Of a stretch of DNA of 37,538 nucleotides, positions 1 to 37,538 are shown piece after piece (position 1 is the first letter of the stretch; each line of letters opens with the position of its first letter). Location of the stretch: the NCBI RefSeq assembly GCF_011320225.1, contig NZ_JAAOEN010000021.1:1-37538 (forward strand), in the 5' to 3' direction. A program made the position numbers and the translations under genes. The notes beneath the pieces are model-generated. The model ran no database searches. It was given only the letters and a program-made list of their open reading frames with translations, and was not told the origin of the DNA. Origin of the DNA: Phytoactinopolyspora limicola. GTDB taxonomy: Bacteria; Actinomycetota; Actinomycetes; Jiangellales; Jiangellaceae.

Positions 1-323
1 ACTGTTTGGACAAGGAAGCGCAGCTCCTTCTTCTCGGCGTGAACTAGACATCCACACCGTAAAGACCGGTGGCTGCGCTTCCGCGCATCTAACGGGCTAC
101 GTGTTGCGCTTCAGATTTGAACCCGGGGATGGATCCGGCGCTTCAGTGGTCCGGTAAAATAGCGGATGTAGTCAGGGCCTTCACTGCGAGATCTGTGCAG
201 ATGAAGGCTCTTTTTCGTGCCGGCGCGGCTCTCGGTATCCGGAGCATCCCCAAAGTCCGCCGGGCTTCGGGAGCGTCACGTGGCAGCCCCGCCGTCATCC
301 CTCGCGCGCATAAGGAGATCCCA
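1..323. other. Intergenic region with an inverted repeat
   Basis: I recognise no gene here. An 11-bp inverted repeat is visible: GGAAGCGCAGC at 14-24 and its reverse complement at 72-82, separated by 47 bases. The reading frame of the downstream reductase stays open upstream to 117, but that part has no homologous look, and a good ribosome binding site (AAGGAG, 312-317) lies just before the ATG at 324. I therefore treat 117-323 as leader sequence. Confidence 0.5.
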
Positions 324-1217
324 ATGAATGAACGCCTGCCCGCAACATCGGCCGGTTCCTGGACGCTTGGTGACCGGACCGTCAATCGGCTCGGATTCGG
401 TGCGATGCGCTTGGCAGGCGGCCCGCCGTTCGGCGCAGATGCCGCGCGCGAGCGGTCACAGCTCATTCGGGTACTTCGGCGCGCCGTCGAACTCGGTGTG
501 AATCACATCGACACAGCGGCCTTCTATTTCTCGTCGACGCGTTCGGCCAACCAGCTGATCAGCAGGGCACTGGCGCCGTATCCCGACGACCTGATCATCG
601 CCACCAAGGTCGGGCCGGGCCGGGACACCTCGGGGGCATGGTGGTGGGCGACCCCCGAACAGCTACGCGGCCAGGTGGAGGAGAACCTGCGGCAGCTCGG
701 CCGCGATCACCTGGACGTGGTGAACCTGCGGGTACCGCCGAGCGGCAGGTCTGGCTCGATTGCGCAGCACTTTTCCGCCTTGGCCGATCTGCGCGCTGCG
801 GGCCTCATCCGGCACCTCGGCATCTCCAACGTCAACTCCGAGCAACTGGCCGAAGCTCGCGCCATCGCGCCCGTGGTCTGTGTGCAGAATGCCTTCAGCA
901 TCGACGCCTCGAGCGACGAACACCACTTACTCCGGCTCTGTGGCGAGCTCGGCATTGCCTATGTGCCATTCTTCGCGATCGCCGGTGACGGGCGCGAAGC
1001 TGGTATGCGCGCCGTCGACGAAGCGGCCGTGCTGGCCGCGGCCAGCAAACATGGCGCGTCGCCTGCACAGATCCGGCTGGCGTGGACCTTGCACCAAGGA
1101 GAACATGTCTTGGCGATTCCTGGAACCGGGGATCCGGATCACCTCATCGAGAACGTCGCCGCGGGCGCGATCCGGCTTTCCAGCGACGATCTCGCGTACA
1201 TTCAAAACCGGGCATGA
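324..1217 (+). CDS. Aldo/keto reductase family oxidoreductase
   Basis: A 297-residue NADPH-type aldo/keto reductase (TIM barrel). The start is ATG 324 because AAGGAG lies 6 bases upstream and the family motif LGFGAMRLAGG follows about 25 residues later. Visible family marks are the Asp and Tyr of HIDTAAFY and the Lys of IATKVG, three members of the usual Asp-Tyr-Lys-His tetrad. The strand where the catalytic His normally sits reads DVVNLRV, with no His. I recall this variant from an actinobacterial subgroup, so it need not mean inactivity. The C-terminal part carries GISNVNSEQLAEA and the cofactor-side AIPGTGDPDHLIENV. Substrate unknown. The dienelactone-hydrolase-like gene follows 96 bp downstream on the same strand. 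Confidence 0.85.
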   Translation: MNERLPATSAGSWTLGDRTVNRLGFGAMRLAGGPPFGADAARERSQLIRVLRRAVELGVNHIDTAAFYFSSTRSANQLISRALAPYPDDLIIATKVGPGRDTSGAWWWATPEQLRGQVEENLRQLGRDHLDVVNLRVPPSGRSGSIAQHFSALADLRAAGLIRHLGISNVNSEQLAEARAIAPVVCVQNAFSIDASSDEHHLLRLCGELGIAYVPFFAIAGDGREAGMRAVDEAAVLAAASKHGASPAQIRLAWTLHQGEHVLAIPGTGDPDHLIENVAAGAIRLSSDDLAYIQNRA

Positions 1218-1313
1218 ACCGTCCGATTTGTGGTCTACCGTCGGTCCATGCCCGCGGACGCTGCACGGCGCATGTGGGGCTCTATGCCGTTGTTCGATGA
1301 CAGGAGTGCAGAA

Positions 1314-1910
1314 GTGGCCGAGATCGTGTTGTTCCACCATGTGCAGGGGCTCACCGATGGGGTGCGCGCGTTCGCTGAGCAGCTGCGTGCCGCCGGGCAC
1401 ATCGTGCACACGCCGGACCTGTTCGATGGTGAGCGGCTGGCAACGATCGATGACGGCGTCGCTTACGTCGGAAGCCTCGACAAACGGGTTCTGCGGGAGC
1501 GTGCCACCACGTTCATCGCCGACCTGCCGGACAGTCTGGTGTATGCCGGGTTCTCGTTCGGTGCGGTCTCGGCGCAACGGCTCGCCCAGACCCGGCCCGG
1601 TGCCCGCGGCGCCCTTCTCTACGAGGCCTGTTTGCCCATCACGGGTGAGTGGGCCGTCGGGCCGTGGCCGGATGGGGTCCCGGTGCAGATCCACGGAATG
1701 GACGCGGACCCGTTCTTCGCGTTGGAGGGCGACCTCGAGGCAGCACGTGAGCTGGTCGAGACGGTCGGCCCCGAGTTGGCTGAGCTGTTCGTTTATCCGG
1801 GTGGCGAGCATCTGTTCACCGACAGCTCACTGCCGGCATACGACGCGGAGGCGGCGGCTTTGGTCGTTCGGCGTTCGTTGGACCTCCTCGACCGGGTAGA
1901 TCGGGCTTAG
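1314..1910 (+). CDS. Dienelactone hydrolase family protein (alpha/beta hydrolase)
   Basis: A 198-residue small alpha/beta hydrolase of the dienelactone hydrolase family. The start is GTG 1314, with AGGAG 7 bases upstream; it gives the typical family beginning V-A-E-I-V-L-F-H-H. A longer in-frame start at 1230 lacks support. The nucleophile elbow reads GFSFGAVSAQ, so the nucleophile is Ser rather than the Cys of classical dienelactone hydrolases. The Asp lies in GMDADPFF and the His in PGGEHLFTD, which completes a Ser-Asp-His triad in the right order. Soluble, no signal peptide. The substrate cannot be read from the sequence. The next gene on the same strand starts 20 bp downstream. Confidence 0.8.
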   Translation: MAEIVLFHHVQGLTDGVRAFAEQLRAAGHIVHTPDLFDGERLATIDDGVAYVGSLDKRVLRERATTFIADLPDSLVYAGFSFGAVSAQRLAQTRPGARGALLYEACLPITGEWAVGPWPDGVPVQIHGMDADPFFALEGDLEAARELVETVGPELAELFVYPGGEHLFTDSSLPAYDAEAAALVVRRSLDLLDRVDRA

Positions 1911-1930
1911 GGTCAGGGGCCGTTCCGTCC

Positions 1931-2326
1931 ATGACGAAATACGTGATCGGCCCAGACGTGGCCCTTCGGCTGGCTGTCGACCGTGTCGTCGTCGACCACG
2001 AACATCAGATCCTGGCGCCTACACTCCTTCGCTCCCAGCTGCTGTCGCTGCTCTTCCAGGCGGTCCGCCGCGGGGATATGACGAAGAAGGATGCCGAACG
2101 GCACCTCGACTACATTCGAGTGCTGCGCATCCGCCTGCTCGGCGACCGCGTCCTGCAAAGCGTCGCCTGGAAGATCGCCGACCAATTGGGCTAGTCCGGA
2201 ACCTGCGACGCGGAGTACATCGCTTTGACGCAGCTACAGGCTGACGCATTCGTGACCCTGGATGAGCAACTCGCAGGTGCTGTCAAACACCTGGTGACGG
2301 TCGCTCCGATTGAGGAGTTGTCCTAA
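1931..2326 (+). pseudogene. VapC-like PIN-domain toxin gene interrupted by an in-frame TAG
   Basis: The frame from ATG 1931 encodes a PIN-domain protein (VIGPDVALRL, then ILAPTLLRSQLLSLL and RIRLLGDRVLQ) that stops at TAG 2192-2194 after 87 residues. In the same frame, beyond the TAG, the sequence continues as the expected C-terminal half: DAEYIALTQLQADAFVTLDE and onward to TAA 2324-2326. The total of about 131 codons matches normal VapC length. From memory of the family the residue at the stop is usually Trp (LGW), so a single TGG-to-TAG change would explain it. The lost part holds the distal acidic residues of the PIN nuclease site, so the product should be inactive unless TAG is read through. 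No VapB antitoxin gene is visible upstream. Confidence 0.75.
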
Positions 2327-2729
2327 CCGAAAGCCCGGCGATCCGCTGGACTGCCGCGACCGCTGGCTCGACGTTCTGGCGTGCTGCGACCGTCCACAAC
2401 GAACTGTCGAGGGCCTCGATCACCAGGATGTCCTCGGCGTTCCCAGGTGGAGTCCGAGCGACGAGCCGGCCGTCGATCATCTGGTGTACCTGATCGGCGA
2501 AACGCAGTAGTTGTTGCCAGTTGAAGTCGACACTCGCGCCACGAGTCAAGCGTTCTTCAAGGTCGAGGACGTCCAGGGCGCTTCCGGACCGGGACATGCC
2601 GTGGAAGTCCTCAAGTCGCCAGGCCCAGGTGTTGCTCCCGACGAGATCGAGTATCTGGCGAAGCCCCACATAGTGACCGTGGATCCACGCGGGCACAGTG
2701 ACTTTCACGTAAGCAGGTTCGCACACCAT
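2283..2729 (-). CDS. Hypothetical protein, 148 aa
   Basis: I do not recognise this protein by name. The frame reads as a coherent soluble protein in its first 115 residues (PAWIHGHYVGLRQILDLV, NTWAWRLEDFHGM, LLRFADQVHQMIDGRLVA), with hydrophobic and charged residues spaced as in a folded domain, and it looks better than the opposite-strand frames. No signal peptide or membrane segment is seen. The start is ATG 2729, with a weak purine stretch (CAGGAC) upstream. Its 3' end overlaps the dead half of the VapC gene on the other strand by 44 bp. The hairpin at 2736-2779 lies directly upstream, so its promoter region is very short. Confidence 0.5.
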   Translation of the reverse strand: MVCEPAYVKVTVPAWIHGHYVGLRQILDLVGSNTWAWRLEDFHGMSRSGSALDVLDLEERLTRGASVDFNWQQLLRFADQVHQMIDGRLVARTPPGNAEDILVIEALDSSLWTVAARQNVEPAVAAVQRIAGLSVRTTPQSERPSPGV

Positions 2730-2735
2730 CCCGTA

Positions 2736-2779
2736 ACGTCCTGCAACGCGAGCGCGGGGACACTCGCCTCGCAGGACGC
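2736..2779. repeat. Palindrome, GCGTCCTGC family, copy 1
   Basis: Inverted repeat with arms CGTCCTGCAACGCGAG and CTCGCCTCGCAGGACG around a G-rich loop; the arms pair with a few mismatches. The segment is almost identical to the hairpin at 4343-4386, and the homology continues into the neighbouring oxidase 3' end, so this copy belongs to a duplicated block. Its original job was probably to terminate the oxidase transcript (minus strand). No T-run follows. Confidence 0.7.
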
Positions 2780-2801
2780 AAACGCGGTGGCGGCGGCGCC
2801 C

Positions 2802-2892
2802 TCAGCGAGTTGGGCTGAACGGTGCGAGCTCGGCCGGAGCCTGGCCGGTGGTCATCAGTTCCGCCAGGAGTTCTCCGGGTGGCGGGGCCGAG
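2802..2892 (-). pseudogene. Decayed C-terminal fragment of a DadA-like FAD oxidase
   Basis: On the minus strand, one frame reads GELLAELMTTGQAPAELAPF followed by S-P-T-R and a TGA at 2804-2802. This matches the C-terminus of the intact oxidase at 4405-5670 (GELLAELMTTGRAPTELAPF, then E-P-T-R, stop), with a few substitutions. Upstream, the L-G-P-A-T segment is recognisable but one extra C puts it out of frame. Homology ends at about 2892, where the downstream part of the VOC gene region begins. The fragment together with the adjacent hairpin (2736-2779) mirrors 4343-4494. It is therefore a diverged partial copy, too short to be functional. Confidence 0.8.
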
Positions 2893-2961
2893 CCATATCG
2901 GCGGCAACGTGGGCGATGAGTCGTCTTCGGCCTTCGCGCGAGAGCGGAGAATTCCGGTGGG

Positions 2962-3363
2962 TCATCTGGACTGCTGCCCCCGAAGTTCTCCGCCGATGAC
3001 CCAGAGATGGCCGAACGGGTCCCTTACCCGTCCTTGCCGCTTGCCGTAAGGGCGTTCCTCGACTGGAATTACAAGTTCAGCCCCGTGCTTGACCATGCGG
3101 TCGGCTGTGGAGTCGGGGTCCGACACTGTGAGCATGATCAGAACCGGTGAGCCTCCCATCGATCCTGGATCGTTCCAACCCCATGCCTGCACGCTCTGCG
3201 CTAGGGCGAAAGTAACGGAGTCGAGCGCGAGTTCAGCGTGGTTGACTACGCCGTTGTCCTCGGCGACTCTGAGGTTGACCCGGGCGTGGAGCGCTTGGGT
3301 GTAGTACGTGATCGCTGCGTCGGCATCGGAGACCAGCAGTTTGGGGATCAGTTGGACATTCAT
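2962..3363 (-). CDS. VOC (glyoxalase/bleomycin resistance) family protein, PhnB-like
   Basis: A 133-residue vicinal-oxygen-chelate fold protein of the PhnB-like type. The start ATG 3363 gives MNVQLIPKLLVSDADAAITY, the usual beginning of this family (two beta-alpha-beta units; A-A-I-T-Y-Y-T-Q is the first helix). The C-terminal unit ends RVRDPFGHLWVIGG, the classic closing motif. The family includes isomerases, dioxygenases and antibiotic-binding proteins, so the substrate is open. The gene follows the AraC regulator on the same strand with only 10 bp between them and is probably co-transcribed with it. The pair is flanked by duplicated oxidase 3' ends, so it may be a mobile or recombined cassette. 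Confidence 0.8.
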   Translation of the reverse strand: MNVQLIPKLLVSDADAAITYYTQALHARVNLRVAEDNGVVNHAELALDSVTFALAQSVQAWGWNDPGSMGGSPVLIMLTVSDPDSTADRMVKHGAELVIPVEERPYGKRQGRVRDPFGHLWVIGGELRGQQSR

Positions 3364-3373
3364 GTCTCCATGG

Positions 3374-4174
3374 TCATGGGGTGGGGCGTTGCCAGCCTTG
3401 TAGATTTCGGCCCTCTTCATCCAGCCACGAGGTCGGAGTCGTGTCCATGAGGCTGCGGAAGTCACGCACAAGGTGACTCTGATCGTGGTAGCCCGACTCT
3501 GCTGCCACATGGGCCCAGGAGACCGCCCCTGCACCGGCGCGACTCACCGCGTGGCCCAGACGCGCCACGCGGGAGGCGAATTTGGGGGTGATCCCCAGCG
3601 AGTGCAGCATCACCTTCCGCAGTCGCCGGGAGCTCTGATGCGCCTGGCGCGCCAACTCCTCAACCGACACCGTCCCTTTCCCGACACTGATCAGGTCCAG
3701 AGCTCGGAGGGCGTCCTCCGGTCCGATGCCGTGATCATCCCGGGGCAGCTGCTCGAGCAGTCTGACGCGCAAGACATCCTCTCGGTGGTCGACCGGATGA
3801 TTCGCTAGTTCCTCAGACAGCGAGTTCGCCCACGGAAGAACTGCATCAGTGCTGACACCGCCCGCGTCGACTTCGCTGAGCGGTACCCCGGTCAGACGTT
3901 GAAATGCCGCTGGAGACAACTCGACGTAGGCCGTTTGCTGTTGTGAGCGCAGTGTGGTGGTCGGAGTCGCGACATCCGGTCGCATCAGCCCCGCGACAAA
4001 CCCCTGGGCCTGCTGGACCTGTGCGTCGTACCGGACCTCGATCGGGCCGTCCAGGCTCACGATCAAGCGAGCTGAAAGTGCCGGGACCGCTCGATGCAGG
4101 CGAGCCTGACCATCGTGCTCACTGACGGCCACTACGCCGATGCCGGCGGCCCGACATGACTGACGCAACTCCAC
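3374..4174 (-). CDS. AraC family transcriptional regulator
   Basis: A 266-residue regulator with a beta-rich N-terminal sensing region (residues 1-150, including LIVSLDGPIEVRYDAQ and FVAGLMRPD) and a C-terminal double helix-turn-helix. The HTH part runs roughly from 165 to 255: VSVEELARQAHQSSRRLRKV, then WAHVAAESGYHDQSHLVRDF, the second being the hallmark of AraC domains. The start used is GTG 4174; no in-frame ATG with a good ribosome binding site is visible, so the start is uncertain by a few codons. The VOC gene lies directly downstream and is its likely operon partner. The ligand is unknown. Confidence 0.85.
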   Translation of the reverse strand: MELRQSCRAAGIGVVAVSEHDGQARLHRAVPALSARLIVSLDGPIEVRYDAQVQQAQGFVAGLMRPDVATPTTTLRSQQQTAYVELSPAAFQRLTGVPLSEVDAGGVSTDAVLPWANSLSEELANHPVDHREDVLRVRLLEQLPRDDHGIGPEDALRALDLISVGKGTVSVEELARQAHQSSRRLRKVMLHSLGITPKFASRVARLGHAVSRAGAGAVSWAHVAAESGYHDQSHLVRDFRSLMDTTPTSWLDEEGRNLQGWQRPTP

Positions 4175-4342
4175 GGTCGCATTGTCACATTCTCCTGCGG
4201 CCCGACCAGCAGGGCAGCCCGGGGGCGCGTCAACAACCTCATGTCCCGCAACACTTAGGCGTAGAACGACGGCGAGATCAACGCACTCACCACCACCAAC
4301 CGGAGGAATATCGCTGCGCCGCAGGCTGGTACCGCCTCGCTA

Positions 4343-4386
4343 GCGTCCTGCAACGCGAGCGCGGGGACACTCGCCTCGCAGGACGC
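4343..4386. terminator. Hairpin downstream of FAD oxidase, GCGTCCTGC family, copy 2
   Basis: Inverted repeat with arms GCGTCCTGCAACGCGAG and CTCGCCTCGCAGGACGC and a loop of about 10 bases, 18 bp after the stop codon of the minus-strand oxidase. The position fits an intrinsic terminator, although the T-run usual in other phyla is missing, as is common in actinomycetes. It is nearly identical to 2736-2779 and shares its outer arms with 14796-14845. Confidence 0.65.
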
Positions 4387-4404
4387 AAGCGGCCGGCGGG
4401 AGCG

Positions 4405-5670
4405 TCAGCGGGTGGGCTCGAACGGGGCGAGCTCGGTCGGCGCCCGGCCGGTGGTCATCAGTTCGGCCAGGAGTTCTCCGGTGGCGGGGCCGAGCGTGAC
4501 ACCCCACATGCCGTGGCCGCCGGCGGCGAAGACCCGCGACGAGGTGGTCCGACCGATCAGGGGAAGGCCGTCGGGGGTGCATGGGCGCGCACCTACCCAC
4601 TCGTCGGCCCGGTTATCCAGTTCGGCGCCGTCCAGGAGCGGGCGCACCGCTTCGGTGATGGCGGCGATACGACGCGGGTCGAGCTTGGCGTCGGGGGAGC
4701 GGAATTCCATCATGCCGGCTACCCGGAGCCGGTCCCCCAGCGGCGTGCAGGCTACCCGCTGCGCCGGGAAGTACAGCGGCCCTGCGGGCACTCGCGGCGT
4801 CTTGACGCTGAAGCTGTAGCCGCGTCCGGCCTGGACATGGGTGCGCACGCCGTGGGGCCTCGCGAGCCGGCTCAGCCATGAACCGTTGGCCAGCACCACT
4901 GCGTCGAATGGCTGCTGCATGCCGTCGGTGGTCTCGACGACGGCCTGGCCGGGTTTGTTGTGGACGGCGGTGACGGCGGTGCCGATGCGGAACCGGGCGC
5001 CCCGGACCCGCACCGCCTCGGCCAGTTCGGACACGAAGGTTCCCGGGTCGATGAACCGCTGGCCGTGCAGCCGGATGGCCGCGCCCACGGCCGGCCCCAG
5101 GAGAGGCTCGAGTTCACGAGCCTGCTCACCGCTGAGGGTGTCGAACTCGATACCCTGCCCGGCGGCGCGGATGTGTTCCAGTTCCTCGAGCAGTGTGGTG
5201 CGCTCGGCTTCGGTGCGGTAGGCGGCGAGGAACGGTGCGGCCTCCTGCGTCGGCGTGTGTACTCCGCCGTCGGCGAGCCGGTCGAAGGCGGGCAGCGCAC
5301 GCTGGTTGATCGGCACCAGCGCGTCCATCGCCCGGCGCCAGCGCTTGGCAGTGCTGTTGCGGGTGAACCGGGTGAGGAAGCCGAGCAGCTTCGGGTCGGG
5401 TCGGAGTGGCACATAAACCGGCGACGACGGACTCAGCACTGCCCGCACGCCGTAGCGCAGCACGGCCGGCTCCGGCAGTGGCGTGGCCAGGCCCGGGGTG
5501 AGCCAGCCGGCGTTGCCCCACGACGCACCCGACGCGACCCCCTCGCGGTCGATGACGGTGACGGAGACACCACGTTCTTGCAGGAACCAGGCGGTGGCCA
5601 GGCCCACCATGCCGGCCCCAACGATGGCGACGTCACGTGGGGCGCCGATTGCCGGAGTGTGAGAGGTCAT
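4405..5670 (-). CDS. FAD-dependent amino acid oxidase/dehydrogenase (DadA-like)
   Basis: A 421-residue DAO-superfamily flavoenzyme that would oxidise an amine or D-amino acid, passing electrons to oxygen or the respiratory chain. The start ATG 5670 puts the FAD-binding motif VAIVGAGMVGLATAWFLQERG-type Rossmann fold (G-x-G-x-x-G) at residues 13-33, as usual. GASWGNAGWLTP soon after is characteristic of DadA and related enzymes. The C-terminal FAD contact reads VGARPCTPDGLPLIG, then AGGHGMWGVTLGPATGEL. It is transcribed divergently from the PucR regulator, 92 bp away, which suggests control by that regulator. A diverged copy of its last 30 codons lies at 2802-2892. The exact substrate (D-amino acid, sarcosine or other amine) is not decidable from sequence. 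Confidence 0.85.
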   Translation of the reverse strand: MTSHTPAIGAPRDVAIVGAGMVGLATAWFLQERGVSVTVIDREGVASGASWGNAGWLTPGLATPLPEPAVLRYGVRAVLSPSSPVYVPLRPDPKLLGFLTRFTRNSTAKRWRRAMDALVPINQRALPAFDRLADGGVHTPTQEAAPFLAAYRTEAERTTLLEELEHIRAAGQGIEFDTLSGEQARELEPLLGPAVGAAIRLHGQRFIDPGTFVSELAEAVRVRGARFRIGTAVTAVHNKPGQAVVETTDGMQQPFDAVVLANGSWLSRLARPHGVRTHVQAGRGYSFSVKTPRVPAGPLYFPAQRVACTPLGDRLRVAGMMEFRSPDAKLDPRRIAAITEAVRPLLDGAELDNRADEWVGARPCTPDGLPLIGRTTSSRVFAAGGHGMWGVTLGPATGELLAELMTTGRAPTELAPFEPTR

Positions 5671-5738
5671 GTCTTCGATGCTGGCCCGCTGGAGCGTGAT
5701 CCGTCTTGGTCTTGAGCGTGCAAGGTTTGCGCAGATCG

Positions 5739-5755
5739 TTGTGCTGAGAGAACAA
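5739..5755. promoter_or_regulatory. Candidate PucR operator
   Basis: In the 92-bp space between the divergent oxidase and PucR genes lies the dyad TTGTGCTGAGAGAACAA (TTGT, 9 bases, ACAA), 7 bp before the PucR start codon. The symmetry and location suit an autoregulatory site that also controls the oxidase. The matching half-sites are only 4 bp, so chance is possible. Confidence 0.35.
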
Positions 5756-5762
5756 TATCGGT

Positions 5763-7337
5763 GTGAGTTCACCCATCGACATCGTGGCCGCCCTGGGCGC
5801 ACCGCTACTGCACGTCGTCGTCGCCGGGGCGGATCGCGGCGACGTCCGTGACGTGTTCCTCGCCGAGCCACACGACGCGGTCCCCGGCGAGCCCGGCGAT
5901 CTCGTCCTCGGCATCGGCGTGCCGGGTCTGGAGGAAGCGGTCCAGCTAGTGCGGCGGTGTGCCGCGTCGGGGGCAGCCGCGGTGATCATGCGGACGGCCG
6001 TCGCCACACGTGCTCCGGTGGTCGAAGCGGCGCAAGAATCTTCCATCACCCTCGTCGCGGCCGGTGACGGAGTGCCGTGGGCGCATCTGGTGTGGCTGTT
6101 GCGGGGGGTGATCGATCGGTCGCCACCGTCGTCCGGCACCTCGTCGGTCACAGGCACGTCGCCGGGCACCTATGACGATCTCTTCGTACTCGCGGATACC
6201 GTTGCCGCGATCGTCGGTGCACCGGTGACCTTCGAGGACAGCGCATCACGCGTCCTGGCCTATTCGTCCGGGCAGGGGGAGACGGACACCGCCCGGGTGG
6301 CGACGATCGTCGGCCGCCGGGTCCCCGAGGATGTCGCCGCACACTACCGAGCCCGCGGGGTGTTCCGCCGCCTCGTCCGCTCCGACGAGCCGTTTCTTGT
6401 TCCGGCCGGACCGGACGGCACGTTGCCGCGGCTGGTGGTCCCGGTCCGGGCCGGCGGGGAATGGCTGGGTTCCATCTGGGCCGTCGTCGATGGGCCTGTT
6501 GACGACGCGACAACGGCTGAGCTGCGCCGGGCCGCGTCCGTGCTCGCGCTGCACCTGCTGCGGTTGCGGGCACAGGCCGACATCGCTCGGCGGAGCGCGA
6601 CCGAGCTGATCCGCTCCGCGCTGTGGCAGTACACACCGGAGCGGGTCATCGGTCAGGCGTTGCCTGGTGCGGGGCCGTGGCGCGTCGTCGCGCTCAGCGC
6701 GCCGGAGAGCCACGAAGCCGACGAGCACCTGCAGGTGTGGGAGACGGTGCTGCGCCGGCACGGCTGGCGACGGGCGGTGCTGGCCGATCTGGCCGGCGAC
6801 GTCTTCGCGGTGGTCGACGCCGAGGGCGGTGACGAGCCCGGCACGTGGGCGTGGCTCCAAGCAGTGGTTCACGAGATGGACGACGCCGGCCAAGGTTGGG
6901 TGGCGGTGGCCGGAACACCAGCGATGGCCGCGGAGCTGCCCCGCTCGCGGGTGGAGGCGGCCGAGCTGTTGAGCATTGTGCGCTCGGGACAAGGCACCGA
7001 TCCGGCGATGTCGGTCGAGGGCGCGTGGGACGCCGTTGTGCTGCACCGTGTGCTCGGCGCCGTCGACCTCGCCGTTCCGGGAAGCCCGCTGCGAGTGTTG
7101 CTCGACCACGACGCCGACCACGGCACCGCCTACGTGCCGACACTCGGAGCGTGGCTGGAGCACTATGGCGAGCCGCTGCGGGCCGCCAAGGTGCTCATGA
7201 TCCACCCCAATACGCTGCGTTATCGCATGCGCCGGCTCCTCGACGTCGTCGACATCAACGTGCACGACCCTCGTCAGCGGCTCGCCCTTTACCTTCAGAT
7301 AGAGGCGGCGCGAAAGGCGACCGAGCGGGCGACCTGA
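5763..7337 (+). CDS. PucR family transcriptional regulator
   Basis: A 524-residue regulator of the PucR/CdaR type. Residues 1-125 resemble the N-terminal PucR ligand domain (I-V-A-A-L-G-A-P-L, with an A-A-V-I-M-R segment). Residues 140-265 look like a GAF-type sensing domain (LFVLADTVAAIVGAPV, LVVPVRAGGEWLGSIWAVVD). The C-terminus (about 455-515) holds the PucR helix-turn-helix: GAWLEHYGEPLRAAKVLMIH, then P-N-T-L-R-Y-R-M-R-R-L. Members of this family often activate genes for purine, amino-acid or other nitrogen-source breakdown. The GTG start at 5763 has no strong ribosome binding site. Divergence from the DadA-like oxidase suggests that gene as a target. Its last 83 bp overlap the convergent amidase gene. 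Confidence 0.88.
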   Translation: MSSPIDIVAALGAPLLHVVVAGADRGDVRDVFLAEPHDAVPGEPGDLVLGIGVPGLEEAVQLVRRCAASGAAAVIMRTAVATRAPVVEAAQESSITLVAAGDGVPWAHLVWLLRGVIDRSPPSSGTSSVTGTSPGTYDDLFVLADTVAAIVGAPVTFEDSASRVLAYSSGQGETDTARVATIVGRRVPEDVAAHYRARGVFRRLVRSDEPFLVPAGPDGTLPRLVVPVRAGGEWLGSIWAVVDGPVDDATTAELRRAASVLALHLLRLRAQADIARRSATELIRSALWQYTPERVIGQALPGAGPWRVVALSAPESHEADEHLQVWETVLRRHGWRRAVLADLAGDVFAVVDAEGGDEPGTWAWLQAVVHEMDDAGQGWVAVAGTPAMAAELPRSRVEAAELLSIVRSGQGTDPAMSVEGAWDAVVLHRVLGAVDLAVPGSPLRVLLDHDADHGTAYVPTLGAWLEHYGEPLRAAKVLMIHPNTLRYRMRRLLDVVDINVHDPRQRLALYLQIEAARKATERAT

Positions 7338-8706
7338 GCGTCGGCTCGACAGCAGCCGACGTCCACAACACGCGCTGGTCGGTCCCCGGCGCCCCGGAGA
7401 GGGACAGCCCGAACGGCACGCCGTCGGACGTCGCGCCCGCCGGGAGCGTGAGGCTGGGGAGGTCGACGAAGCTCGTGATCATGGTGTTGCGCAGCACCCG
7501 CCGGTTGGTGTCGGCGAAGACCTCCGGATCGGACTCCACCGCGGCAACGTGTGGCGCCGTGACCGGCACCGTCGGGTAGACAAGGAGGGTGTGGCCGAGC
7601 CGTTCACGGACGTGTCGTCGCAGCTCCGTCCGCCGGGCCAGGAGGGTCCGATGGTGGTTCTCCAGGACCGTCCGCCCGGCCAGCAGCCGGCTCCGGATCG
7701 GCGGATCGATCAGCGCGGCGTCAGGGCCGTGGACGGCGGAGGCACGGGTGCGGTACGCCTCCGCCGCGACGAGTGTGCCGACCTCCTCGAAGAGCCGCGC
7801 GACGTCGTCGAACTCGGGGATCCGGACGGTTCGGATCGTCCAGCCGTCGCGGCGTAGCTCGTCGAGCATCAGCCCGAACTGGTCGGCGACGGGGGCGTCG
7901 AGATGGTCGATGAGCGGGCCGCGTGGGACGACGAGGTCGCCCGGCTCCGGTGGTTGTGTGCGCCCTACCGGCACGGCATCGCCGGCCAGCACCGCGTCGA
8001 GGGTGATGGCGTCGAGGACGGTGCGGGTGATCGGTCCCACCGTGTCCAGCGTCGGCGCCAGGGGAGTCACGCCCGCCAAACTCACCCGTCCGTGGGTGGG
8101 CCGGAAGCCGACCAGGCCGCAGAACGACGCCGGCACCCGGACCGAGCCGGACGTGTCGGTGCCGACCGCACCCGGGACCACACCCACGGCTACGGCCACC
8201 GCGGACCCGGACGACGACCCGCCCGGCACCCGCCCCGGAACCAGGGGATGAATGGGGGTGCCGAAATGCTGGTTGGTGCCGAGCCCGGAGAAGGCGAACT
8301 CACTGAGGTTGGTCTTGCCGATGGTGATCAGGCCGGCAGCGGCAGCGTTGCGGACCACGTCGGCGTCGGCGTCCGCCTCGGCCATGTTCCGGGTGGTGGC
8401 GGAACCAGCCGTCGTACGTATGCCGCGGATGTCGACGAGATCTTTCCAGGCGATGGGCACCCCATCCAACGGCCCGGCCGGTGCGCTGCGCTGAACCCGC
8501 CGCACGGTGGCCGCCGCTTCGAGCCGGGCGCGTGATGAGGTCAGGCTGATGAACACGTGCTCGGCCGCGGCGTCAGCCGCCTTGGCCAGGCACTCGTCGG
8601 CCAACACCACCGGGTCGAGCCGACCGGCGGCGATCTCCCGGCCGAGCCAGAGCGCGCTTCCTTCAGCCGGGTGAAGGCTGGGCGGAGCTCCCCGGGCGCC
8701 GGTCAT
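7255..8706 (-). CDS. Amidase signature family protein
   Basis: A 483-residue amidase with the Ser-cisSer-Lys triad visible: Lys88 in GVPIAWKDLVD, the Gly/Ser-rich strand PGGSSSGSAVAVA (about 161-173) carrying the cis-Ser, and the nucleophile Ser188 in GTDTSGSVR. It hydrolyses a carboxamide to acid plus ammonia or amine. The substrate is unknown. The start ATG 8706 overlaps the stop of the upstream flavin reductase as ATGA, so the two are translationally coupled; an in-frame extension to 8814 would run into the reductase gene and is not supported. The C-terminal 35 residues are Arg/Pro/Ala-rich and lie over the 3' end of the PucR gene, so a natural tail or a worn 3' end are both possible. Confidence 0.87.
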   Translation of the reverse strand: MTGARGAPPSLHPAEGSALWLGREIAAGRLDPVVLADECLAKAADAAAEHVFISLTSSRARLEAAATVRRVQRSAPAGPLDGVPIAWKDLVDIRGIRTTAGSATTRNMAEADADADVVRNAAAAGLITIGKTNLSEFAFSGLGTNQHFGTPIHPLVPGRVPGGSSSGSAVAVAVGVVPGAVGTDTSGSVRVPASFCGLVGFRPTHGRVSLAGVTPLAPTLDTVGPITRTVLDAITLDAVLAGDAVPVGRTQPPEPGDLVVPRGPLIDHLDAPVADQFGLMLDELRRDGWTIRTVRIPEFDDVARLFEEVGTLVAAEAYRTRASAVHGPDAALIDPPIRSRLLAGRTVLENHHRTLLARRTELRRHVRERLGHTLLVYPTVPVTAPHVAAVESDPEVFADTNRRVLRNTMITSFVDLPSLTLPAGATSDGVPFGLSLSGAPGTDQRVLWTSAAVEPTLRSPARSPFAPPLSEGKGRAADEGRAR

Positions 8707-9326
8707 CGGCCCGCCGCCGGCACGTCGTCGCCCGACACCGGAGCTAACGGCGGAAGCTCGACGAGGTGCTCGACGGGACTGAACGACGCACCAACTCGGC
8801 CCATGGGCTGCCATCGTAGGACGTCGACGTGGCGGCGTGCATCGAACAGGGCGGCGTCGACGTGCCAGAGCACGATCCGCCCAATGACAATCGTGTCCCC
8901 GCCCGGCTGGATGATCTGTTCCAGCTCACATTCCATGCTGATCGGCGCGGCGGCTACCAGCGGCACGCTGATCCGGTGCGCCGGCCGGGCCGCGACACCG
9001 GCCACGGCGAACTCGTCCACCTCGCTGGTGTATTCCTCCGACGTCGCACACATCCGGGCGGCCATATCCGCGGTCACGACGTTCACCGCGAACTCACCCG
9101 TGGACCGGATGTTGAGCAGGCTGTCCTTCTCCCGGCCGTCGTCGCGGCGTTCCATGGTGATCGAGACCATCGGCGGAGACGTGGAGACGACGGTGAAGAA
9201 GCTGAACGGAGCCAGGTTCCGACGGCCGGATGCGCTCACGGTCGACGTCCACGCGATAGGGCGCGGGTTGACGCTGCCGAACAGAAGCCGGCGCGTCGTC
9301 TCTCGCACGCGACGACGATGTCGCAC
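8703..9326 (-). CDS. Flavin reductase (DIM6/NTAB) family protein, N-terminus apparently truncated
   Basis: An FMN-binding split-barrel protein of the flavin reductase type. Strong family marks are GSVNPRPIAWTSTVSASG, RNLAPFSFFTVVSTSPP and STGEFAVNVVT. Such proteins reduce FMN with NAD(P)H for a partner monooxygenase or act as flavin-dependent reductases. The first family block normally lies 20-30 residues into the protein. Here the only upstream residues are V-R-H-R-R-R-V-R-E-T-T, read from a GTG at 9326 that is already inside the coding region of the divergent deacetylase. The 5' end therefore seems lost. The stop overlaps the amidase start (ATGA). Activity is uncertain because the truncation could remove the first strand and the normal promoter. 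Confidence 0.75.
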   Translation of the reverse strand: MRHRRRVRETTRRLLFGSVNPRPIAWTSTVSASGRRNLAPFSFFTVVSTSPPMVSITMERRDDGREKDSLLNIRSTGEFAVNVVTADMAARMCATSEEYTSEVDEFAVAGVAARPAHRISVPLVAAAPISMECELEQIIQPGGDTIVIGRIVLWHVDAALFDARRHVDVLRWQPMGRVGASFSPVEHLVELPPLAPVSGDDVPAAGR

Positions 9327-10055
9327 CAGGCCTACGGGCCCGACGTCGGCGTGCCCAGGATCCTCGACCTACTCGACGAGTTCGAGCTTCTCGCCACCTT
9401 CTTCATCCCCGGCTGGGTCGCCGAGCAGCGGCCCGGCCTGGCCGCCGGGATCGTCGAGCGTGGGCACGAGGTGGCGCACCACTCCTACAGCCACCGACTG
9501 CCCACGTCGATGGCGGCGGGGGAGGAGCGGGTGGACTTCGAGCGGGCCATGGAGGTGTTCGCCGCCCAGGGCATCGAGATCGTCGGGCACCGTGCGGCCG
9601 GCTGGGCGACCACGGGGGAGACAGCCGGCCTGGTGGCAGCACACGGCCTGCTGTACGACTCGTCGTTCATGGGCGACGACCGGCCTTATCTGATCGAGTC
9701 CGGTGCGGGAACCGTGGCGGAGTTGCCCGTGCACTGGTCCCTCGACGACTGGGAACAGTACGCATTCCTGCCGGAGCCGCACGTGGGTTCGGTGATCGAA
9801 TCGCCGGTTAAGGTGCTGGAGATGTGGCGCGCGGAACTCGACGCCATGCGGCGCTACCGGTGCCTGTTCAACCTGACCTGCCACCCGTTCCTGACCGGCC
9901 GGCCATCCCGGATGGAGTCGCTGCGTCGGCTGATCGAGTTCGGCCTGGAAAGCGGGGACGTGAGCTTTATGCGGTGCCGTGACGTGGCACGACGCGCGGC
10001 GGCCGATCCAGCCTTGGTCACCCGTCGAGTTTCGCCGCCGGGCATTGTGCCGTAA
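9318..10055 (+). CDS. Polysaccharide deacetylase (NodB-type) family protein, N-terminus apparently missing
   Basis: The protein matches a family of NodB-fold amidohydrolases from SHQAYGPDVGVPRILDLLDE onwards: LLATFFIPGWVAEQRPG, the metal-binding H-x-x-x-H of VAHHSYSHRLPTS, and SSFMGDDRPYLIE. Complete relatives start about 30-40 residues earlier with a strand ending in Asp-containing motif 1 (S-F-D-x-D-type), which carries the catalytic base and a metal ligand. That part is absent: upstream in frame the sequence is the antisense of the flavin reductase. ATG 9318 is the best remaining start but has no ribosome binding site. The frame stays open upstream. The gene is probably non-functional or fused by deletion. 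Targets of relatives include chitin-like polymers and small ureido or formamide compounds. Confidence 0.7.
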   Translation: MSHQAYGPDVGVPRILDLLDEFELLATFFIPGWVAEQRPGLAAGIVERGHEVAHHSYSHRLPTSMAAGEERVDFERAMEVFAAQGIEIVGHRAAGWATTGETAGLVAAHGLLYDSSFMGDDRPYLIESGAGTVAELPVHWSLDDWEQYAFLPEPHVGSVIESPVKVLEMWRAELDAMRRYRCLFNLTCHPFLTGRPSRMESLRRLIEFGLESGDVSFMRCRDVARRAAADPALVTRRVSPPGIVP

Positions 10056-10236
10056 GGCCGGTGTTGCCGCGGTTGTTGCTGCGGCAGTCTGTGCGGGCGT
10101 GCCCGTTGTGCCCGGCCGGTGGCGGCGCCCACTATGCGGCACGCTATGCGGCGGGCGGGGGACCCGGAACGCCAGGCCGTCGTGACAAGGCAGACAATGG
10201 TGTCGATATGAAAACGAACACCGTAGGCGTCGCGCC

Positions 10237-10962
10237 TTGGATCTGACGTTCTGGATTCTCACGGGCGGGGCGGTTCTTCTTGGCGCAGCCGTCCAGGGCA
10301 GTGTCGGACTAGGCCTTGGCCTGGTTGCCGCGCCCGTGGTCACGCTGCTGGATCCGACGCTCATGCCGGGGGCGATGCTGGTGACGACCGCGGCACTGCC
10401 GGTGCTGAGCTTGTCCTCGGAGTGGCGGCATGCCGACCTGCGTGGCCTTTCCTGGGCGTTGGTGGGCCGGTTCGTCGGGACCATCGGAGGTGTCTGGGTG
10501 GTCGCGGCGTTGGCGCCGAACACGCTGGCACTGGCGGTTGGGATCATGGTTCTGGTGGCCGTCGCCCTGACCGTTTTCGCCGTACGCGTCCGGTCGACTC
10601 CGACGACGTTGACCGCGGCCGGGGTGATCTCCGGTGTCACCGGGACGGCGACGTCCATCGGTGGGCCACCGGTGGCGTTGGTCTACCAGCACGACCCTGG
10701 TCCGCGAGTGCGCTCGACACTGGCGGTGTACTTCTTGATCGGCACGTTGGTATCGCTGGGCGCGCTCGCGATAGGTGGCCAACTGCACGAGCGGGAGGTG
10801 TGGGTAGGGCTCGGCTTGTTCCCGTTCATCATCGCCGGCTACCTCATCGCTCGCCCGCTGCGGCGGGTGGTCGACGGCGGTCACCTGCGCGCCGCGTTGC
10901 TCGTCGTGGTGACGATCTCCGGGCTCGTTCTGATCGCACAGTCGGCCTTCATGTCGGGATGA
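10237..10962 (+). CDS. TauE/SafE family permease (anion exporter)
   Basis: A 241-residue integral membrane protein with about 7-8 hydrophobic segments and the TauE/SafE double-repeat pattern: GAAVQGSVGLGLGLVAAPV in the first half and GVISGVTGTATSIGGPPVAL in the second. Family members move sulfite, sulfonates or organic anions across the membrane. The start is a TTG at 10237, which gives L/M-D-L-T-F-W-I-L as in relatives; no better start or clear ribosome binding site is present. It lies 181 bp after the deacetylase on the same strand and may export or import a product of the neighbouring amine/amide genes, but that is inference. A large palindrome follows the stop by 2 bp. Confidence 0.8.
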   Translation: MDLTFWILTGGAVLLGAAVQGSVGLGLGLVAAPVVTLLDPTLMPGAMLVTTAALPVLSLSSEWRHADLRGLSWALVGRFVGTIGGVWVVAALAPNTLALAVGIMVLVAVALTVFAVRVRSTPTTLTAAGVISGVTGTATSIGGPPVALVYQHDPGPRVRSTLAVYFLIGTLVSLGALAIGGQLHEREVWVGLGLFPFIIAGYLIARPLRRVVDGGHLRAALLVVVTISGLVLIAQSAFMSG

Positions 10963-10964
10963 CT

Positions 10965-11060
10965 CGACGGTGGAAGCTTCTACCGGTTGACGTTGGAGGG
11001 TTCTACCGGCCAGGACCGGTAGAACCCTCCACCGTTGGCCGGTAAAACGCTCCACCGTCG
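10965..11060. repeat. Nested 96-bp palindrome after the TauE gene
   Basis: Two inverted pairs are nested. The outer arms are CGACGGTGGAAGCTTCTACC and CGTTTTACC-like sequence read on the other strand (ending 11060). The inner arms are TGGAGGGTTCTACCGG (10994-11009) and its perfect reverse complement ending at 11031, separated by 6 bases. The whole can fold into a stem of about 45 bp. It starts 2 bp after the TauE stop and can act as a strong terminator. The repeated unit GTTCTACCGG within each arm looks like tandem duplication before inversion. Confidence 0.75.
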
Positions 11061-11309
11061 GCATAACGAGCCAGCCGGGCAGTCGCGCCCAGTCCGTTGA
11101 CACGGGCGTCTCCGCTGCCGCCCGACCAGCCCGTCCTCATCCTGTCGAGGATGCCTGCGGATGTGCTCGTGGCTCTGGCGCCCGATGTCGGATTCGATCA
11201 CCACGAGGTCGCCGCGTTGTGCGGGGCGTGTCGGCGAAGATCATAGTTGAGCCCAATCTTGCCGCTCGAAGGACCAGTTCGATCCTGATGTTGCTATCCT
11301 AGAGACCAG
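11061..11309. other. Intergenic sequence before the ATPase island
   Basis: No complete gene is seen. A short plus-strand frame (about 11110-11247) reads P-D-Q-P-V-L-I-L-S-R-M-P-A-D-V-L-V-A-L-A and ends in TAG, which resembles the tail of a worn-out protein gene, but I cannot name it. From about 11240 on the composition becomes more A/T-rich. The sequence TATCCT at 11296-11301, just before the ATPase gene, could be a -10 element, in which case the transcript would start very close to ATG 11310. Confidence 0.3.
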
Positions 11310-12662
11310 ATGGGCCAGAATCTTGTCAGAATGAGAGCAGGTTCAGGCATGCTTGATGTGCTCCGCGAACTAATCCTCGACGCTCAGGACGCGCCGCTAG
11401 ACGTCGGTATACCCCGCCACGTAGATGTGCAGACCGTGCCAGGCAAGGCCACCGTCTGCATAGGGGTACGGAGAAGCGGGAAATCAACCTATATGCGGCA
11501 GTTGATGAGTCGGCTACTGGAAGCTGGGACTCCCCGCGAGAACATTCTTCATCTCAACTTCTTCGATGACCGGCTACACGCAATGAGGCATGGCGATCTT
11601 GGAGTGATTTCGGAAGCCTACTTCTCGCTGTACCCGGAGAAGAAAAACAAGGAGACGGTCTACTTCTTTCTCGACGAGATTCAGGTGCTACCCGGCTGGG
11701 AACCGTTCGTTGACCGCCTCATGCGTACCGAGAAGAGCGAGGTCTACCTCACCGGCTCCTCGGCTCAGATGTTGTCGACTGAAGTGGCTACCCAGATGCG
11801 TGGTCGCGCACTGTCTTGGGAGATCTTCCCGTTTTCCTTTGCGGAGTTCATGGACTATCACGGTGTGGATTACTCCGCTCCTCGCTCAACGAGGAAGCGA
11901 CTGTCGGTGCAGAAGAGTTTCGAGCATTTCTGGCAGACTGGCGGCTTCCCAGAGGTCGCCGGTGTCGATCGTCGCTTGCGCACCATGATTCACCAGGAGT
12001 ACCTGACGGCGGTCCTCTTCCGTGACCTTATAGAGCGGCACGACATTAGCCACCCCCAGGCGGTGGCCGACCTGACTCATCGCCTGATCGACAATGTGGC
12101 CTCACTGCAGAGCATGAACAGCCTCACCGGGTACTTAAAGTCCTTGGGACACAAGGTCTCGCGCAACACGGTCGCAGACTACGTGACGTGGCTGGAGGAT
12201 GCCTTCTTCCTTTTTCAGGTGCGCCTGTTTGACGCTTCACTGGCCAGATCGAACGTGAACCCCAAGAAGATCTACTGCGTAGATCACGCACTGGCTGTCT
12301 CCGTGGGATCCGGAATTCTCGTTAACACTGGGCACCTGCTGGAAAACCTGGTCTTTACCGCCCTGCGTCGAGCATCGCCTGAGATCTTCTACTACCGGAC
12401 GAAGAGCGGGAAGGAGGTCGACTTCGTTGTCCGGCTGCAGAGAGAGAAGCGCATGCTGGTCCAGGTGTGTGACTCGATGGCGAACCAAGCAACCCGAAAC
12501 CGTGAAGTGGGCGCGCTCTCGGAAGCCATGAATGAGCTAGATATCCGTGAAGGGACAATCGTCACGCGCGCCGAACGCGAGCAGTTAGATGTTGCTGGCG
12601 GAATGATCAACGTGACACCGATATGGATGTTCTTGCTATCGCTGAGTTCCGGACGAAACTAG
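11310..12662 (+). CDS. AAA family ATPase with DUF4143 domain
   Basis: A 450-residue P-loop ATPase of the AAA_14/DUF4143 group. Walker A is GVRRSGKST (52-60) and Walker B is VYFFLDEIQ (117-125). LTGSSAQMLS follows as sensor region, and the C-terminal DUF4143 part contains a PD-(D/E)xK-like strand, SGKEVDFVVRLQREK (about 365-379). The function of these proteins is not established; they are scattered in bacterial and archaeal genomes and often lie on islands. Start candidates are ATG 11310, 11331 and 11349; I keep the first. Codon use is clearly more A/T-tolerant than in neighbours (for example AGG, ATA, TTA and CTA codons), which suggests transfer. No partner gene is evident. Confidence 0.85.
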   Translation: MGQNLVRMRAGSGMLDVLRELILDAQDAPLDVGIPRHVDVQTVPGKATVCIGVRRSGKSTYMRQLMSRLLEAGTPRENILHLNFFDDRLHAMRHGDLGVISEAYFSLYPEKKNKETVYFFLDEIQVLPGWEPFVDRLMRTEKSEVYLTGSSAQMLSTEVATQMRGRALSWEIFPFSFAEFMDYHGVDYSAPRSTRKRLSVQKSFEHFWQTGGFPEVAGVDRRLRTMIHQEYLTAVLFRDLIERHDISHPQAVADLTHRLIDNVASLQSMNSLTGYLKSLGHKVSRNTVADYVTWLEDAFFLFQVRLFDASLARSNVNPKKIYCVDHALAVSVGSGILVNTGHLLENLVFTALRRASPEIFYYRTKSGKEVDFVVRLQREKRMLVQVCDSMANQATRNREVGALSEAMNELDIREGTIVTRAEREQLDVAGGMINVTPIWMFLLSLSSGRN

Positions 12663-12936
12663 CGCCGCAACGTCGAATTGGTACGGTGACGTCGATCTAT
12701 TCTTCTTGGGAGTCGGCTGCCTGTAGTTGCATGATGTTTGGCGGTAGACACAACATTGCGCGATCATCAGGTGACGGTGGGTCTCCTATCTGGTCGGGGG
12801 GCACCGGCGCAGGCGCTAAGACGGCAATTGGGCTACATGCACATAGCCAGAGGTATTTCACGAGGACAGGAGACGCTCAGTTGCCCCTTGGTGGCTTTAG
12901 CCTTGTTTTCTAAGATTTGGCAAATAAGCTGGTTGG
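12663..12936. other. Intergenic sequence within the low-G+C island
   Basis: Between the ATPase and the lipoprotein the sequence is A/T-richer than the window average. Short open frames exist in several phases, but none has the character of a protein, a good ribosome binding site or a recognisable motif. It presumably carries the promoter of the lipoprotein gene. Confidence 0.4.
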
Positions 12937-13449
12937 ATGATGCGTGGGTTCAGCGTTCGGGCAGCGGTCATCGTAGTGTCGGTGGCCCTTGTAGTGACAG
13001 CATGTGGTGGTGATGACTCGGCGGTGAGCAGCAGCGGCGATGTAGGGCGGGCGGCTAAAGAAGCTGAGTTGAGCGACGAGACGGGTGTGGTTCAGGCGTG
13101 GGAGTTCACCTCCGACGTCGAACTGTCCGAAGGGTCTGACTTCGGTTACCTAGCCGATGCGGCGGCGGAGTTCGCCGGAGCTAACGAGGCTTGGTTGGTA
13201 GAGACAGATACACCATGGGATCTCCGCTTGGTGTGGTCTGCTCTGCCTTGCCAAACTGCACCGACCTTGAGCGTAGAGACGACGGATGGCGAGATTTCGG
13301 TGATTAGGTTGGATCCGGGACCGGTCGTTTCGCCGGACTCCGAGCATCCCGGCTGCGAGGACATGGAAGTTCGGCATGCGATAGACATGAGGACTTCTGA
13401 GCCGTTGGCGGCCAAGCCGGAGATCGTGGTCGACACACCTAAAAAATAG
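12937..13449 (+). CDS. Putative lipoprotein of unknown function
   Basis: A 170-residue protein with a clear lipoprotein signal: a basic start (M-M-R-G-F-S-V-R), the hydrophobic core AAVIVVSVALVV, and lipobox V-T-A-C with Cys23 as the acylation site, followed by G-G-D-D. The mature part is acidic. It contains two further Cys (A-L-P-C-Q-T and H-P-G-C-E-D) that could form a disulfide outside the cell. I do not recognise a domain. It lies in the same lower-G+C stretch as the ATPase gene, 274 bp downstream on the same strand, but a functional link is not supported. Confidence 0.7.
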   Translation: MMRGFSVRAAVIVVSVALVVTACGGDDSAVSSSGDVGRAAKEAELSDETGVVQAWEFTSDVELSEGSDFGYLADAAAEFAGANEAWLVETDTPWDLRLVWSALPCQTAPTLSVETTDGEISVIRLDPGPVVSPDSEHPGCEDMEVRHAIDMRTSEPLAAKPEIVVDTPKK

Positions 13450-13698
13450 TGGCCCGCAGTACGTGGATGCTGCCTTTGTCGTCTTGTTCTCTGCAAAGCT
13501 ACGTCACAGTTAGCGTGCTGTGAAGATCCTTGTGTTGATGATGGACCGAGGAAACCTCCAGGGTCGAGCGGCTAATCCCAGTTGGCTAGCCGCACCTATT
13601 TTATCCGGCTCTTCACAGTTGAGGGTGTAGCGCGGGTCGGCGTCTAAAACTGACGGAGATACTTGACATCCGGTCCCCTTGGTCATTAAGGAGATCGG

Positions 13699-13839
13699 GT
13701 GAGTGAACCTCAGTTGGACCGCCAGGTGCGTCGGCGCCTGGCGGTCCTACGTCATGTCAAGGAAGTCACCGGAAACGTGGCGATGACGACACGACTTGTT
13801 GTTTGCGCTGCGCCTTGCCGGTGTTTGGAGCGCTCCTGA
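13699..13839 (+). pseudogene. Truncated transposase N-terminus (IS481/IS3-type helix-turn-helix)
   Basis: A 46-codon frame from GTG 13699, preceded by AAGGAGA at 13688-13694, begins V-S-E-P-Q-L-D-R-Q-V-R-R-R-L and continues AVLRHVKEVTGNVAMTTR. From memory this is the usual start of actinobacterial IS481-like/rve-type transposases (L-R-H-V-x-E-V-T-G-N-V-A-M-T), after which C-R-Y-Y-G-I-S-R should follow. Instead the frame goes to unrelated sequence and stops at TGA 13837-13839. The catalytic DDE domain is absent. The promoter-proximal part is preserved well, so the break may be fairly recent. Confidence 0.55.
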
Positions 13840-14108
13840 GGGGGTTCGCATCACACGGGGATGCGGTATGTGGCCCAACACGATGCCGCATCGTTGACCG
13901 CTGTACCAGTAGGTTTGGAACGGACCATTGATCCGTCCTTGCTCAAGATCGAGAATTGGGTGGACCGGTCAAGAGTCAAGATCCGCGCCGATGTGGCCAT
14001 GACAGGCTGACTGTCCTCGGAAACCGGGGCTAAGAGCGCACGGCCCCCAGGCGGTCGCCAAGGTCAAGCGGGCGTTCCGGGCGGGCCAGCAGCGGGTGCG
14101 CCGGCCCT

Positions 14109-14200
14109 GAACGCCTTCTCCGGCCGAGCCTTCGTGTTCGGGTTTGGGTATGTGTGCGACGAGGTTGTCGCGGGTTTCCAGTAGCTGGGGGTCGCTGAGC
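14109..14200 (-). pseudogene. Possible decayed integrase/recombinase fragment
   Basis: A minus-strand frame reads LSDPQLLETRDNLVAHI, then P-K-P-E-H-E-G-S-A-G-E-G-V-Q. This resembles a coiled segment I recall from C-terminal parts of actinobacterial tyrosine-type recombinases (L-x-x-x-R-D-N-L-x-A-R-I-x-E-A-x-R-E-G-W-L-G-E). Flanking residues in the same frame are low-complexity and do not continue the match, so at most a worn fragment remains. It ends about 170 bp from the 3' end of rnpB. Identification is tentative. Confidence 0.3.
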
Positions 14201-14372
14201 TGTGTCGGCCCGCAACAACGGGCATCGGATGCAGCAGTGGCCGGACCAAGATCGAGGCGCACCGGGGGCGCATGCGGGGCGCAAGAGGGTGAGAAACGCC
14301 GTGAAACGTTGACCACCGTTGAGAGGAGAAAAGCCAGTTCAGGCGGCATGTCCGGACATTTGTGCAGGTGGA

Positions 14373-14750
14373 GAGGACGAGCTGGCCTCTAAGCCGGATT
14401 CTGTCCCCCGGCGGACCGGGAGCGGCGACCATCCATCTAGGACCGCCGTTGCCGACGGTCTCGTGCGGTCTACCCGGGAACTCGGGCGGGCCGCCCTCGA
14501 ACGTTCCCTGTCTGACCTTGCTCCGGGTGGGGTTTACCGAGCCGTCCTGGTCACCCAGGACGCTGGTGGTCTCTTACACCACCGTTTCACCCTTACCGGC
14601 TCGCCGAAGCGTGCCGGCGGTCTGTTTTCTGTGGCACTGTCCCGCGGGTCACCCCGGGTGGGTGTTACCCACCACCTTGCCCTGTGGAGTCCGGACTTTC
14701 CTCGACGACGCCGAACGACGTTGCCGCGGCCGCCCGGCCAGCTCGTCCTC
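14373..14750 (-). ncRNA. rnpB: RNase P RNA (type A)
   Basis: The catalytic RNA of RNase P, which cuts the 5' leader from tRNA precursors. Read on the minus strand, all signature blocks are present in order: GAGGAAAGTCCGGACTCCAC near the 5' end, then ACAGAAAACAGACCGCC, GGTAAGGGTGAAACGGTG, and GACAGAATCCGGCTTA close to the 3' end. The outermost helix P1 forms from GAGGACGAGCT at 14373-14383 and its exact complement at 14740-14750, which sets the limits. Length is about 378 nt, slightly short of typical actinobacterial examples but with every conserved core element. The hairpin at 14796-14845 separates it from the upstream oxidoreductase gene. Confidence 0.96.
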
Positions 14751-14795
14751 CACCGTTGAGGATACCCCGGTGGCGGCGCGCCCGGGGGACCGGAG

Positions 14796-14845
14796 CTTGC
14801 GTCCTGCGGGGTGAGCGCCCCGGCGCTCGCCCCGCAGGACGCAAG
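14796..14845. terminator. 50-bp hairpin between CurA-like gene and rnpB, GCGTCCTGC family, copy 3
   Basis: Arms of 24 bp, CTTGCGTCCTGCGGGGTGAG plus GCGCC and its reverse complement, pair with one mismatch around a 2-base loop. It stands 30 bp after the stop of the minus-strand oxidoreductase and 45 bp before the 5' end of rnpB, a good place to stop read-through into the RNA gene. The outer arms (GCGTCCTGC/GCAGGACGC) are the same as in the hairpins at 2736 and 4343, while the inner part differs. Confidence 0.75.
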
Positions 14846-14875
14846 CAGCGTCGCGGGCTCAGCGGGGTAGCCCGC

Positions 14876-15898
14876 TCAGAGGCGGACCAGCATCTTGCCG
14901 ATGTTGGCGCCGCGGAGCACCCCGAGAAATGCTTCGGGGGCGTTCTCCAACCCGTCGACGACGGTCTCCGACGTGCGCAGACTGCCGTCGGCGAGCCAGC
15001 CCGCCGCTTTGCTGATGTACTCGGGGAAGAGGTGGAAATGGTCGCTGACCAGCATCCCGCGGATGGTCAGCCGCTTGCCGTAGGCGCGGAAGAAGTCAGG
15101 TGGGCCCGGAACCGGTCCGGTAGCGTTATAGCCGCTGATCATGCCGATCCCGGCGATCCGGCCATTGACCCGGAGCGCTTCGATGGCTGCCTCGAGGTGG
15201 TCGCCGCCGACGTTGTCGACGTACAGGTCGATGCCGTCTGGTGCGATCTCGGCGAGCTGGTCGGCCACGGATCCGGCCCGATAGTCGATGGCCGCGTCGA
15301 ATCCGAAATCCTCCACCACCCGTTTCGCCTTTTCCGGCCCGCCGGCGGAACCGATCACCGTCGCCGCCCCGAACTTCCGGGCCAGCTGACCTGCGACGCT
15401 GCCGACGGCGCCAGCTGCCGCGGAGACGAACACGACGTCTCCTTCCCGGACCGGCGTGGTGTCGGTCAGCGCGGCGTATGCGGTGAGCCCCGTCGTCCCC
15501 AGCGCGCCAAGATAGTCCTGGGGGCGGGCGATGGACGTATCGATGACGACGGCGGACGCGGCGTCGAGCACCGCGTGGCTGCGCCAGCCGGCGAAGTGCG
15601 ACACCGATGCCCCGACCGGCACGTCGGCGGACGTCGAGGCGATCACCTCACCGACCGCGCTGCCCTCTAAAGCGGAGCCTAGCTGGAACGGTGCGATGTA
15701 CGATTCGGCGTCGTTCATCCGGCCGCGCATATATGGGTCGACCGACATCCAGGTGTTGCGGACGAGTACCTGTCCGTCGACCAGGTCCGGGATCTCGGTC
15801 TCGACCAGCGTGAAGTTGCTCGGCTCCGGTTCACCCGTGGGGCGTGCGGCGAGGTGGATCTCGTGGGCGGTTTGGACATTGGTTGCCTTGCTCGACAT
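14876..15898 (-). CDS. NADP-dependent oxidoreductase, CurA/PTGR-like (MDR superfamily)
   Basis: A 340-residue zinc-independent medium-chain reductase. N-terminal marks are NTWMSVDPYMRGRMND, and the nucleotide-binding part is VFVSAAAGAVGSVAGQLARK (A-x-G-x-V-G) followed by VIGSAGGPEKAKRV. DLYVDNVGGDHLEAAIEAL and C-terminal GKMLVRL are typical of the leukotriene-B4-dehydrogenase/CurA group, which reduces the double bond of alpha,beta-unsaturated ketones and aldehydes with NADPH. The start ATG 15898 has AGAGG upstream. It lies 41 bp downstream of the NmrA-like gene on the same strand and is probably co-transcribed, giving a small pair of NADPH-linked enzymes for reactive carbonyls or quinones. 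Confidence 0.87.
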   Translation of the reverse strand: MSSKATNVQTAHEIHLAARPTGEPEPSNFTLVETEIPDLVDGQVLVRNTWMSVDPYMRGRMNDAESYIAPFQLGSALEGSAVGEVIASTSADVPVGASVSHFAGWRSHAVLDAASAVVIDTSIARPQDYLGALGTTGLTAYAALTDTTPVREGDVVFVSAAAGAVGSVAGQLARKFGAATVIGSAGGPEKAKRVVEDFGFDAAIDYRAGSVADQLAEIAPDGIDLYVDNVGGDHLEAAIEALRVNGRIAGIGMISGYNATGPVPGPPDFFRAYGKRLTIRGMLVSDHFHLFPEYISKAAGWLADGSLRTSETVVDGLENAPEAFLGVLRGANIGKMLVRL

Positions 15899-15939
15899 GC
15901 GGAATCCTCTGGGTTGTTGGAGTGAAGGACCCGGCGGTT

Positions 15940-16776
15940 CTAAGGAGTGGTCCAGGTGCCGCTGGCGACCGTCGTCGCAACGTAGTCGGCGAACTCTCGG
16001 GGTTGACGGCCCAGGGCGCGCTGAACGCCGTCGGACAGGTGCTCGTCATGTCCGTCGCGGATGTATTCTGCCAAGCTGGCCACGACGAGGGCGGTCTCTT
16101 TGTCGTAGAGGCCGCGGCTGACCAGATATTCGGCGTACTCATCCGGTGGCGTGGGGGCGAACCGGATCGATCGGCCGCTGGCCGTGGAGATCGCCTCCAC
16201 CGCTTCGCCGACGGTGATAGCCCGTGGTCCGGTCAGCTCGTAGATCTGCCCGACATGCCCGTCCTTGGTCAGCGCTGCGACGGCTACCGCGGCGATGTCT
16301 TCAGCGTCGATGAAGGGATGCCGGCCGGCGCCGGTGGAGATCGAGACCGTTCCGTCGTCGACACCGACGCTGAGGAACGGTTCCTCGCTGAAGTTCTGCG
16401 CGAACCAGACCGGACGTAACACGGTCCAGTCGAGACCTGACTCGCGGACGATGTCCTCGCGGGTGATCGCGGCGGTGAACCCCATCTCGACGTACTCGCG
16501 AGCCGAGAGCAGCACTAGTCGTTGTACACCGGCGTCCCGGGCGCGTTCGGTGAAGGCTCGTAGCTGGCCGCCGTCGTCGGCGTCGTTCGGCATGATGAAT
16601 ACCCCACTGGTGCCCGCCAGGGCAGAATCCCACGTGGTCTGATCGTTCCAATCGAACCGTATGTCGCTGCTCCGGGAGGCCGCGCGGACGCTCCGGCCGA
16701 GTCCGGCTAACTGAGAGGCGACCCGGCGCCCCACCTTGCCGGTGCCGCCGACGACCAGAATCGGTGTTGTTGTCAT
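15940..16776 (-). CDS. NmrA-like NAD(P)-binding protein (atypical SDR)
   Basis: A 278-residue atypical short-chain dehydrogenase fold. The start ATG 16776 gives MTTTPILVVGGTGKVGRRVA, with the G-x-x-G-x-x-G dinucleotide motif at residues 10-16. RLVLLSAREYVEMGF stands where the SDR Ser/Tyr site is expected. ESGLDWTVLRPVWFAQNFSE is characteristic of the NmrA/QOR2-like group, and LTGPRAITVGEAVEAIS closes the core. Relatives reduce quinones or sense NADP(H). A longer frame continues upstream but runs over the divergent AraC gene and is not used. The gene is followed by the CurA-like gene and is divergent from the AraC regulator, a common arrangement for a regulated detoxification pair. Confidence 0.85.
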   Translation of the reverse strand: MTTTPILVVGGTGKVGRRVASQLAGLGRSVRAASRSSDIRFDWNDQTTWDSALAGTSGVFIMPNDADDGGQLRAFTERARDAGVQRLVLLSAREYVEMGFTAAITREDIVRESGLDWTVLRPVWFAQNFSEEPFLSVGVDDGTVSISTGAGRHPFIDAEDIAAVAVAALTKDGHVGQIYELTGPRAITVGEAVEAISTASGRSIRFAPTPPDEYAEYLVSRGLYDKETALVVASLAEYIRDGHDEHLSDGVQRALGRQPREFADYVATTVASGTWTTP

Positions 16777-16849
16777 GTGGACGATCCAACCCCAGAGCGG
16801 TGAGACGATGAATAGCTCAGACGCTCGTCCTGATGCGCAATCGTCTAAT

Positions 16850-17806
16850 ATGACGGGCGTGGATGTGTTGACTGGGATGTTGTCCGAGGTCCGTTCGAGC
16901 GGAGCGTTGTTCGGCCGCACCATCATGGACACGCCGTGGGCGGTGCGTTTCGCCGACGGCGCGCAGCTGACCCTGGTCACCATGGTCCGTAGTGGCGGAT
17001 GGATCGTGCCGGACGGCGATCGGCCGGTGCGGCTGTCCACCCGAGACATCGCCATCGTCGTTGGGCCCGCGCCGTTCACCATCGCCGACGAGCCGGGCGC
17101 CGGCAGCCCTCCGCGGTATGTGATGCACGCCCCGACACTCTGCACCACGGCCGACGGTGAAGAGATCGGCGACCAGCTCTTGCTGGGCACCCGCACCTGC
17201 GGCGATAGCCTCGACAGCCCCAACGTGTTGCTTACCGGCACCTATCAGGTGCGTGGCCGGATGTCCGACCGGCTGCTCAACGCCTTGCCGCGAGTGCTCG
17301 TCGTGCCGGACGAGGGGAAGCCGTATCCGATCATGGACCTGTTGATCGCCGAGATCGACCGCGACGCCCCTGGCCAGCAAGCCATCCTCGACCGGCTACT
17401 GGATCTGGCGTTGCTCTCGACGCTGCGCGAATGGTTCACCCGCCCGGAAGCGTCGCCGCCACCCTGGTACCGCGCGTTAGGAGACTCGACGGTCGGGGGA
17501 GCCCTGCGTGCGCTGCATGACGAGCCGGCCAAACCGTGGACTGTGGCCAGCTTGGCCCGCGAGGCTGGCGTCTCGCGGGCCACCTTCGCCCGCCGGTTCG
17601 GGGAGCTGCTGGGTGAACCACCCATGGCGTACCTGACCGGCTGGCGGCTTGGGCTTGCGGCCGACTTGCTGCACCGCACCGATGCGACGGTCGAGGCCAT
17701 CGCTCGGCAGGTCGGTTACTCCAGTGCCTACGCCCTGAGCGCGGCGTTCAAACGGCACTTCGGAACCCGGCCCACGGAGCATCGCGCGCTCAGTGTTGTG
17801 GCGTAA
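16850..17806 (+). CDS. AraC family transcriptional regulator (cupin sensing domain)
   Basis: A 318-residue regulator with an N-terminal cupin-type domain (residues 1-180: PWAVRFADGAQLTLVTMVRS, RDIAIVVGPAPFTIAD) and a C-terminal double helix-turn-helix (about 225-310: WTVASLAREAGVSRATFARR, then A-I-A-R-Q-V-G-Y-S-S-A-Y-A-L). This type is commonly divergent from a short-chain reductase that it controls, and here the NmrA-like gene starts 73 bp away. I choose ATG 16850 (M-T-G-V-D-V-L-T-G-M) because relatives begin M-D-V-L. ATG 16808 is an in-frame alternative. The last 17 bp overlap the end of the convergent exporter gene. Confidence 0.85.
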   Translation: MTGVDVLTGMLSEVRSSGALFGRTIMDTPWAVRFADGAQLTLVTMVRSGGWIVPDGDRPVRLSTRDIAIVVGPAPFTIADEPGAGSPPRYVMHAPTLCTTADGEEIGDQLLLGTRTCGDSLDSPNVLLTGTYQVRGRMSDRLLNALPRVLVVPDEGKPYPIMDLLIAEIDRDAPGQQAILDRLLDLALLSTLREWFTRPEASPPPWYRALGDSTVGGALRALHDEPAKPWTVASLAREAGVSRATFARRFGELLGEPPMAYLTGWRLGLAADLLHRTDATVEAIARQVGYSSAYALSAAFKRHFGTRPTEHRALSVVA

Positions 17807-19388
17807 GCGTGGCATCAGCACCGTCGTCGGCGTCGGTCGCGGGGTCGGTGTCGGTCGCGGGGTCGGATGGCGAGCGTCGGCGGCGCAGAACGATAGCCAC
17901 CAGGGCTGACGCCACAACCACCACGCCGACATTCACCGCTGCGGCGGCCTGTACGCCGTTGGTGAAGGCGGTGCGGGTCAGCTCTAGCAGATCCTGCCCG
18001 GCGTCGGCGGATACTCGATCGACGACGTGTACGGCCGCGCCCAGGGTGTCCCGAGCTGCACCGGTGACGTCGTCCGGGAGGCCGGCTGGAAGGGTGTCGG
18101 CGGTGACCTGACTTCGATAGACAGCGGTGGCGACGCTGCCCCCTATCGCTACGCCTAGAGCGAGCCCCAGCTCCGATGCGGTCTCGGCCATACCTGACGC
18201 CGATCCGGCCCGCTCGGGTGGGGCGCTGCCGATGACGAGGTCGTAGGTGAGCGCGATCGCTGGGTTGGCGGCGATGCTGAGGATACTGAAGCCGACGACG
18301 GCGACCGCCAGACCTGACTCGGTGCCGACCTGGGTGATCAAGATCAGTCCGATGCCGCTGGCCAGAAGTGCTCCGCTGATCGCCGCGGCGTGTCCTACCC
18401 GGCGGGCCACGGCTGGCGCCACGAGGGTGGTGACCACTGACAGCAGCATGGCGGGGACGATCAAGGCTCCGGCCCGTAGCGCCGAGATGTCCAGCACCAG
18501 CTGCATGTACTGCAAGATCAAGAATTGGGTGCCGGCGATCACGAGCAGGCCGGCCAGTTGCGCGCCGAGCGCGGTGCTGAACGACCGGCGGGCGAGCAGC
18601 CGGATGTCCATGACCGGATCGTCGAGACGCTGCTGGCGCCGGATGAAGATCGCGCCGACCGCCAAGCCGGCTAGCGCGGACAGCAGTGCGACGCCCACGG
18701 AACCACCCTTGGCCAGTTCTTTGATGCCGTAGATGATGGCGAGAATGGCGGCGAGCGAGAGGACGACGCTGGCCGGGTCCATCCGGCCGGCGTTGGGGTT
18801 GCGGTACTCGGGCAGCAGCGTCCGAGCCAGCAAAACGAGCACTGCCATGATCGGAACACCGACCAGGAACACCGAACCCCACCAGTAGTGCTCGAGTAGA
18901 GCACCGCCAATCAGTGGGCCGATGGCGCCGCCGAGCATGAAGTTGATCATCCACGCGGCGATCGCGAAGGAGCGCTGTTTGGGGTCCTTGAACATGTTGC
19001 TGATCAACGAGAGCGTCGACGGCATGAGGGTTGCGCCGGTGACGCCGAGCAGGGCGCGGGTCACGATCAGCATCTCGGCGCTGGTCGATACGGCGGCGAG
19101 AACAGAGGCGGCGGCAAAAGCGGTGGCGCCGATCATCAGGAGTCGGCGGCGGCCGATGCGGTCGCCGAGGGTGCCCATGGTGATGAGGAAGCCGGCAATC
19201 ATGAAGCCGTAGATGTCGGTGATCCAGAGCAGTTGTGAGCTGCTGGGCTGGAGGTCGGCACTGAGATTGGGGACGGCGAGGTGCAGCACGGTCAGGTCGA
19301 GGCCGATCACCATGGTGGGCAACGCCAACAGGGCGAGACCCAGCCATTCCCGTCGTCCGGCCCGCGGTGCGGCCACGGCGTGGTCCAT
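17790..19388 (-). CDS. MFS drug exporter, DHA2 family (14 TM, QacA/EmrB-like)
   Basis: A 532-residue proton-coupled exporter of the inner membrane. TM1 ends with the motif LDLTVLHLAVPNLSADL. Motif A reads GTLGDRIGRRRLLMIG, and motif C, typical of antiporters, is recognisable as MLGGAIGPLIGGALLEHYW. About 14 hydrophobic segments can be counted, and the cytoplasmic tail is rich in Asp, Pro and Thr. The start ATG 19388 has GAAGGAG upstream. Relatives export quaternary ammonium compounds, dyes and antibiotics. The divergent TetR gene 128 bp away is the likely repressor, and a dyad lies in the shared promoter region. Confidence 0.9.
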   Translation of the reverse strand: MDHAVAAPRAGRREWLGLALLALPTMVIGLDLTVLHLAVPNLSADLQPSSSQLLWITDIYGFMIAGFLITMGTLGDRIGRRRLLMIGATAFAAASVLAAVSTSAEMLIVTRALLGVTGATLMPSTLSLISNMFKDPKQRSFAIAAWMINFMLGGAIGPLIGGALLEHYWWGSVFLVGVPIMAVLVLLARTLLPEYRNPNAGRMDPASVVLSLAAILAIIYGIKELAKGGSVGVALLSALAGLAVGAIFIRRQQRLDDPVMDIRLLARRSFSTALGAQLAGLLVIAGTQFLILQYMQLVLDISALRAGALIVPAMLLSVVTTLVAPAVARRVGHAAAISGALLASGIGLILITQVGTESGLAVAVVGFSILSIAANPAIALTYDLVIGSAPPERAGSASGMAETASELGLALGVAIGGSVATAVYRSQVTADTLPAGLPDDVTGAARDTLGAAVHVVDRVSADAGQDLLELTRTAFTNGVQAAAAVNVGVVVVASALVAIVLRRRRSPSDPATDTDPATDADDGADATLTPQH

Positions 19389-19412
19389 TGGACTCCTTCG
19401 ATCAGAGGTGGG

Positions 19413-19427
19413 TAATGCTCGTCATTA
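19413..19427. promoter_or_regulatory. Candidate TetR operator
   Basis: TAATGCTCGTCATTA is a perfect 5-bp inverted repeat (TAATG/CATTA) with a 5-base centre. It sits 25 bp upstream of the exporter start within the A/T-rich part of the 128-bp divergent promoter. Dyads of this size and position are usual TetR-family operators. A flanking ATTAC at 19427-19431 extends the symmetry weakly. Confidence 0.45.
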
Positions 19428-19516
19428 ATTACGTTGCGGGCCGTATTTAAATTCCGCGCCGCTGGACTCCGCTGTGTGGTCCGGGTCACGCGGCTCGCCT
19501 GGGTACCCTGGCCGCT

Positions 19517-20176
19517 ATGGCGCGCTCAGAGATCAGCCGGCACGTGGGCCGGCCACGAGACCCGGCGCTCGACGAGTCGATCCTGCGAGCCACGCTGCAG
19601 GTCTTGCATGAGCACGGGTACGTCGGCTTCAGCCTGGAGGCCGTCGCCGCCCGGGCTGGCACCACCAAGCCGTCCATCGCCCGGCGCTGGCGTCGTCGGC
19701 AAGAATTGATCATCGCCGCGCTGGCCACCGTCATCGAGCGACAACCGGTGCCCGACACCGGATGTACCCGATGTGACCTGATGGATGGCCTGGAACTCCT
19801 GGCCGACGCGTTGTTGCGACGGATGCCAGCGGGGGTGCTCGCCCCGCTGATCGCCGACTGCGTGCCGGATCCGGATCTCCATCAGCACCTCACCGACCAG
19901 TTGGTGCGTCCGGCGCGTGAGGCCCTCACCTGCACGGTCCGGCAAGCTATGGAGCGGGGACACCTGCGGCCGGGCACCGACCCCGCACTCGTCGTCGACG
20001 TACTCGCCGCGGTCGTCTTCCACAGCAGTCTCTTCGCCGACACCGAGTTCGATGTCCAGCGCGCCGCCGAGGTGGTCGACCTCACCCTGCGCGGGATCGC
20101 TGTCGACTTCCAGCACTTGGTGTTGCTCAGCGAACTACACGATGGCGAACACCGCCACGACGCCCTTCCCCGGTGA
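19517..20176 (+). CDS. TetR family transcriptional repressor
   Basis: A 219-residue TetR regulator. The N-terminal helix-turn-helix runs from about 18 to 65 (ILRATLQVLHEHGYVGFSLE, then AVAARAGTTKPSIARRWRRR). The C-terminal ligand domain carries the segment VVDVLAAVVFHSSLFADTEF typical of the TetR_C_16-like group. It probably represses the divergent DHA2 exporter and is released by the exported compound. The start ATG 19517 has only a weak upstream purine stretch. The stop codon TGA (20174-20176) lies inside the large palindrome at 20168-20229. Confidence 0.88.
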   Translation: MARSEISRHVGRPRDPALDESILRATLQVLHEHGYVGFSLEAVAARAGTTKPSIARRWRRRQELIIAALATVIERQPVPDTGCTRCDLMDGLELLADALLRRMPAGVLAPLIADCVPDPDLHQHLTDQLVRPAREALTCTVRQAMERGHLRPGTDPALVVDVLAAVVFHSSLFADTEFDVQRAAEVVDLTLRGIAVDFQHLVLLSELHDGEHRHDALPR

Positions 20177-20229
20177 TCATTGGCTTTTGACTACCGAATT
20201 CGGTAGTCAAAAGCCAATGATCACCGGGG
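20168..20229. repeat. Perfect 31-bp-arm palindrome, GTGATCATTGGC family, copy 1
   Basis: The two arms (20168-20198 and 20199-20229) are exact reverse complements without a spacer; the left arm begins CCCCGGTGATCATTGGCTTT and ends TGACTACCGAA. The element lies between the convergent tetR-like and map genes and supplies the final codons of both: each ends L-P-R-stop, the CCC CGG TGA coming from the palindrome arms. It can act as a bidirectional terminator. A second copy, with the same core, is at 37442-37538. Confidence 0.9.
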
Positions 20230-21072
20230 GAGGGTGAGGATCTCCGCGCCCGACTCCGTCACCAGGATGGTGTGCTCGAACTGCGCTGATCGGCGCAGAT
20301 CCCTGGTGACGACCGTCCAACCGTCGTCCCACATAGTCCACTCGTGAGTGCCGAGGTTGAGCATGGGCTCGATGGTGAACACCATGCCCGCCTCGATCAG
20401 CCGGGTGGAGCCGGGATCGTCGTAGTGGGGGATCACCAAACCCGAGTGGAACGCTTCGCCGACGCCGTGCCCGGTGAACTCGCGCACCACGCCATAGTCG
20501 AAACGTTTGGCGTAGGACTCGATCACCCGGCCGATGACATTGATGGCACGCCCCGGCTTGACCGCCTTGATGCCGCGCATCAGCGCCTCGCGGGTGCGCT
20601 CCACGAGGAGCCGGGTTTCCTCATCGACGTCGCCAGCCAGGAACGTGGCGTTGTTGTCGCCGTGAACACCGCCGATGTAGGCGGTGATGTCGATGTTGAC
20701 GATGTCGCCGTCGGCAACCACCGTGGAGTCGGGGATGCCGTGGCAGACGACCTCGTTGACACTCGTGCACAGCGACTTCGGAAAGCCGCGGTACCCGAGG
20801 GTGGACGGGTACGCGCCGTGGTCACAGAGGAACTCGTGGCCGATGCGGTCGAGCTCGTCGGTAGTGATACCGGGTACGACGTGTTTGCCTACCTCCGCCA
20901 GCGCCCGAGCCGCCAGCTCAGCCGCCGTCCGGATCCGGTCGATCGTGGCGGTGTCCTTGACCTCCGAGCCGGTGAACGGCGCGGGCGCCGAGCGACCGAC
21001 GTATTCGGGTCGTTGGATGGACGACGGGACGGAGCGCTGCGGCGAGATGGTGCCAGGTACCACGGGAGTCAC
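20221..21072 (-). CDS. map: Methionine aminopeptidase, type I
   Basis: A 283-residue type I methionine aminopeptidase, which removes the initiator Met from new proteins. The five metal ligands are visible in order: Asp in VNIDIT, Asp in HGDNNAT, His in [14 protein letters not shown], Glu in FTIEPML and Glu in FEHTILV. The substrate-contact His is in EVVCHGIPD. An N-terminal extension of about 40 residues, with P-x-x-P-like segments ([15 protein letters not shown]), matches the longer actinobacterial MapB-type proteins. The start is GTG 21072. The stop lies inside the palindrome shared with the TetR gene. Confidence 0.95.
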
Positions 21073-21195
21073 CCAAACAGTCTAGTGTCCCCCTTTGGGG
21101 GAGTCGTCCCGCCCGGTTGCCGGTATCCGGTGTGTAGGGCTGCGCGGAGGTAGCCGCGTCGATAACCTGGGGTGACGGCGTGGAAAGGAGTCGGC

Positions 21196-21396
21196 ATGAG
21201 CCAGGAGTGGTATTGGTGCCTGGATCACGCGGAGGTCGAGCCCGAGGCCGGGTGTGCCAACAACCGGCGGCTCGGGCCCTATGCGACGCAGGACGAGGCG
21301 GCCGGCGCCGTTCAGCGCGCACGTGAACGCACCGAACGGCTCGAAAGCGTCGACCGCGAAGAACGCGAATGGGGTTGGGGCGACACCGACCGTTGA
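21196..21396 (+). CDS. Small conserved protein, 66 aa
   Basis: A short gene with ATG 21196 and a good ribosome binding site (AAAGGAG at 21184-21190). The product begins MSQEWYWCLDHAEVEPEAG, then C-A-N-N-R-R-L-G-P-Y, and has a charged helical second half (R-A-R-E-R-T-E-R-L-E). I recall similar small proteins, with the W-C-L-x-H and L-G-P-Y-x-T pattern, from many actinobacteria near map and panB. Function unknown. Cytosolic. It is divergent from map and convergent with panB. Confidence 0.8.
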   Translation: MSQEWYWCLDHAEVEPEAGCANNRRLGPYATQDEAAGAVQRARERTERLESVDREEREWGWGDTDR

Positions 21397-21435
21397 CGCA
21401 CTGCGGGTGACTGCTCCGGACGTGTACCGGACGCC

Positions 21436-22272
21436 CTAGTGGTACGTATGCTCCTCGGCGGGAAACCGGCCGGCCACGACGTCGTCGCCGAACGCCTTGG
21501 TGGCGTCCACCAAGGCGGTACGGAGGTCGCCGAACGCCTTGACGAAGCGCGGGGTGCTGCCGTCGCCGAATCCAGCCATGTCCTGCCACACCAGCACCTG
21601 GGCGTCGCAGTGAGGTCCGGCGCCGATGCCGACCACCGGGATCGACAGCCGTTTGGTGATCTCGGCGGCGACGTCGGCCGCCACCATCTCCAGCACGATC
21701 GCGAACGCACCGGCGGCTTCGAGGGCTTCGGCGTCGGCGATCAGCTCGTCGGCTTGGTCACCACGTCCCTGGACGCGGTACCCGCCGATGGTGTTCACCC
21801 GCTGGGGAGTGAATCCCGTGTGTGCCATCACCGGGATGCCGGCGTCCACGATGCGTCGGACCGCGTCGATGGCGGTGCGCCCGCCCTCCAGCTTGACCGC
21901 TTGGACACCAGTCTCCTTCAGCACCCTGATGGAGGTGGTCATCGCCTGCTCGGGGGTGACCTCGTAGGAGCCGAACGGGAGATCGCATACGACGAGAGCA
22001 CGGCTGGTGGACCGGACGACCGCCCGGGCCAGCGGGATCATCTCATCGAGAGTGACCGGCACGGTGTCCGGATAGGCGTAGACGTTATTCCCCGCCGAGT
22101 CTCCCACCAGCAGGACCGGGATGCCGGCAGCGTCGAAGATACCCGCGGTGTACATGTCGTACGAGGTGAGCATGGGCCAGCGTTCGCCGCGTTCTTTCGC
22201 TGCCCGTAGGTCGAGGACGGTGAGCCGGCGTTGCCGCTCCCCGCCATACAACGCCGAAGACGTGTCGGCCAT
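21436..22272 (-). CDS. panB: 3-methyl-2-oxobutanoate hydroxymethyltransferase
   Basis: A 278-residue ketopantoate hydroxymethyltransferase, the first committed step of pantothenate (and CoA) synthesis. It transfers a hydroxymethyl group from 5,10-methylene-tetrahydrofolate to 2-oxoisovalerate. Family motifs in order are MLTSYDMYTAGIFDAAGIP, LLVGDSAGNNVY with the metal-binding Asp, AVKLEGG with the metal-binding Glu, VMAHTGFTPQRVNTIGGYRV, and FAIVLEMVAADVAAEITK with the catalytic Glu. The start ATG 22272 has GAGGAG upstream. It stands alone on its strand; panC and panD are not in the window. Confidence 0.95.
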   Translation of the reverse strand: MADTSSALYGGERQRRLTVLDLRAAKERGERWPMLTSYDMYTAGIFDAAGIPVLLVGDSAGNNVYAYPDTVPVTLDEMIPLARAVVRSTSRALVVCDLPFGSYEVTPEQAMTTSIRVLKETGVQAVKLEGGRTAIDAVRRIVDAGIPVMAHTGFTPQRVNTIGGYRVQGRGDQADELIADAEALEAAGAFAIVLEMVAADVAAEITKRLSIPVVGIGAGPHCDAQVLVWQDMAGFGDGSTPRFVKAFGDLRTALVDATKAFGDDVVAGRFPAEEHTYH

Positions 22273-22621
22273 GACGAGTACTCCTCACGGTTGCCTCGAG
22301 GCCCGGTGATCGGGTCCCCCTGACGTACCGCATTCTCCCATCAGGCCAGGCGCTAGCGCTCACCGAAATGGGCAACTTGGTGGAGCCGCAGGTCAACTGG
22401 ACACGCCGAGACCGAAGCGGGGAAGGTCATCGAGACTGTCCCCGATCCGCATTAACCTTACGAAAAGTGGCCGTTGTCCCTAACAGCCGGACGCACCGCG
22501 GTGCCGCACGCGCCGCGGAGTGGTTGTGTGGCGCGGCGGTCGTACTGGTGCTCGGTTCGGGTACGAGCCGAGCAGACTGTACAAAGGAAGAATCTCACGA
22601 CGTCAGCAGGAGTGGTTGTTC
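22273..22621. other. Intergenic region upstream of panB and the aquaporin gene
   Basis: This 349-bp gap must carry the divergent promoters of panB and the aquaporin gene. A relatively A/T-rich stretch around 22450-22480 (ATTAACCTTACGAAAAG) is the most promoter-like part. The aquaporin reading frame remains open back to 22520, but that part lacks a ribosome binding site and has no membrane-protein character. No hairpin or known riboswitch is evident. Confidence 0.4.
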
Positions 22622-23653
22622 ATGCCCCAGATGTGGGTACGTAATGCGGTGGCCGAAGGGATCGGTGCGTTCGCACTGACCTTCGTCGCTGTCATGACCA
22701 TCGTCACCGGCGATATCACGCCGTACGCGGTGGGACAGGGCATGGTGATCCTGGTGCTCGTGGCCGCGCTCGGGCACGTGTCGGGCGGGCACTTCAACCC
22801 GGCGGTCACACTCGCGTTTCTGCTGGGCCGTCGGATCGACGTGGTAGGTGCGTCCATCTACTGGGCTGCCCAACTGATCGGCGGCATCGTCGCGGCGTTG
22901 ACCGTGCTGCTGGTCACCAGTCGTGACCTCGTCGCCGCCGGAGTGCCGGTGCCCGCCACCGAGGGCGACCTGAATCTTGCCGGTGCCATGATCCTCGAGG
23001 CGATCGCGGTCTTCATCGTCGTGCTGGTTGTTCTCGGCACCATCGTCGACCAGCGTGCGCCGCTGTCGGTATACCCGTTCGCCATCGGGTTGGCCTACAC
23101 CGCCGGCATCTTCGCCATCGGCGGGTTCAGCGGTGGGGCGCTCAACCCCGCCCGTGCGTTCGGCCCGGCGGTAGTCGGCGGAGAATGGGACGGCTTCGCG
23201 GCGTGGCTGATCGGCCCGCTGGTGGGCGGTGTCCTGGCCTGGCTGGTGTTCGAGTACGTCATCGGCCGCCCGACGCTCGACGACGAGGTTCCAGCCGAGC
23301 CCGTTGTCGACGCACCAACGGACGCCCACGTCGGCGCCAGCCCCACAACGGCGGCGGTGCGCAGCGCAGACACCGCCAACCGGCCGGCCGGTTCGGGCGA
23401 GGCCGGCGCCGATCCCGCGTCACCAACACCGCAGAAAACCACCGCGGGCGCCGGCGCCGGACGGCCGCTGCCAACCGAGCGCCCGGATCCGGATCGCTCG
23501 GGGTCCCCTGAGCGTGCGGCCTCAGGTGAGGCGCCCGGCCTGGACCAGACCACACGTGAGCGCCGCCCTGGTCCGCGGCCACAGCAGCCACCACCCCCGC
23601 CGCCGGTCAGCCGCGACCTTCCGGCGTCCCACAAGGGTTTGCTCGACGAATAG
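22622..23653 (+). CDS. Aquaporin/MIP family channel with a long disordered tail
   Basis: A 343-residue channel of the major intrinsic protein family. The first 215 residues hold six membrane segments and the two NPA boxes: HVSGGHFNPAVTLAFL (NPA at 59-61) and GGFSGGALNPARAFGPAV (175-177). The segment before the second box (YTAGIFAIGGFSGG) lacks the His found at the selectivity filter of AqpZ-type water channels and looks more like plant TIP proteins, so solutes other than water are possible. The last 120 residues are Pro, Ala, Gly, Arg and Thr-rich, with no predicted fold, and would lie in the cytoplasm. AGGAG lies upstream of ATG 22622. Confidence 0.9.
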   Translation: MPQMWVRNAVAEGIGAFALTFVAVMTIVTGDITPYAVGQGMVILVLVAALGHVSGGHFNPAVTLAFLLGRRIDVVGASIYWAAQLIGGIVAALTVLLVTSRDLVAAGVPVPATEGDLNLAGAMILEAIAVFIVVLVVLGTIVDQRAPLSVYPFAIGLAYTAGIFAIGGFSGGALNPARAFGPAVVGGEWDGFAAWLIGPLVGGVLAWLVFEYVIGRPTLDDEVPAEPVVDAPTDAHVGASPTTAAVRSADTANRPAGSGEAGADPASPTPQKTTAGAGAGRPLPTERPDPDRSGSPERAASGEAPGLDQTTRERRPGPRPQQPPPPPPVSRDLPASHKGLLDE

Positions 23654-23679
23654 AGACGTCGAACACGAGAGCACCACGT

Positions 23680-25737
23680 TCAGCTCGGCGGCGGGGGCGG
23701 CGGCGAGGTGTGTCCACCGTTGGTGCGACGTTCGGCAGGCTCCGCCGGTTCGCCCGGCTCGGCTTCGGCTGGCTGTGATGGAGACTTCGCCGCGGTGGCC
23801 GCATCAGCTCCGGTGGCCGCATCGGCCGCCGCGGGCGAGTCGGCTTCTGCAGGCGGCTCGGCGTCCGCGGGCGACTCAGGTTCTGCGGGCGACTCGGCTT
23901 CCGCGGGAGCCGGTGGTGTGACCACTTCGGTGGCTGGCGTGGGGATCGATGCGGCTGACGGACTGACGGGGTGCCCCCTCCATGCCGTCGTGATCGGCAC
24001 CCGTCGGTCGCGGCCGAAGTTGCGCTCGGTGACTTTCGGACCTGGTGGATACTGGCGCCGTTTGTACTCCGCGGCGTCGACCATCCGGAGCACCCGCGTC
24101 ACGACGTCGGGCGCGAAACCGGCCTCGATCAGCCGCTCACTGCCGAGATCCTGCTCCACGTAGTGGTCGAGCAGGTCGTCCAGCAACGAGTAGTCGGGCA
24201 ACGAGTCGGAGTCGAGTTGGCCGGGCCGCAACTCAGCACTCGGGGGTTTGTCGATGGAGCTCTCCGGAATCGGCGGCTTCTCGCCGTGTTCGGCCGCGAC
24301 GGTGTTGCGCCACCGGGCTAGCTCCCAGACGAGGGTCTTCGGAACGTCTTTCAGCGGCGCGAACCCGCCGACCGCGTCGCCGTAGATGGTGGAGTAGCCG
24401 ACGGCCAACTCACTCTTGTTGCCGGTGGCGAGGACGAGGTGGCCGTGCTGGTTGGACATTCCCATGAGGATGACGCCGCGGATGCGCGCTTGCAGGTTCT
24501 CTTCGGCCAACCCGGTGAGCTCCACGTGGTCCGTGAACGCGTGGACCATGGGCGCGATAGGCACGGTATGCAGGTGTAGGCCGGTTCGCTCGGCCAGTTC
24601 TCTCGCGTCGGCCTTGGAGTGTTCGGAGGAGTAGACGCTGGGCATGGCGACGCCGTGGACGTGGTCAGCGCCGATCGCGTCTACGGCGACGGCCGCGGTG
24701 ACCGCCGAGTCGATGCCGCCCGACAGGCCCAGCACCACCGAATCGAAACGGTTCTTGCGCACGTAGTCGCGCAGGCCGGTGACAACGGCGGCGTACACCT
24801 CGGCGGGGTCGGACAGATGTGGTGCGAGGGCCCCGGGCTCGGGTGTGTAGTGCGGCAGTGGCGCGTCGGTGAGTGTCGTTCGACGAACCTTGAACCCGGC
24901 TACTCGCTCGTCGGAGGTGCCCCACGGTGGCGGTGCGGGCCGGGTGGGCGTCGGGAGGTCCAGGTCGACGACGAGGCACCCTTCCTCGAACTGCGGCGCT
25001 CGGGCGAGTAGGTGGCCGTTGGCGTCGACCACCAGGGAGTCGCCGTCGAAGACGAGTTCGTCTTGCCCGCCGATCATGTTCACGTAGGCCAGGGCCGCGT
25101 TGGAGTCGAGCGCGCGACGGCGGGCCAACTCGAGCCGGGTGTCGTCTTTGTTGCGTTCGTACGGTGAGCCGTTGATGACCAGCAGCATGCCGGCGTCGGC
25201 CTCCCGCGCGACGGCGACGGGGCCGCCGTCTTGCCACAGGTCTTCGCAGATGGCCAGGGCGACGTCGACACCGTGGAGCCGGACGATTCCGAGATGATCG
25301 CCGGGGACGAAGTACCGGAACTCGTCGAACACGCCGTAGTTGGGCAGGTGGTGTTTGGCCTGCCGGGCGAGCACCCGCCCCCCGTAGAGCACGGCGATGC
25401 TGTTCTGCGGTGAGCCCTTGGGCCGGCCAAGCTGCACGCTGTCAGCCGTGGTGTCGTCGCGACCGAGGTAGCCGACGACGACGGCCACGGACCCTAGTCC
25501 CTCGGCGTCGAGGCGGGTGGCGAGCTGTTCGACCGCGGCGCGGGAGGCGTCGACGAACGAACGGCGCAGCGCGAGGTCTTCTACTGGATACCCGGTGAGG
25601 ACCATTTCCGGGAAGGCGACGAGGTGGGCGTGCTGCGACGCGGCGTGCGCCGTCATCCGGACGACGAGGTCGGCGTTGGCTTCGAGAGCACCGACGGTCG
25701 GGTTCACTTGGGCGAGAGCGAGTCTGATCTGCGGCAC
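23680..25737 (-). CDS. nadE: Glutamine-dependent NAD+ synthetase with an Ala/Glu/Pro tail
   Basis: A 685-residue glutamine-dependent NAD synthetase that converts nicotinic acid adenine dinucleotide, ATP and glutamine to NAD+. The nitrilase-type glutaminase domain has its triad at Glu44 (AFPEMVLTGYP), Lys128 (RQAKHHLPNYG) and Cys164 (AICEDLWQDG). The ligase domain has the P-loop LGLSGGIDSA (339-344 SGGIDS) and GNKSELAVGYSTIYGDAVGG. The start is GTG 25737 (V-P-Q-I-R-L-A). Catalytic homology ends near residue 588 at R-V-P-I-T-T-A-W. The 97-residue remainder is low complexity, with repeats such as A-E-A-E-S-P-A-E-P-E-S-P-A, and ends in six prolines. Such a tail is unusual. The promoter is divergent from glnA2. 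Confidence 0.95.
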   Translation of the reverse strand: MPQIRLALAQVNPTVGALEANADLVVRMTAHAASQHAHLVAFPEMVLTGYPVEDLALRRSFVDASRAAVEQLATRLDAEGLGSVAVVVGYLGRDDTTADSVQLGRPKGSPQNSIAVLYGGRVLARQAKHHLPNYGVFDEFRYFVPGDHLGIVRLHGVDVALAICEDLWQDGGPVAVAREADAGMLLVINGSPYERNKDDTRLELARRRALDSNAALAYVNMIGGQDELVFDGDSLVVDANGHLLARAPQFEEGCLVVDLDLPTPTRPAPPPWGTSDERVAGFKVRRTTLTDAPLPHYTPEPGALAPHLSDPAEVYAAVVTGLRDYVRKNRFDSVVLGLSGGIDSAVTAAVAVDAIGADHVHGVAMPSVYSSEHSKADARELAERTGLHLHTVPIAPMVHAFTDHVELTGLAEENLQARIRGVILMGMSNQHGHLVLATGNKSELAVGYSTIYGDAVGGFAPLKDVPKTLVWELARWRNTVAAEHGEKPPIPESSIDKPPSAELRPGQLDSDSLPDYSLLDDLLDHYVEQDLGSERLIEAGFAPDVVTRVLRMVDAAEYKRRQYPPGPKVTERNFGRDRRVPITTAWRGHPVSPSAASIPTPATEVVTPPAPAEAESPAEPESPADAEPPAEADSPAAADAATGADAATAAKSPSQPAEAEPGEPAEPAERRTNGGHTSPPPPPPS

Positions 25738-25879
25738 ATCCTCGAGCCTATCCGCCGGCCGGCCGAGCTGTGGAACCCTGCGAGGTAACCGACCGCTGCG
25801 GAGCCACACATTCGCTGGCGCCGCCGACACGCGGTGGGGGGTTACCTGGTGGACACGTGTGTGAGGCACACTGTGCAGC

Positions 25880-27208
25880 GTGGAGAAGCAGCAGGAATTC
25901 GTCCTCCGGACGCTTGAGGAACGCGACATCAGGTTCGTCCGGCTGTGGTTCACCGACGTGCTGGGTTACCTGAAGTCGGTGGCCGTGGCGCCCGCGGAGC
26001 TGGAGAACGCCTTCAACGAGGGCATCGGCTTCGACGGCTCGGCCATCGAAGGTTTCGCCCGCGTCTACGAGGCCGACATGCTGGCGAAGCCCGACCCGGC
26101 CACGTTCCAGGTTCTGCCGTGGCGGGCCGGCACCGCCCGGATGTTCTGCGACATCCTCATGCCCGACGGCTCGCCCTCCTACGCCGATCCCCGGCACGTG
26201 CTCAAGCGGGCACTGGGTGCGGCCGCCGACCGTGGACTGACCTTCTATACCCACCCCGAAGTGGAGTTCTTCGTCTTCAAGGACGCTCCGAAGCAGGGCG
26301 AGATCCCGGTTCCGGTCGACGCCAGCGGGTTCTTCGACCACACCGCACACGGGGTGGCCCAGGACTTCCGCCGGGACGCCATCACCATGCTCGAGGAGAT
26401 GAGCATCTCCGTCGAGTTCAGCCATCACGAGATCGCCCCCGGGCAGCAGGAGATCGATCTTCGTTACGCCGATGCCCTGGCCACCTCGGACAATTTGATG
26501 ACGTTCCGGGCCGTGGTGAAGGAGGTGGCCCTCTCACAGGGGCTGTACGCGTCGTTTATGCCGAAGCCGTTCACCGATCACCCCGGGTCCGGAATGCACA
26601 CACACGTGTCGCTGTTCGAGGGCGACCGAAACGTGTTCTTCGAGGCAGGGGCGCAGTATCAGCTGTCCAAAACCGGCCGGTCCTTCATCGCCGGGTTGTT
26701 GCGGCACGCCCCGGAGATCACGGCCGTGACCAACCAGTGGGTGAACTCGTACAAGCGGCTGCAAGGTGGCGGTGAGGCGCCCGCGTACGTCTGCTGGGGA
26801 CACAACAACCGCTCCGCGCTGGTACGTGTGCCGATGTACAAGCCCGGTAAGGGGCAGTCGGTGCGGGTGGAGTTCCGGTCGTTGGATTCGGCCTGTAACC
26901 CCTATCTGGCCTACGCCATGCTGTTGGCGGCTGGGCTGAAGGGGATCGAAGAAGGCTACGAACTGCCGCCGGAGGCGGAGGACGACGTCTGGGCGCTCAC
27001 CGACCGCGAGCGTCGGGCATTGGGGATCGACCCGCTGCCCACGTCGCTGGACGAGGCCATCCGGGCTATGGAGACCTCCGAGCTGGTGGCTGAGACGTTG
27101 GGGGAGCACGTCTTCGAGTTCTTCCTACGCAACAAACGTCAGGAGTGGGACATCTATCGTCGGCAGGTCACGCCGTACGAGCGCGACATCATGCTGCCGG
27201 TCCTGTAA
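25880..27208 (+). CDS. glnA2: Glutamine synthetase family protein, GlnA2 type
   Basis: A 442-residue type I glutamine synthetase. Landmarks are LWFTDVLGYLKSVAV in the N-terminal beta-grasp, IGFDGSAIEGFARV, the metal-ligand segments PEVEFFVFKD and EFSHHEIAPGQQEIDLR, GSGMHTHVSLFEG, and NQWVNSYKRL. The closest match in memory is mycobacterial and Streptomyces GlnA2. The Streptomyces protein has been described as a gamma-glutamylpolyamine synthetase, so the substrate may be a polyamine rather than ammonia. At the adenylylation site of GlnA the sequence reads E-G-Y-E-L-P-P-E in place of N-L-Y-D-L-P-P-E: the Tyr aligns but its context differs, so regulation by GlnE is doubtful. The start is GTG 25880. 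A hairpin follows the stop. Confidence 0.9.
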   Translation: MEKQQEFVLRTLEERDIRFVRLWFTDVLGYLKSVAVAPAELENAFNEGIGFDGSAIEGFARVYEADMLAKPDPATFQVLPWRAGTARMFCDILMPDGSPSYADPRHVLKRALGAAADRGLTFYTHPEVEFFVFKDAPKQGEIPVPVDASGFFDHTAHGVAQDFRRDAITMLEEMSISVEFSHHEIAPGQQEIDLRYADALATSDNLMTFRAVVKEVALSQGLYASFMPKPFTDHPGSGMHTHVSLFEGDRNVFFEAGAQYQLSKTGRSFIAGLLRHAPEITAVTNQWVNSYKRLQGGGEAPAYVCWGHNNRSALVRVPMYKPGKGQSVRVEFRSLDSACNPYLAYAMLLAAGLKGIEEGYELPPEAEDDVWALTDRERRALGIDPLPTSLDEAIRAMETSELVAETLGEHVFEFFLRNKRQEWDIYRRQVTPYERDIMLPVL

Positions 27209-27229
27209 CTGCCGCCGCATCTGAGGGCT

Positions 27230-27258
27230 CCCTCGGAGCGAGGAACACGCTCCGAGGG
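27230..27258 (+). terminator. Hairpin terminator after glnA2
   Basis: CCCTCGGAGCG (27230-27240) and its perfect complement CGCTCCGAGGG (27248-27258) form an 11-bp stem with a 7-base loop, 21 bp after the glnA2 stop. No T-run follows. The location suits termination of glnA2 before the ABC transporter genes. Confidence 0.75.
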
Positions 27259-27603
27259 GTGACCCGGCGCGGGCGCTCGGCGCAGGCGCGCCGCGCGTCG
27301 ACGCGTACGTTCCTCGGCCGTCCTGAGCCGGCGTGCTGTTCCGGTGCGATGGCCAGTGGACGCTCTGTCAAACGAAGGATGACTTTCCGGCGACGAATAG
27401 TAAAGAGTTGCCGAAGTGTCAGAAAAGTGATGCGTCGAACTCTATGAAGCGGGTGCGGCGGCGCTTTAACGTGGCCGCACGCTCCGTGATCTCGTAACTG
27501 GCCACGGCCTCGGCGCCGACCACGGAGCGTGCTTGCCCCGTCACCGAGCACCCGATCAGGAGCGACGTGAGAACACTGCCGTACCTGGGATGTCCGTGCC
27601 GCC
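27259..27603. other. Intergenic region upstream of the ABC transporter operon
   Basis: About 345 bp without a gene. The first half is very G+C-rich; 27360-27460 is notably A/T-richer (AATAGTAAAGAGTTGCCGAAG and following) and probably holds the promoter and regulator site of the transporter operon. I cannot single out a reliable -10/-35 pair or a clean operator dyad. No regulator gene accompanies the operon. Confidence 0.35.
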
Positions 27604-28641
27604 ATGTCCGCCGTGCTGGCCGAGCCCAGTCGATTGGCGACCATGGCGCTGCGTGAGACGCAGCGCCCGCCCTCCGCTCCCCCTGGAGTGAGCCGTCCGG
27701 GCGGCCCCGGAACAGACGACGCCGGGCCCGACCGAACTGCCGTCGCCCGCGGCCGGCGCCGGACGCGTGGCCGCGAGGCGCTGATCTTCCTTGCTTTCAC
27801 CATCCCTAACCTGGCGCTGATCGGGTTGTTCACCTACCGGCCACTGTTCAACAACGTGTACTACTCGCTGTTGCAGTGGAATCTGGGATCACCGACGGCG
27901 CGATTCGTCGGGCTAGACAACTACGTGAACTGGTTCACTGACCCGCACAGCTGGAACTATCTGCGGATCACCGTGATCTTCACGGTCGCCACGGTGGGCG
28001 GGACGATCGCCGTCGGCTTGCTGGTGGCGACGGTGCTCAATCAGAGGCTGCACGGCCGGGGATTCGCCCGGGCGGTGGTGTTCGCGCCGTACGTGTTGTC
28101 CGGCGTTGCGGTCGGGCTGGTCTGGATGTTCATGTTCGATCCCCAGTTCGGGGTGATCGCACCGGTGATCCGGGCGGTCGGAATCGACCCGCCGAACTGG
28201 TACAACCAACCCGGGTGGGCACTGGCGATGGTCATCATCGTCTACGTCTGGAAACACCTCGGTTACGCGGCCGTGGTCTATCTCGCCGGGTTGCAGATTA
28301 TCCCCCGCGAATTGCACGAGGCAGCCGCGCTGGACGGCGCCGGACCGTGGCGCACGTTCCGGTCGATCACCCTGCCGCTGTTGTCGCCCATGACGTTCTT
28401 CCTCCTCGTGACCGTCACGTTGAGCTCGATGTCGGCGCAATCGTTCGAGCTGATCCATTCGATGACCCGCGGTGGGCCGGTCGACGGCACCACCACCTTG
28501 ATGTACCAGATCTACCGCGAAGGGTTCGTCGCCGGACGGGCCGGCTATTCGGCCACGGTGGCCACCATCCTGTTCGTCATCTTGCTGGGCGTCACCCTCC
28601 TGCAGATGCGGTTCCTGGAACGGAAGGTGCATTACTCGTGA
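27604..28641 (+). CDS. ABC transporter permease, MalF/UgpA-like
   Basis: A 345-residue inner-membrane permease of a CUT1-type carbohydrate importer. The first 60 residues form a hydrophilic Arg/Pro-rich lead. Six membrane segments follow, starting at ALIFLAFTIPNLALIGLF. The cytoplasmic EAA loop that docks the ATPase reads ELHEAAALDGAGPWRTFRSI. FVGLDNYVNWF and the late GGPVDGTTTLMYQIYREGF are typical of UgpA-like permeases. ATG 27604 is used; 27643 is an in-frame alternative, and neither has a strong ribosome binding site. Its stop overlaps the next permease start as GTGA. No ATPase gene is present in the window, so a shared MsiK-type ATPase elsewhere is likely. Confidence 0.9.
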   Translation: MSAVLAEPSRLATMALRETQRPPSAPPGVSRPGGPGTDDAGPDRTAVARGRRRTRGREALIFLAFTIPNLALIGLFTYRPLFNNVYYSLLQWNLGSPTARFVGLDNYVNWFTDPHSWNYLRITVIFTVATVGGTIAVGLLVATVLNQRLHGRGFARAVVFAPYVLSGVAVGLVWMFMFDPQFGVIAPVIRAVGIDPPNWYNQPGWALAMVIIVYVWKHLGYAAVVYLAGLQIIPRELHEAAALDGAGPWRTFRSITLPLLSPMTFFLLVTVTLSSMSAQSFELIHSMTRGGPVDGTTTLMYQIYREGFVAGRAGYSATVATILFVILLGVTLLQMRFLERKVHYS

Positions 28642-29552
28642 GCGGCCAGCGATCGACCACGTCCGTCGTCCCCGATCAACCGACCCAAGGGCGGCGCTCG
28701 AGTGCACAGCCGCGGCGGCGCGCGGATGGGAAACACGTGCAGCGGTTGCTGAGCGGATATCTGCCGCTGCTGCTGGCCGTCGTCGTCATGATGGCGCCAC
28801 TGATCTGGATGCTCATCTCGTCGGTCAAGACCCGCCCGGAGATCTTCACCGTTCCGCTCCAGTGGCTGCCCGAGCGGCCGTACGGCGGCAACTACACCGA
28901 GGTGATCGAACGTTATCCGTTCGGCCGGTTCTTCCTGAACAGTGTGATCGTCACGGCGGTTGGTGCGGGCGTGAAGGTGCTGCTGGCCATGTTCACCGCC
29001 TACGCGCTGGTGTTCATCAGGTTTCCGGCGAAGAAGCTGATCTTCATCTTGATCATCGTCGCCCTGATGGTGCCGCCGCAGGTGGTCATCGTGCCGAACT
29101 ACACACTCATCGCGGACCTCGGGTGGCAGAACACCTATCTCGGGATCATCGTGCCGGGCCTCGGCACCGCCTTCGGCACGTTCCTGCTGCGTCAGCAGTT
29201 CCTGACGCTGCCCCGGGCCATCGTGGACGCGGCGACCCTCGATGGTGCCGGGCACTGGCGCAAGCTGTGGCATGTGGTCGTCCCGATCTCGGCGCCGACG
29301 ATCGCCACCGTCGCTTTGGTGACGATCGTGTCCGAATGGAATGAGTACCTCTGGCCGCTGATCATCGTCGATCGGCCGGACATGATGACGCTCCCGGTGG
29401 CGCTGACGCTGATGCAGAACGCGGACGGCACCAACAACTGGGGTGTCCTGATGGCCGGCACCGCCATGGTGGTGCTGCCGGTCCTCGTCGTCTTCACCCT
29501 CCTACAACGACACATCGTCGCCGGTCTCACCCAAGGGGCCACAACCGGTTGA
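28638..29552 (+). CDS. ABC transporter permease, MalG/UgpE-like
   Basis: A 304-residue partner permease. The start GTG 28638 overlaps the upstream stop (GTGA), so translation is coupled. After a basic N-terminus (R-R-S-S-A-Q-P-R-R-R-A-D-G-K) six membrane segments follow, the first being LPLLLAVVVMMAPLIWMLIS. The EAA loop is AIVDAATLDGAGHWRKLWHV. ALMVPPQVVIVPNYTLIADL and SEWNEYLWPLIIV are highly typical of the UgpE/MalG family. Together with the upstream permease it forms the membrane channel for a sugar, polyol or glycerophosphodiester; the sequence does not identify which. Confidence 0.9.
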   Translation: MSGQRSTTSVVPDQPTQGRRSSAQPRRRADGKHVQRLLSGYLPLLLAVVVMMAPLIWMLISSVKTRPEIFTVPLQWLPERPYGGNYTEVIERYPFGRFFLNSVIVTAVGAGVKVLLAMFTAYALVFIRFPAKKLIFILIIVALMVPPQVVIVPNYTLIADLGWQNTYLGIIVPGLGTAFGTFLLRQQFLTLPRAIVDAATLDGAGHWRKLWHVVVPISAPTIATVALVTIVSEWNEYLWPLIIVDRPDMMTLPVALTLMQNADGTNNWGVLMAGTAMVVLPVLVVFTLLQRHIVAGLTQGATTG

Positions 29553-29587
29553 CCGCCCCGTCGAGCAACTCCCGGAAGGACTCCACA

Positions 29588-31060
29588 ATGCCCGACCGCA
29601 ACCTTCACCTCCCCGCCCAGGGGTCGCGCGGCCTGGTCACCCCGGCGCGTGGCCTACTGACCCCGATGTCCGGTGTCACCTCGCCCGGGCGGCGCCGCCT
29701 GGCCCTACCGGCCGGCACACTCGACCGGCGGCGCTTTCTCGGCCTCGGGGCAGCCGGCGCCGCGGCTTTGGCCCTGACCGCTTGCGGCGGGCCGTCAACT
29801 GGCGGCGACGACGACGCCGACGACGCGGACGCCGCCAGCACCGACGACTACCGCGATCTGACTCCGGCCAGCGAGATCAAGTTCTGGAGTGTGCACCCGG
29901 GCAACTCCCGGGAAGCGGACGAGGAACTGATCCGCCGCTTCCAGGAGGCGAACCCGGACATCTCCGTCACATTGGTGACGGCGGGATCCAACTATGAAGA
30001 GGTGGCGCAGCGCTTCCAGACCGCGTTGCAGGGCGACGACCGCCCGGATGTGCTGATGTTGTCCGACGTCTGGTGGTTCAAGTACTACCTGAACGGCACC
30101 ATCACACCACTCGACGCGCTGCTGGAGGCTGAAGAGGTCGACGTCGACGACTACCACGACACGCTGATTGGTGACTATCAGTACGACGGCCGGCAGTGGG
30201 GTATGCCGTACGCCCGGTCCACCCCGCTGTTCTACTACAACAAGGAGCACTGGGCCGAGGCCGGCCTGCCCGACCGCGGGCCGGAGACGTGGGACGAACT
30301 GGACGAGTGGGCCGAGGCGTTGGAGGCCAACCTCAGCGGGAATCAGAAGGTGTTCCACCACGTCAAGGGAGCGTCGTACGTGGCGTGGATCTTCCAGTCG
30401 ATCATCTGGGCGTTCGGTGGCCGGTACAGCGAGGACGATTTCACCATCACCCTCGACTCCGACGAAGCGATCGCGGCCGGGGAGTACGTCCGTCGCCAGG
30501 TCAACGAGTTGGGATACGCAGGGGTCACTCCCGATGACAACATCATCGACCTGTCCTCGGGTGGGATCTCGTGCACCATCGGCTCCACCGGTAGCCTGTC
30601 GGGTCTGCTCGAGGGTTCGTCGTTCGAGGTGGGGGCGGCGTTTCTGCCGGAGAAGGAGCAGTTCGGCTGCCCGACGGGTGGGGCCGGGCTGTCCATCCCG
30701 TCCGGCATCGACCCCGAGCGGCAGCTGGCGGCCATGCGGTTCATCAAGTTCGCCACCGAGCCGGAGAACACGGCGTACTACTCCGAGAGCGTCGGCTACA
30801 TGCCGGTTCGCAAGTCGGCGGTGGATCTCATGGCGGAGGTCTTCGAACGCGAGCCGCAACGGCGGGTGGCGCTGGAGCAGCTGGAGCACACGTCGCCGCA
30901 GGACGCGGCCCGGGTGTACATCCCGGATGGCGACCAGATCCTGGGTCGGGGCCTGGAACGCATCATGCTGCAGAACGAGCCGGCGGATCAGGCGTTCGAT
31001 GTCGTCGCGAACGAGCTGCGAGCCTCGTACGAGGAGAACGTGGCGCCCGTCATCGGCTGA
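29588..31060 (+). CDS. ABC transporter substrate-binding lipoprotein (family 1, UgpB-like)
   Basis: A 490-residue extracellular solute-binding protein. The start ATG 29588 has GGAAGGA 7 bases upstream. A Tat-like signal, DRRRFLGLGAAGAAALALTAC, begins only around residue 46: twin Arg and F-L-G, then lipobox L-T-A-C. The preceding 45 residues (with G-L-V-T-P-A-R-G-L-L-T-P) make an unusually long n-region. The mature part begins with G-G-P-S-T-G-G-D-D-D and an acidic linker, then the family pattern IKFWSVHPGN, RFQEANPDISVTLVTAGSNY and PDVLMLSDVWWFKYYLNG. The late GGAGLSIPSGIDPERQLAAM is typical of the sugar and glycerol-phosphate binders. Last gene of the operon; a palindrome follows by 20 bp. 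Confidence 0.92.
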   Translation: MPDRNLHLPAQGSRGLVTPARGLLTPMSGVTSPGRRRLALPAGTLDRRRFLGLGAAGAAALALTACGGPSTGGDDDADDADAASTDDYRDLTPASEIKFWSVHPGNSREADEELIRRFQEANPDISVTLVTAGSNYEEVAQRFQTALQGDDRPDVLMLSDVWWFKYYLNGTITPLDALLEAEEVDVDDYHDTLIGDYQYDGRQWGMPYARSTPLFYYNKEHWAEAGLPDRGPETWDELDEWAEALEANLSGNQKVFHHVKGASYVAWIFQSIIWAFGGRYSEDDFTITLDSDEAIAAGEYVRRQVNELGYAGVTPDDNIIDLSSGGISCTIGSTGSLSGLLEGSSFEVGAAFLPEKEQFGCPTGGAGLSIPSGIDPERQLAAMRFIKFATEPENTAYYSESVGYMPVRKSAVDLMAEVFEREPQRRVALEQLEHTSPQDAARVYIPDGDQILGRGLERIMLQNEPADQAFDVVANELRASYEENVAPVIG

Positions 31061-31080
31061 CGACCCGCCTCACCGCCCCT

Positions 31081-31150
31081 CCCGCTCCCATGATCATGAA
31101 CACTTTGCCGTGCCATGGCACGGCAAAGTGTTCATGATCATGAGAGCGGG
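31081..31150. repeat. 70-bp palindrome after the ABC operon
   Basis: Arms of 35 bp (31081-31115, 31116-31150) with one mismatch and no spacer: the left arm contains CATGATCATGAACACTTTGC and then CGTGCCA. It stands 20 bp after the binding-protein stop and 13 bp before the fluoride-channel start, so it can end the operon transcript. It does not share its core with the GTGATCATTGGC family but has the same build: a TGATCA box near the outside and an A/T-rich middle of each arm. Confidence 0.85.
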
Positions 31151-31163
31151 CTAGCGTGGGGTC

Positions 31164-31586
31164 GTGCGAGGAGCGTGGCGGCGGCATGCCCCGATACTCG
31201 GCGCCGTCGCGGCCGGCGGCGTCGTCGGTGCGGAGGCGCGCTACCTGATCAGCCTGCTGGGTGACGGACGGCCGGCGTTCCCCTGGCCAACTCTCGTCGA
31301 GAACATCACCGGCTGTTTCCTGATCGGCGTTCTCATGGCTGTGCTGCTGGAGCTGACCGACCCGCACCGCCTCCTGCGCCCATTCCTAGGTGTCGGTGTC
31401 CTCGGCGGGTACACGACGTTCTCCGCGTACGCCGTCGACGTCCGCGTGCTGCTGCTGGATGAGCGGGTGGTGCCCGCGTTGCTGTACGTCGTCATCACAC
31501 CCGTGGCGGCTCTGGTGGCGGTGTGGCTCGCGATGCGGGTCACGCGTGCGACGCTCGGCCGGCTGCGACGCGGCGAGTCATGGTGA
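31164..31586 (+). CDS. crcB: CrcB/FluC family fluoride channel, subunit 1
   Basis: A 140-residue four-TM protein of the Fluc/CrcB family, which lets fluoride leave the cell. Motifs are [13 protein letters not shown] in TM1, [20 protein letters not shown] in TM2 (the family's polar N at N-I-T-G, often N-x-x-G), [16 protein letters not shown] with the phenylalanine-box region, and a final hydrophobic segment [17 protein letters not shown]. The start is GTG 31164. A second crcB gene follows 430 bp downstream. In Gram-positive bacteria such pairs can form heterodimers. Confidence 0.9.
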
Positions 31587-31608
31587 AATGGACGGAGAGG
31601 AGACCGTC

Positions 31609-32019
31609 ATGGAACTCAAAGGTCGCGCGCGGCGGCTGTCGATCATGATCGGGGAGAGCGACACGTGGCACGGCAAGCCGCTGTACAGTGAGATCGTATT
31701 GCGGGCGCACTCGGCCGGGTTGGCTGGTGCGAGCGTATTTCGCGGCATCGAAGGTTACGGCGCGTCGAACCATATCCACACCACCCGGATTTTCAGCTTG
31801 TCCGAAGACCTACCGGTGCAGGTGGTGATCGTGGATACCGCCGCCAAGGTCGAGCCGTTCGCCGCCCGGATCGAGTCGCTGATTCCGCAGGGGCTGATCA
31901 CCCTGAGCGACGTCGACGTTGTTCGTTACGCCGGACGTGTCACCAGCGACGATGGCGATAACAACGCCGGTCTCGACGGTAGCGGCGGCAACGACGCCCC
32001 GGGAACCGACGGCCGATGA
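31609..32019 (+). CDS. DUF190 family protein between two crcB genes
   Basis: A 136-residue DUF190 (UPF0166) protein. The start ATG 31609 has GGAGAGGA 8 bases upstream; an in-frame ATG at 31588 is less well placed. Family pattern: [40 protein letters not shown] and [13 protein letters not shown], with a P-I-I-like-fold spacing (beta-alpha-beta). It typically sits next to crcB genes and is thought to bind nucleotides or regulate, but no function is proven. The C-terminal 20 residues are Gly/Asp/Asn-rich. Its stop overlaps the start of the next crcB gene (ATGA), so the three genes are co-translated as a fluoride-resistance module. Confidence 0.9.
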
Positions 32020-32381
32020 CGGCGTTGATGGTGGCCCTCGGCGCTGCCGTGGGGGCACCGCTGCGGTACCTGACCGACCGGTTCATCCAGTCCCGGTTCA
32101 GCCCGGTTTTCCCGTGGGGGACGTTGGTGGTCAACGTCGTCGGCTCGTTCCTGGCCGGTGTCGCGATCGCGCTCTGGACCGATGGTCGGCTGAACGACGA
32201 GGCGGCGGCGTTGGCCGCGGTTGGATTCTGCGGCGCACTCACCACATACAGCACGTTCAGCTACGAGACACTGCGGCTGTTCGAGGGCGGTGCTCGCTGG
32301 TACTCGCTGGGCAACGTCGTCATCAGCGTGACCGCGGGTGTCGGGGCGGCCGCGCTGGGCTGGGCGGTGGTGGTGGCGTGA
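32016..32381 (+). CDS. crcB: CrcB/FluC family fluoride channel, subunit 2
   Basis: A 121-residue second Fluc-type channel protein. It starts at ATG 32016, overlapping the DUF190 stop. Family motifs are [37 protein letters not shown] (the conserved G-T-L-x-V-N-x-x-G-S-F) and [16 protein letters not shown], which includes the T-T-F/Y-S-T-F phenylalanine box. This copy follows the consensus more closely than the first. The two are too different to be recent duplicates. The stop is 7 bp from the end of the convergent dehydrogenase gene. Confidence 0.93.
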
Positions 32382-32387
32382 ACTCCT

Positions 32388-33905
32388 CTAACGACGAAGG
32401 GCCCCGTCGACGCGGCGCGGAATACCCAGCGGATTGCCGTCGCGCAGCGCTTCGGGCAGCAGGTCTTGCGGGAACGACTGGTAGGTGACCGGCCGCATCC
32501 AGCGGCGGACCGCACTGGCCCCGACGGACGAGTGCAGCGGGTTGGTGGACGACGGCCATGGACCGCCGTGCTGCATGCTCCAGGCCACCGCCACACCCGT
32601 GGGCCAACCGTTCCAGATCAACCGGCCGGAGCGGGGGCGCAGCACGTCCAACACCGGAGCGATGGACTGGATGTCGGACTGCTCACCGTGGACGGTGGCC
32701 GTCAGGCTGCCTTCCACCGACTGCAACGCATTGATCAGCTCATGGGTGGTGGTGTATTCGACGATGAGTGAACTCGGCCCGAAGCACTCCTCGGCCAGCC
32801 GATCGGCGGCTTCGGTGAAGCTTTCGGCCGAGGTGGAGAACAGGGCGGGCACCCCCCACGCACCCGGCTCGGTGTGGAGGCGTGGAGTGACCAGGTTGCG
32901 CACCGCGGGGTGCGCGGAGATCTCGGCACTGATCTGGGCGTAGTTCTCCGCGATTCGTGCGTTGAGCATGGGGCTGGCCGGCACCGCGCTGACCGCGTCC
33001 GCCAGCGCTTGGTCGAGACCATGACCGACGGGCAGGAACAGCAGACCGGGTTTGGTGCAGAACTGACCGGTGCCGAGGGTGACCGAGGTGACGTACTCGG
33101 CGGCGATGTCGGCTCCGCGGGTGCGAGTAGCCGCCTTGGTGACGACGGTGGGGTTGATGCTGCCTAGTTCGCCGTAGAACGGGATCGGATCGACGCGCCC
33201 GGTGGCGAGGTCGAACAGCGCTCGCCCGCCGGTGGTGGACCCGGTGAATCCGGCCGCCCGGATGCGGTGGTCGACGATGGCGTCCCGGCCGGCGTTCTGC
33301 CCGAACACCACGGTGAATACGCCGGCGGGTAGGTTCTGTTCGGCTACCACCGAGCTGATGATCTCGCCGGTGCGGCGGGACAGCTCCGGGTGCCCTTCAT
33401 GGGCTTTGATGATGACCGGGCAACCGGCGGCCAGCGCCGAGGCGGTGTCTCCGCCGGCGATGCTGAACGCGAACGGGAAGTTGCTCGCCGCGAACACGAG
33501 TACTGGACCTAGCGGTTCGAGCTGACGGCGGAGGTCCGGCCGCGGTGTGGGTTTGCCGTTCGGGGCCGGTGTGTCGATGGTGGCTTCGAGGAAGGAGCCC
33601 TCCTCGATCACGTCGGCGAAATGACGCAGCTGGAACGTCGTGCGGGCGACCTCGGTGGTCAATCGGTCCTTGCCGAGGCCGGTCTCGGAGTCGGCGAGGG
33701 GGATGAGCTCGTCGGCGCGGTTGTCGAGTTTGTCGGCGATGGCGCGTAGCAATGCGATACGCCCGGTCAGCGGCTCGGACGCGAATCGCCGGGCCGCCGA
33801 TTTGGCCAAGGAAAGCGTCGAGTTGAGTTCCGCCGGTGGTGTCTCCGATACCCCCATACCCGCGGGTTCTCCCGTGCGTGGGTTCATACTTTCGACCAGA
33901 GTCAT
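32388..33905 (-). CDS. Aldehyde dehydrogenase, ketoglutarate-semialdehyde dehydrogenase type (NADP+)
   Basis: A 505-residue aldehyde dehydrogenase of the group that includes 2,5-dioxovalerate (alpha-ketoglutarate semialdehyde) dehydrogenases and Vibrio NADP-dependent AldH. Key residues are Asn142 in SNFPFAF, Lys167 in PVIIKAHEGHPE, Glu246 in FYGELGSINP and the nucleophile Cys283 in GTGQFCTKPG. AGFTGSTTGGRALFDLA is the cofactor loop. This enzyme closes non-phosphorylative breakdown of pentoses, sugar acids or hydroxyproline by producing 2-oxoglutarate. No other genes of such a route are adjacent, so the role is inferred from family alone. The start ATG 33905 has AGGGAG upstream. It is convergent with crcB. 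Confidence 0.87.
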   Translation of the reverse strand: MTLVESMNPRTGEPAGMGVSETPPAELNSTLSLAKSAARRFASEPLTGRIALLRAIADKLDNRADELIPLADSETGLGKDRLTTEVARTTFQLRHFADVIEEGSFLEATIDTPAPNGKPTPRPDLRRQLEPLGPVLVFAASNFPFAFSIAGGDTASALAAGCPVIIKAHEGHPELSRRTGEIISSVVAEQNLPAGVFTVVFGQNAGRDAIVDHRIRAAGFTGSTTGGRALFDLATGRVDPIPFYGELGSINPTVVTKAATRTRGADIAAEYVTSVTLGTGQFCTKPGLLFLPVGHGLDQALADAVSAVPASPMLNARIAENYAQISAEISAHPAVRNLVTPRLHTEPGAWGVPALFSTSAESFTEAADRLAEECFGPSSLIVEYTTTHELINALQSVEGSLTATVHGEQSDIQSIAPVLDVLRPRSGRLIWNGWPTGVAVAWSMQHGGPWPSSTNPLHSSVGASAVRRWMRPVTYQSFPQDLLPEALRDGNPLGIPRRVDGALRR

Positions 33906-34368
33906 TCAGTACTCCCTGTCCCGATGTGCACCGCTGCCGCACCACCCCGGGTATCCGGATGTGCCAGCCGCGTTGGACCCCTCCACCGATGCTGTCCGAG
34001 CCGTATCCGTGCCGCCGATGGCCGTGTCTTGGCGACAGCCGCCGACGGCCACCTGCGTACGCCCAGGATCGACCGCCACGGCGGTGCCGGCGGCACAACC
34101 GCGGCCTGTGGCGTCCCGGACGCCGGGTCGAGCCCGTTTCCGGGCTCGACGTAGGTATAGAACAGGCACTATTGATCTCATTGGTACTTCTTGGTCAACT
34201 TGCGAGGTTTGATCTTAGTGGGTGTTTGCGGTATGGACTATGGTGCGTTCGGCTGAGTGTCTCATCCGGTTCATCCTTTCACGTACCGTCCGTCATAGCC
34301 GCCGTCACGGTCGCGACCACCCGGGAACGGAGGCCGGGATGGCGGCGACGACGCGGTAGGTTCGGAGC
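33906..34368. other. Intergenic region between the aldehyde dehydrogenase and glnE
   Basis: A 463-bp gap. The half nearest the dehydrogenase is G+C-rich and open in a minus-strand frame (to 34181), but the encoded peptide has no recognisable domain, so I do not call it. 34155-34260 is clearly A/T-richer and is the likely site of the dehydrogenase promoter and perhaps that of glnE. A 24-bp hairpin (34127-34150) lies at the edge of this zone. Confidence 0.4.
34127..34150. promoter_or_regulatory. Small perfect hairpin in the dehydrogenase leader region
   Basis: GTCGAGCCCG and CGGGCTCGAC pair perfectly around TTTC. It lies 222 bp upstream of the dehydrogenase start, at the boundary of an A/T-rich segment. 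It could be a regulator binding dyad or a terminator of an unrecognised short transcript. The sequence does not decide. Confidence 0.4.
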
Positions 34369-37300
34369 GTGTACGCACGACCCCCACGTTCCCGCAGCCG
34401 CGGTGCCGAGCTGGCCCGGGCCGGATTCACCGATACCGAGGCGGCTATGCGCGAGCTAGCGTCCCCGCCGCTCGACGCGCTGGCCGAAGACCAGACGTTG
34501 CTGGCGATGTTCGCCGAGGTGGCCGATCCCGATCTCGCGCTCCGTGGGCTCGGGCGAGTACTCGACGCGGCCCGGTCCGACGCGGCCGGCGCGCGTGCCG
34601 CGACCACGCTGCTGGAGGCTCTGGGCGAGCGTGCCGTCGACACCCGACGGCTGCTCGCCGTGCTCGGCTTCAGCGCGTCGCTGGCAGATCATCTCGTGCT
34701 GCACCCCGAGCACCTCGCCGACCTCGTGCCCGGTGGCCACGAAGGCGACGACGGGCGACCGGCCAGTGCCGGGGCCGAACCAGGCCCACGCAGCGTTCGA
34801 TCCGAGATGCTGACTGCCGTTGGTGCCGATCCCGGCGCCCTCGAACCAGTGGCCGACGGCCACCACCAGGACCTACTCCGGGCGCTGCGGATCGCGTATC
34901 GCCGGCACCTGCTGTCGTTGGCGGCGGTCGACCTCACCGGCGGTGTGGAGATGCCGGCCGTCGGCGCCGAGCTGTCCGACCTGGCCGCGGCGACACTGGA
35001 GGCGGCGCTGGCGATCGCTCGGGCGGATCTTCCCGAGGGGGCCGCGCCATGCCGGCTGGCCGTCGTCGGCATGGGCAAGTGTGGCGGCCGAGAGCTGAAC
35101 TACGTCTCCGACGTCGACGTCGTGTTCGTCGCCGAACCACCCGACGGCGTGGCCGACGACGACGCGTTGCGGACCGCGACCCTGTTGGCCAGCGGGATGA
35201 TGAAGGCATGTTCGGAACGGACCGTCGACGGCACCATCTGGCCGGTCGACGCCGCGTTGCGGCCGGAAGGTAAGGCGGGCCCGCTGGTGCGGACGCTCGC
35301 CAGTTATACCCGCTACTACGAGTCCTGGGCCAAGACATGGGAGTTCCAGGCGTTGCTCAAGGCCCGGCCGGTAGCCGGTGACGGAGCCCTCGGCGGCGAG
35401 TTCGTCAACGCGGTCGCACCGATGGTGTGGAACGTGTCGTGCCGGGACGGGTTCGTCGGTGATGTCCAAGGGATGCGCCGACGCGTCGAACACAACGTGC
35501 GTCCCGCGGACGCCGCCAGAGAACTGAAATTGGGTCCCGGCGGCCTGCGCGACATCGAGTTCGCCGTCCAGCTGCTGCAACTCGTGCATGGACGGGCCGA
35601 CGAATCACTTCGGTCGGGTTCCACCCTGGCCGCGCTGTCCGCCTTGACCAGTGGTGGATACGTCGGCCGCGACGACGGCGCGTTGCTGGAGCAGGCGTAC
35701 GTGTTCCTCCGCACCCTCGAACACCGTATCCAGCTGCGCGGGCTGCGTCGAACCCATCTCGTGCCGCAATCCGACGCCGACCTGCGGGTGTTGGCCCGCT
35801 CACTTGGCCTGCGCGCCGCCGACGAGCTGACAGCGCGATGGCAGCGGGAGAACCGTGAGGTGCGCCGTCTGCATGAGAAGCTGTTCTACCGGCCGCTGCT
35901 GTCGGCGGTGGCCAGCCTCCCGGGCGATGGGGTGCGGCTGAGTGCGGAGGCGGCGCTGGCCCGCCTGGAGGCCCTCGGTTATGCCGACCCGGCCGGTGCG
36001 ATGCGGCACATCGAGGCGCTCACCAAGGGAGTGTCCCGCCGAGCGGCGATCCAGCGCACCTTGTTGCCGGTGTTGTTGGGCTGGTTCGCCGACGCGCCGC
36101 TGCCGGACACCGGCCTGGCCGGTTTCCGTAAGGTCAGCGACGCGCTGGGGACCACACCGTGGTACCTGCGACTACTCCGCGACGACAACGCGGCCGCGGA
36201 GCGGATGGCGAAGGTTCTGGCGTCGGGTGAGTACGCCACCCAGCTGTTGCTGCGCGCTCCGGAGGCGGTGACCATGTTCAGTGGCGACGCCGAACTTGCG
36301 CCACGTGGACGGGAACAGCTCGAGGCCGAGGTGACTACCGGCGTTGAGCGACACGACGACCCCATGGCCGCGATTGGTGTGGTCCGTGCGATGCGCAGGC
36401 GGGAGCTCTTCCGGACCGCCGTGGCCGACGTGGTGGGGTTGTTGCCGGTGCATCAGGTCGGCCAGTCGCTGACCGCGATCGCGGAGGCGACGTTGGCCGG
36501 AGCCCTGGCGGCCGCCGTCCGCACGGTCGAGGCCGAACGTCGGGGCCCACTGCCGACCAGGTTGGCGGTCATCGCGATGGGCCGGTTGGGTGGACGCGAG
36601 ATGGGGTATGGGTCGGATGCGGACGTGATGTTCGTGCACACACCACATGTGGGCGCCGACGACGAGGCCGCCGCGTCGGCCGCGCTGGCGGTCGCCAACG
36701 AGATGCGCCGGCTGTTGGCCGTGCCGTCGCCGGAGCCCGCCTTCACCGTCGACGCCGACCTGAGGCCCGAAGGGCGGCAGGGACCGCTCGTGCGTACCTT
36801 GGCGTCGTACTCGGCGTACTACGACCGATGGGGTGAGGTGTGGGAACGGCAGGCGCTGCTCCGCGCTACCGGCTGTTGCGGCGATCCGGAGCTGTTGCGC
36901 CGGTTCGAAGCGCTGATCGACCCGTTGCGCTGGCCGACGGGCGGGCTCACCGACGTGCAGGTGCGGGAGATCCGCCGGATCAAAGCCCGCGTAGAGGCCG
37001 AGCGGCTGCCTCGTGGCGCTGATCCGTCGACCCATCTCAAACTCGGCCCGGGCGGCCTCGCCGACGTCGAGTGGTGTGCGCAGCTGTTGCAGCTCCAGCA
37101 TGCCGGGCGGTTCGAGGCGTTGCGGACGACGGCGACGCTCGACGTGTTCGACGTAGCCGTGGAGGTCGGATTGATGCGCGACGCCGACCGTCGAGCGTTG
37201 CGAGAAGCGTGGTGCCGGGCCGCCGCGATCCGTAACGCGACCGTGCTGGTCAGCGGGCGAGCGTCGGACGTCATTCCGGCCGATCTGCCCACCTTGGCGG

Positions 37301-37422
37301 CGGTGTCGCAGGTGATGGGCTATGGGCCGGAGGAGAGCGCCGCGTTCTTGGACGAGTACCGCCGGGTTTCGCGGCGGGCGCGCACGGTCGTCGAGCGCGT
37401 CTTCTACGACGACCCCCGCTGA
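34369..37422 (+). CDS. glnE: Bifunctional glutamine synthetase adenylyltransferase/deadenylase
   Basis: A 1017-residue GlnE, the enzyme that attaches AMP to, and removes it from, glutamine synthetase in response to nitrogen status. Two nucleotidyltransferase modules are visible, each with the G-x-D-x-D type metal site: GKCGGRELNYVSDVDVVF (about residue 240) for de-adenylylation and GRLGGREMGYGSDADVMF (about 740) for adenylylation. Each is followed by the matching D-A-x-L-R-P-E-G-K/R-x-G-P-L block and an ELKLGPGGLRDIEFAVQLLQ-type helical domain (second copy LKLGPGGLADVEWCAQLLQL). The start is GTG 34369, with little room for a ribosome binding site, so the mRNA may be nearly leaderless. It ends 20 bp before the long palindrome at 37442. 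Confidence 0.95.
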   Translation: MYARPPRSRSRGAELARAGFTDTEAAMRELASPPLDALAEDQTLLAMFAEVADPDLALRGLGRVLDAARSDAAGARAATTLLEALGERAVDTRRLLAVLGFSASLADHLVLHPEHLADLVPGGHEGDDGRPASAGAEPGPRSVRSEMLTAVGADPGALEPVADGHHQDLLRALRIAYRRHLLSLAAVDLTGGVEMPAVGAELSDLAAATLEAALAIARADLPEGAAPCRLAVVGMGKCGGRELNYVSDVDVVFVAEPPDGVADDDALRTATLLASGMMKACSERTVDGTIWPVDAALRPEGKAGPLVRTLASYTRYYESWAKTWEFQALLKARPVAGDGALGGEFVNAVAPMVWNVSCRDGFVGDVQGMRRRVEHNVRPADAARELKLGPGGLRDIEFAVQLLQLVHGRADESLRSGSTLAALSALTSGGYVGRDDGALLEQAYVFLRTLEHRIQLRGLRRTHLVPQSDADLRVLARSLGLRAADELTARWQRENREVRRLHEKLFYRPLLSAVASLPGDGVRLSAEAALARLEALGYADPAGAMRHIEALTKGVSRRAAIQRTLLPVLLGWFADAPLPDTGLAGFRKVSDALGTTPWYLRLLRDDNAAAERMAKVLASGEYATQLLLRAPEAVTMFSGDAELAPRGREQLEAEVTTGVERHDDPMAAIGVVRAMRRRELFRTAVADVVGLLPVHQVGQSLTAIAEATLAGALAAAVRTVEAERRGPLPTRLAVIAMGRLGGREMGYGSDADVMFVHTPHVGADDEAAASAALAVANEMRRLLAVPSPEPAFTVDADLRPEGRQGPLVRTLASYSAYYDRWGEVWERQALLRATGCCGDPELLRRFEALIDPLRWPTGGLTDVQVREIRRIKARVEAERLPRGADPSTHLKLGPGGLADVEWCAQLLQLQHAGRFEALRTTATLDVFDVAVEVGLMRDADRRALREAWCRAAAIRNATVLVSGRASDVIPADLPTLAAVSQVMGYGPEESAAFLDEYRRVSRRARTVVERVFYDDPR

Positions 37423-37441
37423 GCGCCCTCTCCCTGTCCAA

Positions 37442-37538
37442 CCTCCCGCCCCTCGCCCCTCCCCGTGATCATTGGCTTTGACTACCGGAGCCGGTAGTCA
37501 AAAGCCAATGATCACGGGGAGGGGCGAGGGGCGGGAGG
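37442..37538. repeat. 97-bp palindrome after glnE, GTGATCATTGGC family, copy 2
   Basis: The arms begin with CCTCCCGCCCCTCGCCCCTC, pass through GTGATCATTGGC and end at ACTACCGG. The right arm is the reverse complement except for one extra T (GGCTTTTGACT against GGCTTTGACT). The stem is about 47 bp with a loop of a few bases and reaches the last base of the window, so it may be longer. The inner 23-24 bp of each arm match 20168-20229; the outer C-rich part does not. The position, 20 bp after the glnE stop, suits a terminator. Confidence 0.9.

Follow-up and report, generated by a model that had tools for sequence, protein, structure and literature searches.

Two truncated enzyme genes at a putative deletion junction in Phytoactinopolyspora limicola and their intact cluster in a sister genome

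The locus and its two-armed alignment

The window, meaning the whole stretch of 37,538 nucleotides that was analysed, comes from Phytoactinopolyspora limicola (NCBI RefSeq assembly GCF_011320225.1, contig NZ_JAAOEN010000021.1, positions 1 to 37,538, forward strand). Around position 9300 it contains an amidase gene and two shortened genes facing each other, for a flavin reductase and for a hydrolase of the deacetylase fold:

7255..8706, minus strand: intact amidase gene (PF01425; Pfam match of 1.2e-82 reaching the profile end; 76% amino acid identity to G004:C6 of the sister genome)
8703..9301, minus strand: flavin reductase remnant (Flavin_Reduct, 3.2e-26; the nucleotide alignment with the sister ends at 9301)
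9302..9326, minus strand: apparently accidental new N-terminus of the reductase (GTG 9326 or GTG 9308), running antisense into deacetylase DNA, from frame analysis
9301..9305, no strand: putative deletion junction, placed by the sister alignment, a per-base comparison and a likelihood scan
9305..10055, plus strand: polysaccharide-deacetylase/cyclic-imidase-like remnant (86% amino acid identity to the sister; first usable family start at ATG 9318)

Ninety-nine genomes were compared, namely the source genome and 98 relatives, and five of them belong to Phytoactinopolyspora, the source genome included. Matches to the deacetylase (E <= 1e-20) are present in 10 of the 99 genomes and matches to the reductase (E <= 1e-15) in 18, the source genome being counted in both cases. 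Apart from the source genome, the only match within the genus was Phytoactinopolyspora alkaliphila CGMCC 4.7225 (G004), with 86% amino acid identity for the deacetylase and 80% for the reductase, and its locus L114 is used here as the sister reference. Regions with DUF1989 and Old-Yellow-Enzyme-type (OYE) genes in two further genomes (G002 and G003) were dropped as outgroups because the deacetylase relative there is distant (29-30%). In plasmid records, the reductase query gave 293 matches, every one below 60% identity.

The window aligns with the sister in two arms. The left one, window 7361-9301, corresponds to L114 7944-9893 with 80.5% nucleotide identity in a gapped alignment, and the right one, window 9305-10039, corresponds without gaps to L114 15138-15872 with 84.8% identity, while the rest of the window gave no match in 39 kb of G004 DNA. 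In the sister, the reductase and deacetylase genes share a contig at a distance of 5.25 kb, and the gap between the aligned arm ends is 5,244 bases. The switch between the arms is abrupt, at 9301-9305 in the per-base comparison: in 15-base bins starting at 9285, 9300 and 9315, identity to the left arm is 14/15, 5/15 and 4/15, and identity to the right arm is 5/15, 9/15 and 15/15 (random 15-mers give a mean of 4.2/15, and at least 11 in 0.04% of 20,000 draws). A simple likelihood scan ends the left arm at 9301 and begins the right arm at 9305, with 9302 fitting nearly as well. The longest word common to the two ends of the sister, compared over 150 bases on each side, has 9 bases, and none is shared at the breakpoints. 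The junction is carried by one known genome, and the full arrangement has been seen in one close sister.

What the two genes have lost

Relative to the sister proteins, the reductase lacks 14 residues and the deacetylase 34 (38 if its start is ATG 9318), which bears out the proposal of the sequence-only reading that both lose their N-termini at one point. The head-to-head overlap of coding regions that it described depends on the start codon chosen for the reductase, whose frame terminates at 8703 and extends upstream without interruption to GTG 9326: with this start the two frames overlap by 9 bases, and with the alternative GTG 9308 there is no overlap.

The reductase is without residues 1-14 of the sister protein, Thr15 being its first intact codon. 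It passes the Flavin_Reduct profile (PF01613) with 92.7 bits against a gathering score of 27, covering profile positions 5-147 of 153; judged from these matches, the reductase domain is nearly whole and the deacetylase is the more damaged of the two. The sister reductase resembles the nitrilotriacetate monooxygenase component B type (3BPK), to which it aligns from 4 to 182 with 2.7e-25, and the window copy differs from this type of flavin reductase in missing its first 14 residues and the coupled gene upstream. These 14 residues were compared with the sister and in two PDB alignments: the one with 3BPK takes in most of them (from residue 4), and the one with 4Z85 begins at residue 19, outside them.

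In the deacetylase, the lost residues 1-34 include TLTFDVDAE, and the sister protein is full-length, with its stop at L114 15888. An FDxD-type block stands about 23 residues before a conserved methionine in all of the 84 homologues that were scored (85 loci were given, 84 of them scorable and 83 distinct; 76 were recognized by the first pattern and 8 by eye), and the lost N-terminal block is aligned within a solved relative, PDB 3RXZ. The aspartates of motif 1 (TFDxD), which would fill the catalytic and metal roles of CE4 motif 1, are present in the sister and gone from the window copy. The histidines of motif 2 (HSxxH), presumably those of the CE4/PuuE type, are kept in the window as HHSYSH, and H54, H55, Y57 and H59 are among the columns conserved to at least 97%. 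Because the FDxD-type motif block is lost, the remnant is probably inactive. The window deacetylase still matches Polysacc_deac_1 with 2.2e-12 (Pfam), and the start of this match was dropped as proof of truncation: since it lies at profile position 16 in the window copy and in the intact sister alike, Pfam alone does not prove the loss. The source genome holds no intact copy of the gene, its two other deacetylase matches having 36% and 35% identity over about 103 amino acids. In Mycolicibacterium brisbanense, a single in-frame stop interrupts the otherwise well-conserved frame of the deacetylase gene (L017:3878-4735); either this copy too is inactivated or the sequence is in error.

The remnant frames remain open. 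Pairwise dN/dS against the sister is 0.085/0.543 (0.16) for the deacetylase, 0.117/0.455 (0.26) for the reductase and 0.160/0.585 (0.27) for the amidase; such low pairwise values would mean either that the deletion is recent or that some product is still used. With 69 outgroups, 17 amino acid changes of the deacetylase are assigned to the window lineage and 7 to that of the sister (p = 0.064, short of significance at 5%), a further 13 being assignable to neither, and at sites conserved to at least 90% there are 3 changes in the window lineage and 0 in that of the sister. The open frames and these counts fit a fairly recent loss and do not prove relaxed selection.

The intact cluster and the origin of the junction

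Between the two arms, the sister locus contains four genes:

L114 9930-11420, minus strand: permease of the cytosine/purine family (PF02133; 6.4e-29)
L114 11468-13039, plus strand: PucR regulator (2.9e-20)
L114 13131-13805, plus strand: DUF1989 protein (4.2e-47)
L114 13913-15040, plus strand: Old-Yellow-Enzyme-type oxidoreductase (1.4e-72)

In the alignment with the sister, the window lacks all four together with the starts of both truncated genes. In G004, a 47-base gap (by the longest frames) lies between two diverging arms, permease-reductase-amidase and PucR-DUF1989-OYE-deacetylase, and coupled overlaps join permease and reductase (GTGA), reductase and amidase (ATGA), and OYE and deacetylase (GTGA); given these overlaps, both beheaded genes are downstream members of coupled arms. 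The gap between permease and PucR is probably a divergent control region, lost with the deletion. The window's ancestor would have had the same four genes, since the order permease-PucR-DUF1989-OYE-deacetylase also occurs in L055 (Amycolatopsis marina) and an OYE gene lies upstream on the same strand in 66 of 80 deacetylase loci.

The concern raised from the window sequence, that an amidase dependent on the reductase for coupled translation may also be off, is a reasonable one, as the amidase start overlaps the reductase stop as ATGA in the window and in the sister. Because it is coupled in this way to a headless reductase, the amidase, although intact itself, is probably silent, an orphan.

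A single deletion in the window lineage, with ordinary pseudogenisation of the cluster, is very probably the explanation. One event of about 5.24 kb would have joined reductase codon 14/15 to about codon 35 of the deacetylase-fold hydrolase, and with repeat-free ends the joining would have proceeded by end joining. Without its motif-1 aspartates the hydrolase would be dead, and the reductase and the coupled amidase would have lost their promoter and translation start, so that the cluster would be unused and decaying. A deletion by end joining fits the breakpoints because they share no repeat, and this mechanism may plausibly have been available, since two Ku genes of the source genome score above the Pfam threshold. 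A homology-driven deletion was rejected, as no common word of 10 bases or more occurs within 150 bases of either end. The sequence-only reading had attributed the loss to one deletion that removed both 5' ends and a shared promoter. Its single event agrees with the single breakpoint and with the 5,244 bases that separate the arms in the sister; the loss of shared control holds by inference, as the control gap appears to have been removed, but the two genes are not neighbours there, four whole genes lying between them.

The same reading had offered a local assembly collapse as its alternative, in which pieces that are unlinked or 5 kb apart were wrongly joined and the chromosome is intact. The source assembly is indeed a draft of 40 contigs, but it is rated 99.45% complete, DUF1989 gives no match in it, and an omitted unique 5.2 kb should persist as a contig about 80% identical to the sister. 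None was found: the missing stretch was not recovered among the 40 of 433 first-look candidates that were scored, the best match being 65% over 980 bases in the permease-bearing part of the query. As the breakpoints also share no repeat that could have prompted the joining, and the missing stretch was not found elsewhere, an assembly error is very unlikely, and erosion of the same cluster in a neighbouring genome (G001, see below) makes a real loss plausible. The lack of matches to the stretch and to DUF1989, together with a best OYE match of 39% in the source genome, likewise leaves a translocation of the segment to another place in the genome unsupported.

Two other explanations are less probable still. 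An element might have inserted by transposition or site-specific recombination and left again, taking flanking DNA with it; the region is mobile on a longer time scale, because the flanks of the cluster in G004 differ from those in the source genome and G001 and a TauE-like gene on the right flank found no match in any of the four other Phytoactinopolyspora genomes, but at most about 3 bases (9302-9304) are unassigned between the arms and no inserted element lies there, which makes this route highly improbable. That both genes are natural short forms, working from starts near 9308-9326 with nothing missing, can hardly be believed, even if ATG 9318 encodes an internal methionine conserved in the outgroups (M1, in a column of at least 97%) and the Flavin_Reduct domain is nearly complete. 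Homologues that naturally start at the same residue had been named as a possible objection, and for the deacetylase this is not the case: the upstream block is present in each of the 84 homologues scored and also in 3RXZ, and the 86% identical sister protein is full-length. Near the junction, 0 consensus promoters were found against 0.1 expected, in a scan of little power at the high GC content of actinobacteria.

Pseudogenes truncated by deletion are generally familiar from bacterial catabolic clusters in decay. The deletion proposed here resembles them in that what appears to be one event cost both genes their 5' ends and removed the genes between them, an intact relative exists and a neighbouring genome is more decayed. 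Nothing essential sets it apart; two genes on opposite strands are beheaded at one point, and their frames may overlap by accident. The annotation would accordingly change from two short, overlapping-looking enzyme genes to remnants.

Erosion in a related genome, likely role of the cluster, and flanks

Judged by the PucR regulator that adjoins the cluster, the nearest genome is G001, with 92% amino acid identity against 64% in G004. Its DNA matches the window in five pieces between 115 and 7427 (four at 88-92%, one at 80%), with no match for window 2894-4267; beyond 7427 it matches at 7750-7799 only, and then from 14339 at about 73-86% up to the end of the G001 DNA that was compared. The amidase of G001 is here a C-terminal remnant (residues 421-477), and neither reductase nor deacetylase gave a match in this genome at E <= 1e-15 and E <= 1e-20, respectively. 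From these matches and the amidase remnant, it is probable that the cluster adjoined the PucR regulator in the common ancestor and was then lost to different extents in the source genome and G001. The PucR ortholog of G001 (G001:C2:604791-606358; L128, L131) is spread over two reading frames, with an overlap near residues 232-241, and is therefore probably frameshifted, unless this is a sequence error. Separately, window 2731-2893, 4342 and 14799-14843 all align to one short stretch of G001 (L135-L137 joined, around 18360), which suggests a dispersed repeat.

Neighbouring genes were counted in the best 80 of 380 deacetylase loci, the sister included, within no more than 4 kb on either side, which makes all counts lower bounds. 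DUF1989 occurs in at least 69 of these loci, OYE and a PucR-type regulator in at least 66 each, amidase in at least 25, reductase in at least 5 and permease in at least 4; the amidase and PucR matches are mostly at 35-57% and need not be orthologues. Ten loci, which with few exceptions belong to the most distant of the 80, show none of these neighbours, and this speaks against a fixed set. DUF1989, OYE, deacetylase-fold hydrolase and PucR nevertheless stand together in the majority of these 80 nearest loci.

Against PDB, the sister hydrolase matches 3RXZ (2e-72), HpPgdA (3QBU, 4e-28) and the PuuE allantoinase (3CL6, 3.5e-16), and it lies far below the NCBIfam PuuE cut-off (67.8 vs 424.6 bits). 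According to a report on the fungal cyclic imidase HxnM, this enzyme is structurally similar to HpPgdA and acts in nicotinate breakdown alongside HxnT, an OYE protein, and HxnN, an amidase (PMC9304392). The sister hydrolase with its OYE and amidase neighbours parallels HxnM with HxnT and HxnN within the cyclic imidase/PuuE branch, from which the window copy differs by the loss of its FDVD block. On the strength of the hydrolase's relatives and of this parallel, a reasonable inference for the intact cluster is the opening of a small nitrogen ring of the cyclic imide or ureide type, with the amidase releasing ammonia. A narrow literature search found no named substrate for the set of DUF1989, OYE, hydrolase and PucR, and no listed title or abstract opening in the genus literature concerns this cluster. 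Tentatively, the PucR-DUF1989-OYE-hydrolase(-amidase) cluster could represent an unassigned actinobacterial route that opens a reduced nitrogen heterocycle; if so, the source genome and G001 would offer, in their beheaded and eroded copies, natural loss mutants of that route.

On the right flank, GC content is 0.56-0.59 in window 11001-14000, which contains an AAA_14/DUF4143 ATPase gene, and 0.68-0.69 in the flanking kilobases; window 10237-14000, with the TauE-like exporter and the ATPase gene, looks like acquired DNA. Just past the TauE-like gene, window 10965-11060 holds a 45-base inverted repeat, 82% complementary, with a 6-base spacer and made of units of 21-23 bases; it could serve as a terminator or represent a small repeat element.
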